Below are positions 1-53,507 of a stretch of 53,507 nt of DNA, piece after piece. The position numbers and the translations under genes were made by a program. The DNA is from Lachnospiraceae bacterium (GTDB lineage: Bacteria > Bacillota > Clostridia > Lachnospirales > Lachnospiraceae). The stretch spans positions 1 to 53,507 of the forward strand of contig JAFYYN010000175.1 of assembly GCA_017557525.1 (NCBI GenBank), in the 5' to 3' direction. The notes below the pieces were generated by a model. The model was not told the origin of the DNA. It was given only the letters and a program-made list of their open reading frames with translations, and did not search any database. How positions within the stretch are numbered: the first letter of the stretch is position 1; each line of letters starts with the position of its first letter.

Positions 1-1
1 C

Positions 2-598
2 CTTGGCATTATGCCTGCAATTACAAGCAAGGGAATCCAGCTTATATCTGTAAATATGATGCTTGAGAAAGAGGATACTCCAGTTATATGGAGAGGTCCC
101 GTTATCGCAGGTGTTGTAAAGCAGTTCTGGAGCGATGTTTTCTGGAACAATATCGATGTTATGTTCGTTGATATGCCTCCCGGAACCGGAGACGTACCGC
201 TTACTGTATTCCAGAGCCTTCCGGTTGATGGCCTTATTGTAGTTACAAGCCCTCAGGAGCTTGTTTCAATGGTAGTTTCAAAGGCTGTTAACATGGCAAA
301 TGAAATGCACATCCCGATCTTAGGACTTGTTGAAAACTACAGTTATGTAGAGTGCCCTACATGTAATGAAAAGATCGAAGTATTCGGAAAGAGCCATGCA
401 GAAGAGACTGCAAAGAAGTTTGGTCTTAACCTTCTTGGAAAGCTTCCTCTTAATCCTAAGATCGCAGAAGCTATTGATGGCGGTGCGATCGAGACTCTCG
501 AAGGAGACTGGCTTGATTCAGCAGCCGATTATATAGAGAATCAGGTTCTCGTTGATGACGATGAGGATGATGAGATCGTTATGAAGCCTGAGGCTTGA
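2..598 (+). CDS. mrp: Mrp/ApbC (NBP35-type) Fe-S cluster carrier ATPase, 5' truncated
   Basis: This is the C-terminal 198 codons of a P-loop Fe-S carrier. The reading frame is open to the left edge, so the start and the Walker A (deviant Walker A) region lie outside the window. Visible family features are the VDMPPGTGDVPL block (switch II/Walker B region of MRP ATPases), the VVTSPQELVSMVVSKAV stretch, and the CPTC motif in YVECPTCNEKIEVFG, whose two cysteines would bind the bridging Fe-S cluster. The family assembles and transfers 4Fe-4S clusters to apo-proteins in the cytosol. The C-terminus is acidic (DDDEDDE). It is followed by a terminator-like hairpin, so it ends its transcription unit. 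Confidence 0.9.
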   Translation, partial: LGIMPAITSKGIQLISVNMMLEKEDTPVIWRGPVIAGVVKQFWSDVFWNNIDVMFVDMPPGTGDVPLTVFQSLPVDGLIVVTSPQELVSMVVSKAVNMANEMHIPILGLVENYSYVECPTCNEKIEVFGKSHAEETAKKFGLNLLGKLPLNPKIAEAIDGGAIETLEGDWLDSAADYIENQVLVDDDEDDEIVMKPEA

Positions 599-619
599 TC
601 ATATATATACAATAAACTA

Positions 620-668
620 TGGGATGATTATTTGATTAGTTTTTTAATCAAAGAAGCATCCCTATTTT
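620..668 (+). terminator. Rho-independent terminator after mrp
   Basis: Nested dyad: GGGATG pairs with CATCCC, and inside it TTTGATTA pairs with TAATCAAA. A T-rich tract (TATTTTATTTAT) follows. It lies 22 bases after the mrp stop. The rest of the gap to 862 holds no gene I can support. Confidence 0.65.
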
Positions 669-862
669 ATTTATATTTGGTTTTTATTTGATGGGGAAGA
701 CTTGAGTAGATAACTTGATGATACTAAAAACGGATAGCATTCTAGTTTTGTCGTAATAAACATCTGTAATTTGCAGTAAATCTCCTTTATAATTTATTAA
801 ATTGTGGTAAGATATTTACAACAAAGTTAAAAATGATCAAATTTGAAGGAGAGGTGCTACAG

Positions 863-1189
863 ATGAGACCTAAGAAAGTGTTTTTCGGTTACTTGATTCT
901 TTGGGTTATATGTGCGATTATGTTTTTGCTTTCATTCGTTGGCCAGGATACTAATTTTGTTTTGCTTATTACATCTTTAGTAGTAATGTTTGTTGGATAT
1001 ATCGCATTTATATTCCTCTACAGATGTCCACATTGTGACCGCTTACTGTTAAATCGTGTAGCACCCTGGCATTATTGTCCATATTGTGGAAATCATCTTG
1101 ATGCAGAACCGAGTCATGAATATGATTATCTGGATGAAGATAAAGATGATGAAAGCGAAAAACGCAGTGACGGATTAAAAATCCAGTAA
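863..1189 (+). CDS. Small membrane protein with C-terminal zinc ribbon
   Basis: 108 residues from the chosen ATG. An upstream in-frame ATG at 833 exists, but AAGGAGAGG sits just before 863, so 863 is preferred. Two hydrophobic segments (about residues 6-27 and 34-53) form a helical hairpin. They are followed by two CPxC pairs: RCPHCDRLLL and YCPYCGNHL (residues about 55-80), a four-cysteine zinc ribbon facing the cytosol if the termini are inside. The tail is acidic (YDYLDEDKDDE). I do not recognise a named family. This architecture is common in Lachnospiraceae and also seen in two larger proteins of this window. It stands alone between two terminators. Confidence 0.7.
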   Translation: MRPKKVFFGYLILWVICAIMFLLSFVGQDTNFVLLITSLVVMFVGYIAFIFLYRCPHCDRLLLNRVAPWHYCPYCGNHLDAEPSHEYDYLDEDKDDESEKRSDGLKIQ

Positions 1190-1205
1190 ATAATATTTCT
1201 TTATA

Positions 1206-1249
1206 TAGTGCAGAAATAAGGAGTTAAACTTATTTCTGCACTATTTTTT
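1206..1249 (+). terminator. Strong Rho-independent terminator
   Basis: A perfect 15-base inverted repeat (TAGTGCAGAAATAAG / CTTATTTCTGCACTA) with an 8-base loop, followed by TTTTTT. It closes the 863-1189 unit. Confidence 0.9.
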
Positions 1250-1319
1250 ACAAATATTATTATTTTATGTTAGGGTACTAGAGAAAAATATTTAGCTAAC
1301 AAAAAAACTTAAAATTCCC

Positions 1320-1348
1320 TTGAAAATAAAGAAATTCTATGCTATATT
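1320..1348 (+). promoter_or_regulatory. Sigma-A promoter for the Rpn-like gene
   Basis: TTGAAA at 1320-1325 and TATATT at 1343-1348, separated by 17 bases. It implies a 5' leader of about 200 bases before the ATG at 1556. Confidence 0.6.
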
Positions 1349-1504
1349 AAATTTGCACAATACCTTTGAAAAAAGCATCTGGATTTCTATAAAAACTTCT
1401 ATAAGTTAATATAACTTTCTGATATTTGCAGACTTGGTAATTTTATATTCTGCTTTCTGGAGTATCTTCTTTGATTTCCTCTTGCTAAAAAACTATATTT
1501 TTAG

Positions 1505-1536
1505 GCAGGGGAAGGATAGCTCAGACCATCCCCTGC
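1505..1536 (+). promoter_or_regulatory. Leader hairpin upstream of the Rpn-like gene
   Basis: GCAGGGGA pairs with TCCCCTGC, with two further G-C pairs inside after a 1x1 mismatch. No T-run follows, so it is not a terminator. It sits 19 bases before the start codon, just before the GAAGGGAG ribosome binding site, and could affect translation or mRNA stability. The remainder of the 306-base gap 1250-1555 holds only the promoter. Confidence 0.4.
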
Positions 1537-1555
1537 TTTAGAAGGGAGCGTTTTA

Positions 1556-2422
1556 ATGGGCGAAAAAGATATTGAAGAAAAGCTACTTGAGGATTACAAT
1601 GATGTCTTTGCTGATATCATAAATGTTCTGATTTTTAACGGCCGTAAGATTGTCAAACCCGAAAATCTAGAAAATACTAAGGACAAGTCCAGGTTTAAGA
1701 ATGTAGACGGTAAAGTAACAGAGCAGGAACGAGATGTTGCAAAAAGATGGCAGAATAACAGGATAAGGCTAGCTTTATTCGGTGTAGAAAATCAAACGTC
1801 ATCAGATGATAAGATTTGCCTAAGACTATATGGCTATGATGGGGCAGCTTATAAGAGTCAGTATAATGAGGATGTTACATATCCTGTAATAACGCTGGTT
1901 CTTCATTTTGATCACAAGCATCGATGGAAAGGTCCAAAGACATTGATGGAAAGCATGGAAGTTCCTCGAGAGTTGCTGCCGTATGTAAACGATTATCACA
2001 TGAACCTGTTTGAGATAGCATGGCTATCGGATGATCAGGTAAGTATGTTTACGAGTGATTTCTGGATAGTTGCCGATTATTTTGTTCAGATGAGGAAGAA
2101 CAAGGACTATATGCCTTCTAAACAGACAATTGAACATGTAGATGCAGTATTGAAATTGATGTCAGCTTTAACAGGCGATTCTAGATTTGAGGTGGCTCAG
2201 AATGAGCCCAATATTAAAGAAAGGGGATTGAGTATGTGTGAAGTTCTTGATAAGATAGAAAATCGTGGAGAAAAACGTGGTAGTTTTGAAATGCTTTTGA
2301 AAATAGTAGGTGATTATGTTAAAAACTTTAAGATGACTCAGAAAGCTGCATGTGAGCAACTTTCAATAGATTACAAGGAATATCAGGCTGCTAAGCGTTA
2401 CATGAAAAAAATAAGTAAGTAA
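1556..2422 (+). CDS. Rpn-family PD-(D/E)XK nuclease / putative transposase-like protein
   Basis: 288 residues. The N-terminal block (EKLLEDYNDVFADIINVL), EQERDVAKRW, LFGVENQT and the VTYPVITLVLHF / NLFEIAWL / DFWIVADYFVQ segments match the Clostridial Rpn group annotated as recombination-promoting nuclease or YhgA-like transposase. E and Q in GVENQ and the downstream VTLVL strand fit a PD-(D/E)XK core (recall, not searched). Rpn proteins in E. coli are DNA endonucleases active in recombination and reported in phage defence. The last third (about residues 227-288) is a separate helical region starting MCEVLDKIENRGEKRG and ending with a helix-turn-helix-like stretch (MTQKAACEQLSIDYKEYQ). It is transcribed alone, with its own promoter and terminator. 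Confidence 0.8.
   Translation: MGEKDIEEKLLEDYNDVFADIINVLIFNGRKIVKPENLENTKDKSRFKNVDGKVTEQERDVAKRWQNNRIRLALFGVENQTSSDDKICLRLYGYDGAAYKSQYNEDVTYPVITLVLHFDHKHRWKGPKTLMESMEVPRELLPYVNDYHMNLFEIAWLSDDQVSMFTSDFWIVADYFVQMRKNKDYMPSKQTIEHVDAVLKLMSALTGDSRFEVAQNEPNIKERGLSMCEVLDKIENRGEKRGSFEMLLKIVGDYVKNFKMTQKAACEQLSIDYKEYQAAKRYMKKISK
2234..2422 (+). CDS. Candidate internal short product of the Rpn-like gene
   Basis: An in-frame ATG at codon 227 is preceded by AAAGGGG with a 7-base gap, a plausible internal ribosome binding site. It would give a 62-residue protein equal to the C-terminal helical and helix-turn-helix-like region, MCEVLDKIENRG onward. Internal small proteins that act as antitoxins have been described for E. 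coli RpnA-type genes. That this gene does the same is inference from that precedent and from the sequence signal only. Confidence 0.35.
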   Translation: MCEVLDKIENRGEKRGSFEMLLKIVGDYVKNFKMTQKAACEQLSIDYKEYQAAKRYMKKISK

Positions 2423-2462
2423 AGGTTACAGTTAAGTAACCGGGTATAATGATATGCGCAAC

Positions 2463-2503
2463 CGGAGCTCTATCCCCAAAAGATAGGGCTCCGAGATTTT
2501 TTT
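2463..2503 (+). terminator. Rho-independent terminator
   Basis: CGGAGCTCTATC pairs with GATAGGGCTCCG (one G-U pair) across a CCCAAAA loop, followed by AGATTTTTTTG. It ends the Rpn-like transcript. Confidence 0.9.
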
Positions 2504-2515
2504 GCGAAAAAGTAA

Positions 2516-2544
2516 TTGTATAAAATATTCAGATGTGATATAAT
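2516..2544 (+). promoter_or_regulatory. Sigma-A promoter of lepA
   Basis: TTGTAT (2516-2521), 17-base spacer, perfect TATAAT (2539-2544). It lies 48 bases upstream of the lepA start. Confidence 0.75.
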
Positions 2545-2591
2545 AAACTATTAATAATAGTTTTAAGAAAAAAGTTGTTGGAGAAATAAAC

Positions 2592-4403
2592 ATGTCGGTG
2601 GATCAGAGCAAAATCCGAAATTTTTGCATAATAGCACATATCGACCACGGTAAATCAACCCTGGCCGACAGGATCATAGAGAAAACAGGACTATTAACTT
2701 TAAGAGAAATGAGCGATCAGGTCCTTGATAATATGGACTTGGAGCGTGAGCGCGGTATAACTATAAAGGCTCAGACAGTAAGAACAGTTTATAAAGCACA
2801 GGACGGCGAGGAGTATATCTTTAACCTGATAGATACTCCAGGTCACGTAGACTTTAACTATGAGGTATCACGTAGCTTAGCAGCCTGCGAAGGTGCTGTT
2901 TTGGTAGTAGACGCAGCACAGGGCATTGAGGCACAGACACTGGCTAACGTATATATGGCATTAGACCATAACCTCGAGGTATTTCCGGTAATAAATAAGA
3001 TAGACTTACCCAGTGCCGAGCCCCAGAGAGTTATCAATGAGATTGAAGACGTTATAGGTTTAGAGGCACAGGACGCACCTCAGATTTCAGCTAAAAACGG
3101 CATCAACATAGAAGCAGTACTTGAGGCAATTGTACATAAGCTCCCGGCTCCTCACGGAGACCCCGAGGCTCCTTTAAAGGCTCTAATATTTGACTCGGTA
3201 TATGACTCCTATAAAGGTGTAATAGTTTTTATCCGTCTTATGGAGGGTAAGGTCAGAAAGGGTGACAGGATCCGTATGATGGCAACCGGTGCTGAGGCAG
3301 AAGTTGTAGAAATCGGTATCTTCGGACCCGGACAGTTCATCCCCTGCGATGAACTCTCAGCCGGTATGGTAGGCTATATCACAGCTTCCCTTAAAAATGT
3401 TCGTGATACCAGAGTTGGTGATACTGTTACATTGGCAGAAAACCCTTGTGCGGAGGCACTTCCCGGATATAAAAAGGTTCTTCCTATGGTTTACTGTGGT
3501 ATGTACCCTGCAGATGGAGCAAAGTATCCAGACCTTAGGGATGCACTTGAAAAGCTGCAGCTTAACGATGCTTCACTCCAATTTGAGCCGGAAACATCAG
3601 TAGCACTTGGCTTTGGTTTCAGATGTGGTTTCTTAGGGCTGCTGCATTTAGAGATAATCCAGGAAAGACTTGAAAGAGAGTACAATCTTGATCTTGTTAC
3701 AACTGCACCCAGCGTTATTTACAAGGTATATAAAACAAACGGAGAGATGTTTGACCTGACAAACCCTACCAATATGCCGGATCCTTCGGAGATAGAGCAT
3801 ATGGAGGAACCTTTTGTTGACGCTGAGATCATGGTGACTACCGAGTTTGTAGGTGCTATCATGAAGCTGTGTCAGGAGAGGCGTGGAGTTTATAAGGGCA
3901 TGGAGTACATGGAGGAAACCAGAGCACTTCTTAAATATGAGCTCCCGTTAAATGAGATTATTTATGATTTCTTTGATGCACTTAAATCACGTTCAAAGGG
4001 TTATGCATCATTTGATTATGAATTAAAGGGATATGTACCTTCAAAGCTTGTAAAACTCGATATGCTGGTAAACCGTGAAGAAGTGGATGCGCTTTCATTT
4101 ATCATCCATGCTGACAACGCATACGAGCGTGCAAGGAAGATGTGCGAGAAACTGAAGGACAATATACCCCGTCAGTTATTTGAAATACCGATACAGGCTG
4201 CTATAGGCAGCAAGATCATCGCCAGAGAAACCGTAAAAGCAATGCGAAAAGACGTACTTGCCAAGTGCTACGGCGGTGATATCACTCGTAAGAAGAAGCT
4301 ACTTGAAAAACAGAAGGAAGGCAAAAAGCGTATGCGTACCTTCGGAAATGTAGAAATTCCTCAGGCAGCTTTTATGAGTGTATTAAAACTTGATGAAGAG
4401 TAA
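2592..4403 (+). CDS. lepA: Elongation factor 4 (LepA), back-translocating GTPase
   Basis: 603 residues, the usual LepA length (about 600). Translation-factor GTPase motifs are all present: AHIDHGKST (residues 15-23, P-loop), RGITIKAQT (switch I), DTPGHVDF (G3) and NKIDLP (G4). The LepA-specific C-terminal domain ends the protein, with basic [19 protein letters not shown] near the terminus, the stretch that reaches the ribosomal A site. The family binds 70S ribosomes and influences elongation and 30S assembly. GGAG lies 9 bases before the ATG. The HD-GYP gene follows 42 bases downstream without a terminator, so the two are probably co-transcribed. Confidence 0.98.
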
Positions 4404-4420
4404 ATATATATAAACGGGTC

Positions 4421-4440
4421 CCTCCCTGCGACGTAGGAGG
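4421..4440 (+). promoter_or_regulatory. Hairpin that pairs with the ribosome binding site of the HD-GYP gene
   Basis: CCTCC (4421-4425) is the exact complement of the Shine-Dalgarno GGAGG (4436-4440), with a 10-base loop between. GGAGG sits 5 bases before the ATG at 4446. The helix could mask the ribosome binding site. Confidence 0.35.
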
Positions 4441-4445
4441 TCATA

Positions 4446-6605
4446 ATGGACAATATACAGAAAACATCAGCTAAAAATAAAAGCGGATTACTAAAAGCCA
4501 TACTTTTAGTTCTTATTGGTCTGGGTATAAATCTGTTATTTTCCAATCTTGTTAAAATATTAAATATTCCGCTATACATTGATAATGTCGGTATTATACT
4601 TACATCCATCCTCGGTGGCTATATTCCGGGTGTGGCTGTAGGTTATATTACTAATTTTATTAATGGTTTAGCTGATTCTTCAAGCTATTATTATGGTACC
4701 TTAAGTGTTATAAATGCAGTTATAGCAGCTTATGGTGCTCATAGGGGCTGGTTTAAGAAAGTACCGACCATTATCTTTTCTATTATATTGTTTACTATTT
4801 CCGGCGGTGTGCTTGGTTCAATACTTACCTGGATGCTTTATGGTTTTGATCCTGCAAGTCCGGATAACAAATATTTCGCAACCATGTTTTACGAGAAAGG
4901 CTTTACACCTTTCTGGTCACAGTTTTGCTCTGATGTAATTTACGACATTATAGATAAAACAATTACCGTACTTATTGTATTGGTTCTTCTTTATCTTGCA
5001 AAAATCTTATTCAAGATCAAAAAAGTAGAATTTGTTTTCTGGCATCAGAATGTACTTAGTGATGAAGAGATCAAGGCGTTAAAAAAGAGCAAAGCAAGAG
5101 ATAAATCATTAAGGCAGAAAATACTTATGCTCTTAGCCGGAGTTATGATAATCATAGCTATGGTAACTGCCGGTATCAGCTATTTCCTCTTTAGAGAAAA
5201 GCTTGTTGAAAACAATGCCGACATGGGCACAGGTATTACTAACATCGCATCCCGACTTATAAATCCCAAAAGGATAGATGAATATATTAGAAATAATTTC
5301 CATGACGCAGAATATAATGATATTCTTTATCAGCTTGAAACGATCGCAAAGAGTCATGGAGATATAAAATATGTTTATGTTATCAGGATGACTCCCAATG
5401 GGTATGAGGTTGTTATGGATGCCGATATAGGGGATGAAAACACCTGGTATCCCGGTCAGATTGTTCCATTCCAGAAAGCCTTTGAGCCCTATATAAATCA
5501 GGCTTTACGTGGGGAGGATATCCCGGCACTCATAATAAATGATGAATATGGCTGGCTGCTTTCAATCTTTAAGCCTGTTATAAATGAAAAAACAGGTGAA
5601 ACAGTATGCTATTCCTGTGTTGATATCCGCATGAGCCATATCCAGGAGGATGAAAATAATTTCCTGGCAAAGGTAATTTCGCTGTTTATTGGTTTCTTTG
5701 TAATGGTGCTTGCAGTATTTATGTGGCTTACCGACTACTGCGTAATCTACCCTATAAATGCAATGTCCATTGCTGCTAAAACCATGGCGTTTGACTTGAG
5801 TGGTGCCGAGAGACAGGGCGCTGAAAGGATAAAGAAACTTGGAATCAGGACAGGTGACGAGATAGAAACACTTTATCTGGCATTAGTAAAAGAAAGTGAG
5901 GATATAGTAAGAAATATCGCTGATATAGAGGAGCAGAAGGATACCATCAGCACGATGCAGAATGCTCTTATCACCGTACTTGCCAATATGGTTGAAAACA
6001 GGGATAAGTTCACAGGTAACCATGTAAAGAATACCGCTACTTACGCTAAGATAATCCTCGATGAGTTAAGGAAACAGGATAAATACAAGGATATTATTAC
6101 TGATGATTATGAATATACGGTAATAAATTCCGCACCATTGCATGATGTAGGCAAGATCCAGATACCTGATTCGCTGCTTAATAAGAACGGTAAGCTTACC
6201 GATGAAGAATTTAAACAGATGCAAAATCATACGATTGCCGGACAGAACATCATCGATGAGGCGGCTCACATGGTTAAGAATTCTGCATACTTAAATGAAG
6301 CGATGAACCTTGCGGCATACCACCATGAGAAATGGAATGGTACCGGATATCCTTATGGATTAAAGGAAAATGAGATACCGCTTTCGGCACGTATTATGGC
6401 TGTTGCAGATGTTTTTGATGCACTGGTTTCAAAACGTAGCTACAAGCCGGGATTCCCTGTTGAAAAAGCACTCGATATAATAAGAGAGGGTGCTGGTACA
6501 CACTTTGATCCCGAGATTGCAAAGGTATTCCTTGATGCATCAGATAAGGTAAAGAAAATTGCCAAAGAGAACTACGATAGGGATAACCCGGATGAGGTTA
6601 AATAA
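4446..6605 (+). CDS. Membrane sensor with HD-GYP domain, putative cyclic di-GMP phosphodiesterase
   Basis: 719 residues. Residues about 10-185 hold five to six hydrophobic segments with Gly-rich turns (ILTSILGGYIPGVAVGYI, TISGGVLGSILTWML), resembling an ECF-transporter S-component or similar integral-membrane sensor module. After a basic linker, a helix near 225-248, an external domain of about 160 residues (NADMGTGITNIASRLINP...SCVDIRMS, dCache-like) and a helix near 415-437 form a second sensor, followed by a HAMP-like stretch. The C-terminal HD-GYP domain starts near residue 514 (MVENRDKFTGNH), with HD at 566-567 in LHDVGKIQIPD, then YHHEKWNGTGYP with GYP at 634-636 and ADVFDAL. HD-GYP enzymes hydrolyse cyclic di-GMP to pGpG or GMP; the motif set is complete, so activity is likely. 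A sugar ABC importer lies directly downstream. Confidence 0.85.
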   Translation: MDNIQKTSAKNKSGLLKAILLVLIGLGINLLFSNLVKILNIPLYIDNVGIILTSILGGYIPGVAVGYITNFINGLADSSSYYYGTLSVINAVIAAYGAHRGWFKKVPTIIFSIILFTISGGVLGSILTWMLYGFDPASPDNKYFATMFYEKGFTPFWSQFCSDVIYDIIDKTITVLIVLVLLYLAKILFKIKKVEFVFWHQNVLSDEEIKALKKSKARDKSLRQKILMLLAGVMIIIAMVTAGISYFLFREKLVENNADMGTGITNIASRLINPKRIDEYIRNNFHDAEYNDILYQLETIAKSHGDIKYVYVIRMTPNGYEVVMDADIGDENTWYPGQIVPFQKAFEPYINQALRGEDIPALIINDEYGWLLSIFKPVINEKTGETVCYSCVDIRMSHIQEDENNFLAKVISLFIGFFVMVLAVFMWLTDYCVIYPINAMSIAAKTMAFDLSGAERQGAERIKKLGIRTGDEIETLYLALVKESEDIVRNIADIEEQKDTISTMQNALITVLANMVENRDKFTGNHVKNTATYAKIILDELRKQDKYKDIITDDYEYTVINSAPLHDVGKIQIPDSLLNKNGKLTDEEFKQMQNHTIAGQNIIDEAAHMVKNSAYLNEAMNLAAYHHEKWNGTGYPYGLKENEIPLSARIMAVADVFDALVSKRSYKPGFPVEKALDIIREGAGTHFDPEIAKVFLDASDKVKKIAKENYDRDNPDEVK

Positions 6606-6609
6606 ACTA

Positions 6610-6632
6610 GAGCCAGCCAACTTGGCTGGCTC
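6610..6632 (+). promoter_or_regulatory. Intercistronic hairpin between the HD-GYP gene and the ABC operon
   Basis: Perfect 9-base stem GAGCCAGCC / GGCTGGCTC with a 5-base loop. The following bases (AAACGATTTGG) lack a T-run, so it looks like an mRNA-stabilising or processing hairpin rather than a full terminator. Confidence 0.45.
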
Positions 6633-6653
6633 AAACGATTTGGAGAAAATTAT

Positions 6654-7769
6654 ATGAAAGTAGTACTTGAAAAACTGACAAAAAGATTTCCTAACAGAAA
6701 CAAGAAAATCAAGACAGAGGTTGTGGCTGTAGATAATTTTACATTTGAGATACCGGATGGCACGCTTGTTGGTCTGCTCGGTCCTTCGGGCTGCGGAAAA
6801 AGTACGACTCTCAATCTGATATCAGGTCTTGAAAAGCCTACAGAGGGCAAGGTATATTTCGGAGACACAGATGTGTCTGATATGGCTCCTGAGGACAGGG
6901 GAGTAGGGCTCGTTTTCCAGAATTATGCCCTGTATCCTCATCTTACAGTTAAACAGAATATAATGTTCCCTCTGCAAAACTTTAAGGGTGATAAAAAGCT
7001 TACAAAGGAAGTAATGAATGACAAAGTCCTTGAAGCAGCTAAGCTTGTGCAGATTGATATGCTTATGGACAGAAAACCCAATGAGCTTTCCGGTGGTCAG
7101 CAGCAGAGAGTAGCTATAGCAAGAGCCCTTGTAAAGCAGCCAAAGGTATTACTTCTTGACGAGCCCCTTTCAAATCTTGACGCAAGACTGCGTCTGCAGA
7201 CACGTGAGGAAATCCGCAGGATACAGCGTGAAACCAAGGTTACTACGATATTTGTAACTCACGATCAGGAAGAAGCTATGAGTATTTCTGATATCATCGT
7301 TGTTATGAAGGACGGTGTGGTACATCAGATCGGAAAACCTCAAAATGTTTATGATGATCCTACAAATCTCTTTGTAGCTAAATTCCTTGGGACTCCTCCG
7401 ATAAATGTATTTAAGGGCAAGGTTAAAAACCACATGATCTTTATCGGAAACAGTGCTGTTTTAGAGGCTAAGGATATTAAAGATCAGGATGTTTACGTTG
7501 GCATCAGGCCCGAAGGCTTTATCCCGGATGATAACGGTTCACTCGAATTAAAGCTAAAAGGCTTAGAGGTAATGGGAAGAGATACGACCATTGTTTCAAC
7601 CCATGAGGCTTGTGAAAATGTTGAGATCCGTTCAATAGTCAGTGCTGAAACAAAGATTATCCCTGAAATGGAAATGGTTAGATTTAACGTTAAGCCAATG
7701 AAAACTTTCCTTTTTGATATTGAAAGTGGCGAGCGTATATATTTTGGAAGACAAGAGAAGATAGTGTAA
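6654..7769 (+). CDS. Carbohydrate ABC importer ATPase (MsmK/UgpC/MalK type)
   Basis: 371 residues, typical of sugar-importer ATPases with a C-terminal regulatory TOBE region. Motifs in order: GPSGCGKST (residues 43-51, Walker A), VFQNYALYPHL (Q-loop), LSGGQQQR (145-152, signature), LLLDEPLSNLD (Walker B and D-loop) and FVTHDQEEA (H-loop). After residue about 235, YVGIRPEGF and the following strands match the TOBE domain of MalK/UgpC proteins. It hydrolyses ATP for the two permeases encoded next. Many Firmicutes keep one shared ATPase elsewhere, so having it inside the operon suggests a dedicated system. TTTGGAG precedes the start. Confidence 0.95.
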   Translation: MKVVLEKLTKRFPNRNKKIKTEVVAVDNFTFEIPDGTLVGLLGPSGCGKSTTLNLISGLEKPTEGKVYFGDTDVSDMAPEDRGVGLVFQNYALYPHLTVKQNIMFPLQNFKGDKKLTKEVMNDKVLEAAKLVQIDMLMDRKPNELSGGQQQRVAIARALVKQPKVLLLDEPLSNLDARLRLQTREEIRRIQRETKVTTIFVTHDQEEAMSISDIIVVMKDGVVHQIGKPQNVYDDPTNLFVAKFLGTPPINVFKGKVKNHMIFIGNSAVLEAKDIKDQDVYVGIRPEGFIPDDNGSLELKLKGLEVMGRDTTIVSTHEACENVEIRSIVSAETKIIPEMEMVRFNVKPMKTFLFDIESGERIYFGRQEKIV

Positions 7770-7795
7770 AAGTTTGAAAGGGAATGATACGATAT

Positions 7796-8689
7796 ATGAA
7801 GAAGAATTTTAAAGGGTGGCTGTATCTGCTGCCGGCAATCATTTTCTTAAGTATATTCATGATCTATCCTCTGATAGATGTACTTATCTATTCCTTTGAA
7901 GAGGGCTATAATTTTGCTTCACAGACTCACAAAGGAGTCGGACTATATAATTATTCCTATGTGCTGCATGATACATATTTCCTGCAGGCACTCAAAAACA
8001 CCTTTATACTTGTTATCATTACAGTGCCGCTTTCCACAGGTACGGCACTGCTTATAGCCATGGCTTTAAGCTCGATAAAGAAATTAAGAGAGCTTTTCCA
8101 GACTGTATTTTTCCTGCCTTATGTTACCAATACCTTGGCAGTCGGTCTGGTATTCATGATACTTTTTAAAAAGACAGCCTACTCTGACGGTATGATAAAC
8201 CTTTTGATCAATTTCTTCGGAGGGGAATCAGTTGATTTTATCGACGGACCATACTGGGCAAAGATGCTTGTACTCTGTATCTATACCGTCTGGATAGTTA
8301 TGCCTTTTAAAATCCTTATACTTACAGGTGCTCTTGCAAGCGTAAAGGATGATTACTACAAGGCTGCAAAGATCGATTCGACACCGAGATGGAGAGTATT
8401 TACAAGGATAACCCTGCCGATGATCTCTCCAATGATCTTTTATCTTGTAATCACCGGATTTATCGGAGCATTTAAGGCATACAGCGACGCGGTAGCTCTG
8501 TTTGGTACCGATCTTAATGCAGCACAGATGAATACGATTGTTGGTTATATCTATGATATGCTTTACGGAAACAGCGGCGGATATCCTTCATATGCATCGG
8601 CTGCTGCCCTTATACTTTTCTGTATTGTACTTACCATTACCTGCATCAACCTGATGGTAAGCAAAAAGAGCGTGGTAAAGGGGGTGTGA
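7796..8689 (+). CDS. Sugar ABC importer permease 1 (MalF/UgpA type)
   Basis: About 297 residues (301 if the ATG at 7784 is used). That ATG has only one base between it and AAAGGG, so the ATG at 7796 seems more likely. Six hydrophobic segments are visible; the first is WLYLLPAIIFLSIFMIYPL, the usual opening of this permease class. The EAA-like loop that docks on the ATPase is the region DDYYKAAKIDSTPRWRVFTRITLPM (positions about 180-205), with YYKAAKIDS standing for the classical EAA block. It pairs with the second permease to form the membrane channel of a carbohydrate uptake system. Confidence 0.93.
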   Translation: MKKNFKGWLYLLPAIIFLSIFMIYPLIDVLIYSFEEGYNFASQTHKGVGLYNYSYVLHDTYFLQALKNTFILVIITVPLSTGTALLIAMALSSIKKLRELFQTVFFLPYVTNTLAVGLVFMILFKKTAYSDGMINLLINFFGGESVDFIDGPYWAKMLVLCIYTVWIVMPFKILILTGALASVKDDYYKAAKIDSTPRWRVFTRITLPMISPMIFYLVITGFIGAFKAYSDAVALFGTDLNAAQMNTIVGYIYDMLYGNSGGYPSYASAAALILFCIVLTITCINLMVSKKSVVKGV

Positions 8690-8692
8690 CAT

Positions 8693-9538
8693 ATGGGCTC
8701 GAGGAAAACTTCAACTATTATTTTGAACATATTAAAATACCTTTTCTTAAGTATCTGGGGCCTGATAGTCCTGTTCCCGTTTTACTGGATGATCCTTTCA
8801 TCCATAAAAAGCTACAGTGCATACAACTCCGAATATGTACCTAAGTTTATTGCAGAAAACCCTACGCTCGAAAATTACAGATCGGCATTTACATCAGTTA
8901 ATTTGGGTGGATATTTCTTTAATACAATTATATTTGCAGTAGTTACGACCCTGATAATGCTCATTGTGATCACATTGGCGGCATTTGCATTTGCCAGGCT
9001 AGAGTTTAAGGGTAAGAATATTGTATTTACCATATTCCTGTCCCTTATGATGATCCCTAATGAGCTGATAATCATCACAAATTTTGTAACCATTACAAAT
9101 ATGGGTCTCAGAAATACCTTTACCGGACTTGTACTGCCGTCTATTACATCAATTTTCTATATTTATCTGTTAAAAGAAAATTTTGAGCAGATACCCGATA
9201 ATCTGTACAAGGCAGCAAAGGTTGACGGCACATCGGATTTTAAATACTTGATAAGAGTTATGATACCCATATGCAAGCCCACGATGATCACGATCACAAT
9301 CCTTAAAGTCATTGAGTGCTGGAACAGCTTTGTATGGCCTAGACTTATCACCGATAATCCTGATTATTATCTCGTATCAAACGGTATCCAGGAAATCCGT
9401 GAAAACGGTTTCGGACGTGAAAATATACCGGCAATGATGGCGGCTGTTGTTGTAATTTCTGTCCCGCTTATCATATTGTTCCTTGTATTTAGAAAGCAGA
9501 TAATGACAGGAGTACAGAAGAGCGGAACTAAAGGTTAA
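8693..9538 (+). CDS. Sugar ABC importer permease 2 (MalG/UgpE type)
   Basis: 281 residues with six membrane segments. The opening WGLIVLFPFYWMILSSIK is typical of MalG-type permeases. The EAA-type loop is YKAAKVDGTSDFKYLIRVMIPICKP (about residues 173-197). The gene starts 3 bases after the first permease stop, with GGGGGTG just upstream, indicating translational coupling. It ends 10 bases before the binding-protein gene. Confidence 0.94.
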   Translation: MGSRKTSTIILNILKYLFLSIWGLIVLFPFYWMILSSIKSYSAYNSEYVPKFIAENPTLENYRSAFTSVNLGGYFFNTIIFAVVTTLIMLIVITLAAFAFARLEFKGKNIVFTIFLSLMMIPNELIIITNFVTITNMGLRNTFTGLVLPSITSIFYIYLLKENFEQIPDNLYKAAKVDGTSDFKYLIRVMIPICKPTMITITILKVIECWNSFVWPRLITDNPDYYLVSNGIQEIRENGFGRENIPAMMAAVVVISVPLIILFLVFRKQIMTGVQKSGTKG

Positions 9539-9548
9539 ATAAAAAGTT

Positions 9549-11135
9549 ATGAAAAAAATATATATTATAATTTTAGGTCTGCTTTGCATTATGCTTACCG
9601 CATGTCACGGAAAGAAACAGAGTATTTCCTTTGAGATACCGGAAAGCTTTAATGAAAATAAGCAGATAGAGCTAACTTTCTGGGCTAAAAATGATACAAA
9701 TGTTACCCAGAGTAAAATTTACGAAAAGGCAGCGGCGGATTTTAATAAGATATATCCGAATGTCAAGGTAAATATCAGGCTGTATACTGATTACGGAAAG
9801 ATTTATAACGATGTTATAACCAACATTTCAACAAATACGACTCCTAATGTCTGTATTACCTATCCGGATCATATTGCTACATATCTGACAGGTAACGATA
9901 CGGTTGTAAAGCTTGATGATCTGATCAAAAATGAGAAATACGGTCTTGGCGGCAGCGAGCTTAAGTTTGACGGACCCAAGGAGTCAGAGATAGTGCCTTC
10001 GTTTTTAAATGAATGCTATATCGGGGACAGCATCTATGCACTACCTTTTATGCGCTCTACCGAGGCACTGTACATAAACAAGACCTATGTCGAGAAAATG
10101 GGCTATAAAATACCCGAGGTCTTAACCTGGGATTTCGTATGGGAGGTTTCGGAGGCAGCTACAAAGCAGGACGCAGATGGAAATTATCTTGTTAACGGGC
10201 AGAAAACGATGATCCCCTTCATCTATAAGTCCACCGACAATATGATGATTTCAATGCTTAAGCAGTTAAATGCCGGCTACTCTGATGAAAATGGAAATAT
10301 CCTGATATTTAATGACACTACAAGAGACATTTTAAAGACAGTTGCAGAACATGCAGGCAGCTATGCATTTTCCACATTTAAGATATCAAGCTACCCCGGT
10401 AATTTCTTAAATGCAGGGCAGTGTCTTTTTGCGATAGACTCTACAGCAGGAGCTTCCTGGATGGGCTCAAAGGCACCCTTATCTGATATCAGCGAGGATA
10501 AGATCGTTGATTTTGAGACAATCGTAAAACCCATACCTCAGTTTGATGTAAATAATCCAAAGATGATTTCGCAGGGTCCTTCGGTCTGCATCTTTAACAA
10601 GCAGGACCCGGACGTAGTGCTTGCTTCATGGCTTTTTGCACAGTTCTTGCTCACAAATGAAACACAGATAGCTTATTCACAGACAGAAGGCTATATACCT
10701 GTAACTACCAAGGCTTCGGGATCGGATGAATATCAGGATTATATCAATAGATGCGGAGAAGATAATGAGCTTTACTATGATGTAAAGATCAACGCAGCTA
10801 AAATGCTGATGGATAACAAGGAAAATACCTTTGTTACTCCTGTATTTAACGGCTCCGCTTCCTTAAGAGATGCTGCCGGGCAGATGATAGAGAATACCGC
10901 TAAGGCAGTAAGGCGTAAACAGACGATTGATGATAAATTTATGGATACGCTGTTTGACGATATGATGTCTCTTTACCATCTTGATCAGATAAGCGCTTTG
11001 GGCAATGACTCTAAGGACTTAGGCCCTCTGCCAAAGCCTGCGATCATCCTTATAATAGCGCTAATAGTCGCATGGGTTGGCATTATAGGCTTTAATCTCA
11101 AGGATATAATTAAAAAAGTGTATAAAAATAAGTAA
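9549..11135 (+). CDS. Sugar ABC importer substrate-binding lipoprotein with C-terminal membrane helix
   Basis: 528 residues. A lipoprotein signal, MKKIYIIILGLLCIMLTAC with the lipobox LTAC (Cys19), anchors the N-terminus. The body matches family 1 extracellular solute-binding proteins: ELTFWAKNDTN near the start, FMRSTEALYINKTYVEKMG, and hinge-like tryptophans further on. Unlike usual members (about 430 residues), it ends with a strongly hydrophobic segment IILIIALIVAWVGIIGFNL (about residues 497-516) and a basic tail, which predicts a second membrane anchor. It is the last gene of the ATPase-permease-permease-binding-protein set. The substrate cannot be read from sequence. No terminator with a clear T-run follows. 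Confidence 0.88.
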   Translation: MKKIYIIILGLLCIMLTACHGKKQSISFEIPESFNENKQIELTFWAKNDTNVTQSKIYEKAAADFNKIYPNVKVNIRLYTDYGKIYNDVITNISTNTTPNVCITYPDHIATYLTGNDTVVKLDDLIKNEKYGLGGSELKFDGPKESEIVPSFLNECYIGDSIYALPFMRSTEALYINKTYVEKMGYKIPEVLTWDFVWEVSEAATKQDADGNYLVNGQKTMIPFIYKSTDNMMISMLKQLNAGYSDENGNILIFNDTTRDILKTVAEHAGSYAFSTFKISSYPGNFLNAGQCLFAIDSTAGASWMGSKAPLSDISEDKIVDFETIVKPIPQFDVNNPKMISQGPSVCIFNKQDPDVVLASWLFAQFLLTNETQIAYSQTEGYIPVTTKASGSDEYQDYINRCGEDNELYYDVKINAAKMLMDNKENTFVTPVFNGSASLRDAAGQMIENTAKAVRRKQTIDDKFMDTLFDDMMSLYHLDQISALGNDSKDLGPLPKPAIILIIALIVAWVGIIGFNLKDIIKKVYKNK

Positions 11136-11182
11136 TTTAATCCTGCTTTTTTATGTAAAAAAGAGATTTTATAAAAAAGGTA

Positions 11183-11210
11183 TTGAAATTTGACAAAATA
11201 AATGTATAAT
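11183..11210 (+). promoter_or_regulatory. Sigma-A promoter of the OB-fold-like lipoprotein gene
   Basis: TTGAAA (11183-11188), 16-base spacer, TATAAT (11205-11210). A nearer TTGACA at 11191-11196 is only 8 bases from the -10 and cannot be its partner. Confidence 0.65.
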
Positions 11211-11263
11211 GAGTTTGTTTTTAGAAACCCATTCATTTATTATGAAAAGAGAGGATTAAAGAG

Positions 11264-12049
11264 ATGAAAAAGTTAATAGTTTTGCTTCTGGCTCTTGCTA
11301 TGGTTATGTCGGTTGCAGCTTGTAACTCAAAGGAGAACACTCCCGCAACACCAAAGGATACCACAACTCCCGAGCCTACAAAAGCAGTGGATTTCACAAA
11401 ATCTGAGGGCGTTATGACTTACGCTCAGTATGATGCAGCTAATGTTGATGATCCTGTAACAGTTGAGACCTTCGTTCAGGACAAGCAGTCATGGTGGGAC
11501 AACAAAGCAACTATCTACACACAGGATAACGAGGGTGCTTATTTCGTATATGAGATGGCTTGCAGCGAGGAAGATTACGCAAAGCTCGTTAAGGGACAGA
11601 AGATCAGGATCAAGGGCTTTAAGGCAGACTTCCAGGGCGAGAAAGAAATCGCAGACGGAACATTTGAGATACTTGACGGAAATTATGTAGCACCTGCTAC
11701 AGACGTTACCTCATATCTTGGAAAAGATGAGATAATTAAGTTCCAGAACCAGTACGTAGAGTTCAAGGGTATGACAGTTGCAGCAAGCACTGATGCAGAC
11801 GGAAAAGAAGTTGCTTACCTTTACAAGTGGAACGGCAGCGGTCAGGAAGGCGACGACCTTTATTTCAATGTAGAGCTTAACGGAGCTACTTATACATTCA
11901 CAGTTGAGTCTTACTTAAGAGACAAGGATTCAGACGTTTACAAGGCAGTTAAGAACCTTAAGGTTGGCGACAAGATCGACATGACAGGATACCTTTACTG
12001 GTATGATACAGTAAATCCTCATATTATTTCTGTATCAATTGTAAAATAA
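11264..12049 (+). CDS. Lipoprotein with two probable OB-fold-like domains
   Basis: 261 residues. The lipobox VAAC in MVMSVAACNSK (Cys20) follows a clean signal peptide, and a Thr/Pro-rich linker spans residues 24-42. Two similar all-beta units follow. The first (about 50-148) contains VTVETFVQDKQSWWDNKATIY, then LVKGQKIRIKGF. The second (about 160-261) contains QYVEFKGMTV, then LKVGDKIDMTGYLYWYD and a terminal IISVSIVK. The KGQKIRIKG and VGDKIDMTG strands suit OB-fold lipoproteins found in Firmicutes. No catalytic residues are recognisable; a role in extracellular ligand binding is only a guess. It has its own promoter, AGAGAGGA upstream, and a terminator downstream. Confidence 0.7.
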   Translation: MKKLIVLLLALAMVMSVAACNSKENTPATPKDTTTPEPTKAVDFTKSEGVMTYAQYDAANVDDPVTVETFVQDKQSWWDNKATIYTQDNEGAYFVYEMACSEEDYAKLVKGQKIRIKGFKADFQGEKEIADGTFEILDGNYVAPATDVTSYLGKDEIIKFQNQYVEFKGMTVAASTDADGKEVAYLYKWNGSGQEGDDLYFNVELNGATYTFTVESYLRDKDSDVYKAVKNLKVGDKIDMTGYLYWYDTVNPHIISVSIVK

Positions 12050-12083
12050 TTACTGTATTGATCAAAATTAAATATGATACTTT

Positions 12084-12113
12084 AGCCCGGATTTAGTCCG
12101 GGCTGTTTTTTTG
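12084..12113 (+). terminator. Rho-independent terminator
   Basis: AGCCCGGA pairs with TCCGGGCT over a 5-base loop and is followed by GTTTTTTTG. Confidence 0.92.
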
Positions 12114-12151
12114 TTAAAAAATGTCAGTAATAGATGTTAAAAATTTAATGG

Positions 12152-12179
12152 TTACTTATAGACTATTTTTGTGTATTAT
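12152..12179 (+). promoter_or_regulatory. Possible promoter of the VirD4-like gene and hpt
   Basis: TTACTT (12152-12157), 16-base spacer, TATTAT (12174-12179). This is a moderate match, 64 bases before the start codon. Confidence 0.35.
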
Positions 12180-12242
12180 GATATCAGAAGAAGTAAATTA
12201 AACGCCAAATTTTTACATTTTATCACAGGGGGAGTTGATATT

Positions 12243-13538
12243 ATGGCAAGAGTTAAAGGTCTTGAGGATTTAAAATGGGGAAACATTAAAGCTTTCAACA
12301 AGAGTTATTCCCATTTAGCTGTAAAGCGTGAGTTGGAGCAGAACGATTTTATCCTTTCAGAGAGTGTAAGATTAAGACTTACGCGTTACAATGAGAATAA
12401 CAGCTACAATAATAACGTTATAGTACTTGGCAGTGCCGGTGCAGGCAAGACAAAACTTTATGTTAAGCCCAACATTCTGCAGAGAAACTGCAGTTATGTT
12501 GTTACCGATAAGGCGGGTCTTCTTTACAATGACTTAAACAGCCTTTTCAAGAGCTCAGGCTATACAGTAAAGGTTATCAACAGCCTTGACCCTGAGAGAA
12601 GTGATTACTATAATCCTTTCATCTATATACATGATGAGAGTGATATTACAGATGTAGTAAACTCACTCCTTGCAGGTGACGAGAGCGATGTTATTACCTT
12701 AAGTGAAAAGAAGATGCTGCTCGAGGCACTTATCAGTTATGTAAAGAACTATGCTGAGGATAATAACCGTAACTTTAAGATGGTTAAGCAGATGCTTACC
12801 GAGATGGAGTACGGCGGATTCGGTGATAACGGTGATAACTGGAAGATTAAGCCTGCAGACGATCTTGACAGACGTTTCTTAGAGGTTGATACATCAAATC
12901 CTGAGGATGCATGTCTTCAGAAGTACGATAACTTCAGAGTTATGGTTGGCTCAGATAAGATAGAGATCCGTGATTCTGTACTTAAGATAATCAACGCAGT
13001 TACAGCAGGTGTTATCGAGCGTTCGGGTGACCTTGATTCTGTTGAGCTTGATAAGCTTGGCGATTCAAAGAGGATCCTTTTCCTCATCCGTCCCAATACC
13101 GGTGTTAACTCAGAGTTCCCGGCACTTATCTATTCACAGATTTTCTCAGCACTCTTTAAAAAGGCAGCAAGACAGCCTCTGTACTATCCGGTACACTGTA
13201 TGATGAGCGACTTTGTAGATAACGGAAAGATATTTGATTTCCCGAGAATACTGATGAGCGCTAAGAAATATGATGTTTCCTGTTCACTTATCATGAGATC
13301 GATCAACGATCTTAAGGATATGTACAAGGATTACGCTACAGTAATCAGAAACTGCTCTATGCAGGTATATATGGGCAGCAAGGAAAGAGATACAATGGAG
13401 TATGTTGCCCAGCAGGTTAACGAGACAAAATCAAAGATAGCCGGCTCATTGTATACGGAAATGCTTAATGATATGGAAGATGATGAGTGTATCGTAATCG
13501 CAACCGGTGGTGAAGCATATTACGATAATAAGTTCTGA
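12243..13538 (+). CDS. Orphan VirD4/TraG-like P-loop ATPase with degraded Walker B
   Basis: 431 residues. GGGGGAG lies 8 bases before the ATG at 12243, so the upstream in-frame ATG at 12171 is not used. Walker A is GSAGAGKT (residues 63-70) in VIVLGSAGAGKTKLYVKPN, followed by SYVVTDKAGLLYNDLNSLF, the order seen in type IV coupling proteins. Where these normally have a LDEF-type Walker B, this protein has MMSDFVDNGKI (320-330): Ser322 replaces the Asp. The glutamine of the following sensor strand appears as Arg352 (SLIMRS). There are no N-terminal membrane helices and the length is short of the usual 550-700. No relaxase or other conjugation gene is nearby. It lies 12 bases before hpt and is probably co-transcribed with it. 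The actual function is unknown. Confidence 0.7.
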   Translation: MARVKGLEDLKWGNIKAFNKSYSHLAVKRELEQNDFILSESVRLRLTRYNENNSYNNNVIVLGSAGAGKTKLYVKPNILQRNCSYVVTDKAGLLYNDLNSLFKSSGYTVKVINSLDPERSDYYNPFIYIHDESDITDVVNSLLAGDESDVITLSEKKMLLEALISYVKNYAEDNNRNFKMVKQMLTEMEYGGFGDNGDNWKIKPADDLDRRFLEVDTSNPEDACLQKYDNFRVMVGSDKIEIRDSVLKIINAVTAGVIERSGDLDSVELDKLGDSKRILFLIRPNTGVNSEFPALIYSQIFSALFKKAARQPLYYPVHCMMSDFVDNGKIFDFPRILMSAKKYDVSCSLIMRSINDLKDMYKDYATVIRNCSMQVYMGSKERDTMEYVAQQVNETKSKIAGSLYTEMLNDMEDDECIVIATGGEAYYDNKF

Positions 13539-13550
13539 TGGAGGCTTATT

Positions 13551-14105
13551 GTGAATATTACTACTGCTGAAAATGATATTGAGTATATATTGTTTAATGA
13601 AGAGCAGATAAAGGCTAGGGTTACCGAGCTTGGTGCCGAACTTGCAGAGTATTATAAAGGTACAACTCCTGTCATGACCGGCGTGTTAAACGGTGCTTCC
13701 ATATTTCATTCGGATCTGGTAAGAGCCTATAAGGGGCATCTCTTTATTGACTTTATCCAGGTTTCAAGCTACGGTACCGGTACATCTTCATCAGGGACTA
13801 TCACTTTTAAAAAGGACTTCGGTACCGATATAAAGGGTAAGGATGTACTGATAGTAGAGGATATCGTAGATTCCGGTCTTACATTAAAGTACTTAAAGGA
13901 AATGTTAAAGGACCGCGGAGTAAAATCCGTAAAGACTATAGCTTTCCTTAATAAGTATGAGTGCCATCCAAGAGAGCTCGATACTGATTTTTACGGGTTT
14001 AAGATCGAAAATAATTTCGTGGTAGGTTACGGACTTGATTACGCACAACACTACAGGAATCTGCCGTATATCGGAGTGTTGAAAAAACAGGTCTATGAGA
14101 GCTGA
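13551..14105 (+). CDS. hpt: Hypoxanthine phosphoribosyltransferase
   Basis: 184 residues, the normal length. A GTG start is preceded by GGAGG. The PRPP-binding loop is VLIVEDIVDSGLTLKYL, with the acidic pair E103-D104 and DSG. The upstream segment GVLNGASIFHSDLVR carries the conserved pyrophosphate-binding loop, and YGTGTSSSG is the flexible catalytic loop. It salvages hypoxanthine (and usually guanine) to IMP/GMP in the cytosol. Its pairing with the VirD4-like gene upstream is unusual; hpt more commonly sits next to tilS and ftsH in Firmicutes. Confidence 0.97.
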   Translation: MNITTAENDIEYILFNEEQIKARVTELGAELAEYYKGTTPVMTGVLNGASIFHSDLVRAYKGHLFIDFIQVSSYGTGTSSSGTITFKKDFGTDIKGKDVLIVEDIVDSGLTLKYLKEMLKDRGVKSVKTIAFLNKYECHPRELDTDFYGFKIENNFVVGYGLDYAQHYRNLPYIGVLKKQVYES

Positions 14106-14109
14106 TGTT

Positions 14110-14137
14110 TTCAATCACAGGGAAGGTTCTCTGATTG
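14110..14137 (+). terminator. Weak hairpin after hpt
   Basis: TCAATCA / TGATTGA with an extra internal AGGGA/TCTCT pairing. The following bases are TTTGAAAAAAAG, so there is no good T-run. Transcription may read partly into the rimP operon. Confidence 0.35.
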
Positions 14138-14172
14138 ATTTGAAAAAAAGATAAAAAAATTTTAAAATATAC

Positions 14173-14201
14173 TTGCATTTCCTATTAAAGTGTGTTATGT
14201 T
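14173..14201 (+). promoter_or_regulatory. Sigma-A promoter of the rimP-nusA-infB operon
   Basis: TTGCAT (14173-14178), 17-base spacer, TATGTT (14196-14201), about 175 bases before the rimP start. Confidence 0.55.
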
Positions 14202-14226
14202 TTGTATGTTGCATATAGTTAGAGTA

Positions 14227-14250
14227 GAGAGTGGGCGTGAGTCCACTCTC
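14227..14250 (+). promoter_or_regulatory. Leader hairpin of the rimP operon
   Basis: Perfect 8-base stem GAGAGTGG / CCACTCTC around GCGTGAGT, followed by GTTTGTTG. Hairpins of this GAGTGGG...CCACTC form are often seen ahead of rimP in Firmicutes (from memory). It would be among the first structures transcribed and may attenuate the operon. Confidence 0.5.
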
Positions 14251-14260
14251 GTTTGTTGTA

Positions 14261-14322
14261 TGTCATAATACGTCATAAGGGGGGACCCACGTAGTGGGGG
14301 GATTCCTTATGACATTATACAT
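14261..14322 (+). repeat. REP-like palindromic element in the rimP leader
   Basis: GTCATAAGG (14272-14280) pairs exactly with CCTTATGAC (14305-14313). TGTCAT outside it recurs inverted at the far end, and inside it CCCAC pairs with GTGGG across GTA. The G-rich core makes an otherwise spurious in-frame ATG at 14294, which would extend rimP by 27 codons. Confidence 0.6.
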
Positions 14323-14374
14323 GACAAGTCTCTGCCGCGTATGGTGGAGCTGTCCCACAGATTTAGAGGAGAAC

Positions 14375-14836
14375 ATGGCAAAAGAAAATTACGAAGAAAG
14401 AACTGAGCGGCTCCTTGAGCCCATCGTTTCAGAACTCGGCTACACGATCGTCGATGTCGAATACGTCAAGGAAGGCGCTGACTATTACTTAAGAGCCTAC
14501 ATTGACAAAGAGGGCGGCATTGCGATAGACGATTGTGAAAAGGTGAGCCGGAAACTTGAAGAAGAACTCGACAAAGAAGACTTTATCCCAAATGCTTACA
14601 TTTTAGAGGTTAGCTCCCCGGGACTCGGCAGGCAGCTGAAAAAGGAAAAGCATTACCTGAGCAACATCGGTCAAAAGGTTGATGTAAAGCTTTATAAGGC
14701 AATCGAAAAAGTCAAAGAGTTTACTGGCATACTTAAGTCATATGAAAACGGGCATTTCGTTTTCGATGTCGAAGGTAAGGATATGGAGATCGACGCAGCA
14801 GCGATTTCTAAAATAAATCTTCATGTAGACTGGTGA
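14375..14836 (+). CDS. rimP: Ribosome maturation factor RimP
   Basis: 153 residues, standard for RimP. The start at 14375 is chosen because GAGGAG lies 5 bases upstream and MAKENYEERTERLLEPIV matches the family N-terminus; the longer frame runs into the palindromic leader. Key segments are LEPIVSELGYTIVDVEYVKEG, the GGIAIDDCEKVSRKLEEELD block and LEVSSPGLGRQLK, the most conserved RimP motif. It assists 30S subunit assembly. nusA follows after 76 bases. Confidence 0.96.
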   Translation: MAKENYEERTERLLEPIVSELGYTIVDVEYVKEGADYYLRAYIDKEGGIAIDDCEKVSRKLEEELDKEDFIPNAYILEVSSPGLGRQLKKEKHYLSNIGQKVDVKLYKAIEKVKEFTGILKSYENGHFVFDVEGKDMEIDAAAISKINLHVDW

Positions 14837-14912
14837 TACTCAATAGGAATATATAGATAAATATAAGAAACTCAAACAACACGATAAAAACATAAGGAGG
14901 ATAATAGAAAAA

Positions 14913-16013
14913 ATGAGCGCAGGTAACAAAGAATTAATTGAGGCATTAAATCAGATTGAAAAGGAAAAGGATATTAGCAAGGAAGTATTATTTGAGGCAA
15001 TTGAGAATTCATTACTTGCAGCCTGCAAGAACGAGTTTGGAAAGACAGATAATAATATCAAGGTTAACAACATCAAGGTAAATATCAACAGGGAAAACGG
15101 TGCAATCGATGTTTTCGCTGAGAAGACCATCGTTGATGAGGTAACAGATCCCCTTACAGAGATCACACTTGATGAAGCTAAGAAAGCATTTCCTAAAAAG
15201 AAGTTCGATGTCGGCGATGTAGTAAATATCGTTGTAACACCTAAGAACTTCATGAGAATATCTGCACAGAAAGCAAAGCAGGCCGTTGTACAGAAGATCA
15301 GAGAGGAAGAGAGAAAGGTAATCTACAATCAGTTCATTACACGTGAGCATGAGATAGTAACCGGTCTTGTACAGCATTTCAATGGTAGAAACATTACAGT
15401 AAACCTTGGAAAGACAGACGCAATCCTTCCTGAGAACGAGCAGATACCTACAGAACATTTCAAGATCAATTCCAGGATCAAGGTTTATGTCCTCGAAGTA
15501 AAGGAAACAACAAGAGGACCCAGGATCACAGTTTCAAGAAGCAACAAAGAGCTTGTAAAGAGGCTTTTCGAAGAGGAAGTTACAGAGGTTAGCGACGGTA
15601 TAGTTGAGATTAAGTCCATCGCAAGAGAAGCTGGCTACAGGACAAAGATGGCTGTTTATTCATCAGATCCCGATGTTGATCCTGTTGGAGCATGCGTTGG
15701 TCTTAACGGTGCAAGAGTTAATGCGATCGTTGAAGAGCTTTGCGGTGAAAAGATCGATATCATCAACTGGAGCGATGATCCCGCAGTACTTATTGAAAAT
15801 GCATTAAGTCCTGCAAAGGTTATTTCTGTTGAGGCTTATCCCGAGGATAAATGGGCAAGAGTTATCGTTCCCGATTATCAGCTTTCACTTGCGATCGGTA
15901 AGGAAGGTCAGAATGCAAGACTTGCAGCAAGACTTACCGGATACAAGATCGATATCAAGCCTGAGTCACAGAGCAACGATGATGACGAGTATTACTATTA
16001 CGAGGAGAATTAA
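14913..16013 (+). CDS. nusA: Transcription termination/antitermination factor NusA
   Basis: 366 residues, as in Gram-positive NusA without the C-terminal acidic repeats. The N-terminal RNA polymerase-binding domain is residues 1-125. The S1 domain begins near EHEIVTGLVQHF and ends at ILPENEQIP. KH1 contains DPVGACVGLNGARV, and KH2 contains LAIGKEGQNARLAARLTGYKI. It binds RNA polymerase and nascent RNA to control pausing and termination. AAGGAGGAT is the ribosome binding site. The stop is directly followed by the ATG of ylxR (no gap). Confidence 0.98.
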   Translation: MSAGNKELIEALNQIEKEKDISKEVLFEAIENSLLAACKNEFGKTDNNIKVNNIKVNINRENGAIDVFAEKTIVDEVTDPLTEITLDEAKKAFPKKKFDVGDVVNIVVTPKNFMRISAQKAKQAVVQKIREEERKVIYNQFITREHEIVTGLVQHFNGRNITVNLGKTDAILPENEQIPTEHFKINSRIKVYVLEVKETTRGPRITVSRSNKELVKRLFEEEVTEVSDGIVEIKSIAREAGYRTKMAVYSSDPDVDPVGACVGLNGARVNAIVEELCGEKIDIINWSDDPAVLIENALSPAKVISVEAYPEDKWARVIVPDYQLSLAIGKEGQNARLAARLTGYKIDIKPESQSNDDDEYYYYEEN

Positions 16014-16292
16014 ATGGCTGGCAGCGTAAGAAAAATCCCGCTTAGGAAATGCACCGGTTGCGGTGAGATGAAGCCTAAAAAGGAACTGCTGAGGGTGTTG
16101 CTTACTCCGGAGGGTGAGATCACAATCGATGACACCGGCAAAAAGAACGGAAGAGGCGCATATCTTTGTAAATGCTTAAGCTGTTTTGAAAAGGCTAAAA
16201 AACAAAAAGGTCTTGAAAGGTCATTAAAAACTCAGATACCTGAAGAAATATATGCAAAGCTAAAGGATGAATATGAGTGGCTTGATGAATAA
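16014..16292 (+). CDS. ylxR: YlxR family RNA-binding protein
   Basis: 92 residues. The diagnostic pattern is IPLRKCTGCGEMKPKKELLRV near the N-terminus and GRGAYLCKCLSCFEKAKKQKGL in the middle, with basic surfaces suited to RNA. The family (also named RnpM) has been reported to bind and modulate RNase P RNA in B. subtilis. It starts immediately after nusA and overlaps ylxQ by 20 bases, so the three are tightly coupled. Confidence 0.95.
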   Translation: MAGSVRKIPLRKCTGCGEMKPKKELLRVLLTPEGEITIDDTGKKNGRGAYLCKCLSCFEKAKKQKGLERSLKTQIPEEIYAKLKDEYEWLDE

Positions 16293-16623
16293 AGACGAAA
16301 AACAGATATATTCACTTATCGGGCTGTGCCAAAAGGCAGGATACGTTAAAGCCGGTGAGTTTATGACAGAAAAGACCGTAAAAAGCGGGCTTGCATGTCT
16401 GGTTATCGTAGCAGATGATTCTTCTGATAATACCAAAAAGAAATTCAGGAACATGACTGATTTCTACGAGGTGCCTTACAGAGATTTCGGAGATAAGGAC
16501 AACCTTGGAAATTCGATAGGCTGTGAATTTCGGGCAACGCTTGCGATAACAAATAAAGGACTTGCAGATAAGATAATTTCAAAAATAGACAATATTAAAA
16601 ATAAAGAAAATAATCAGATATAA
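16273..16623 (+). CDS. ylxQ: L7Ae-family ribosomal protein-like YlxQ
   Basis: 116 residues from the ATG at 16273, which lies 6 bases after AAAGG; an in-frame ATG at 16267 is too close to that site. IYSLIGLCQKAGYVKAGEFMTEKTVKSG and CLVIVADDSSDNTKKKF are the L7Ae/L30e RNA-binding fold, expected to recognise kink-turns. Its exact partner is not known. The start lies inside ylxR, giving translational coupling, and infB follows after 30 bases. Confidence 0.93.
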   Translation: MSGLMNKDEKQIYSLIGLCQKAGYVKAGEFMTEKTVKSGLACLVIVADDSSDNTKKKFRNMTDFYEVPYRDFGDKDNLGNSIGCEFRATLAITNKGLADKIISKIDNIKNKENNQI

Positions 16624-16653
16624 ACGTTTGTTTATAGGGAGGAAAGTTACAGA

Positions 16654-19600
16654 ATGGCCAAAATGAGGATTTATGAACTGGCAAGAGAATTAGTAGAGAG
16701 CGGACTCGCTAAGGATTCAAAAACACTGAATACTGATATCATCAATTTACTTAGTCAAAACGGTATTGAGGGTAAAAGTCATTCAAGCGGAATTGACGAC
16801 AGCGAGGCTGATCTCGTAAGAAATCATTATAAAAGCAAGGGTGCTAAGCCTGCAAAGAAGGAAGCTAAAACTGAGACAAAGGCTGAACCTAAGCCTGAGG
16901 TTAAGAACGAAGCTAAGCCTGAGGTTAAAGCCGAAGCTAAGCCTGAAGTAAAGGCAGAGCCTAAGAATGAGCCTAAGACTGAAGAAAAGCCTGAAGTTAA
17001 AACTGAGGTTAAAACAGAAGCTAAGCCTGACACTAAGGATAACAATACAGAGAAATCAGCTCCTTCAGTAGTAAGACACCCTGAAAACAGTGAAAAGAAA
17101 GGTGCTCCCAAGCCCCATGTACCTGCAGGAAAGCTCATCGGTAAGGATGGAAAAGAGACTCCTTACTGGATAGCTAAGGATGGCAGGCTTGTTGCTATGG
17201 ACGGCAAGGCACTTCCTTTAAAGATGGGTCCCAATGGAAAGATTGTTAAGCTTGACGGTTCACCTCTTCAGAAAAGACCTGCTCCCGCACCCGCTCCCAA
17301 AAAGGATCAGGCAGATACAAAAGCACCTGAGAAGCAGGCAGTAGAACAGAATAATACTGAAAAGGCTCAGGAGAATCCTGTAAAGGAAACAGTAGAACAG
17401 GTAAAGACCGAAGTTACACCCGCACCTGCTGTTGAAGCTCCTAAGGAAGAGGTACATGATGAGGGACCTCAGCCTAAGATAGTTGGAAATATCTTTGAAA
17501 GCCTTGCTGCAGCAAAGGATAAGGAGCAGCAGATGAAGGAAAAACGTGCCCGCGAGCAGCAGGGACGTTCTGAAAGATTTGACAGAGGTAACCGTGGAGA
17601 TCGTGGAGATCGTGGCGACAGAAGACCCATGAACAATGACCGTAACGGCAGACCTCAGGGCGGCAGACCCGATGGCAGACCCGAGAGATCTGACAGACCC
17701 GCAAGGGACGGACAGGGTGCTCCTGACAGACGTGGTGATCATCGTCCTATGCAGGGCGGCAGACCCGATGGCAGACCCGGAGATAAGCAGGGTCGTCCTT
17801 TCGGTGACAGACCTCAGGGCGGCAGACCTATGGACAGAGACCGCAGAGGCGGTATGGGTGGTCCCGGTTTTGGTGATAAGGATAAGGATGACGACAGCAG
17901 GCGTTCATTCCCTTCAAAGCGTCCTTCAAAGCCCAGTGCCGACAGCCAGTTAAAGAGTGATTTAGGTACCCAGATCGGCAAGAATGACCGTGCAGGTAAG
18001 CTTAAGAATAAGGGTAAGGATAAAAAGGATAAGCGCGATTACGATGATGAGATGCAGAACTTAAAGAAGGATCCTAATCGTAAGGGTGCTTTCCAGAAGC
18101 CTGTTAAGCAGGTTGTTAAAGAGGAGGAAGATATCAAGGTAATCACCATTCCTGAGGTTATTACCATCAAAGAGCTGGCAGACAAGATGAAGCAGAATGC
18201 CGGTGCTATTGTTAAAAAGCTCTTCCTTGCAGGTAAAATGATCAATCAGAATTCAGAGATCACCTTCGAAGAGGCTGAAGAGATTGCTCTGGATTATGAG
18301 ATAATGTGTGAAAAGGAAGCTAAGGTTAACGTTATCGAGGAGCTCTTAAAGGAGACCGAGGAAGATCCCGAGACCTTAGTAAAGCGTCCTCCTGTTGTCT
18401 GTGTTATGGGTCACGTTGACCATGGTAAGACTTCACTGCTTGATGCCATCCGTTCTACAAACGTTACTGCTCGTGAGGCAGGTGGTATCACACAGCATAT
18501 CGGTGCTTACATGGTTGAGATCAACGGTGAAAAGATCACATTCCTTGATACACCCGGACATGAGGCATTTACTTCCATGCGTATGCGTGGTGCCAAGTCC
18601 ACAGATATCGCTATCCTTGTGGTAGCTGCCGATGACGGTGTTATGCCACAGACTATTGAGGCTATTAACCATGCAAAGGCTGCAAACGTTTCTATTATCG
18701 TGGCTGTCAACAAGATTGATAAGCCCGGTGCAAATATTGAAAGAGTTAAGCAGGAACTTACCGAGTACGGCTTAGTTGCTGAGGACTGGGGCGGTGATAC
18801 CGTTTTCGTACCTGTTTCTGCTAAGACTCATGAGGGTATTGAAACCCTGCTTGAAATGGTACTTCTTACTGCTGACGTTCTTGAGCTCAGGGCTAATCCT
18901 GACCGTAAGGCTCGTGGTATCGTTATCGAGGCTGAGCGTGACAGAGGTAAGGGATGTATCGCTACCGTTCTTGTACAGAAGGGTACTTTAAATGTTGGTG
19001 ATTATGTTGCTATCGGTGCTTCTCACGGACGTATCCGTGCTATGATCGATGACAACGGCAGACGTGTTAAGATTGCTACTCCTTCAACTCCTGTTGAGAT
19101 CCAGGGTCTTGATGAGGTTCCTAATGCAGGTGAGATCATGATGGCTGTTGCTGACGAAAAGGAAGCAAGGACCATCGCTGAAGCATTCATCGCTCAGAGC
19201 AAGGAGCAGAAGATTTCTGAGACTAAGGCTAGACTTTCTCTTGACGGTCTGTTCTCGCAGATCGAGGCCGGTAATGTTAAGGAACTTAACCTTATCATCA
19301 AGGCTGACGTTATGGGTTCTGTTGAAGCTGTTAAGCAGAGTCTGGTTAAGCTTTCCAATGAGGAAGTTGTTGTTCGTGTTATCCACGGCGGTGTTGGTAA
19401 CATCAATGAGTCCGATGTTAACCTTGCAGGTGCTTCCAATGCTATTATCATCGGTTTCAATGTTAAGCCTGATAATACTGCTAAAGATATTGCTGAGCAT
19501 GAGGGCGTTGAGATCAAGCTTTACAAGGTTATCTACAATGCTATAGATGATATCGAGGCTGCTATGAAGGGTATGCTTAAGCCTGTTTACGAGGAGCGTA

Positions 19601-19887
19601 TCATTGCTCACGCTGAGGTTCGTCAGTTGTTTAAGGCCAGCCAGGTTGGTATCATTGCAGGTTCATTTGTTCTCGATGGTAAGATTGAGAGAGGTTGCTC
19701 CGCTAGGATCACTCGTGAGGGTACTCAGATCTTTGATGGTCCTCTTGCTTCTCTTAAGAGATTTAAGGATGATGTCAAGGAAGTTGCTGCTGGCTACGAG
19801 TGCGGTCTTGTTTTCGAGAAGTTTACTGATCTTGCTGAGCTTGACCAGATTGAGTTCTACAAGATGGTTGAAGTTCCCAGAACCTGA
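16654..19887 (+). CDS. infB: Translation initiation factor IF-2 with long disordered N-terminal region
   Basis: 1077 residues, much longer than the roughly 700 of B. subtilis. Residues 1-50 form an IF2N domain ([18 protein letters not shown]). Residues about 65-140 are lysine/glutamate/proline repeats (units like AKPEVK). Residues about 300-430 are Arg/Gly/Asp-rich ([10 protein letters not shown], repeated GGRPDGRP). A second IF2N domain, [20 protein letters not shown], is near 505. The G domain starts with [14 protein letters not shown] (586-599), followed by [11 protein letters not shown] and NKIDKPGAN. Domain IV closes the protein with [17 protein letters not shown]. It delivers initiator tRNA to the 30S subunit. 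The repeats are in frame and the G domain is intact. Confidence 0.98.
17560..17860 (+). repeat. In-frame RG/GRPDGRP-coding repeats inside infB
   Basis: CGTGGAGATCGTGG-type repeats near 17590-17625 encode RGDRGD. GGCGGCAGACCCGATGGCAG recurs at about 17661 and 17756, with a related copy near 17818. They encode a glycine/arginine-rich segment like those of RNA-binding proteins. Their tandem nature makes length variation between strains likely. Confidence 0.7.
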
Positions 19888-19906
19888 TTTTGACTAGTAT
19901 ATAAAC

Positions 19907-20156
19907 GGCTATGTGTAGTACCACATTACTACGGAAAACCATTATCGTAAGCGATGATGCACTTTTACGACCGGATAATGTATCTTCGCTGCGGTCGTTT
20001 GCAAAACGTGTGTCCGATTGATATCGGACACACTAATGCTACACTCGGAAAACGATTTGGATAATCGTTTTCCGCCTTGCTACAATACATTACCGTTCGT
20101 AGTGCATCTATCACTTACTTTATGTTTTCCTACGTAATACGATACTGCACATAGCC
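19907..20156. repeat. 250-base nested palindrome between infB and rbfA
   Basis: The gap 19888-20227 (340 bases) holds no gene. The outer arms GGCTATGTGTAGTA (19907-19920) and TACTGCACATAGCC (20143-20156) pair with a single wobble. The next blocks also match inverted: GATGCAC, ACGA, CGG and TAATGTAT occur in order on the left (about 19953-19984) and in inverted order on the right (about 20080-20107). At the tip are two perfect hairpins: GTGTGTCCGAT / ATCGGACACAC (20008-20033) and CGGAAAACGATT / AATCGTTTTCCG (20046-20074). Smaller hairpins occur in the left arm, such as ACGACCG/CGGTCGT. No T-run follows. It may be a MITE-like element or a structured RNA in the operon transcript. Confidence 0.75.
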
Positions 20157-20227
20157 TGTCCAAGTTAATTAACTATCAATCAGAAGGGCATTTATTTGAT
20201 TGTATAATTTAGAAAGAAAGTGATTTA

Positions 20228-20614
20228 ATGAGAAAGAATAGTATAAAAAATATACGTATAAATCAGGAAGTTCAGAAAGAACTAAGCAACTTAATTCGTA
20301 CAGAAGTTAAGGATCCCAGGATTTCTCCCTTAACTACTGTAGTCAATGTTGAGGTTGCTCCTGATCTTAAGACTGCTAAGGTATATATAAGTGTTTACGG
20401 AGATGAGAAGGCTCAGGCTGATACAATTAAGGGCCTTAAAAGTGCAGCTCCGTTCCTTAGAAGTCAGTTAGCTCACAATATGAATATGAGAAATACTCCT
20501 GAGCTGCACTTCATTGGGGATCAGTCTATTGAGTATGGTGTTAATATGTCACATCTTATTGATGAGATTACTGCTGATCTTAAAGATGATGAAAACTCAG
20601 ATGATGAAAATTAA
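20228..20614 (+). CDS. rbfA: 30S ribosome-binding factor A
   Basis: 128 residues, the usual size. Conserved segments are INQEVQKELSNLIRTEVKDPRI, the KH-type strand AKVYISVYGDE and LRSQLAHNMNMRNTPELHFIGDQS. It binds 16S rRNA helix 1 and assists 30S maturation. Its ribosome binding site GAAAG is weak. It is separated from infB by the 250-base palindrome, though these genes are normally close together. Confidence 0.97.
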   Translation: MRKNSIKNIRINQEVQKELSNLIRTEVKDPRISPLTTVVNVEVAPDLKTAKVYISVYGDEKAQADTIKGLKSAAPFLRSQLAHNMNMRNTPELHFIGDQSIEYGVNMSHLIDEITADLKDDENSDDEN

Positions 20615-20670
20615 GTAATTTCAATTTGACAGATGATTCTATGGTTGACTTCAATTGAAGAGTCTTCAAG

Positions 20671-21651
20671 ATGATTGTATATAAGAGGTTATTGAAAGTG
20701 GATTTTGAGAAATTATGGAATAGGGTATCTAAGGCTAAACGTATCGGTATCTGTGGGCATGTGCGCCCTGACGGAGACTGCGTTGGTTCATGTCTTGGTA
20801 TGTATAATTATATTTTGTCACGTTTTGGAAAAGAAGCAGATGTTTATATGGAAGAGGTTTCTCCGGAGTTTCTTTTCTTAAATGGCAGTGATAAGGTTAT
20901 TAAGGATTACCCTGATGCAGAGAAGTACGATGTTTTCTTTGCTTTGGACAGTGGTGATGCTGAAAGACTTGGTGAGGGTAGTAAATATCTGAAAACTGCG
21001 GGTTATACATATTGCTTTGACCATCATCCTACAAACATTGGTTATTGTAATGAAAATATGATTGTTCCTACAGATGCTGCAACTGCAGAGCTTTTAGCGA
21101 CAATCTTTGAAGAGCAGTATATTGATATTAATACAGCAAACTGTCTGTATCTTGGTATTGTTCATGATACAGGTGTTTTCAAACACTCAAACGTTACCAG
21201 AAAGACCATGGAAATTGCCGGTATGCTTATTGAAAAGGGTGTTATTCCCGGTGATATTATCGATAAGACTTTCTATGAAAAGACTTATGTTCAAAACCAG
21301 ATTCTTGGCAGATGTCTGATGGAAAGTATTCTTTTGATGGATGGAAAGGTTATTGTTTCTTACATTCCTACTGAAATCCAGAAATTTTATGGTATTGGTA
21401 ATTCTGACATGGGCGGTATCATCGATCAGTTAAGGATTACTAAGGGTGTTGAAGTTGCCATTTTGCTTAAAGAGGCAAATAAACGTGAGTGGAAGGTAAG
21501 TTTACGTTCCAACAGCATAGTTGACGTAAGTAAAATATCAGTTATGTTTGCCGGCGGTGGTCATGTGAGGGCAGCGGGTTGTACTATGTATGGTTCCGCT
21601 CACGACTGTATCAACTCATTGACTAAAGAAATTGAAAAACAATTAAGTTAA
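20671..21651 (+). CDS. nrnA: DHH-family phosphoesterase, NrnA-like nanoRNase/pAp phosphatase
   Basis: 326 residues from the ATG; a GTG at 20698 with AAGAGG 9 bases upstream is an equally credible start. The DHH motifs are GHVRPDGDCVGS, FALDSGDAERLG, FDHHPTNIGY and HDTGVFKHSNVTR, and the DHHA1 domain ends with FAGGGHVRAAGCTM. These give the manganese-binding site of enzymes that degrade 2-5 base RNAs and dephosphorylate 3'-phosphoadenosine 5'-phosphate. The gene lies between rbfA and truB, the usual Firmicute location. Confidence 0.94.
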   Translation: MIVYKRLLKVDFEKLWNRVSKAKRIGICGHVRPDGDCVGSCLGMYNYILSRFGKEADVYMEEVSPEFLFLNGSDKVIKDYPDAEKYDVFFALDSGDAERLGEGSKYLKTAGYTYCFDHHPTNIGYCNENMIVPTDAATAELLATIFEEQYIDINTANCLYLGIVHDTGVFKHSNVTRKTMEIAGMLIEKGVIPGDIIDKTFYEKTYVQNQILGRCLMESILLMDGKVIVSYIPTEIQKFYGIGNSDMGGIIDQLRITKGVEVAILLKEANKREWKVSLRSNSIVDVSKISVMFAGGGHVRAAGCTMYGSAHDCINSLTKEIEKQLS

Positions 21652-21654
21652 CTG

Positions 21655-21683
21655 AAAAGACAGGGAAATACACCCTGTCTTTC
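21655..21683 (+). terminator. Weak hairpin between nrnA and truB
   Basis: GAAAAGACAGGG pairs with CCCTGTCTTTC over a 7-base loop. The sequence after it is TATAACTG, so termination would be partial at most. Confidence 0.4.
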
Positions 21684-21703
21684 TATAACTGAAAGGGAAT
21701 TTA

Positions 21704-22789
21704 ATGGACGGTATTATAAACGTATATAAAGAAAAAGGATATACTTCGCATGATGTTGTGGCTCGTCTTAGGGGCATAACAGGAGAGAGACATATTGGGC
21801 ATACAGGTACTCTGGATCCTGCTGCCGCTGGTGTGCTTCCAATGTGCCTGGGTACAGCAACTAAAGCATGTGAATTACTCACCGATAAGGGTAAAGAATA
21901 TGAAACGGTACTCTTGCTCGGAGTAGAGACTAATAGTGAGGATGCTACAGGCGAGATAGTTTCGGTTGGCGATATATCCAATGTTACAGAAGATAAGATA
22001 TTAGAAGTTGTAAAATCTTTTGAGGGTGATATTTCTCAAGTGCCTCCTATGTTTTCTGCAACCAGGACGAATGGAGTACGTTACTATGATCTTGCAAGAC
22101 AGGGTATTAGTATTGAAAGAGAAGCAAAACAGGTACATATTAACTCAATTGAGATTATATCTAAAATCTCTAGAGGGTTGTTATCTGAGAAAGATAAATT
22201 TACGCCTAATGGCGACTCTATGTTAGCCAGATTTACCGAAGAGGAAGACCCAGAAGAAGGCAGATGGCACTGGGAAAACAATGATATCCGTAAGGATGAG
22301 AACAAAGATATACCTGTCATAAGAGTAGCCTTAAGGATTTCTTGCGAGAAAGGTACTTATATAAGGACAATATGTGCCGATATTGGAAAGAAACTTGGTT
22401 GTGGCGGGTGTATGGAGAGACTGCTTAGGACGAGGTCCGGGGAGTTTTCCATCGAGGACAGTCATAGTCTTGCTGAATTAGAGAAATTATTTGAAAAATA
22501 TAATGCTGATAAGTCAAATGACGAAAGCGCTACTTTGCCCAAAAATGTTCTCATCTCAGCCGACAAATGTTTTATGGAATACCCGGCTTTACACTGTAAG
22601 GAGAAGTTTGACAGCGTCTTAAATAACGGTAATCTCATGAGGATGAGACATTTCAAAGAATACATTGAAGTAGCTGATCCAATAAATAGAGTGTATGATA
22701 GTAAAAACGAGTTTAAGGCTTTATATGAATGGGTGGAGAACAGGAAACTGTATAAACCGGTTAAAGTATTTATAAGTATAAAGGAATAG
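21704..22789 (+). CDS. truB: tRNA pseudouridine(55) synthase TruB with internal insertion
   Basis: 361 residues against about 300 usually. The catalytic aspartate is D38 in GHTGTLDPAAAGVLP. VPPMFSATRTNGVRYYDLARQG and CEKGTYIRTICADIGKKLG are standard TruB blocks. Between them, at about 155-205, there is an extra charged stretch of about 45 residues (TEEEDPEEGRWHWENN) where other TruB proteins have a short link, and the C-terminal region is also extended. The enzyme makes pseudouridine 55 in the T-loop of tRNAs. GAAAGGGA precedes the start. The downstream gap of 136 bases holds a small hairpin only. Confidence 0.95.
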   Translation: MDGIINVYKEKGYTSHDVVARLRGITGERHIGHTGTLDPAAAGVLPMCLGTATKACELLTDKGKEYETVLLLGVETNSEDATGEIVSVGDISNVTEDKILEVVKSFEGDISQVPPMFSATRTNGVRYYDLARQGISIEREAKQVHINSIEIISKISRGLLSEKDKFTPNGDSMLARFTEEEDPEEGRWHWENNDIRKDENKDIPVIRVALRISCEKGTYIRTICADIGKKLGCGGCMERLLRTRSGEFSIEDSHSLAELEKLFEKYNADKSNDESATLPKNVLISADKCFMEYPALHCKEKFDSVLNNGNLMRMRHFKEYIEVADPINRVYDSKNEFKALYEWVENRKLYKPVKVFISIKE

Positions 22790-22925
22790 TGTTTTAACTT
22801 TAACACCTCATTTGTTTACTTTGTAGACAGATCTTCGCTGGATAAGGATCGTAATTGGTGAGAATAACGATATTTTCACCTCGAGGGGAAGTAATTAATT
22901 ATGTTGTATAATAGGAGGTTTTGAT

Positions 22926-23471
22926 TTGGATATCATACAAGGTAAAAATTTCAAATTTAATAATACCTGTGTAACGATAGGAAAATTTGATGGTATCCAT
23001 ATCGGACACAGGCGGATACTTGACAAAGTTATCGAAATAAGCAAAACAAATGGATATAAGAGTACTGTTTTTACATTCGATTTTGATTACTTCAAAAATG
23101 AAGGTGACAAAAGGCTGAGTACAAAAGAAGAAAAAATTAGTTTACTAAAAGAATGTGGAATTGATCTGCTGATTGATTATCCATTTGATGAAGAAACTAA
23201 GAATAAATCACCGGAAACTTTTGCTTATAAAATATTAAAATGTAAATTAGGTGCTCGTGCATTGGTTGTCGGTGATAATTTCCGTTTTGGAAAAGGAGCT
23301 GTAGGAGATACAGAAACCTTAAAAGAATTAGGGGTTAAATATGGTTTCGATGTTTATATCATACCTATGGTTAATTATTACGGTGATGTGGTGAGCAGTT
23401 CGCGTATACGTGATGAGCTTAAGGCAGGGCATATAGCTGAAGCCTACAAAATGTTAAACAAAGACAACTGA
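22926..23471 (+). CDS. ribF: FAD synthetase, adenylyltransferase domain only
   Basis: 181 residues. It starts at TTG with AGGAGG 7 bases upstream. GKFDGIHIGHRRILDKV (residues 19-35) is the nucleotidyltransferase HxGH signature. VVGDNFRFGKGAVGD and SSSRIRDELKAGHIAEAYKML are the other RibF landmarks. Bifunctional RibF is about 300 residues, with a C-terminal riboflavin kinase domain. Here the frame stops just after the linker helix, and no kinase remnant is visible downstream. The protein is therefore predicted to adenylate FMN to FAD, and flavokinase must be supplied from elsewhere. It closes the operon. Confidence 0.88.
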   Translation: MDIIQGKNFKFNNTCVTIGKFDGIHIGHRRILDKVIEISKTNGYKSTVFTFDFDYFKNEGDKRLSTKEEKISLLKECGIDLLIDYPFDEETKNKSPETFAYKILKCKLGARALVVGDNFRFGKGAVGDTETLKELGVKYGFDVYIIPMVNYYGDVVSSSRIRDELKAGHIAEAYKMLNKDN

Positions 23472-23499
23472 GTTAGATATTTAATAAAACTTAGTAGTT

Positions 23500-23538
23500 A
23501 AGGATCTCACATAATAAAAACGTTAAAATGAGATCTTT
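23500..23538 (+). promoter_or_regulatory. Dyad between ribF and the LRR protein gene
   Basis: AAGGATCTCA pairs with TGAGATCTTT across 19 bases. There is no T-run, so this may be an operator or a weak terminator. GGGGAGGAC just after it is the ribosome binding site of the next gene. Confidence 0.3.
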
Positions 23539-23565
23539 AGAATATAGGGGAGGACTATAAAGAGT

Positions 23566-26526
23566 ATGAAAAAATGTATTGGTAAAAAGGTAATAGTATG
23601 CTTTATTGCTACTGTTATCTGCTGTGTATTTTCTTCATTTGTCTGCGGAACAAAAAAAGCATCTGCTGCAAATCTGGAAGATATCAATCCAGTTGTAGTC
23701 GATGAAACTACATTTCCGGATCCTGCTTTCAGGACTTATGTCTCTGAAGAATTTGACAAGGATCATGATGGTACTTTAAGCGTCGATGAGATCGTGCTTG
23801 CCAGAAATATTTGGGCTGACGGTCTTGGTATTAAATCTTTAAAAGGTATTGAATATCTTGTTGAATTAAGAGGATTATATGCCTCCCATAATGAACTTAC
23901 CGAACTTGACTTAAGCGGGAACCAGGAGATTACTGGTGTATGGGTTGCATATAATAACTTTACATCTCTTGATTTTAGTTCAACGCCAACTCTTGAGTGG
24001 GTATATTGTTTTTATTGTCCATATCTGACTAACCTCGATGTAACAGGCAACCCTGAGATGTCATATATCGAGTGTAATTCCAGCCCTGTTGGAAATCTTG
24101 ATCTAAGCCACAATCCCAAATTAGAGCATCTTATGTGTGGAGACTGTGAAATGACTAATCTTGATCTCAGTCACAATCCCCTCATGCAGCATCTTGATGC
24201 ATTCAGAAACCATTTTACTTCACTGGACGTAACATGCTGTCCTTTGATGAAACGTCTTGATATATGGGATAATCCCGGTCTTGGAAGTATTGATGTTAGT
24301 AAATGTCCGGGGCTTCAGTATTATAACTGTTCAAATAATGACGTTATTAAAATGGATGTAAGCAACAATCCCGAGCTTACAAAGCTTATATGCAGTTATA
24401 ATGAGGAAATAGAGGCTGTAGATGTTTCACATAATCCTAAGCTGGTTTATCTTGACTGTGCTTATGATTTTATTGATGAACTTGATATTTCAAACAATCC
24501 TAATCTGCAGTTCCTTCAAGTATTTATTAATGACTTTACAGAGCTTAATATAGGTAACAATCAGTTCCTCGTAAAAACATACAATGAAGGTGTTAAGGTT
24601 CAAGAAAATCCTAATGTATGTGGTGCTGCACATTCCTGGACACTGGATTTCGGTGGAGAAACATCAACCGGTGGGGATAACATTTATTTCCTTGTTGTAG
24701 ATGATAAGGTTACGCTTAAATTTGATAAGACTAAAGAAGTTGTAGTAAACCATCCTGTTATGAATCTTGATGGTGTTGATACTTCTAAACTTTTAACAAG
24801 AGAAGCTGTTGTAGAGATTCTTTATGAAATGGCAGGAAAGCCTGATGTAAGTGGTTTAACATCCAGATTTACAGATGTGGTTCCCGGCACTTCTTATTAT
24901 AATGCTTTGCTTTGGGGTGAGAAGAATGCTGTATGTAAGGGCTATCCGAATTTTATTGATGATACCTTTGGCGTAGGAGAATATGTCAATACTCAGGACA
25001 TGCTTTATATGGTGATGAGCTTTGTAGAGTATGTTGGATACAGACGTGAGATTGATTTTGGCCGAAGTGATGAATTTATAGATTATTTTGATGTGGATCC
25101 TTCACGTTGGGAGGCAGTTTGCTGGGCAGCTACATGGCGTATTTTTATGGGGCAGGGTGATCCTGAAACTCCTAAGTCCGAGAAGAAGATTGAACCTTAC
25201 GGGCCTGTTACTAAGCAGCAATTCGTAAATATTATCGATAATACCTATGACGTAAATAATGTATATAAGGTTGCATATGTTGATTCTAATGGTACTATTA
25301 GTTTTAAGGTTGGAGAACCTATGAGCGGTGTCTCATATGAGGAAAGTCCCAGTGGAAGTACAGGTGGATTGGCTAATAATGGTAGCACTGGTGGTAGTAC
25401 TGGCGACTCAACCTCAGGTGGCACTTCAAGCGGGACAAGCACTGGTGGAAGTTCCAGTGGAATAACAACCGGAGGAACTACAGGAGGTAGTACTGGCGAC
25501 TCAACCTCAGGTGGTAGCTCTAACGGAACCACTACTGGTGGAAGTTCCAATGGAACAACAGGAGTAACTACAGGAGGTAGTACTGGCGGCTCAACCTCAG
25601 GTGGTAGCTCTAACGGAACCACTACTGGTGGAAGTTCCAATGGAACAACAACCGGAGGAACTACGGGTGGCAGTACTGGTGGCACAACCTCAGGTGGCAG
25701 TTCAACTGGGTCTAGTACAGGTAGTAACGGTGGTGCTACAACTGGGGGAAATATAAGTGGAACAACAACTGTAGGAACTACAGGAGGTAGTACTGGTGGC
25801 TCAACTTCAGGTGGGAGTTCAAGCGGAACAACCACAGGAGGAAATAACAATGGTTCTACAACAGGTGGAAGCTCAAGTGAAACAACTACAGGTAATAGCA
25901 CAAACGGAACAACCACAGACACCCAGGAAGTTACATATAAGGTAGGAGACATTGTATTTGATAAGACAAGCAATGCTAAATACAAGATTACAGCATATTC
26001 TAACAAAAAACATACTGTAGAGTATCTTTCTTACGAAGGAACAAAAAATAAAGTAAAGGTTCCTGCAACTATTACTGTTGATGGCATTACTTTCAAAGTA
26101 ACCACGCTTTCATCATCAGCATTTAAGCTTAATCAGAAAATTACTTCAATAACACTTGGAGATAATCTTACAAAGATCGATACCGGTTCATTTTCAGGAT
26201 GTACTGCTTTAAAGAGTATTACTATAGGAAGCTCCGTAAAGACTATAGGTAAAAATGCATTTAAGAATTGTAGTTCTCTTGAAAAAATTACAATTCCTGA
26301 GAATGTAAAAACTATAAAGAAAAGTATTTTCTCAGGATGTAAGAAACTTAAAAAACTTGTTATACGTACAAAGAATTTAACCACGAAATCAGTCTCTGCA
26401 GGTACTTTTAAATCTGTTCCTACAAGTTGCAAGGTTAGTGTTCCTGCTGAAATCTTAAGTGCTTATGACGAACTTCTTAAATCAAAAGGGTTATCCAAAA
26501 AGATTACTCTTAAAAAGCTTAAATAA
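23566..26526 (+). CDS. Large secreted LRR, SLH-like, Gly/Ser/Thr-linker, LRR_5 surface protein
   Basis: 986 residues. A signal peptide spans residues 1-34 (VICCVFSSFVCG...KKASAA). An EF-hand-like loop, DKDHDGTLSVDE, is at 64-75. A run of leucine-rich repeats of form LDLSHNPKLEHL, about 21 residues each, spans about 90-350. An SLH-like region follows at about 408-565 (LTREAVVEILYEMAG, RFTDVVPGTSYYNALLWGE, VTKQQFVNIID). A linker of almost only Gly, Ser, Thr and Asn spans about 595-785. The C-terminus has BspA-type LRR_5 repeats (ITSITLGDNLTKIDTGSFSGC). SLH-like modules attach proteins to cell-wall polymers and LRRs bind proteins or glycans, so this is probably a cell-surface adhesin. Which half is outermost is unclear. 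Confidence 0.85.
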   Translation: MKKCIGKKVIVCFIATVICCVFSSFVCGTKKASAANLEDINPVVVDETTFPDPAFRTYVSEEFDKDHDGTLSVDEIVLARNIWADGLGIKSLKGIEYLVELRGLYASHNELTELDLSGNQEITGVWVAYNNFTSLDFSSTPTLEWVYCFYCPYLTNLDVTGNPEMSYIECNSSPVGNLDLSHNPKLEHLMCGDCEMTNLDLSHNPLMQHLDAFRNHFTSLDVTCCPLMKRLDIWDNPGLGSIDVSKCPGLQYYNCSNNDVIKMDVSNNPELTKLICSYNEEIEAVDVSHNPKLVYLDCAYDFIDELDISNNPNLQFLQVFINDFTELNIGNNQFLVKTYNEGVKVQENPNVCGAAHSWTLDFGGETSTGGDNIYFLVVDDKVTLKFDKTKEVVVNHPVMNLDGVDTSKLLTREAVVEILYEMAGKPDVSGLTSRFTDVVPGTSYYNALLWGEKNAVCKGYPNFIDDTFGVGEYVNTQDMLYMVMSFVEYVGYRREIDFGRSDEFIDYFDVDPSRWEAVCWAATWRIFMGQGDPETPKSEKKIEPYGPVTKQQFVNIIDNTYDVNNVYKVAYVDSNGTISFKVGEPMSGVSYEESPSGSTGGLANNGSTGGSTGDSTSGGTSSGTSTGGSSSGITTGGTTGGSTGDSTSGGSSNGTTTGGSSNGTTGVTTGGSTGGSTSGGSSNGTTTGGSSNGTTTGGTTGGSTGGTTSGGSSTGSSTGSNGGATTGGNISGTTTVGTTGGSTGGSTSGGSSSGTTTGGNNNGSTTGGSSSETTTGNSTNGTTTDTQEVTYKVGDIVFDKTSNAKYKITAYSNKKHTVEYLSYEGTKNKVKVPATITVDGITFKVTTLSSSAFKLNQKITSITLGDNLTKIDTGSFSGCTALKSITIGSSVKTIGKNAFKNCSSLEKITIPENVKTIKKSIFSGCKKLKKLVIRTKNLTTKSVSAGTFKSVPTSCKVSVPAEILSAYDELLKSKGLSKKITLKKLK
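25366..25915 (+). repeat. Tandem repeats encoding the Gly/Ser/Thr linker
   Basis: All repeat units keep frame. The 80 bases at 25481-25560 recur at 25571-25650 with a single difference (a 90-base offset), and a shorter copy starts near 25781. Unit length and near identity indicate recent duplication. The antisense frame is open here only because of the composition. Confidence 0.85.
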
Positions 26527-26550
26527 GTATAAAATCTATTAATGTTAATA

Positions 26551-26579
26551 GTGACTTGAATAGTTTAAAATGATATAAT
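26551..26579 (+). promoter_or_regulatory. Promoter of the von Willebrand A gene, overlapped by a palindrome
   Basis: GTGACT (26551-26556), 17-base spacer, TATAAT (26574-26579). The perfect palindrome CTATTAATGTTAATAG (26536-26551) touches the -35 element and could be a repressor site. Confidence 0.45.
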
Positions 26580-26702
26580 CAAATTAAGCCAAAGATTGTC
26601 AGTAAAATAATATTTGATAAATGTATATATACAGATATAAACATTCATTAATATCAATATTATATAGATAACTTGGCAAAATATTTGAAAGGTGGTAGCA
26701 AA

Positions 26703-29042
26703 ATGAACATCAAAGAATACATTGAAAATGATTTTTCAATAAAAGAAAAGTACGACTATTACAGATCGTTGGGATTTGGTGAGAAGGCTTCATCCATATT
26801 ATCAATTTTTACATACGGCAGAAGGCAGGATTGTATTTTCTTCGCATCTTTTGAAGGTAATAACAGACTGGATAAGGTTTATGATTTAATTGCTGAATGT
26901 AATTGTAGTAATCCTACGATTGCAGTCGCCAAATATATGCAGGACCTTGGTCCGGATAAAACTAACGATATTACAAATAATTTAATATTCAGATCAGACG
27001 ATGCCCAACCATTTTGGGGTAATTCAATGCCAAATGCAGCAATGCCTTCCGGGGCCTTAGGAATGGGAATGGCCAATGCCCAAATGACCGGCGGTGCCAT
27101 GGGGATGGCAGCATTTGTGCAAGCAAATGCACAAGGTATGGCAGCATCAGCATGTGCTCCTATGGGTGGAATGATGGGTATGCCAAATCCTATGGCTTCC
27201 CAGATGATGATGAGAACTCCGGCAATGTCCATAGCTGCTTTTTCACCTACCGATTCTTACGAGAATATTGAAGAAAAAGATGCAAAATCAGTACTTACTG
27301 CTCCCACATCAACCTTTAGGATGACTACAAGTACTGCAAGCGTTGGAGTACTTCTTAACCAGGCACGTAACAACAGGCAGATTACCATGTCCGAAGTAAG
27401 GATTGAAGAACTGTTAAACTACTTTGATTATGAAAAGGGAGAGTGGCCTAAAGAAAACGGGAATCAGTTCAAAATAGATACTCAAATAATGGACAAGGCT
27501 GAAGGAAGAAAGATTTTATATATAAATGTCCAGGCCAACAATACTCCTAAGGAAAAGCAGAATGTAGTCCTTCTTCTCGACACTTCAGGAAGTATGACAA
27601 GTAATCGTGAAGCAACGCAGGAAACAATTGCCACCATTATATCAAAGCTGAATGAAGGCGATGTGCTGAGCTTTATTACCTACAGCACGAAAGACAATAC
27701 TGTTTTTACAAATTATGTAATAAAGGATATCAAGGACAAAGAAGACTTAATGGGCATCCTTTATACTGTCGAGATAAACGGATGCACAAATGGTTCAGCA
27801 GGTATCGAGACCGCTTACAGCCTTGGTGAGAAAACATATAAGGACGGCTGGAGCAACCAGGTCATGCTCATTACAGACGGTGACCTTAATTTCGGTATAA
27901 ACTCTAAAGACGGGCTTAAGAAACTGATTGAAGAGAAAAAGAAGACAGGGATGTTCCTTTCAGTTATCGGTACCGGCCTTCTTAACTATAAGGATGACAA
28001 ATTAGAGGTACTGGCTAAGCATGGAAACGGAACTTACTGTGTAGTAAACGACCTTGATGATGTTAAGGAAAGCATTAACAAGAGATATGTGAGCCTTACC
28101 AACATAGTTGCAAAGGATGTTAAGGCTCAGGTTGAGTTTAATCCTAAGTATGTTAAGAAATACAGGCTTCTTGGCTATGAGAACAGAACCCTTAACCATG
28201 AGGACTTTAGAAATGATGAAGTAATCTCAGAGCCATACGGTGCGGGCGGACAGGGTGTTGCACTTTACGAGCTTTATATGGGTGATGCAACGGAAACATC
28301 TTCGGAAGAACTTAAGTATCAGAAGCTTCAGACTAACGATTATAAAGAGATTGGTACCGTAAGTGTAAGATTTAAGGCTCCTTTATCGGATGAATCAGAA
28401 GAGATATCCGAGATCATTCCTGACGAGCCTGCAACAGGTAACAATGTAAAAGCTGCGTACCTTCTTTACTGTCTTTCTGAGAAGCTCAGGGGTTCAAATA
28501 AGCTTGATACGGATGATTTTAAGTTCCTTGCATCACAGCTTAATGATGATAACTATAAGGAACTTATCAAAGGCAAGGATGATGTATTCGCAAAGCTTTT
28601 TGAAAGTGTTAAGAAGGAAGCTTTAAAGGCTCCGGAAAAGAAAGTTGATCCTAACATCATAGCCGGACCTATGTTTGATGACCGTGCATTTAATCCGAAT
28701 CAGCCTACATTTTCCAACTTTTTCATGAATAATATGATGAATCCTGCTCGTGGTCTTGCTGATCCTAATAACAAGCCGCCGGTAAATATGCCGGAAGTAA
28801 CCGGTGGTTGGGACTGCCCTAATTGCGGACATAAAGCTAATATTGGTAAATTCTGTGTTGATTGCGGAAGCTGGAGACCCGAGCTTGACCCTGCGAATAA
28901 TGCAACGCAACCGTCGCAGGCTCCTACAACTCAAACTTCCACAGAACAAGCAACTGTTTCGGGCGAAGAGTGGACATGCAGTGTGTGCGGTGAGATGAAT
29001 ACAACCAAGTTCTGTACAAACTGCGGAAATCCAAGAAAATAA
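26703..29042 (+). CDS. Cytosolic von Willebrand A (YfbK-like) protein with two C-terminal zinc ribbons
   Basis: 779 residues. The start at 26703 is preceded by GAAAGGTGG; an earlier ATG at 26673 lacks one. There is no signal peptide or membrane helix. Residues 1-85 are an unrecognised helical domain. Residues about 105-185 are Met/Ala/Gly-rich. TMSEVRIEELLNYFDYEKGEWP begins the YfbK-type N-terminal extension. The VWA domain has a complete MIDAS: DTSGSM (D293, S295, S297), the threonine in GCTNGSAG, and LITDGD. A YfbK/DUF3520-like beta region follows to about 610. Two zinc ribbons end the protein: WDCPNCGHKANIGKFCVDCG (C705 onward) and WTCSVCGEMNTTKFCTNCG (C759 onward). Known YfbK proteins are exported lipoproteins; this one appears cytosolic. 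The partner is unknown. Confidence 0.8.
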   Translation: MNIKEYIENDFSIKEKYDYYRSLGFGEKASSILSIFTYGRRQDCIFFASFEGNNRLDKVYDLIAECNCSNPTIAVAKYMQDLGPDKTNDITNNLIFRSDDAQPFWGNSMPNAAMPSGALGMGMANAQMTGGAMGMAAFVQANAQGMAASACAPMGGMMGMPNPMASQMMMRTPAMSIAAFSPTDSYENIEEKDAKSVLTAPTSTFRMTTSTASVGVLLNQARNNRQITMSEVRIEELLNYFDYEKGEWPKENGNQFKIDTQIMDKAEGRKILYINVQANNTPKEKQNVVLLLDTSGSMTSNREATQETIATIISKLNEGDVLSFITYSTKDNTVFTNYVIKDIKDKEDLMGILYTVEINGCTNGSAGIETAYSLGEKTYKDGWSNQVMLITDGDLNFGINSKDGLKKLIEEKKKTGMFLSVIGTGLLNYKDDKLEVLAKHGNGTYCVVNDLDDVKESINKRYVSLTNIVAKDVKAQVEFNPKYVKKYRLLGYENRTLNHEDFRNDEVISEPYGAGGQGVALYELYMGDATETSSEELKYQKLQTNDYKEIGTVSVRFKAPLSDESEEISEIIPDEPATGNNVKAAYLLYCLSEKLRGSNKLDTDDFKFLASQLNDDNYKELIKGKDDVFAKLFESVKKEALKAPEKKVDPNIIAGPMFDDRAFNPNQPTFSNFFMNNMMNPARGLADPNNKPPVNMPEVTGGWDCPNCGHKANIGKFCVDCGSWRPELDPANNATQPSQAPTTQTSTEQATVSGEEWTCSVCGEMNTTKFCTNCGNPRK

Positions 29043-29152
29043 TCTCATAAAGCGTATTGTTTACTACTGATTATCACTACATGTAAAAAACAAATTTATA
29101 ATTTGTATGCCGATTATTGTACAAGAATATACATAATAATCAAAAAATAACA

Positions 29153-29181
29153 TTGTAAAATCCAAAGAAAGAAGTTATAAT
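29153..29181 (+). promoter_or_regulatory. Sigma-A promoter of the GH94 gene
   Basis: TTGTAA (29153-29158), 17-base spacer, TATAAT (29176-29181). The spacer and downstream region contain AAAGAAAGAAG (29164-29174) paired with CTTCTTTCTTT (29194-29204). This dyad encloses the -10 box, with T-rich DNA after it, and could serve as an operator or as the terminator of the preceding gene. Confidence 0.6.
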
Positions 29182-29240
29182 AGACATATATAGCTTCTTT
29201 CTTTTTGTTGGGAAAGAAAATTTACGGAGAGGTAAAAGTT

Positions 29241-29321
29241 TTGACTATGATCAAAACTTTCATCGGTAACGCGGCAGGCACGTTCCCGATGTGCACCATG
29301 CCTGCGACAAGGTACATATAA
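29241..29321 (+). CDS. 26-codon leader ORF coupled to the GH94 gene
   Basis: GGAGAGG lies 8-9 bases before a TTG start (an ATG two codons on is the alternative). The frame encodes MTMIKTFIGNAAGTFP, then ten more residues ending in RYI. Its TAA stop shares its last A with the ATG of the GH94 gene (TAATG), the usual arrangement for translational coupling. A GCAGGCA/TGCCTGC hairpin lies inside the ORF (29274-29305), so ribosome passage would open it. The peptide resembles nothing I recognise. Confidence 0.5.
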   Translation: MTMIKTFIGNAAGTFPMCTMPATRYI

Positions 29322-31717
29322 TGCAGTACGGTAATTTTGATCTTAAGAACAAAGAGTATGTTATCACAAGACCGGATACACCTGCACCCTGGTGTAATTA
29401 TCTTGGTTCACCTGCTTACGGCGCAATCATTTCTAACAATGCCGGCGGCTACAGCTTTGTAAAGAGCGGTGCAAACGGACGTATTACAAGATATCGTTTC
29501 AACTCAACCATGGCACTTCCCGGACGTTACATTTACTTAAGGGATAAGGCAACAGGTGATTACTGGACAACATCATGGCAGCCCGTTGGAAAGCCTCTTG
29601 ACCAGTATAAGAGTGAAGTAAGACATGGTACAGGTTATTCTGTATTTACATCTGAGTATTCAGCTATCAAGTCAGAGGTTACATATTATGTACCTATGGA
29701 TGCTGAGTATGAGGTTTGGTCAGCAAAAGTTACCAATAATTCAGCTAATGCAAGAGACCTTTCAGTATTCGGCTTTATTGAGTTTACAAATGAAAATAAC
29801 TATGAGCAGGATGGCGTAAACCTTCAGTACACCCTGTTCATTTCAAGAACAGAATTAGCAGGAAACAAGATCGTTCAGCACATTAATGAGCTCATCGGCA
29901 GAGATGAGAACGGCGAGAACGGTCATGAGAGATTCTTAGGTCTTGCTAATCAGCCTGTAACCGCAGGTGAAGGCGACTATGAGAAGTTCTTCGGTCCTTA
30001 CAGGACATTCTCTAATCCTATAGCAGTTGAAAAGGGTGCTTTGGATGGTTCTATGAACTACAACAGTAACTCCTGCGGAGCACTGCAGAGTGATGTTACT
30101 CTTGCTCCCGGTGAGACAAAGCAGTTTATCTTTGTACTTGGACAGAAGAAGCCTAAGGAGGCTGACGCTATCCTTGCCAAGTATAAGGACGGCAGCATTG
30201 TTGAAAAGGAAGTAGAAGAGTTAAAGACCTACTGGCATTCAAAGCTTAATAATTTCGCAGTTAATACTCCTTCAAACGAGTTTAATAACATGATCAATGT
30301 TTGGAACGCTTACCAGTGCTTCATTACATTTACATGGTCGAGAGCTGCTTCACTTATTTACTGTGGTCTTCGTAACGGTTACGGCTATCGTGATACCGTA
30401 CAGGATATCCAGGGTATCATCCACCTTGATCCTGAAATGGCCTGTGAAAAGATCCGTTTCATGCTTTCAGCTCAGGTTGATAACGGCGGCGGACTTCCTC
30501 TGGTTAAGTTCACACATAATGCCGGTCATGAGAATACACCCGATGATCCCGCTTACGTTAGAGAGACAGGACATCCTTCATACCGTGCAGATGATGCTTT
30601 ATGGCTCTTCCCTACAGTTTACAAGTATGTAGGCGAGACTGGAAACAAAGCATTCTATGATGAAGTTATCGTTTACGCTAACGGCGGCGAGGCTTCTGTT
30701 TATGATCACTTAAAGAAGGCAATTGAGTTCTCAATGAACAGACTTGGAAGTCATGATATGCCTGCAGGTCTTCATGCTGACTGGAATGACTGCTTAAGAC
30801 TTGGTGCTAAGGGCGAGTCCACATTCGTTGCTTTCCAGCTTTACTACGCAATGAACATGATGGAAGAGGTTGCTGCACTTAAGGGTGACCAGGAATATAT
30901 TACTTATATAAAGGATGTAAGAGCTAAGCTTGCAGCTTCACTTGAAAAGTGCTGGGATGAGGACCGTTTCATCCGTGGTATCCGTGAAAATGGCGTTATC
31001 GTTGGTGCTAAGAAGGATCCTGAGGCTAATATGTGGCTCAATCCTCAGAGCTGGGCTGTTATTTCCAAGTTCGCTTCAAAAGAGCAGGGCAACATTGCTA
31101 TGGGCAAGGTTGAGGAAATCCTTAATACACCTTACGGTGTTAAGATCATGGAGCCTCCGTACAGATTCCACTGGTTCGAGGATGCTCTTATGAAGGTATT
31201 TAACCCTGATACAAAGGAAAACGGCGGTATCTTCTCACAGTCACAGGGCTGGGCTATCCTTGCTGAGTCAATCTTAGGAAACGGCGACAGAGCATTTAAG
31301 TACTTCTTGGAGAGCTCACCTGCTTCTATGAATGACAAGGCTGAGATCCGTTGCATCGAGCCTTACGTACATGGTCAGTTTACCGAATCAAAGGCTTCAC
31401 CTTTCGAGGGCCGCTCACATGTACACTGGCTTACCGGTACCGCATCAACCGTTATGGTTGGCTGCGTTGAGGGTATCTTAGGTATGAGACCTGATGCTGA
31501 AGGACTTATCATTGATCCTTCAATACCTCACGAGTGGGATGGATATACGGTTGAAAAGAACTTCAGAGGCGCTCACCTTTCAATGAAGTTTGAGAATCCT
31601 AACCATGTACAGAGCGGCGTTAAGGAAGTTTACCTTAACGGAGAGAAGATCGAGGGTAACAAGCTTGTTGGCAGCATGCTCAAAGAGCAGAATGAGGTTA
31701 GAGTTGTACTTGGATAA
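29321..31717 (+). CDS. GH94 disaccharide phosphorylase (chitobiose- or cellobiose-type)
   Basis: 798 residues. The start at 29321 is set by MQYGNFDLKNKEYVITRPDT, the canonical GH94 N-terminus; the longer frame is spurious. The general acid is the Asp in GLHADWNDCLRLG (about residue 488). Other GH94 landmarks are NYLGSPAYGAIISNNAGGYS, GYRDTVQDIQG, and EPYVHGQF...WLTGTAS near the end. The enzyme uses inorganic phosphate to split a beta-linked disaccharide, giving a sugar 1-phosphate. TRPDTPAPWCNYLG, YLRDKATGDYW and NGGEASVYDHLKKAIEFS look closer to chitobiose phosphorylase than to classical cellobiose phosphorylase as I remember them, so the substrate is left open. It is cytosolic. Confidence 0.9.
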   Translation: MQYGNFDLKNKEYVITRPDTPAPWCNYLGSPAYGAIISNNAGGYSFVKSGANGRITRYRFNSTMALPGRYIYLRDKATGDYWTTSWQPVGKPLDQYKSEVRHGTGYSVFTSEYSAIKSEVTYYVPMDAEYEVWSAKVTNNSANARDLSVFGFIEFTNENNYEQDGVNLQYTLFISRTELAGNKIVQHINELIGRDENGENGHERFLGLANQPVTAGEGDYEKFFGPYRTFSNPIAVEKGALDGSMNYNSNSCGALQSDVTLAPGETKQFIFVLGQKKPKEADAILAKYKDGSIVEKEVEELKTYWHSKLNNFAVNTPSNEFNNMINVWNAYQCFITFTWSRAASLIYCGLRNGYGYRDTVQDIQGIIHLDPEMACEKIRFMLSAQVDNGGGLPLVKFTHNAGHENTPDDPAYVRETGHPSYRADDALWLFPTVYKYVGETGNKAFYDEVIVYANGGEASVYDHLKKAIEFSMNRLGSHDMPAGLHADWNDCLRLGAKGESTFVAFQLYYAMNMMEEVAALKGDQEYITYIKDVRAKLAASLEKCWDEDRFIRGIRENGVIVGAKKDPEANMWLNPQSWAVISKFASKEQGNIAMGKVEEILNTPYGVKIMEPPYRFHWFEDALMKVFNPDTKENGGIFSQSQGWAILAESILGNGDRAFKYFLESSPASMNDKAEIRCIEPYVHGQFTESKASPFEGRSHVHWLTGTASTVMVGCVEGILGMRPDAEGLIIDPSIPHEWDGYTVEKNFRGAHLSMKFENPNHVQSGVKEVYLNGEKIEGNKLVGSMLKEQNEVRVVLG

Positions 31718-31767
31718 GATGACATAATGATGTATAAGACAAGTATATTATAAGTATATAAATTCAT

Positions 31768-31812
31768 AAAAGGGTCATCACAGATTTTTCAGGTCTGTGG
31801 TGCCCCTTTTTA
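31768..31812 (+). terminator. Rho-independent terminator after the GH94 gene
   Basis: AAAAGGG plus CATCACAGA pair with TCTGTGGTG plus CCCCTTTT, and T residues follow. The gap from here to the next promoter at 31977 holds nothing I can identify. Confidence 0.88.
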
Positions 31813-31976
31813 ATTTAGAATGCTACCACAGTACTGATTTACCAAGTTATTACGCTATCGATTTACTGTTTTACAACGATAAAACGAAACACGGATTTTC
31901 TATTATTATATATTTGTGTTACTATACTATAAATATACTTTTGTGATTTTTTAGTGTCAAAAAATGCTTAAAACAC

Positions 31977-32005
31977 TTGAATTTTTATTAAAAATATATT
32001 AAAAT
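31977..32005 (+). promoter_or_regulatory. Sigma-A promoter of the oligopeptide importer operon
   Basis: TTGAAT (31977-31982), 17-base spacer, TAAAAT (32000-32005), 72 bases before the start codon. Confidence 0.65.
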
Positions 32006-32077
32006 AATAGATTGAGAGTGAGCGACTTTAAACTTGCTCAAAAAAATCTATCTTATTATGAAAGAAGGAGATTATCT

Positions 32078-34930
32078 ATGAAGAAAGTACTCAGTATTCT
32101 GCTTGTACTTGCCATGGTAGTTAGCTTAGCAGCTTGTACCAAGGATGAGCCCGATAAGGGAAATGACACGCAGACTACAAATGCACCTGCTACAACAGAT
32201 GCACCGGCTACTACAGATGAACCTGCTAAGCCTACAGATTCATCTACAACAACTCCTGAACCTACAGCAGAAGTTGAAGTAACAGCAGAGCCCACACCCG
32301 AGATTCCTTGGGATGGCGCTTACATGGAAAAGGAAGATTTTAAGGCATATACCGCTCATGATCTTGAGCAGGTTTTCGCAGCTATCGAAGATCAGCTTGA
32401 AGATGCAGAGTATGGTTACTGTAAAGATGCTTTAGATGAGGGTCTTGATGCAATTGAAGCAGCAAACACCGTTAAGGAAGTTGAAGATGCTTATGATACA
32501 GCATTTGCTACCATCCTTCACGTAATCCCTCAGGCTGATGGTCTTTACTCCTATAAGAAGGAAAGCAACGCAGAGAGAACCAATATCCTTGGTATCCTTG
32601 AGCAGTTTGCTGTTGCAAAGGGTATCACCGGTATCTCACTTTTTGAAAATGGTGGATACAGCATGTTTAACGAGCGTATCACACTTGGTACTGAAAACTA
32701 TATTGTAGGTTATGGTTTTGGTTTACTTCCTGAAGGTTCTATAAATGCTGACCTTGAGGCAGAGACAAACGATGCATGGAAGAGATATTTCCATACATTT
32801 GAGTCCAGTGATCCTGGAACTTTAAACTATCTTAATGATCAGGGCGCTCAGGTCGGTGATCTTTATTCTTATATCAGTGCATCCTTTGTAACTAACTTCA
32901 TGAATGCTACAAAGGACGGATATGACTGGGTTCCCGAACTTGCAAAAGAAAAGCCTCAGCCTGTAAATGATGATGACGGTGACGGTATGTGTACAACATG
33001 GCGTATGGAAGTTAAGACCGGAGCAGATGGTCTTAAATATAAGACTGGTTCTGAGCTTGCTGACCGTCAGGCATTCGATGGCAGAGAGGTAGCTCTTGAG
33101 GATTATGAGACTCCTTTCAAGCTTCTTCTTACACAGTCTAACCAGTTATATCGTGGTTCTGAAATGGCTAATAAGACTGATGATTCTTGTTTCTTAGGTG
33201 CTAAAGAGTTCTACGATGGTACAGCTGATGGTTATAAGGCTGATCTTTGGAATAATGTTGGTATCAAGACTTATGTAGAGGATGGAAAGAACTATTTTGA
33301 GTTTACATTTGTAGGCGAGCAGACAGCTTTCTATGCAATGTACTACATTTCTAACAACCTTTACATGCCTATCCCTCAGGATTTCCTTGATCTTGTAACT
33401 GTTAAGAATTACTTAGGTTACAGTGCTGATGGAAAACAGACACCTGTTGATAACAGCTTATCACTTGGTGCTTACTATGTTGAGAGATATGATCAGGATC
33501 AGCAGATCGTTTACGCTAAGAACCCTTACTATGTATTTGCTGATACTAAGTATTCAATCCCCGGCGTATACGTAAAGATTTTCCCTGCTGCAGAGACTGA
33601 TGCTACAGCAGCTATCAAGGAGTTCCTTGCAGGTCACTTTGATTCATGTGGTATCCCTCAGGATTACTTAGATGATTATAAGAATGACCCCAGAACACGT
33701 AAGTCTACCGGTGATTCAAACTTCAAGCTCAATGTAAATGCTTGTGATGAAGCAACTTGGGAATACTTATTTGGTGAGAACGGCGTTGTTAAACAGACTC
33801 CTAAGTCTGATTACTGGACTGTAAAGCCCGTACTTGGTAATGATCACTTTAGAAAAGCTCTTAGCCTTTCAATCAACAGACAGCAGTTTGCAGATGCACG
33901 TGGTTCAATCGCTTCAGTTGATTATCTTGCATCAAATTATATGTCAGATCCTGAGAACGGTATTTCATATGCTACTACAGATGCTCATAAGAGAGCAGTT
34001 GAGCAGCTGTTAGAGGATACTGACGGATGTGGTTACTCATTAGAGCTTGCTCGTGAGTACTTCAGAATGGCTCTTACAGAGCTTGAAAATGCCGGTGCAT
34101 ATACACCTGGTACAAAGGAAAATCCTACCGTGATTGATATTGAGATTGCTTGGCAGAGACCTACTCACGAAGAGCAGTATCATAAAGAGATCAAGGATTA
34201 CATTGAAACAGCTTTCAACGATGACAGCGTTTGCGGTGGCGTTTATAAGCTGAATGTAAACTTCTGGGTTGGTACTGACTGGTCAGATGTTTACTATAAT
34301 AAGATGATGTTAGGTCAGTTTGATATCGGTTTTGGTTCAATTTCAGGTAACTCACTTGATCCTATCGGATTCATAAGCGTACTTTCAAGTGATCAGGAAA
34401 TTTCAGGTTCCTTCACTCTTAACTGGGGTGTAGATACCAATGATTCTGATGTTTATCCTCTGGTCTACGATGGTGTAAGGTGGTCATATGATGCACTTTA
34501 CAATGCAGCTAATGGACAGGCTATCGTTGTAAAGGGACAGAACAACAAAACTATTGAATTTGAGTATACTCCTATCGTAAAGAATGATGACGGTTCATAC
34601 ACAGGTTCACTTAAGGCTACACCTGCGCTTCCTGATTTAACAGTATTTGAAGCTACATCAGTTGTATGCTGCAACTATGACAGATACCAGAATGGTGATG
34701 GTCAGTATGACGAGAGAGAAGTTGAATTTACAAACGAGACTGTTGGCGGTGCATATGTTGTTACCTTCACAGTACCTGCTGAATTGGTAGAAGAGTTCAC
34801 TAAGGGCGAGGGTGCTCCTGAGGCTTCTACAGGACTTACCGGATTTGACTTCTATTATCACTTAACATTTAACGGTACCGAAAGCGATACCTATTATTCT
34901 GTATCAGAAGATCACTTCGTAGTTGAATAA
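32078..34930 (+). CDS. Oversized oligopeptide-type ABC importer binding lipoprotein
   Basis: 950 residues; family 5 solute-binding proteins are usually 520-600. The start at 32078 is fixed by GAAGGAG and the lipoprotein signal MKKVLSILLVLAMVVSLAAC (Cys20). A Thr/Pro/Ala-rich linker spans about 25-80. Family 5 landmarks are spread over a longer chain: ITLGTENYIVGYGFG, SLGAYYVERYDQDQQIVYAKNPYY, FRKALSLSINRQQFADARG, and WSDVYYNKMMLGQFDIGFGSISG towards the end. It would capture peptides or similar ligands outside the cell for the permeases that follow. A hairpin separates it from the first permease. Confidence 0.88.
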   Translation: MKKVLSILLVLAMVVSLAACTKDEPDKGNDTQTTNAPATTDAPATTDEPAKPTDSSTTTPEPTAEVEVTAEPTPEIPWDGAYMEKEDFKAYTAHDLEQVFAAIEDQLEDAEYGYCKDALDEGLDAIEAANTVKEVEDAYDTAFATILHVIPQADGLYSYKKESNAERTNILGILEQFAVAKGITGISLFENGGYSMFNERITLGTENYIVGYGFGLLPEGSINADLEAETNDAWKRYFHTFESSDPGTLNYLNDQGAQVGDLYSYISASFVTNFMNATKDGYDWVPELAKEKPQPVNDDDGDGMCTTWRMEVKTGADGLKYKTGSELADRQAFDGREVALEDYETPFKLLLTQSNQLYRGSEMANKTDDSCFLGAKEFYDGTADGYKADLWNNVGIKTYVEDGKNYFEFTFVGEQTAFYAMYYISNNLYMPIPQDFLDLVTVKNYLGYSADGKQTPVDNSLSLGAYYVERYDQDQQIVYAKNPYYVFADTKYSIPGVYVKIFPAAETDATAAIKEFLAGHFDSCGIPQDYLDDYKNDPRTRKSTGDSNFKLNVNACDEATWEYLFGENGVVKQTPKSDYWTVKPVLGNDHFRKALSLSINRQQFADARGSIASVDYLASNYMSDPENGISYATTDAHKRAVEQLLEDTDGCGYSLELAREYFRMALTELENAGAYTPGTKENPTVIDIEIAWQRPTHEEQYHKEIKDYIETAFNDDSVCGGVYKLNVNFWVGTDWSDVYYNKMMLGQFDIGFGSISGNSLDPIGFISVLSSDQEISGSFTLNWGVDTNDSDVYPLVYDGVRWSYDALYNAANGQAIVVKGQNNKTIEFEYTPIVKNDDGSYTGSLKATPALPDLTVFEATSVVCCNYDRYQNGDGQYDEREVEFTNETVGGAYVVTFTVPAELVEEFTKGEGAPEASTGLTGFDFYYHLTFNGTESDTYYSVSEDHFVVE

Positions 34931-34966
34931 AAAACCAAATATATATCTGTTTAAGATATGATTTTT

Positions 34967-35013
34967 CAGGCAGACGATGGCGGTTTAATCTGACGCCATC
35001 GCCTGCATTTTTA
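34967..35013 (+). terminator. Intra-operon hairpin after the binding-protein gene
   Basis: CAGG plus CGATGGCG (34967-34982, with a bulge) pair with CGCCATCGCCTG (34994-35005), followed by CATTTTTA. A partial terminator here would give more binding protein than permease, the usual ratio in such operons. Confidence 0.65.
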
Positions 35014-35033
35014 TGGAAGGTGCGTATTTACAT

Positions 35034-36071
35034 ATGGGCAAATATGTTCTAAAACGTATAATTTTATCATTTGTTACTCTTTTCATCATTTTGTCTTTGA
35101 CTTATATTTTAATTAAATTACTTCCTTTTGAAAGACCAATCGGCGGCGATGCTGTACAGGTTGCTTATTATGACAGACAATATAACTTAGGTTATGTTTA
35201 TCGTCTTGATGCTCCTACCGATCAGTATGGAGAGCTTTTATATAAATCCCCTACAGTTAAAGGAAAGGCATCATATTATTATCAGGTGCCTGTTATGACT
35301 CAGTATTTTAGCTGGCTTAAGAATATTTTTACCAAATGGGACTGGGGTGACAGTAAATATGTACAGCCCAATGTTAAAGCCAGTGTTATAATTTTGAATA
35401 AAATGCCGTATTCCTTACGGTTAAATATAATTTCCGTTATCTTTTCAGTACCTTTAGGTATATTGCTCGGTATATGGGCTGCCTTAAAGAAGAATACCGG
35501 AACCGATCATTTTATTTCAACTATGGTAATGATCTTTATATCAATACCCGGTTTTGTTCTGATAACTTTTGCACTCGCAATTTTATCTTATAATCTTGGC
35601 TGGCTGCCATCCACATGGCCAACGGATACTGCTCCGTTTGCAGACAAGCTTAAAGGTTATATAATTCCTGTATTCTGTCTTTCATTTGGCTCAATATGCG
35701 GTTACTGCCGTTCAACACGTGCAGAGCTCTGTGATGTTTTGGAAAGCGATTACCTTTTACTTGCACGTACAAAAGGCCTTACCAGGCGTCAGGCAATTAC
35801 AAGACATGCACTTAAAAATGCGATGGTTCCTATTTTCCCGAGTATAGTAGGAGAGTTTGTTGGGTTACTGAGTGGCTCAATGATACTTGAGGAGTTATAT
35901 GGCATCCCCGGTGTTGGAAAACTCTTTGTTATTGCATTACAGTCAAAGGATTATGATCTTTTGTTTGTAGATATGGCATTATATATGATGATAGGTCTGC
36001 TTTTTGGTATACTTATCGATCTTTCATATGGCTTTATTGATCCTAGAATAAGAATGGGGGCGAAAAACTGA
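35034..36071 (+). CDS. oppB: Oligopeptide ABC importer permease (OppB/DppB type)
   Basis: 345 residues. ATG 35034 (MGKYVLKRIILSFVTLFI) gives the classical OppB start; GGAAGG lies 13 bases upstream. After helix 1, a region of about 90 residues outside the membrane includes KWDWGDSKYVQPN, followed by SLRLNIISVIFSVPLGILLG and four more helices. The EAA-type loop is DYLLLARTKGLTRRQAITRHALKNAM. The stop TGA overlaps the ATG of the next gene (ATGA-type coupling). Confidence 0.92.
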   Translation: MGKYVLKRIILSFVTLFIILSLTYILIKLLPFERPIGGDAVQVAYYDRQYNLGYVYRLDAPTDQYGELLYKSPTVKGKASYYYQVPVMTQYFSWLKNIFTKWDWGDSKYVQPNVKASVIILNKMPYSLRLNIISVIFSVPLGILLGIWAALKKNTGTDHFISTMVMIFISIPGFVLITFALAILSYNLGWLPSTWPTDTAPFADKLKGYIIPVFCLSFGSICGYCRSTRAELCDVLESDYLLLARTKGLTRRQAITRHALKNAMVPIFPSIVGEFVGLLSGSMILEELYGIPGVGKLFVIALQSKDYDLLFVDMALYMMIGLLFGILIDLSYGFIDPRIRMGAKN

Positions 36072-37963
36072 TGTCTGAATACAAAGATAATGATTTTAGA
36101 CCTGATGATTTTGTCTTCGTAAATCAGGATAAAGCTATAAAAGATAAAAAACTAGAAACTAAGCCCACAACATTCTTTAAGGATGCTATGCGCCGTTTCA
36201 GAAAGAATAAATCTTCAGTAGTTGGTGCTATTATTCTTACAATACTTATAGCTTTGGCAATCATAGTGCCGGCTGTTTCGCCTTATGATATTGATAATGT
36301 AAAGAGTACCGAAAAATTCCTGCCTCCAAAGCTTTTTGAAGCAGGTACAGGCTTTTGGGATGGTACAAGGTCAGGAGAACATGTTATTTATGACCAGATA
36401 AATCAGGTACCTGCTTTGTCAAATAAATATTCAATCCCGGTACTTAGAGCATCACTCGTTGAGTTAAAGATCGATCCTGACGTAACATACATAGACTCAT
36501 ACAATGAGTATGGTACAGGCGGTTTGTCAGTTGTTGCAACCGACACAAAAGTAAACGGCAGAGATGTATTCTTTAGTTCTAAGCCCATCAATTTTACCGA
36601 TAAAGGTGGATATACTTTAGAAGTAGAGTTTGATAACGAGCAGGGCTTTAACGAGGGTCAGCTTGGTGAATACAGAATATACCTTAAAGCAGGAGAGAAT
36701 GAAGAGGATAATATAATCCTGCGTGATTTCAGCCGTGACTACAGCCCTTTATCGATAGATATCAGTGCTACTTTAAAGGAATTAAGGAAAAAGAATGTTG
36801 ATGCTCAGATTGTATTTGATGTTAAATCTTCTACATCAGCAATACAGTACATACTTATTAAGAGCATTAAGTTAAATGGCGGAGAGCGTGCTAAAAACCT
36901 TGATGTACTCGAAGAGGTTTCGTTTGATAACCCTACTTTGATGGTTGGAAACAATGATTCTTCAAGCTATGGATACTGGTCATGCTCCGGTAGAAAAGGT
37001 CTGCATAATTCTGAGGTTAGATACTGTGATTATGTTGTTGATGCTTATTTCCTTGTATATGGTGATGCAGAGGCTCTTACATATTCCGCATCAGAGCTTA
37101 ATGAGTGGATCAATAAGGCATGGTGTATGTATAATTACAAAGAAGGTCCCGAGTCATTTGTTAAGTTATCGGATGAGTGTCCTATCGATGTAGTTGATTC
37201 TCAGACTGTGCTTTCAGTAACCAAAAAGCTTTCAAGTATTACCGGTCGTGGCTGGAATTATCATAAGCTTGGCTATGAAGAAATGCCGATGTATCTTTTT
37301 GGTACAGATGGTTCAGGTAACGATGTATTTAAGAAATCCTTTGCAGGACTTAGAACATCACTTGTACTCAGTGCTATAGTATTTGTAATCTGTTTCACAT
37401 TCGGTATAATCTGGGGTTCAATCTCAGGATATTTTGGCGGTAATATTGACCTTATCCTTGAACGTATAGTTGAAATTATAAGCGGTATTCCTTTCCTTGT
37501 AGTTCTTACGCTTTTAAGACTGCATTTTGGTGCAACTTTCCTGGTTATGGCTATAGCATTCTGTGCAAAGGACTGGATAGGTACTGCCGGACTTACACGT
37601 ACCCAGTTTTACCGTTTTAAGGGAAGAGAATATGTTTTAGCCTCAAGGACACTTGGTGCTTCAAATAAGAGACTGATATTCAGGCATGTCCTTCCTAATT
37701 CACTTGGTACGATTATTACCTACAGCGTACTTTTGATACCCGGCATCATTGCATCTGAGGCAACTTTCTCATTCCTGCATTTAGGTATCGAAAATATGCA
37801 TTCTTTCGGTGTGTTTATGTCAAACAACTATTCATACCTTGAGAAATATCCGTACCTTGTTATATTCCCTGCTGTTATCATGGGCTTGATGATGATCATG
37901 TTTAACCTCTTTGGTAACGGCTTGAGAGATGCATTTAACCCTACTCTGAAAGGAAGTGACTGA
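36071..37963 (+). CDS. oppC: Oligopeptide ABC importer permease (OppC type) with large external insertion
   Basis: 630 residues where OppC is about 300. Helix 1 is SVVGAIILTILIALAIIVPAVSPY (about 48-72). The usual short external stretch up to FGTDGSGNDVF (about 411-421) is expanded by about 300 residues, with a beta-rich section (GGYTLEVEFDNEQGF, YRIYLKAGENEED, IQYILIKSIKLNGG) reminiscent of a carbohydrate-binding or jelly-roll fold. The remaining helices are standard: GLRTSLVLSAIVFVICF, then YVLASRTLGASNKRLIFRHVLPNS as the ATPase-docking loop. The insertion would lie outside the membrane beside the binding protein. It is translationally coupled to oppB. Confidence 0.88.
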   Translation: MSEYKDNDFRPDDFVFVNQDKAIKDKKLETKPTTFFKDAMRRFRKNKSSVVGAIILTILIALAIIVPAVSPYDIDNVKSTEKFLPPKLFEAGTGFWDGTRSGEHVIYDQINQVPALSNKYSIPVLRASLVELKIDPDVTYIDSYNEYGTGGLSVVATDTKVNGRDVFFSSKPINFTDKGGYTLEVEFDNEQGFNEGQLGEYRIYLKAGENEEDNIILRDFSRDYSPLSIDISATLKELRKKNVDAQIVFDVKSSTSAIQYILIKSIKLNGGERAKNLDVLEEVSFDNPTLMVGNNDSSSYGYWSCSGRKGLHNSEVRYCDYVVDAYFLVYGDAEALTYSASELNEWINKAWCMYNYKEGPESFVKLSDECPIDVVDSQTVLSVTKKLSSITGRGWNYHKLGYEEMPMYLFGTDGSGNDVFKKSFAGLRTSLVLSAIVFVICFTFGIIWGSISGYFGGNIDLILERIVEIISGIPFLVVLTLLRLHFGATFLVMAIAFCAKDWIGTAGLTRTQFYRFKGREYVLASRTLGASNKRLIFRHVLPNSLGTIITYSVLLIPGIIASEATFSFLHLGIENMHSFGVFMSNNYSYLEKYPYLVIFPAVIMGLMMIMFNLFGNGLRDAFNPTLKGSD

Positions 37964-37964
37964 T

Positions 37965-39479
37965 ATGGCTGAGACAAAAGAAAAAGTATTGTCTGTTAAT
38001 AATCTGGTCGTAAACTTCCGTACAGATAATGGATTGGTGCATGCGGTAAGAGACGTTTCATTTGATGTTTTTAAGGGCGAGACCTTATGTATCGTTGGTG
38101 AGTCAGGCTCCGGTAAGTCGGTTACATCAAAGGCTATAATGGGTATCTTGGCAAAAAATGCCATCATAGCAAACGGAAATATCATGTACCGCGGTGAAAA
38201 CCTGCTCGAGGTTTCAGAGGAAGAGTTTTACAAAATCCGAGGACACAAAATCGGTATGATCTTCCAGGATCCTCTGTCATCACTTAACCCGATAGTAAGG
38301 ATTGGTAAACAGATTACGGAAGCCATGCTGCTTAATAATGACAAGTTAAAGCTTATGTACAACGACCTCATAAGCGATGACCTGATCCATTATAAAAATA
38401 CGCTGGCAAAGATGAATATCGCCATCAATACAGAAAAGAAGACGATAGATGCTTTAAGATATGAGTTAAAGAAAAAGAGTTATAAGAACGAAGCTGAAAG
38501 AGAAGCAGATGAAAGGCTCTTAAAGGAAAAAGAGGAGCATTTCAAAAACTTTGAGAAGGAAACCCACGAAAAATACACTGCAGAGGCTAAGGTATTAAAG
38601 GAAAAGCTTAAAGAGACCGAAAAAGAGGCTAAGCAGAAGGTTAAGGAATATAAGCACAGTGTCAATGAGGAGTATAAGCAGAAGGTTGCAAATATCAAGA
38701 GCAAGTATGCAGGTATAAGCAATTCTGATGAAAAGGCGAAATACAAGGAAGAGCTGAAAAATGCCAAGACCGAAAAAATGGATAAGCTTAAGATCACAAA
38801 GGCTGAGGCCAAGAGACGTGCTATCCAGATTATGAAAGAGGTTGGTATACCTGAGCCCGAAAAGAGATACAGACAGTATCCTTTCGAGTTTTCAGGCGGT
38901 ATGAGACAGCGTATCGTTATCGCTATAGCTCTTACAGCATCTCCTGAGGTACTTATCTGCGACGAACCTACAACAGCGCTTGATGTTACCATCCAGGCTC
39001 AGATCCTTGAGCTTATCAACAGGATCAAGGCAGAAAGAAATCTTTCATGTATATTTATTACTCACGATTTGGGTGTTGTTGCAAACATGGCTGACAGAGT
39101 TGCAGTTATGTACGCAGGAAAGATTGTTGAGTACGGTAAGGCAGAAGAAATATTCTACGAGCCCAAGCATCCTTATACATGGGCCCTGCTTTCAAGTATC
39201 CCTGACGTAGACAGTAAGGAAAAACTTGAAGCTATACCCGGTACCCCTCCTAACATGATCTATCCTCCGGAGGGCGATGCATTTGCGGCACGTAGTAAGT
39301 ACGCGATGAACATCGACTTTAGAAAACAGCCGCCTTACTTTAAGGTTAGCGATACCCATTATGCAGCTACCTGGCTCCTTGACGAGCACGCACCTAAGGT
39401 AGAGATGCCTAAGATCGTTAGCGAGAGAATCAGGATTTCACTTGAGGCTGCCGCTAAAAACCAGGCTGTAAATGAATAA
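37965..39479 (+). CDS. oppD: Oligopeptide ABC importer ATPase (OppD type) with coiled-coil insertion
   Basis: 504 residues, about 170 more than usual. The ATG at 37965 has AAGGA 10 bases upstream; a GTG at 37956 is less likely. Walker A is GESGSGKS (about 45-52) and the Q-loop is IFQDPLSSLNP (about 100). Between it and the signature FSGGMRQR (about 309) lies an extra segment of about 145 residues, extremely rich in Lys/Glu (LKEKLKETEKEAKQKVKEYK), predicted to form a long coiled coil. Walker B is LICDEPTTALD and the H-loop is FITHDLG. A C-terminal oligopeptide/dipeptide-transporter extension with PGTPPNM follows, though the usual CxxxxC Fe-S cysteines are absent there. Confidence 0.9.
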   Translation: MAETKEKVLSVNNLVVNFRTDNGLVHAVRDVSFDVFKGETLCIVGESGSGKSVTSKAIMGILAKNAIIANGNIMYRGENLLEVSEEEFYKIRGHKIGMIFQDPLSSLNPIVRIGKQITEAMLLNNDKLKLMYNDLISDDLIHYKNTLAKMNIAINTEKKTIDALRYELKKKSYKNEAEREADERLLKEKEEHFKNFEKETHEKYTAEAKVLKEKLKETEKEAKQKVKEYKHSVNEEYKQKVANIKSKYAGISNSDEKAKYKEELKNAKTEKMDKLKITKAEAKRRAIQIMKEVGIPEPEKRYRQYPFEFSGGMRQRIVIAIALTASPEVLICDEPTTALDVTIQAQILELINRIKAERNLSCIFITHDLGVVANMADRVAVMYAGKIVEYGKAEEIFYEPKHPYTWALLSSIPDVDSKEKLEAIPGTPPNMIYPPEGDAFAARSKYAMNIDFRKQPPYFKVSDTHYAATWLLDEHAPKVEMPKIVSERIRISLEAAAKNQAVNE

Positions 39480-39480
39480 A

Positions 39481-39504
39481 AGCCGACTGATGAGGTGTTA
39501 ACCT
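39481..39504 (+). repeat. Remnant REP-like element between oppD and oppF
   Basis: GACTGATGAGG at 39484-39494 is identical to the tail of the fuller element at 40927-40973. It runs into TGAGGTGTTAACCTCA, a hairpin (39489-39504). Confidence 0.45.
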
Positions 39505-39539
39505 CAAAATTGACAATACAAAAGGATAATAAGTGTAAT

Positions 39540-40925
39540 ATGTCAAATAATAAGAAAAACAATAACAAAAACAACAAAAAAGTTCCTGCAAAGAACATCC
39601 CGAACGCACCCGGAAAGCAGTTTGTACATGATATAGACTCCAATAACGAGGAACTGCGTGTAATGGAAGAAGCATTAGAGTCCGATACACAGTTTTACCT
39701 TGCAAGCGGTCAGAAGGAAAACCTTAAAGAGACAAAGAAAACCGAGAGTATTGATGTATTTAACAAGAAATACCATATCAATCCCAAGGTAAAGCAGAAA
39801 CCTGAGCTTCGTGATCAGAAAATACTGCTTTCAGTTAGACATTTAAAGCAGTTTTTCTTCTTTGGACATGGTGCAAAGAGGCAAAAGCTTAAGGCTGTAT
39901 CAAACATTTCCTTTGACGTACATGAGGGCGAGTGCGTTGGTATAGTTGGTGAGAGCGGATGCGGAAAGACAACCACCGGCAGAAGCATCATCAGACTCTA
40001 TAATATTACCTCAGGCTCGATCTATTACCGTGGTGTAAGGATAAGCGCCGGTAACCGCTGGAATAAAAAAGAGATAAAGTGGTCTAAGATCAAGGGACAT
40101 GCCAAGATCAAGGAGTTAAGAAACAGCGGACTTGCAGATGCAGACAAGCAGATAGCTGAGATTGAGCAGCATATTACCAATACCCGTATAGAGCAAAAGG
40201 AAAAGATCAAGCAGATCAAGTTTGATAACGCTAACGTTTCAAGAAAGCTCTTAAACGAGATACAGATGATCTTCCAGGATCCTATTGACTCACTTGATCC
40301 CAGGATGACTGTTGAAGATATTATCCAGGAAGGTTTACGGATCCAGGGCTTTAGAAATAAGGCAGAAAACCACAAAAAGGTAGTTGAGATGCTTAATACC
40401 GTAGGCCTCGTAGAAGAGCATGCATCACGTTATCCTCACGAGTTCTCAGGTGGTCAGCGTCAGCGTATCGGTATCGCCCGTGCGATAGTTATGAACCCTA
40501 AGCTACTCATATGTGATGAGCCTATATCAGCACTTGACGTATCTATCAGAGCACAGGTTATCAATCTGCTTAACGACTTAAAGAACAACCTTGGACTGTC
40601 GATAATCTTTATCGCACATGACCTTTCTGTTGTTAAGTATTTCTGTGACTCCATAGTTGTTATGTACTTTGGTAAGGTAGTTGAAAAGGCATCAAGTGAC
40701 GAACTTTTCAAAAACCCCATGCACCCTTATACCAAGGCTTTGCTTTCAGCTATACCTAAGCCTGATCCTAAGTCAGAAAAGGTTAGAAAGAGGATCATTT
40801 ACGATCCAGGTAAGGCACATAACTACAATGATGGAGACACACCAGAGCTCCGCGAGATAAAGCCCGGCCACTTTGTATACTGCAATGAGGCTGAGTTTGT
40901 AGAGTACAAGAAGCAGCTAAAATAA
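39540..40925 (+). CDS. oppF: Oligopeptide ABC importer ATPase (OppF type) with N-terminal extension and insertion
   Basis: 461 residues; OppF is about 320. The ATG at 39540 has AAAAGGA 13 bases upstream. Residues 1-90 are an extension starting with Asn/Lys repeats (SNNKKNNNKNNKK). The ATPase core begins at ILLSVRHLKQFFFFGHG. Walker A is GESGCGKTTTGRS (about 138). An extra helical stretch (ELRNSGLADADKQIAEIEQH...) of about 55-60 residues precedes the Q-loop IFQDPIDSLDPRM (about 245). The signature is FSGGQRQRIGIARA, Walker B LICDEPISALD and H-loop IAHDLSVVKYF. It pairs with OppD. A REP-like element follows the stop. Confidence 0.9.
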   Translation: MSNNKKNNNKNNKKVPAKNIPNAPGKQFVHDIDSNNEELRVMEEALESDTQFYLASGQKENLKETKKTESIDVFNKKYHINPKVKQKPELRDQKILLSVRHLKQFFFFGHGAKRQKLKAVSNISFDVHEGECVGIVGESGCGKTTTGRSIIRLYNITSGSIYYRGVRISAGNRWNKKEIKWSKIKGHAKIKELRNSGLADADKQIAEIEQHITNTRIEQKEKIKQIKFDNANVSRKLLNEIQMIFQDPIDSLDPRMTVEDIIQEGLRIQGFRNKAENHKKVVEMLNTVGLVEEHASRYPHEFSGGQRQRIGIARAIVMNPKLLICDEPISALDVSIRAQVINLLNDLKNNLGLSIIFIAHDLSVVKYFCDSIVVMYFGKVVEKASSDELFKNPMHPYTKALLSAIPKPDPKSEKVRKRIIYDPGKAHNYNDGDTPELREIKPGHFVYCNEAEFVEYKKQLK

Positions 40926-40926
40926 A

Positions 40927-40973
40927 GGCTTCCCCCTGGGGGGAAGCTGTCTGCGAAGCAGACTGATGAGGGG
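40927..40973 (+). repeat. REP-like palindromic element with two hairpins
   Basis: Hairpin 1 is GCTTCCCC / GGGGAAGC (40928-40947); hairpin 2 is GTCTGC / GCAGAC with a GAA loop (40949-40963). They are followed by TGATGAGGGG. I recall this two-hairpin pattern as widespread between genes in Clostridia. Its GAGGGG end doubles as the ribosome binding site of the next gene. Confidence 0.7.
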
Positions 40974-40980
40974 TAAGCTA

Positions 40981-41358
40981 ATGATACATAGGATTTTTAT
41001 TCACTCCCCAATAAGATATATAGTAGGGCTAATCTTAGCTATAGTAATTGGTTTCTTATGCCTGCTTTCGAAAGGTTTTGAATATCGCATAAGCTATGTA
41101 GATGCATTTTCCGTATCCGGTGCCATAGTATTTTTTCTGGGATTACTACAGGCTGCTAGCTTCTATGGTGCATTTGAATTATTTGGATATTCCTTCTCTG
41201 CCATGCGGGGTAAAAACAGGAGATACAAGGATTATTACGAGTACCAACAGGCAAAATTAGAAAAAAGAGGTCAACAGGAACTGGTATATGTACCATTTAT
41301 AGTAGTTGGAGTGCTTTTCTTTATAACCGGTATGGTTTTAAATTTGATATTACTTTAA
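40981..41358 (+). CDS. Small membrane protein, possibly DUF3899 family
   Basis: 125 residues. The start at 40981 has GAGGGG 8 bases upstream. There are three hydrophobic segments: YIVGLILAIVIGFLCLL (about 12-28), AFSVSGAIVFFLGLLQAASF (about 42-61) and VPFIVVGVLFFITGMVLNLIL (about 103-123). A cytosolic loop contains YSFSAMRGKNRRYKDYYEYQQ. The layout and GAFELFGYS remind me of DUF3899 proteins, but I am not certain. No function is known. Confidence 0.65.
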   Translation: MIHRIFIHSPIRYIVGLILAIVIGFLCLLSKGFEYRISYVDAFSVSGAIVFFLGLLQAASFYGAFELFGYSFSAMRGKNRRYKDYYEYQQAKLEKRGQQELVYVPFIVVGVLFFITGMVLNLILL

Positions 41359-41361
41359 AAC

Positions 41362-41395
41362 AGTGTGACAAGGGGACGGTTCTCTTGTCACACTT
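41362..41395. repeat. REP-like palindrome, GTGTGACAAGGGGACGG type
   Basis: GTGTGACAAG (41363-41372) pairs with CTTGTCACAC (41384-41393), flanking GGGACGGTTCT. I recall this sequence type as a dispersed repeat in Clostridia that accompanies REP-associated transposases. With TTCTTATTTTTATT after it, it can serve as terminator of the upstream gene. Confidence 0.7.
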
Positions 41396-41405
41396 CTTAT
41401 TTTTA

Positions 41406-41434
41406 TTGCATAATAAATCGATTTATGATATAAT
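41406..41434 (+). promoter_or_regulatory. Sigma-A promoter of the 41458-44785 gene group
   Basis: TTGCAT (41406-41411), 17-base spacer, TATAAT (41429-41434), 24 bases before the GTG start. Confidence 0.7.
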
Positions 41435-41457
41435 TTTCAAATAAGGAGTATAATACT

Positions 41458-42150
41458 GTGGAAGAACTAAAGTCTCAAAATGTCAATAATTTCTCAAAAG
41501 AAGATCGTAGCATAATATATGTTTTTGCCATTATTTTTCTTTCGTTTGTCGTTATCCAAATGTTTTTTACTATTAGAAATAAAACAGACAAACATCATAG
41601 GATTATGGAATTGGCACTAAGGAATTGCGGTTTAAAAGCGGGCCCAAATGACTATTATCATATAGATAATTATCGAAAGACATTTACTTATTGTTTTGTA
41701 GATAGCGGTTATGATATTCAGGGTATAGCTGAGAGTTTTTCGGAATATATGGATTACTATTGTGGTGTATTTTATGAAGAAGGATATCGCGTAGAAATAC
41801 GTTTTGTCCATAAAATAAATCACAATCATGAGGAGACTGTATTTAGCTTAACAAATTACGATTATGCTAATTCAAAGGTACTTAAGACATTTGAGACAGG
41901 AGAAATATCTAAATATGCCGATGAAAGTTTTTTTGAAAAGTATTGTGGGGAAAAAATAAATTGTGTAAAAAATCTTTATATGTCAGCGCCAATACAAAAG
42001 AACTTTCTTTCTATATTTGAAAATATTGAAACTATAACAATTTATGGTGATGTTAGTTTGGTTAATCAAGAAGAAGCAGTTAAACACGCCGAAGAGGAAG
42101 TTAGAGAGTTATTCCCGAAAGCAGAGATCGCTACGGTTTTATATAACTAA
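41458..42150 (+). CDS. Single-pass membrane protein of unknown function
   Basis: 230 residues from a GTG with AAGGAG 9 bases upstream. One membrane helix (SIIYVFAIIFLSFVVIQMFF, about residues 18-37) separates a short cytosolic N-terminus from an external domain of about 190 residues with mixed strands, such as YHIDNYRKTFTYCFVDSGYDIQ and AGESF-like turns. The end, EEVRELFPKAEIATVLYN, is charged. No family is recognised. The first gene of a set of small unknown membrane proteins, it is AT-rich compared with the metabolic genes around it. Confidence 0.65.
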   Translation: MEELKSQNVNNFSKEDRSIIYVFAIIFLSFVVIQMFFTIRNKTDKHHRIMELALRNCGLKAGPNDYYHIDNYRKTFTYCFVDSGYDIQGIAESFSEYMDYYCGVFYEEGYRVEIRFVHKINHNHEETVFSLTNYDYANSKVLKTFETGEISKYADESFFEKYCGEKINCVKNLYMSAPIQKNFLSIFENIETITIYGDVSLVNQEEAVKHAEEEVRELFPKAEIATVLYN

Positions 42151-42190
42151 ATGTGTAATAATTTGATAAATATTTTTGGAGTACTTGAAT

Positions 42191-42457
42191 ATGGGTAATA
42201 TATTCCTGGATGTATTGAATTTAGATTTTTTGGTTGGTATAGGAAATGCCTTTCAATATATAATGATAGTAGTTGGAATTATTATTTTTACATTTCTTTG
42301 TATATTTACAATAAAAGATGTATCCGATTATAAGTCAAAGAAAGTTGATAAATCCGGTGAATTAATTGTTACTTATAAACAACTGAAAAAGGTTATTACC
42401 TTTGATATAATATATGTTGGAATAATACTGGCATATATACTTATAAGAATGATATAA
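42191..42457 (+). CDS. Small two-helix membrane protein
   Basis: 88 residues. The ATG at 42191 has TTGGAG 9 bases upstream. Hydrophobic segments are FQYIMIVVGIIIFTFLCIFTI (about 22-42) and VITFDIIYVGIILAYILIRM (about 68-87), with a basic loop KDVSDYKSKKVDKSG between, which places both termini outside if the positive-inside rule holds. Not recognised. It lies between two other unknown membrane proteins, with 40 and 14 bases to its neighbours. Confidence 0.6.
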   Translation: MGNIFLDVLNLDFLVGIGNAFQYIMIVVGIIIFTFLCIFTIKDVSDYKSKKVDKSGELIVTYKQLKKVITFDIIYVGIILAYILIRMI

Positions 42458-42471
42458 GAGTTATATAATAA

Positions 42472-43698
42472 ATGAGCAAAAGAAACAGAAAAAACAACAA
42501 AAACAGAAAAACATATAAACCGGTTCCGGTAGCTCCTCAAGACGAATATCAGGACGAATATCAGGATTATGAAGGCGATGATCTAAATGACGGCAGTCAT
42601 TTTGGACCATATAATTTCCATAAGGATCGTCCAATACTTAATTATGATTTTTTTAATGCATACCTTGAATATAGGGAACTGGAGAAAAGGTATTCAACCA
42701 AAAGTATAATAGAGACAGCTGGTTTGGATAATTATGAGTTATATAAGTTAAAAATGAATTATCCTTTAAATAGACGTGAAAGAAATAAAATAAAGAAAAG
42801 CAGTGAATTATCAAAAGAAACTGATAATCTGCTCAAAAAAGGCAAACTGGAACTTGGATGTTTGATGATATTTGCCGCAGTATTTATCTGTATCGTTTTT
42901 GTGAGTCTTTTTATTGAAATTATAAAGAATATATCAGATGACAGTTTAGCACCGATCGTCGGCTTATTTATGTTCCTTTTAGAAACCGGAACCATCTTTT
43001 TGCTTGTAATGCTGCTAAAGTGGTTCAGAAATAGGAAAAATTTTAATAGACTTAAAGATGAGTTTGATAATAACAAAAAGACTATCGGTGATAATACTCC
43101 AAATGTTCATCCATATTATAGGCTTTGCAATAATCTTGTTATAATGGAAGACAGAGATATAAACTTGCTATATCCTACAAAAACAATAGATGAAAAATAT
43201 AGAAAATTTAAATCATATATTGAAGATGAATGGAGAATAACATCGCATAAATTTATTACAAACAGATTTTTCCGAATGAAAGCTTTTGACTGTCATTTTC
43301 CTAATTATACTCATTACAGATTTTTTGTTGAAGTTAAATATGAAGACTGCTTTCCGGACTATCCTGAGCTGATAAATATTGAAAAACAACTGGAATTTCT
43401 TCCATTTATACCGAAGGATGATATACGGCCCAAAGCTTCGCTTGCAAATTATAAGAGTATGTTAAAGAAAAGGGTTACAGAACTAATAAATGAGCGAATC
43501 CCTAAGATGATAGTGAGAGAAGTGGTTGTAGCTGCCGGTTGTACATCACACAATACAGTACATAGAGGTAAAAAATCTAAAGCAACCGCCAAAAAGCCTT
43601 TCTTTATGGAATCTGAGTTAGAAAAAGATAACAGCATTATTTTAAAAAACGAGTTTTATGAGCATTTAGAAGATAATAATCTGCTAAAGAAACAATGA
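42472..43698 (+). CDS. Two-helix membrane protein of unknown function
   Basis: 408 residues. A strongly basic N-terminus (SKRNRKNNKNRKTYK) is followed by an acidic Tyr-rich stretch. Helices at LGCLMIFAAVFICIVFVSLFI (about 126-146) and GLFMFLLETGTIFLLVMLLKWF (about 163-184) form a hairpin. A cytosolic region of about 220 residues follows, containing FECHFPNYTHY-like and EDCFPDYPELINIEKQLEFLP segments. Not recognised. AAGAG lies upstream of the ATG. The next gene begins 10 bases after the stop. Confidence 0.62.
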   Translation: MSKRNRKNNKNRKTYKPVPVAPQDEYQDEYQDYEGDDLNDGSHFGPYNFHKDRPILNYDFFNAYLEYRELEKRYSTKSIIETAGLDNYELYKLKMNYPLNRRERNKIKKSSELSKETDNLLKKGKLELGCLMIFAAVFICIVFVSLFIEIIKNISDDSLAPIVGLFMFLLETGTIFLLVMLLKWFRNRKNFNRLKDEFDNNKKTIGDNTPNVHPYYRLCNNLVIMEDRDINLLYPTKTIDEKYRKFKSYIEDEWRITSHKFITNRFFRMKAFDCHFPNYTHYRFFVEVKYEDCFPDYPELINIEKQLEFLPFIPKDDIRPKASLANYKSMLKKRVTELINERIPKMIVREVVVAAGCTSHNTVHRGKKSKATAKKPFFMESELEKDNSIILKNEFYEHLEDNNLLKKQ

Positions 43699-43708
43699 GG
43701 TGATCAAA

Positions 43709-44785
43709 GTGGCTATCAATATTAAAACAGTTACCTGCCCGGCATGCGGAGCAAAGGTCAATTATGATGAGAATAACAAAATCGCCAGATGCGAGTTTTG
43801 CGGGGCTGTACTTGATATGACAGAACAGTACGGCGAAAAGAAAGACCGTGAACGTGATGATATGCAGGATGAGCAGTTAAGGACCATCATGAACAGAATG
43901 CACGTCAGAAATACAGGAAATAATGACCCTAATATCCGTAAGGCCAAAAGGACTGCATTGATCATAATTATTTGCCTTGTTGTCTTTGGATTTATGAGTA
44001 CAATAATTTTTTCTACTGTAGGGGCAATGAGATTTTCAAATGCCATAAAAGAAGAAACTACCAAGGTTATAGATACTGATATCAATCCTTTTGATAAGCT
44101 GACAATTAAGTACACTGGTGTAAGCGGTAATGCAGTTGGCAGACTTGATGATAAGAACATTCACGGTATTTCTACACTCAAAAAAACTACATCCGACCTG
44201 GAAAAGCTTAGTAATGGTGATACAATAACTGTAAAATACCCTCAGGATTCTTATAAAGACGGTAATACAATATATCATTTTACTGAAACTGAAAAGACTT
44301 ATACCGTCAGAGGCCTTGATGAATATGTAACAGATATTAATGAAATCGGAGAGGAAGATCTTGCCGCTTTAAAGAAAAATGCTATAGATAAAGCTATTTT
44401 TGAGTGTAAGGATGATAATTTTCCTTATGTAGAGGATAGTTTTGAAATATATGCTATATATACAATGGTTAAAAAGGATTTTACCAAACAAACCTCTGTT
44501 TTCATAGTATCGTTTGATTACACAGATGATAAGAGTAAAGAGACCAAAACCGGTTATTTCATGGCTGAGTATTCAAACATTACTAAATTAGGTGATGGAA
44601 GCTTTAAGATTAATTTCAATGCCGGAGGATTTAATTATTCCAGAGAATCATACCTCGGAGGGTTCACTGTTATATCGGCACATTCAACCTGGGATGCGGT
44701 TTATACCGATGTATATCTGAATAACAAGGCTGAGTGGTCGATACATGAGGATTTTATGATCAGTAATACTGAAGCAGCTGAGTAA
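43709..44785 (+). CDS. Zinc-ribbon membrane protein
   Basis: 358 residues from the GTG at 43709, which has GAGG 8 bases upstream; a GTG at 43700 is in frame but lacks a site. An N-terminal zinc ribbon, TCPACGAKVNYDENNKIARCEFCGA (CxxC at both ends, residues about 9-33), is followed by a helix LIIIICLVVFGFMSTIIFSTV (about 83-103) and an external domain rich in beta strands with KYTGVSGNAVGRLDDKNI and DTITVKYPQDSY. The DKLTIKYTGVSGNA segment suggests Ig-like repeats. The ribbon is cytosolic. The same plan occurs at 50492-51565 in this window. Ligand unknown. Confidence 0.68.
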   Translation: MAINIKTVTCPACGAKVNYDENNKIARCEFCGAVLDMTEQYGEKKDRERDDMQDEQLRTIMNRMHVRNTGNNDPNIRKAKRTALIIIICLVVFGFMSTIIFSTVGAMRFSNAIKEETTKVIDTDINPFDKLTIKYTGVSGNAVGRLDDKNIHGISTLKKTTSDLEKLSNGDTITVKYPQDSYKDGNTIYHFTETEKTYTVRGLDEYVTDINEIGEEDLAALKKNAIDKAIFECKDDNFPYVEDSFEIYAIYTMVKKDFTKQTSVFIVSFDYTDDKSKETKTGYFMAEYSNITKLGDGSFKINFNAGGFNYSRESYLGGFTVISAHSTWDAVYTDVYLNNKAEWSIHEDFMISNTEAAE

Positions 44786-44809
44786 ATTTTTGAATATACA
44801 AAAAAATAT

Positions 44810-44845
44810 AAGATGATCTGAGACACAAACTCGGATCATCTTTTT
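44810..44845 (+). terminator. Rho-independent terminator
   Basis: AAGATGATC / GATCATCTT with one further wobble, followed by TTTTTATTTT. It closes the group of unknown membrane proteins. Confidence 0.85.
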
Positions 44846-44943
44846 ATTTTGTTCATAATTTGTCAATAAAGTTTATTAAAATTACTAAATTTGTTTACCA
44901 TTTTATAGTTAAAATTGTTGATTTATTATCAAATTTCGTAATG

Positions 44944-44949
44944 TATAAT
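44944..44949 (+). promoter_or_regulatory. Possible -10 box for the DUF2339-like gene
   Basis: TATAAT with no good -35 at 17 bases; TTGATT lies 20 bases upstream. GAAAGAAGGTGAAT precedes the ATG at 44992. Confidence 0.3.
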
Positions 44950-44991
44950 CGGGGTGTAAGTTGAAACCTGTCTACGAAAGAAGGTGAATTT

Positions 44992-47313
44992 ATGGCAGAT
45001 ATAAAAGATCTGGAAGAAAGACTAAAACAATGTCAAAATGTTTTGAACAATGTCATCGCTAACATGAATTACCTCGAGAGAGAGATTGACATTGCGAAAA
45101 AAACTAATAATGTTAAGCCTCAGGTTAATCTTAACTCAAATGCAAAACTCCAGGGAAACTCACAAGGACCTGCAAATTATGGGCAGCCTAAAGGTAATCC
45201 TAATCAGAATATAGGACCTCAGCCGGCACCTCAGAGTAATCCAAATTACGTAAACCCTCAGTTTAATCCGTTTAGAGGCCCCGTAAACCAAGGTACGACA
45301 TACCAGGGTAATACTAACCAGGGTAAACCAAATCAGGGCCCTGCAACCCAAGGCCCTACAACCCAAAGCTCTGCAAATAACGGATCAGCAAACCAAGGCA
45401 CAGTTAACCAGCCCAAGAAACCCATCAGCATCGAATCGATATTCGGTAAAAATGTAATGGCTATTGCGGCATCAGTTCTGATATTTATCAGTTTGATACT
45501 GTTTGCAACACTTATACTTCCCAAGCTTTCAAAAGAAGTAAAGTTTTTCATGAGTCTTGCAGCAAGTATCGGAGTAGCAGCATTTGGACTCCTTAAGTGG
45601 TTTAAAAAGAAAGATAATTCATTTTTCTTAGCACTTGGCGCATGTGGTATGGGAGCCATATACATAACCTTGTTTATAGGTAACGCGTATTTTGAAATCA
45701 TAAGTTACATCACTTTATTTGTACTGATAGCTGTCTGGACGGCAGTTATCCTGTTCCTGTCCAAGTATAAAAAGTTATTATTTGAAATAATCGGCTACTG
45801 CGGCATTATAATAGCAGTAATGTTTGGTACAATTTCAAGTATCGAAAGATCATTGCCCATGAACGACACATATGTCTACCAGGGCGCAAATATAGGAAAT
45901 TTCATAGTTACCATAGTATTTTTCCTGATCGGTATCATAGCATTCATGATCTTTGGAAAGATGGACACCATTTCCTATATAGTTTCAAATTCTGTAACAT
46001 TTGTTTGTGCAATACCTTTACTTATCGGTGCCACATTTTTCAGATTTAAAGACAAAAAATCGATTGGTGACCCGGATACAGAAGGTATACTGTTTATACT
46101 TATCATATTAGCAGTGTTCTATGCGGTAATGCTCGCAATGAACCTGATAAAAACCAAAAAAGAAAACGGTGTCTGGATCAATTTCTTTGGCCTTGGACAT
46201 TCCGTAGTAATTGGATTAATAGTTAATTTACTGTTTAGTGATACAGATGCATATTATCCTGCAGGTATCATAGTTTATGCAATAACATTAATAGCTATCG
46301 AATGTTTCTGCATAAAGAAATTTGACAGACAGAAATTTGTAAGTACATACATCTGGCTTTCATATCTGATGATCATGATTGTTGCGAAGATTGTATTGGC
46401 AGATATAATCGACATGAATATAGGATTTTTTGTAGCAGCTGTTGTATTTATCATTTACGGTTTCGCATTTAATGACGTATTTTATAAATTAAGCGGACTT
46501 GGATTTAATATCCTGATGATTTGCTGCATAGATTCAACTGTAGTAGTAAAGGTTATTACATTAGTCGTTGTATTTGCACTTATAAACGGATTTATGTACT
46601 TTAAGAACAGCCAGTACAGTGTAGTAATAAAGCTTTTGTCTTATATAACATTTATTATTGGTTTAACTTTTGCTATAGGCTATAACTTAATGGATGCTGA
46701 AGATCCTTACTGGATACACGCATTAATACTTATGGTCATAGGAGCGATCAATGTACTCGCATTAAAGACTCCTTACCGTAAAAACTGGGAGATCAATGAA
46801 GATGACCAGGGTGTGATCATTACCGGTTATGCTATAAACGGCGTATTGATGTTTTATGCATTATTTGTAATGATGATGATAGAGAGAAATCCTTTACTGC
46901 ATTGGATAATAGTACTAATAGCTGTTGCACTGTTTATGGTTAATTCCATAAATCTCTTAAAGAAGTGGGATGGTTTTGGAGCACTTTATGTAGGTATCAA
47001 ATTTACAGTCCTGCTTATAACCATACTTGTTTCGTTTAATATGACGGATAACATCCTGAGTATACTGGTATTCCTGTTATCAATCATACTTATAAGTGCC
47101 GGCTTTATCTTCAAGGTTAAGGGCTTAAGAATCTACGGACTGGTATTATCGCTCATATGTGTCATAAAGCTAGTTATGATCGATATCACCTACGAAAACA
47201 CTGTAGGACACGCATTGAGCTTCTTCTTAAGCGGTGTGCTTTGCTTCGTAATAAGCGCAATTTACAGCCATGTAGAGAAGAAATACAAGGATTCTGAGGC
47301 TGTTTCGATGTAA
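44992..47313 (+). CDS. DUF2339-like polytopic membrane protein
   Basis: 773 residues. Residues 1-35 (ADIKDLEERLKQCQNVLNNVI) are a coiled-coil heptad region. Residues about 40-138 are repetitive, rich in Asn, Gln, Gly and Pro (GNPNQNIGPQP, NQGTTYQGNTNQGK). From 155 on, about twenty hydrophobic segments follow, beginning SIFGKNVMAIAASVLIFISLILFATLI and then EVKFFMSLAASIGVAAFGLL, the typical entry of DUF2339 proteins. The C-terminus is a short charged tail. No transport or catalytic motif is evident. It is transcribed alone. Confidence 0.72.
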   Translation: MADIKDLEERLKQCQNVLNNVIANMNYLEREIDIAKKTNNVKPQVNLNSNAKLQGNSQGPANYGQPKGNPNQNIGPQPAPQSNPNYVNPQFNPFRGPVNQGTTYQGNTNQGKPNQGPATQGPTTQSSANNGSANQGTVNQPKKPISIESIFGKNVMAIAASVLIFISLILFATLILPKLSKEVKFFMSLAASIGVAAFGLLKWFKKKDNSFFLALGACGMGAIYITLFIGNAYFEIISYITLFVLIAVWTAVILFLSKYKKLLFEIIGYCGIIIAVMFGTISSIERSLPMNDTYVYQGANIGNFIVTIVFFLIGIIAFMIFGKMDTISYIVSNSVTFVCAIPLLIGATFFRFKDKKSIGDPDTEGILFILIILAVFYAVMLAMNLIKTKKENGVWINFFGLGHSVVIGLIVNLLFSDTDAYYPAGIIVYAITLIAIECFCIKKFDRQKFVSTYIWLSYLMIMIVAKIVLADIIDMNIGFFVAAVVFIIYGFAFNDVFYKLSGLGFNILMICCIDSTVVVKVITLVVVFALINGFMYFKNSQYSVVIKLLSYITFIIGLTFAIGYNLMDAEDPYWIHALILMVIGAINVLALKTPYRKNWEINEDDQGVIITGYAINGVLMFYALFVMMMIERNPLLHWIIVLIAVALFMVNSINLLKKWDGFGALYVGIKFTVLLITILVSFNMTDNILSILVFLLSIILISAGFIFKVKGLRIYGLVLSLICVIKLVMIDITYENTVGHALSFFLSGVLCFVISAIYSHVEKKYKDSEAVSM

Positions 47314-47370
47314 GAATATAGAAATACCAAGGAATTTGCATAGAATATAAGAAAAAAATAAGATTTCTCC

Positions 47371-47399
47371 TTGACAAATAAGGAAACATAATGTAAAAT
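47371..47399 (+). promoter_or_regulatory. Sigma-A promoter of rpsO
   Basis: Perfect TTGACA (47371-47376), 17-base spacer, TAAAAT (47394-47399), leaving a 5' leader of about 170 bases. Confidence 0.8.
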
Positions 47400-47410
47400 A
47401 CCTTTGTTTC

Positions 47411-47545
47411 AGGACTCTGACTCAGTTTTCGGCATCTCCAACCGATTACTTAGTTATGCGGGGCAACCTGCTTGAGTCGTCTAACGCAGAGCGAAAGCAT
47501 TTGATGTGATAACGTTCTGCAGCTTCCGTTAAACATATTACGGAA
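47411..47545 (+). promoter_or_regulatory. Structured rpsO leader, candidate S15-binding element
   Basis: GACTCA (47419-47424) pairs with TGAGTC (47473-47478), enclosing CGG...CCG and GCGGG/CCTGC hairpins. GCAGA (47486-47490) pairs with TCTGC (47516-47520). TCCGT...ACGGA (about 47525-47543) forms a third arm shortly before AGAAGGAGG. S15 represses its own translation through leader RNAs of varied structure in several bacterial groups; that this leader does so is inference. Confidence 0.5.
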
Positions 47546-47575
47546 CACAAGATTTTACAGAAGGAGGAAAAAGAC

Positions 47576-47842
47576 ATGATTACAAAGGAAAAGAAGGCAG
47601 CGATTATCGCTGAGTATGGAAAGACACCTACCGATACCGGTTCAACACAGGTACAGGTAGCTATCCTTACCGCAAGAATCAATGAGCTTACTGAGCACTT
47701 AAAGGTCCATAAGAAGGATCATCATTCCAGACGTGGTCTTCTTATGATGGTAGGACAGAGACGTGGTCTCCTTGAGTACCTTAAAAAGACAGACATCACA
47801 GAATATCGTGCTCTTATCGAAAAGCTCGGTCTTAGAAAGTAA
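47576..47842 (+). CDS. rpsO: 30S ribosomal protein S15
   Basis: 88 residues, the standard length. [21 protein letters not shown] and [25 protein letters not shown] are hallmark S15 sequences; the latter contains the 16S rRNA-binding residues. AAGGAGG lies 9 bases upstream. A terminator follows 6 bases after the stop, so the gene is monocistronic. Confidence 0.99.
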
Positions 47843-47848
47843 AAAATT

Positions 47849-47880
47849 TGACGCCTGTCTTACGATGGGCGTCATTTTTT
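47849..47880 (+). terminator. Rho-independent terminator of rpsO
   Basis: TGACGCC pairs with GGCGTCA, followed by TTTTTT. The next gene starts 6 bases after the T-run. Confidence 0.88.
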
Positions 47881-47885
47881 AGTGA

Positions 47886-49307
47886 ATGAACATGACATAT
47901 AAAGAATCGTTAGATTATATAAATAACAGCCTTACTTCCGGCTCAGTATACGGTCTTTCGCGTATAAAGGAGCTGCTAAAGCGGCTTTCCAACCCGGAAA
48001 CAGGCATGAAGATCATCCATATAGCAGGTACTAACGGTAAAGGCTCAATATCAAGGATGATAATGAGTATCCTAAAAGAAGCCGGATATACCGTCGGAAT
48101 ATTTAATTCTCCTTACTTAGAGAAGAAAAACGAATATCTTTGCTGTAACGGAGTGGATGCAACCGATGAAGAATATGCACTAATAGCAGGTATTGTAAAA
48201 AACGCGGTAGAGGGTCTTGAGGTAATCAACCGCAAATTTGACAAAGCTGACATAGAAACCCCGGTACTTGAGTGCGTATTTCAACCCATGAGAGAGAAGC
48301 CTACAGAGTTTGAGTTCTCGTTTGCTATGGCAATGGAGTACTTTGCAAGGAAAAACTGTGACTTTGGAATAGTAGAGTGCGGACTTGGCGGATTGACCGA
48401 TGCGACAAATATCTTTGAAGAAAAAGAGATGAGCATCATAGCTAACATCGGGCTTGAACATACAAAGCTGCTTGGGGATACGATAAAAGAGATTACAAAG
48501 CAGAAATGTGGTATCATTATTAAAAAAGATACTGTAGTTGCATACCCTTCAGGCGATGAAGCAATCAAAGTAATTACAAGGGTTTGCAAGGCTAAAGAGG
48601 CAAAACTTATAACCCCTAATTACTCTGAGTGGGGTAAGATGGTTTTCTATAACCCCGGCTTTCCGGACAATGACCCCATACTTAAGGACGAAAAGGTATG
48701 GTTAAACATGCCGGAGCTTATGAACAGCATAGCTTTAAGCGGTACATTCCAAAAGAGAAATGCAATGGTTGCACTGTCAGCTGTTATGGCTTTAAAGAGT
48801 AAAGGCTATAAAATTAGCTACAGGCACATTTTAAACGGCCTTAAAAATGTAAAGTGGCCAGGACGCTTTGAGACACTTAATGAAAATCCGCTTATCATAG
48901 CAGATGGCGGACATAATGTACAATGTGCCAAGGCATTATGTGAGTCATTGGACGCAGCTGGTATAAAGAAAGCAATATTTGTTATCGGCATTATGGCAGA
49001 TAAGGACTACAAGGAAGTATTTAAGCTCCTTTATCCTTATGCAGCAAAGTTAGTTGCTACAGAGCCGGATAATGCCAGAAGACTTAGTACTGAGGACATA
49101 TGTAAGAGTTTTGCTCATATTATATCTGATACAAAAAATAAACATAATCTTTTGGATATAGACATTTACTCAGAGAAAAAACCTGCAGATGCAGTAAAGA
49201 AAGCCTTAAGGCTTGATGCAGAATGCTACGGAAACAAGATGCCAATAGTTATTACCGGCTCATTATATATGATGGCGGACATCAGAAACGCCGTTAGAGA
49301 AATTTGA
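47886..49307 (+). CDS. folC: Folylpolyglutamate synthase / dihydrofolate synthase
   Basis: 473 residues. The ATP loop is GTNGKGS (residues 48-54) in IIHIAGTNGKGSISRMIMSIL. The Mur-ligase-type segments CDFGIVECGLGGLTDATN and IANIGLEHTKLLGDTIKEITKQKCGII are complete, and the C-terminal domain begins around KNVKWPGRFETL with IIADGGHN. It adds glutamate to folates in the cytosol. No Shine-Dalgarno is visible before either ATG (47886 or 47892), since the terminator of rpsO ends just upstream. This leaves the translation signal unexplained. Confidence 0.95.
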   Translation: MNMTYKESLDYINNSLTSGSVYGLSRIKELLKRLSNPETGMKIIHIAGTNGKGSISRMIMSILKEAGYTVGIFNSPYLEKKNEYLCCNGVDATDEEYALIAGIVKNAVEGLEVINRKFDKADIETPVLECVFQPMREKPTEFEFSFAMAMEYFARKNCDFGIVECGLGGLTDATNIFEEKEMSIIANIGLEHTKLLGDTIKEITKQKCGIIIKKDTVVAYPSGDEAIKVITRVCKAKEAKLITPNYSEWGKMVFYNPGFPDNDPILKDEKVWLNMPELMNSIALSGTFQKRNAMVALSAVMALKSKGYKISYRHILNGLKNVKWPGRFETLNENPLIIADGGHNVQCAKALCESLDAAGIKKAIFVIGIMADKDYKEVFKLLYPYAAKLVATEPDNARRLSTEDICKSFAHIISDTKNKHNLLDIDIYSEKKPADAVKKALRLDAECYGNKMPIVITGSLYMMADIRNAVREI

Positions 49308-49374
49308 CCATACTCGGTAACGGGCTTATATTACCTTAAGAGTATAAAGTATGTTTTACAGGAGGAACAAGAAA

Positions 49375-50397
49375 GTGAAGAAGAGTATATTTAAAATCTT
49401 CAGCTTGATTACAGTATTTGCTTTGATCCTTGGCGTATTTAGCCCCATAGGTTTTAGCAAGGTAGAGGCTGCTAAGAAAGTAAAGATCAATAAGAAATCA
49501 ATGACACTTGAAACAGGTGAGTGGCAGAAGTTAAAGCTTAAAAACGGCAACTTTGCCATAGAGGACATAACATGGACAACAAGTGACAGGGCAGTAGCCA
49601 AGGTTTCTAAAAAGGGTTGGGTAGTTGGTCTTGTTAAAGGACAGTGTACAATTACAGCAACAGTAAATGCATCCGGTAAGACCTACAGCTGTAACGTAAC
49701 AGTCAACGCGCCCGATGTATCAAAGAGAGTTATAGATCCCGAAAAACCCATCATAGCTCTTACATTTGACGATGGCCCTTGCGCAGGCACACCTGATGTA
49801 CTTGAAACTCTTGCATCATACGGTGTAACCGCTACATTCTTTATGAATTATAAGAATGCACCCGGATTTGCTACATACCCTGATATCGTGCGTCAGGTAT
49901 ACAACTCAGGTAACGAAGTAGCAAACCATACCAAGACACATCCTCAGCTTAACAAGATATCAGCAGCAAGTATCGATGATGAAGTAAACGGAAACGAAGA
50001 TTTGCTTAGAGATCTCATCGGTCAGGATAATGAGCTGATCTGCAGACCTCCTTACGGAGCATATAATGATACTGTAAAGTCAAATGTTAAGTGTCCTTTG
50101 ATCCTCTGGTCAGTAGATACACTTGACTGGAAATATAAGAGCCAGTCAAACTGCACAGAGCTTATCATGGCAGAGCTTAAAAAGCAGGCAAGCGACGGCG
50201 GCATCATCCTGATGCACGACATACATAAGACCTCCCGTGAGGCAGCCGGCGAAGTAATCGCATGGCTTATCCAGCAGGGCTATCAGGTTTGCTCGGTTAG
50301 CGAGATGTTTGAGGCTCGTGGAGTAGAGCTCGTAGATGGCGAAGTTTACAGCAAATGTATCTCAGCTGCAAAATATAAGGAATTACATAGCAAATAA
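49375..50397 (+). CDS. Secreted polysaccharide deacetylase with BIG2 domain
   Basis: 340 residues from a GTG with AGGAGG 9 bases upstream; the ATG at 49351 lacks a ribosome site. A signal peptide or N-terminal membrane anchor, IFKIFSLITVFALILGVFSPI, is followed by a bacterial Ig-like (BIG2) domain (about 35-115; WTTSDRAVAKVSKKGWVVGLVKG). The NodB deacetylase domain has TFDDGP (D132-D133), the metal histidines in NHTKTHPQ (H185, H189), RPPYGAYN, WSVDTLDW and ILMHDIHK. The family removes N-acetyl groups from peptidoglycan or chitin-type sugars outside the membrane. BIG2 probably binds wall polymers. Confidence 0.92.
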   Translation: MKKSIFKIFSLITVFALILGVFSPIGFSKVEAAKKVKINKKSMTLETGEWQKLKLKNGNFAIEDITWTTSDRAVAKVSKKGWVVGLVKGQCTITATVNASGKTYSCNVTVNAPDVSKRVIDPEKPIIALTFDDGPCAGTPDVLETLASYGVTATFFMNYKNAPGFATYPDIVRQVYNSGNEVANHTKTHPQLNKISAASIDDEVNGNEDLLRDLIGQDNELICRPPYGAYNDTVKSNVKCPLILWSVDTLDWKYKSQSNCTELIMAELKKQASDGGIILMHDIHKTSREAAGEVIAWLIQQGYQVCSVSEMFEARGVELVDGEVYSKCISAAKYKELHSK

Positions 50398-50410
50398 TAA
50401 AAGATAAAGC

Positions 50411-50467
50411 AAATGAGCTGCGAAGAAAGGACTTTGATCCTCATCTTTGCAGCTCATTTTTGTTTTG
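50411..50467. terminator. Bidirectional terminator between convergent genes
   Basis: AAATGAGCTGC (50411-50421) pairs with GCAGCTCATTT (50449-50459), with TTTTGTTTTG on the + side. A T-rich tract on the minus side also allows it to end the opposing gene. Confidence 0.75.
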
Positions 50468-50491
50468 TGCCAAAATGAATCAGTAGATTGC

Positions 50492-51565
50492 TTAAGAATT
50501 TAGGATATATACGTCGAAATACATAATCCTTCCACGTTTGAGCTCGATCGTTAGTGAAACATTTTTCTTTTTCCCACGATAGCTTTGCTCTTTGTCATCA
50601 TAACTGCCTGAAAAACCGGCATTCTTCAGTTCATCAATGTATTTTACCATGTAAGATTTGTCGACATCGGCTATATATAATCTTGCACTGGTGTCGGAGA
50701 GTGAATCAACACTGATCTTATCAGCCTCAGGCTCAGGCAGATACTGAACACCGCCGGACTTAGGCCAGTAAAACTCGCTGTATTCCAGATGCTTGTTCAT
50801 GGTAATACTGAGTTCTGTGCCATAAAACAGGTTAAGCTCAAGCTCATCATCCTTGTCATTGTAGGCAACATAGGTTCTTTCTTTGTAAACCTGATCAATA
50901 TTGTAGCCGGCAGCCTGACACTGTCTAACATAATCATCAAAGAAATCCTTGTCAATATCGGGGATCCTTGCACTTAAGTATCTGTCAGAGTTATAAAGAT
51001 CACGCGCTGACTTTTTAGGCTCAGGCAGATCGCTGCCCATACCGAGAGTGGGCCATTGCTTTTCTTCGTTACGGCTAGGGGCACTGCTTGAGGAATTACC
51101 CACAGCAACAAGCCATACTATGATAAAAAACGCCGCCAGACCTGCAAGTACCGATGATGCAATTGAGAGCTTGTCACTGCCACCTCTTCTGTACATCGCT
51201 TTTAGGAAAATGGAAGCAAAAACGAAGATTATCTGCAGACTTGAGATAATACCCGCGAATAAGTAGCCTGAATCAAAGCAGTAAGCAGTCATTATAACCA
51301 CAAAGATCAGGAAAATAGTGAGCAGGACTATAAGTATCGTGTCCTTGGCACCCTTTTCGGCCTTCGCAGCCATCAGAGTCTTACGGTTATCAGCAACTAT
51401 GGCATCAACCATTTTCTTATTTTCTTTTTTGATCTCGTTTACGGCTTTATCCAGTTCCTTTTTGGAAACATTGTCAAATGGCTCCACCGTACCGCAGAAA
51501 GGGCAGGAAAACACCCGGTTTTTCTGGTCAATGGTCATGACACCGCCACATTGTTTACAGTTCAT
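50492..51565 (-). CDS. Zinc-ribbon membrane protein with two repeated C-terminal domains (DUF6591-like)
   Basis: 357 residues, the only minus-strand gene. An N-terminal zinc ribbon, CKQCGGVMTIDQKNRVFSCPFCG (residues 3-25), is followed by a charged helix and three hydrophobic segments (about 78-98, 104-121, 135-156). Two similar domains follow. One starts YLSARIPDIDKDFFDDYVRQC (about 197), the other ARLYIADVDKSYMVKYIDEL (about 287); both end in beta strands. This duplicate fits what I recall of DUF6591, without certainty. AAGGAG lies about 13 bases before the ATG. The zinc-ribbon-then-membrane plan echoes the gene at 43709. Function unknown. Confidence 0.7.
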   Translation of the reverse strand: MNCKQCGGVMTIDQKNRVFSCPFCGTVEPFDNVSKKELDKAVNEIKKENKKMVDAIVADNRKTLMAAKAEKGAKDTILIVLLTIFLIFVVIMTAYCFDSGYLFAGIISSLQIIFVFASIFLKAMYRRGGSDKLSIASSVLAGLAAFFIIVWLVAVGNSSSSAPSRNEEKQWPTLGMGSDLPEPKKSARDLYNSDRYLSARIPDIDKDFFDDYVRQCQAAGYNIDQVYKERTYVAYNDKDDELELNLFYGTELSITMNKHLEYSEFYWPKSGGVQYLPEPEADKISVDSLSDTSARLYIADVDKSYMVKYIDELKNAGFSGSYDDKEQSYRGKKKNVSLTIELKRGRIMYFDVYILNS

Positions 51566-51692
51566 ATCTTAAACTTTCTCCTTGAATCCTTAACAATAAT
51601 ACATCATTTATAGTAACATAATATCAAGAAAAAAGCAATACGGACAAAAAGATAAAACATTAGGATTTTCAAGGGTATTTTGTAAATATTTA

Positions 51693-51721
51693 TTGATAAA
51701 ACACTGAAAAATAGGTATAAT
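51693..51721 (+). promoter_or_regulatory. Sigma-A promoter of the GH20 gene
   Basis: TTGATA (51693-51698), 17-base spacer, TATAAT (51716-51721). Transcription would begin at or next to the REP-like palindrome at 51728, leaving a 170-base leader. The gap 51566-51900 otherwise holds no gene. Confidence 0.75.
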
Positions 51722-51727
51722 ATATAT

Positions 51728-51770
51728 GGGGTCAGACCCCTCTGCTGCGTTAAAGTGCTAAAGTGGCAGA
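51728..51770. repeat. REP-like palindrome, GGGGTCAGACCCC type
   Basis: The core GGGGTCAGACCCC (51728-51740) is a perfect palindrome around one A. TCTGC (51741-51745) pairs with GCAGA (51766-51770). A close copy of the core lies at 53358-53370. Confidence 0.65.
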
Positions 51771-51900
51771 CCTCTGGATTTACTTATATAAAAAAATTGA
51801 AATTTTGATATTAAATGTGAAAATTGATTAATTTACTTCCCAAAATATGTAAAAATTTAGGTAGTAAATTTTCAAAGCACTCAAGAATAGAGAGTATAAT

Positions 51901-53442
51901 ATGATACCGGTACCGATGAAATTTATAAAAAAGAATAAAGAAATACAAATCCCTGAAAATATTAACTACAAAGAAAACCAAGCTCTTGGAAGTGAAGCCT
52001 ATAAAATAACTGTAAATGCTAACGGTGCCTTTGTAGAATATAGTGACCATCGTGGAAAAATATGGGCTGATCAGACTTTAAAAAGTATCACAAAAAACGG
52101 TAAAATCTCTGAATGTGAGATCTATGATTACCCCCAATATCACCATAGAGGACTAAACTTTGATGTTTCTCGTCATTTCTTTATTGTAGAAGAAGTCAAG
52201 AAAGTACTTGATATGATGTCAATGCTTAAAATGAATGTTCTTCATTGGCATCTGTCAGACGATCAGGGCTTTCGTATTGAAAGTTTTAAATTCCCTGATC
52301 TGCAAAAAGAAAGCATAGACTATTATACCCAGGAACAGATAAGAGATATAGTAAATTATGCAGAGGAACGAGGCATAGAAGTTGTCCCGGAAATAGATAT
52401 GCCTGGTCATACACGAGCTATACTTGCCGCAAGACCGGATTTAAGCTGTACCAAAAGAAAACTTAAGCCCGGAAAAGATGCCGGAATTTATAAAAGGATA
52501 TTCTGTGCAGGAAACGAGGCTGTTTATACTTTCCTCGAGGAGCTTTTTGATGAAATATTGCCATTGTTTAAGAGTAATCGGTTTCATATCGGAGGCGATG
52601 AAGCACCCAAGGCAATGTGGAAAGCGTGTCCTCTTTGTAATGCAAAACTAAAAGAGCTTGGTCTTAACAATATGCAGGAATTACAGGGATACTTTGGTAG
52701 GCGTGTAACGGACATCCTAAAGAAATACGGAAAACGTCCCATAATGTGGAATGATGCCCTGGTAGGGAAAAAAGTTTCGAAAGATGCACAGATTCAGTAC
52801 TGGACTCCTTCATACAACAGACAGACCGTCGAATTTGTTAAAGCAGGCGGTGAGTGGATTTTCTCAGATATGCATGAGGTTTATCTGGACTATCCATATT
52901 CCATGACAGGTCTAAAGAAAATGTATGAAATGGTAATGGATTTTGCCGATGAAGGTGGTTTTGAGTCTTATCCACCGATTGGTATGGAAGCTTGCATTTG
53001 GACTGAAAGAGTTGACTCTGATGAGAAGCTGGAAGAACGCCTCTTACCGAGATTATTTGCTCTTGCTGAGCTTTCCTGGTCGGGACGGGTTTCAACATAT
53101 GAAGAATTTGAAGAGAGATGTAAAGAAGAAGCAGAAAGATTTTCTCAAATAGGTTACACAGTAAAGGACCAGGCATGGTGGAACCCTAAAGGAGAAGAAG
53201 CAAAACTTGAAGCTGAGGCTTTCATGAAATCCATGAGCACAGGATGTATAGAGGAAGATCCTGAAGAAATGGCAAACTGGGAAGAAGAACAGGCGGAAGA
53301 AGGAAAAAACAATTATGCTGCCGGTCAGAAGTATAAGGAGAGATTTCTGGATATGTGGGGGTCAGTCCCCAATGTGGTCAAATTAAGCCTTCAAACCCTT
53401 GAAATTACTGGGGTTTCAAAATTCCAAATTGCATCAGATTAG
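51901..53442 (+). CDS. Cytosolic GH20 beta-N-acetylhexosaminidase
   Basis: 513 residues. The short N-terminal domain (1-80) precedes the catalytic barrel, which opens YHHRGLNFDVSRHFF and continues LHWHLSDDQGFRIE and PEIDMPGHTRA. The catalytic Asp-Glu pair is D233-E234 in FHIGGDEAPKAMW. CPLC nearby is an unusual cysteine pair. No signal peptide is present, so it acts inside the cell, on imported N-acetylglucosamine oligosaccharides if it follows its family. AGAGAG precedes the ATG. The last 25 codons, after KERFLDMW, are encoded by a REP-like palindrome and following DNA and are probably not ancestral. Confidence 0.92.
   Translation: MIPVPMKFIKKNKEIQIPENINYKENQALGSEAYKITVNANGAFVEYSDHRGKIWADQTLKSITKNGKISECEIYDYPQYHHRGLNFDVSRHFFIVEEVKKVLDMMSMLKMNVLHWHLSDDQGFRIESFKFPDLQKESIDYYTQEQIRDIVNYAEERGIEVVPEIDMPGHTRAILAARPDLSCTKRKLKPGKDAGIYKRIFCAGNEAVYTFLEELFDEILPLFKSNRFHIGGDEAPKAMWKACPLCNAKLKELGLNNMQELQGYFGRRVTDILKKYGKRPIMWNDALVGKKVSKDAQIQYWTPSYNRQTVEFVKAGGEWIFSDMHEVYLDYPYSMTGLKKMYEMVMDFADEGGFESYPPIGMEACIWTERVDSDEKLEERLLPRLFALAELSWSGRVSTYEEFEERCKEEAERFSQIGYTVKDQAWWNPKGEEAKLEAEAFMKSMSTGCIEEDPEEMANWEEEQAEEGKNNYAAGQKYKERFLDMWGSVPNVVKLSLQTLEITGVSKFQIASD
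53357..53370. repeat. REP-like core inside the 3' end of the GH20 gene
   Basis: GGGGTCAGTCCCC at 53358-53370 differs by one base from the element at 51728-51740. It is read as WGSVPN in the GH20 frame. Confidence 0.6.
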
Positions 53443-53475
53443 CCTTGAAGCCTTGTGCTTCAAGGCTTTTATTGT
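53441..53475 (+). terminator. Rho-independent terminator of the GH20 gene
   Basis: AGCCTTGAAGC (53441-53451) pairs with GCTTCAAGGCT (53457-53467) over CTTGT, followed by TTTATTGTTG. The stem begins within the TAG stop codon. Confidence 0.88.
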
Positions 53476-53507
53476 TGTTAATAAATTCTTAATACATTTC
53501 TTCAAAA

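Follow-up and report, generated by a model that had tools for sequence, protein, structure and literature searches.

Intergenic palindromes of several kinds have been described in bacteria. The REP, BIME and REPIN sequences, which occur with RAYT (TnpA-REP), are intergenic palindromes, many of them downstream of genes, and are held to be non-autonomous mobile DNA; REPs measure 20–40 bp and carry a GTAG or CGTC tag (PMC3733652). The ERIC and YPAL repeats of enterobacteria are likewise intergenic palindromes, of large size (their models have lengths of 140 and 168), and ERIC is predicted to form a single long stem-loop (PMC2267715). Outside this group, template switching has been proposed to make and mend the hairpins of RNA genes, the stems being kept paired by copying at the DNA level (PMC8794818), and the mitochondria of Nematomorpha are described as containing long coding palindromes with long perfect inverted repeats (PMC6649704).

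Here we analyse a palindromic element located between infB and rbfA in the window, that is, the whole 53,507-nt stretch of a Lachnospiraceae contig (JAFYYN010000175.1), together with its relatives in other genomes. Like REPs, the element is intergenic and located downstream of genes (by crude ORF calls, which were possible at 49 of the 63 sites). However, it is about 245 nt long, lacks a GTAG or CGTC tag in the consensus of its foot, has a three-way tip and shows no visible link to Y1 genes. Compared with ERIC and YPAL, it is longer, contains an inner loop that is conserved and a tip of two hairpins, and belongs to Lachnospiraceae. Whereas the template-switch hairpins lie in RNA genes and the palindromes of Nematomorpha in coding genes, the element is a dispersed bacterial repeat with covariation nearly free of wobble pairs. 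Its outline also recalls the T-shaped terminal hairpins of parvovirus type, in which a long stem carries two small hairpins at its tip, but the likeness is one of shape only, and the element is not known to have a replication gene or a free form.

Structure of the palindrome between infB and rbfA

The whole element spans 250 nt (19907–20156, + strand), as defined by inverted-repeat and fold analysis and by its match to the family model. The upstream gene is infB, encoding IF-2 (16654–19887, +; NCBIfam TIGR00487), with 19 nt between its stop codon and the base of the hairpin, and the downstream gene is rbfA (20228–20614, +; NCBIfam TIGR00082). The left and right outer arms (19907–19939 and 20124–20156) are 33 nt long and 79% complementary to each other; their sequence varies among copies, with complementarity kept. 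They lead to a conserved asymmetric inner loop, recognised in alignments A1–A3, whose left side lies at 19940–19953 and right side at 20110–20123. In the tip, a strand conserved in the family alignments (19983–20007) precedes hairpin 1 (20008–20033), which in this copy has 11 perfect base pairs and the loop TGAT. Hairpin 2 (20046–20074) has 12 perfect base pairs and the loop TGGAT. Both are supported by inverted repeats and pair statistics, and across the family hairpin 2 (helix 13) has 99.8% of its cells paired, with no G-U among the listed pair types.

Nineteen inverted repeats at distances of up to 250 nt were reported for the window, and the element is the longest of them. Its minimum free energy is −111.2 kcal/mol on the plus strand and −125.9 kcal/mol on the minus strand, with z-scores of −11.1 and −12.6, respectively, and none of 200 shuffled sequences folded as well on either strand. 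The initial annotation had proposed a 250-base nested palindrome with two perfect tip hairpins and without a T-run, to be checked against shuffled sequence; the arms, the hairpins, the fold and the neighbours assigned by NCBIfam show this palindrome to be real, and indeed no T-run follows it. The annotation had also noted that CGGAAAAC occurs twice and suggested growth by internal duplication. The repetition is present (12 nt, 92%), but growth by duplication is unsupported, because the family consensus differs between the two places (TAAAACC and CAAAAATCG in the aligned family).

A dispersed repeat family

The BLASTN search recommended in the annotation found the palindrome repeated both within its own genome, in three further strong copies, and in congeners: matches occurred in 8 of 61 genomes including its own, all of the same genus. 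A covariance model (R1) was built from 24 copies, among them the copy in the window, which it matches at 19933–20130 (E = 1.7e-40). At E = 0.001, R1 gave 131 matches including fragments, which came from 9 of the 24 genomes of the genus: 15 in G000, 22 in G001, 21 in G003, 20 in G006, 32 in G008, 11 in G013, 6 in G020, 3 in G010 and 1 in G017. These counts are lower bounds, as part of the candidates were scored and many of the genomes are incomplete. R1 found no copy in the other 15 genomes of the genus. The analysed set comprised 115 copies with E up to 1e-10 in fetched loci (104 from 100 loci in alignment A3 and 11 from 11 loci in alignment A4), and the 16 matches outside it were fragments, copies with inserts, or unfetched. 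By similarity of their flanks, the 115 copies fell into 63 sites, 28 of which held copies from at least two genomes and were thus common to different species.

A typical copy is a long hairpin of about 245 nt, in which a long copy-specific stem is followed by the asymmetric, conserved inner loop, then by another variable stem and finally by the three-way tip with its two hairpins. The median length under our fold rule was 247 nt, with a range of 149–369 nt over the 115 copies, the shortest being those in which the rule stopped early; 54 of the 115 end symmetrically about 25 nt beyond the model. Departures from this build include loss of the tip or of one half and additional hairpins within the tip. 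The shortened copies L258 (without its tip) and L260 and L264 (each without one half) occupy sites at which the copies of other species are whole. In three copies (L265–L267), a second small hairpin repeat of the GTCRTAAGGAATCTTCCCACTAC...GTAGTGGGCCCCTCCTTACGAC type lies inside the tip, and at L030, L023 and L126 pairs of elements in inverted orientation are found 170–190 nt apart by model ends. The U-tract of an intrinsic terminator is generally lacking after the stem: at least five T in the seven bases after the nominal base were seen in just 5 of 105 copies.

A pattern search, which recovers the near-identical form only (66 of the 115 copies), matched 65 stretches of named genomes. These were metagenome-assembled genomes labelled Lachnospiraceae and mostly derived from ruminants, with three exceptions. 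The stretches beyond Lachnospiraceae labelled Deltaproteobacterium and Pseudomonas (L198 and L225) were discarded as they fail the family model, whereas one labelled Ruminococcus sp. (L207) does match it. As the flanks of L207 share 98.5% and 91% identity with those of locus L268 in G001, this label is probably a binning error. A viral origin was rejected, none of the 11 pattern matches in IMG/VR matching the model. In Rfam (release 15), no family reached its gathering score across the window. A lax search of 10 loci gave two weak matches only, both located next to the L022 and L016 elements rather than within them, and a lax search of 7 loci again gave weak matches, including the microRNA precursor model MIR831 on the L065 element (34.5 bits; E = 0.00087; gathering score of this model, 100), which we take as a chance likeness to a hairpin. 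No title or abstract start describing such a family was found in the open-licence PMC literature. The remark in the annotation that no named family fits therefore holds, and the family, which carries no name within the literature and databases searched, is best filed as new.

Covariation of the arms with few wobble pairs

In alignment A3 (104 copies), double changes were found at 52 of the 55 pairs and 95.9% of the cells were paired, neither value being reached in 500 shuffles; when the structure was slid along the alignment, the paired share fell to 30–46%. The cells comprised 5411 Watson-Crick, 57 G-U and 71 A.C combinations, so that G-U made up 1.0% of the standard pairs, and with the RNAalifold structure the corresponding numbers were 5582, 61 and 90. 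The RNase P RNA of the genus, taken as a control, gave 922 Watson-Crick, 164 G-U and 4 A.C combinations, i.e. 15% G-U (RNAalifold). The control used 11 of the 17 loci found, chosen for their distance from contig ends; all 17 score below the curated cut-off of RF00011, probably reflecting another type of RNase P, and their alignment has long invariant stretches. Selection for an RNA fold on one strand should leave G-U far more frequent there than A.C. In the element family, G-U was not clearly above A.C on either strand. The family in the genus thus has the compensatory pair changes of a structured RNA but does not tolerate G-U while avoiding A.C. This combination of strong covariation with 1.0% G-U, no commoner than A.C, suggests that the complementarity of the arms is kept at the DNA level rather than in RNA.

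Comparison of 34 orthologous pairs of copies revealed 325 double Watson-Crick changes, against about 85 expected from the per-side rate. One-sided changes numbered 359 (66 G-U, 94 A.C and 199 other), and there were 82 double changes to a non-pair, some of them due to misalignment. Adjacent double changes were also more frequent than in shuffled data (82 against a mean of 41, sd 5.5 and a largest value of 61 in 1000 shuffles, with the L207/L268 pair excluded); this clustering fits the copying of tracts and also regional differences in rate. For some orthologs, such as L060 and L054, the compared cells are identical although the flanks have diverged to 89% and 92% identity, indicating that selection or constraint acts as well. 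Among 1x1 mismatches in a Watson-Crick-only fold, A.C exceeded G.T (141 against 64, counted over non-independent cells that are in part inherited at fixed columns). Taken with the unequal folding of the two strands, this bias hints that a single strand matters, either as DNA or as RNA.

Compensatory changes are widely accepted as proving that an RNA fold is functional. In this family, more than 100 copies show overwhelming covariation without the wobble pairs seen in RNase P RNA, which points to copying between the arms at the DNA level. Template switching in bacteria could accordingly be studied in this family as a natural test case, and counting G-U against A.C would provide a simple check for RNA discovery based on covariation.

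Related elements in other genera

In a sample of 250 genomes of the family Lachnospiraceae, R1 weakly matched four other genomes. The loci in G177, G073 and G120 have the same build, with a long near-perfect stem and two tip hairpins, and in the G089 locus this build is not clearly formed. Elements of the same build thus occur in other genera of Lachnospiraceae. G177 contains four strong places. G120 has a family of its own, with 25 BLAST pieces (some being the reverse reading of one copy) and 10 model matches. A model made from G120 alone (R2) matched two copies in G000 (E = 3.8e-9 and 8.6e-9) and one place with the same tip in G093, which makes a kinship of the tip and the inner loop likely across the genera of G000, G120 and G093; R2 had no match in G177 or G073. 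The strand counts in G120 were mixed, with 30 G-U and 9 A.C under the RNAalifold structure and 5 G.T and 16 A.C among the 1x1 mismatches. An order-level sample of 295 genomes added no carrier, its one positive being the genome of the window itself. The elements add a class of large palindromic repeats, with a shared tip architecture, in several Lachnospiraceae genera.

Genomic setting

The orientations of the neighbouring genes were taken from crude ORF calls, which covered both neighbours at 49 of the 63 sites. These were distributed as 23 ++, 14 +-, 9 -- and 3 -+. The left neighbour was thus in the sense of the element at 37 of the 49, and 3 lay in divergent gaps; by these counts, the copies sit behind genes and avoid divergent gaps. 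At tandem sites the sense orientation was preferred (23:9; p = 0.02), and of the 42 left-sense sites, 17 had the nominal base 7–17 nt past the stop codon. These two tendencies could reflect a role in mRNA. Promoter-like sites (at least 10/12) aimed into the element were present in 2 of 88 and 1 of 90 flanks, and sites aimed away from it in 9 of 88 and 3 of 90. No promoter of the element's own was therefore seen in these flanks, and an independent non-coding RNA gene was rejected as a candidate. Our terminator detector, which finds few overall, marked 25 of 177 tandem and 12 of 53 convergent ordinary gene ends, and 3 of 33 and 1 of 11, respectively, where an element is present.

The infB-rbfA site is occupied in five species (G000, G008, G006, G003 and G001). 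In three related species the element is absent, and the gap between the two genes measures −3 nt (G010), 120 nt (G007) and 71 nt (G017), in agreement with the earlier impression that the palindrome was inserted. The five elements measure 248, 250, 305, 331 and 391 nt, the longer ones being longer in both arms together. The extent to which the stem is traced affects this lengthening: a stricter fold rule gives 248, 313, 290, 331 and 247 nt, i.e. from 247 to 331 nt. A joint lengthening of two arms is hard to obtain from single mutations.

Nature and origin of the family

We consider, at a probability of roughly 60%, that the palindrome of the window is a copy of a new dispersed family of intergenic palindromic repeats of about 245 nt, similar in kind to REP, ERIC and YPAL, in which the arms are recopied. 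Such non-coding DNA would have spread behind genes in the past by means of an enzyme acting in trans, with mobilisation probably passing through the tip. The conserved inner loop and three-way tip would then be sites of protein recognition on a single-stranded DNA hairpin or a cruciform. The copies, 28 of whose 63 sites are common to several species, are now largely inherited in place. During replication the palindrome may fold back, so that one arm is recopied from the other by template switching or by repair of the folded strand; we infer this recopying from the near absence of G-U, the clustering of double changes and the lengthening of the arms on both sides. Since infB and rbfA lie on one strand, the copy between them would be transcribed as a large hairpin, and it may alter mRNA processing as a side effect. 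A more far-reaching version, which we put forward only tentatively, is that the elements form a class of self-correcting DNA hairpins in several Lachnospiraceae genera, with a predicted enzyme site at the inner loop and tip and with arms rewritten by template switching, passing RNA covariation tests without being RNA.

The initial annotation had considered both a structured RNA and a MITE-like element. The former would be an RNA of mRNA 3′ ends or operon gaps (a processing site, a barrier to exonucleases or a protein-binding RNA) selected in the sense of the upstream gene. It would account for the sense preference at tandem sites, for the position shortly behind stop codons and for the very strong covariation and conserved loops; moreover, at the L003 site G000 carries the element where six relatives (all those printed) have, by eye, a hairpin resembling an intrinsic terminator. 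However, the pair statistics, with covariation but hardly any G-U in comparison with the RNase P RNA of the genus, weaken this reading. The sense strand is also the less stable one, the minus strand folding better in 22 of 24 copies, and in 15 of 105 copies a terminator-like hairpin separates the gene from the element, which may thus escape the transcript of the gene. The absence of copies from 15 of the 24 genomes of the genus is a further difficulty, and we regard a structured RNA as unlikely. A chromosomal site bound by a protein of replication, segregation or the nucleoid, and kept for that function, meets the same difficulty, although it would fit the 28 sites common to species and the number of matches, which is 15–32 in five of the nine carriers. 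GC skew showed no bias beyond that of the neighbouring genes (positive at 19 of 22 ++ sites, 1 of 13 -- sites and 4 of 8 convergent sites, among 44 copies in regions selected by the analyst and not at random). A replication-strand bias was accordingly rejected, and such a site seems very improbable.

The element is short, non-coding and dispersed with inverted ends, as MITEs are, and its 54 canonical copies have a weak end consensus (C|GG...CC|T), which would suit a transposase recognising the ends. Nevertheless, the outer arms are not conserved between copies as terminal repeats would be, and no convincing target-site duplication was detected in the canonical copies (18 tests were made, and 4 of 300 shuffles equalled the highest score). 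Y1 transposases (PF01797, the sole family tested) seem an unlikely partner, as they do not track the copies: they occur in 12 of the 24 genomes, several of them incomplete, and G001 and G003, both likewise incomplete, have zero Y1 matches with 22 and 21 element matches. A classical MITE is therefore improbable, and what stands of the MITE-like proposal is a non-autonomous dispersed repeat. The element is best filed among the palindromic intergenic repeats of bacteria, as a new and large variant, and neither as an RNA family nor as a proven MITE.

Sequences in the vicinity of the elements

The gene for RNase P RNA has an element immediately upstream in three species (G000:C42:53671-53865, G006:C28:80030-80224 and G008:C42:9784-9977). 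The window contains a further small palindrome, AGTGTGACAAGGGGAC-G-GTTCTCTTGTCACACT, at 41362–41394. Its motif GGGACGGTTC, with up to one mismatch, is found no more than 150 nt away from 12 of 105 element copies, and in three cases (L055, L090 and L096) it stands on both sides in inverted orientation; the 774 kb of fetched regions contain 45 matches, some of them the same places. The 3998-nt contig of L255 (G006:C63) carries inverted element cores at both ends, probably as a result of an assembly break at repeats, and includes, alongside other ORFs, one of 335 aa whose motifs resemble those of a cytosine DNA methyltransferase. Another dispersed motif, approximately GTCATYCTGARCGAAGYGAAGRATCTT, is present in the infB-rbfA gap of G007 (L141) and beside two element copies, in the flanks of L020 and L032.
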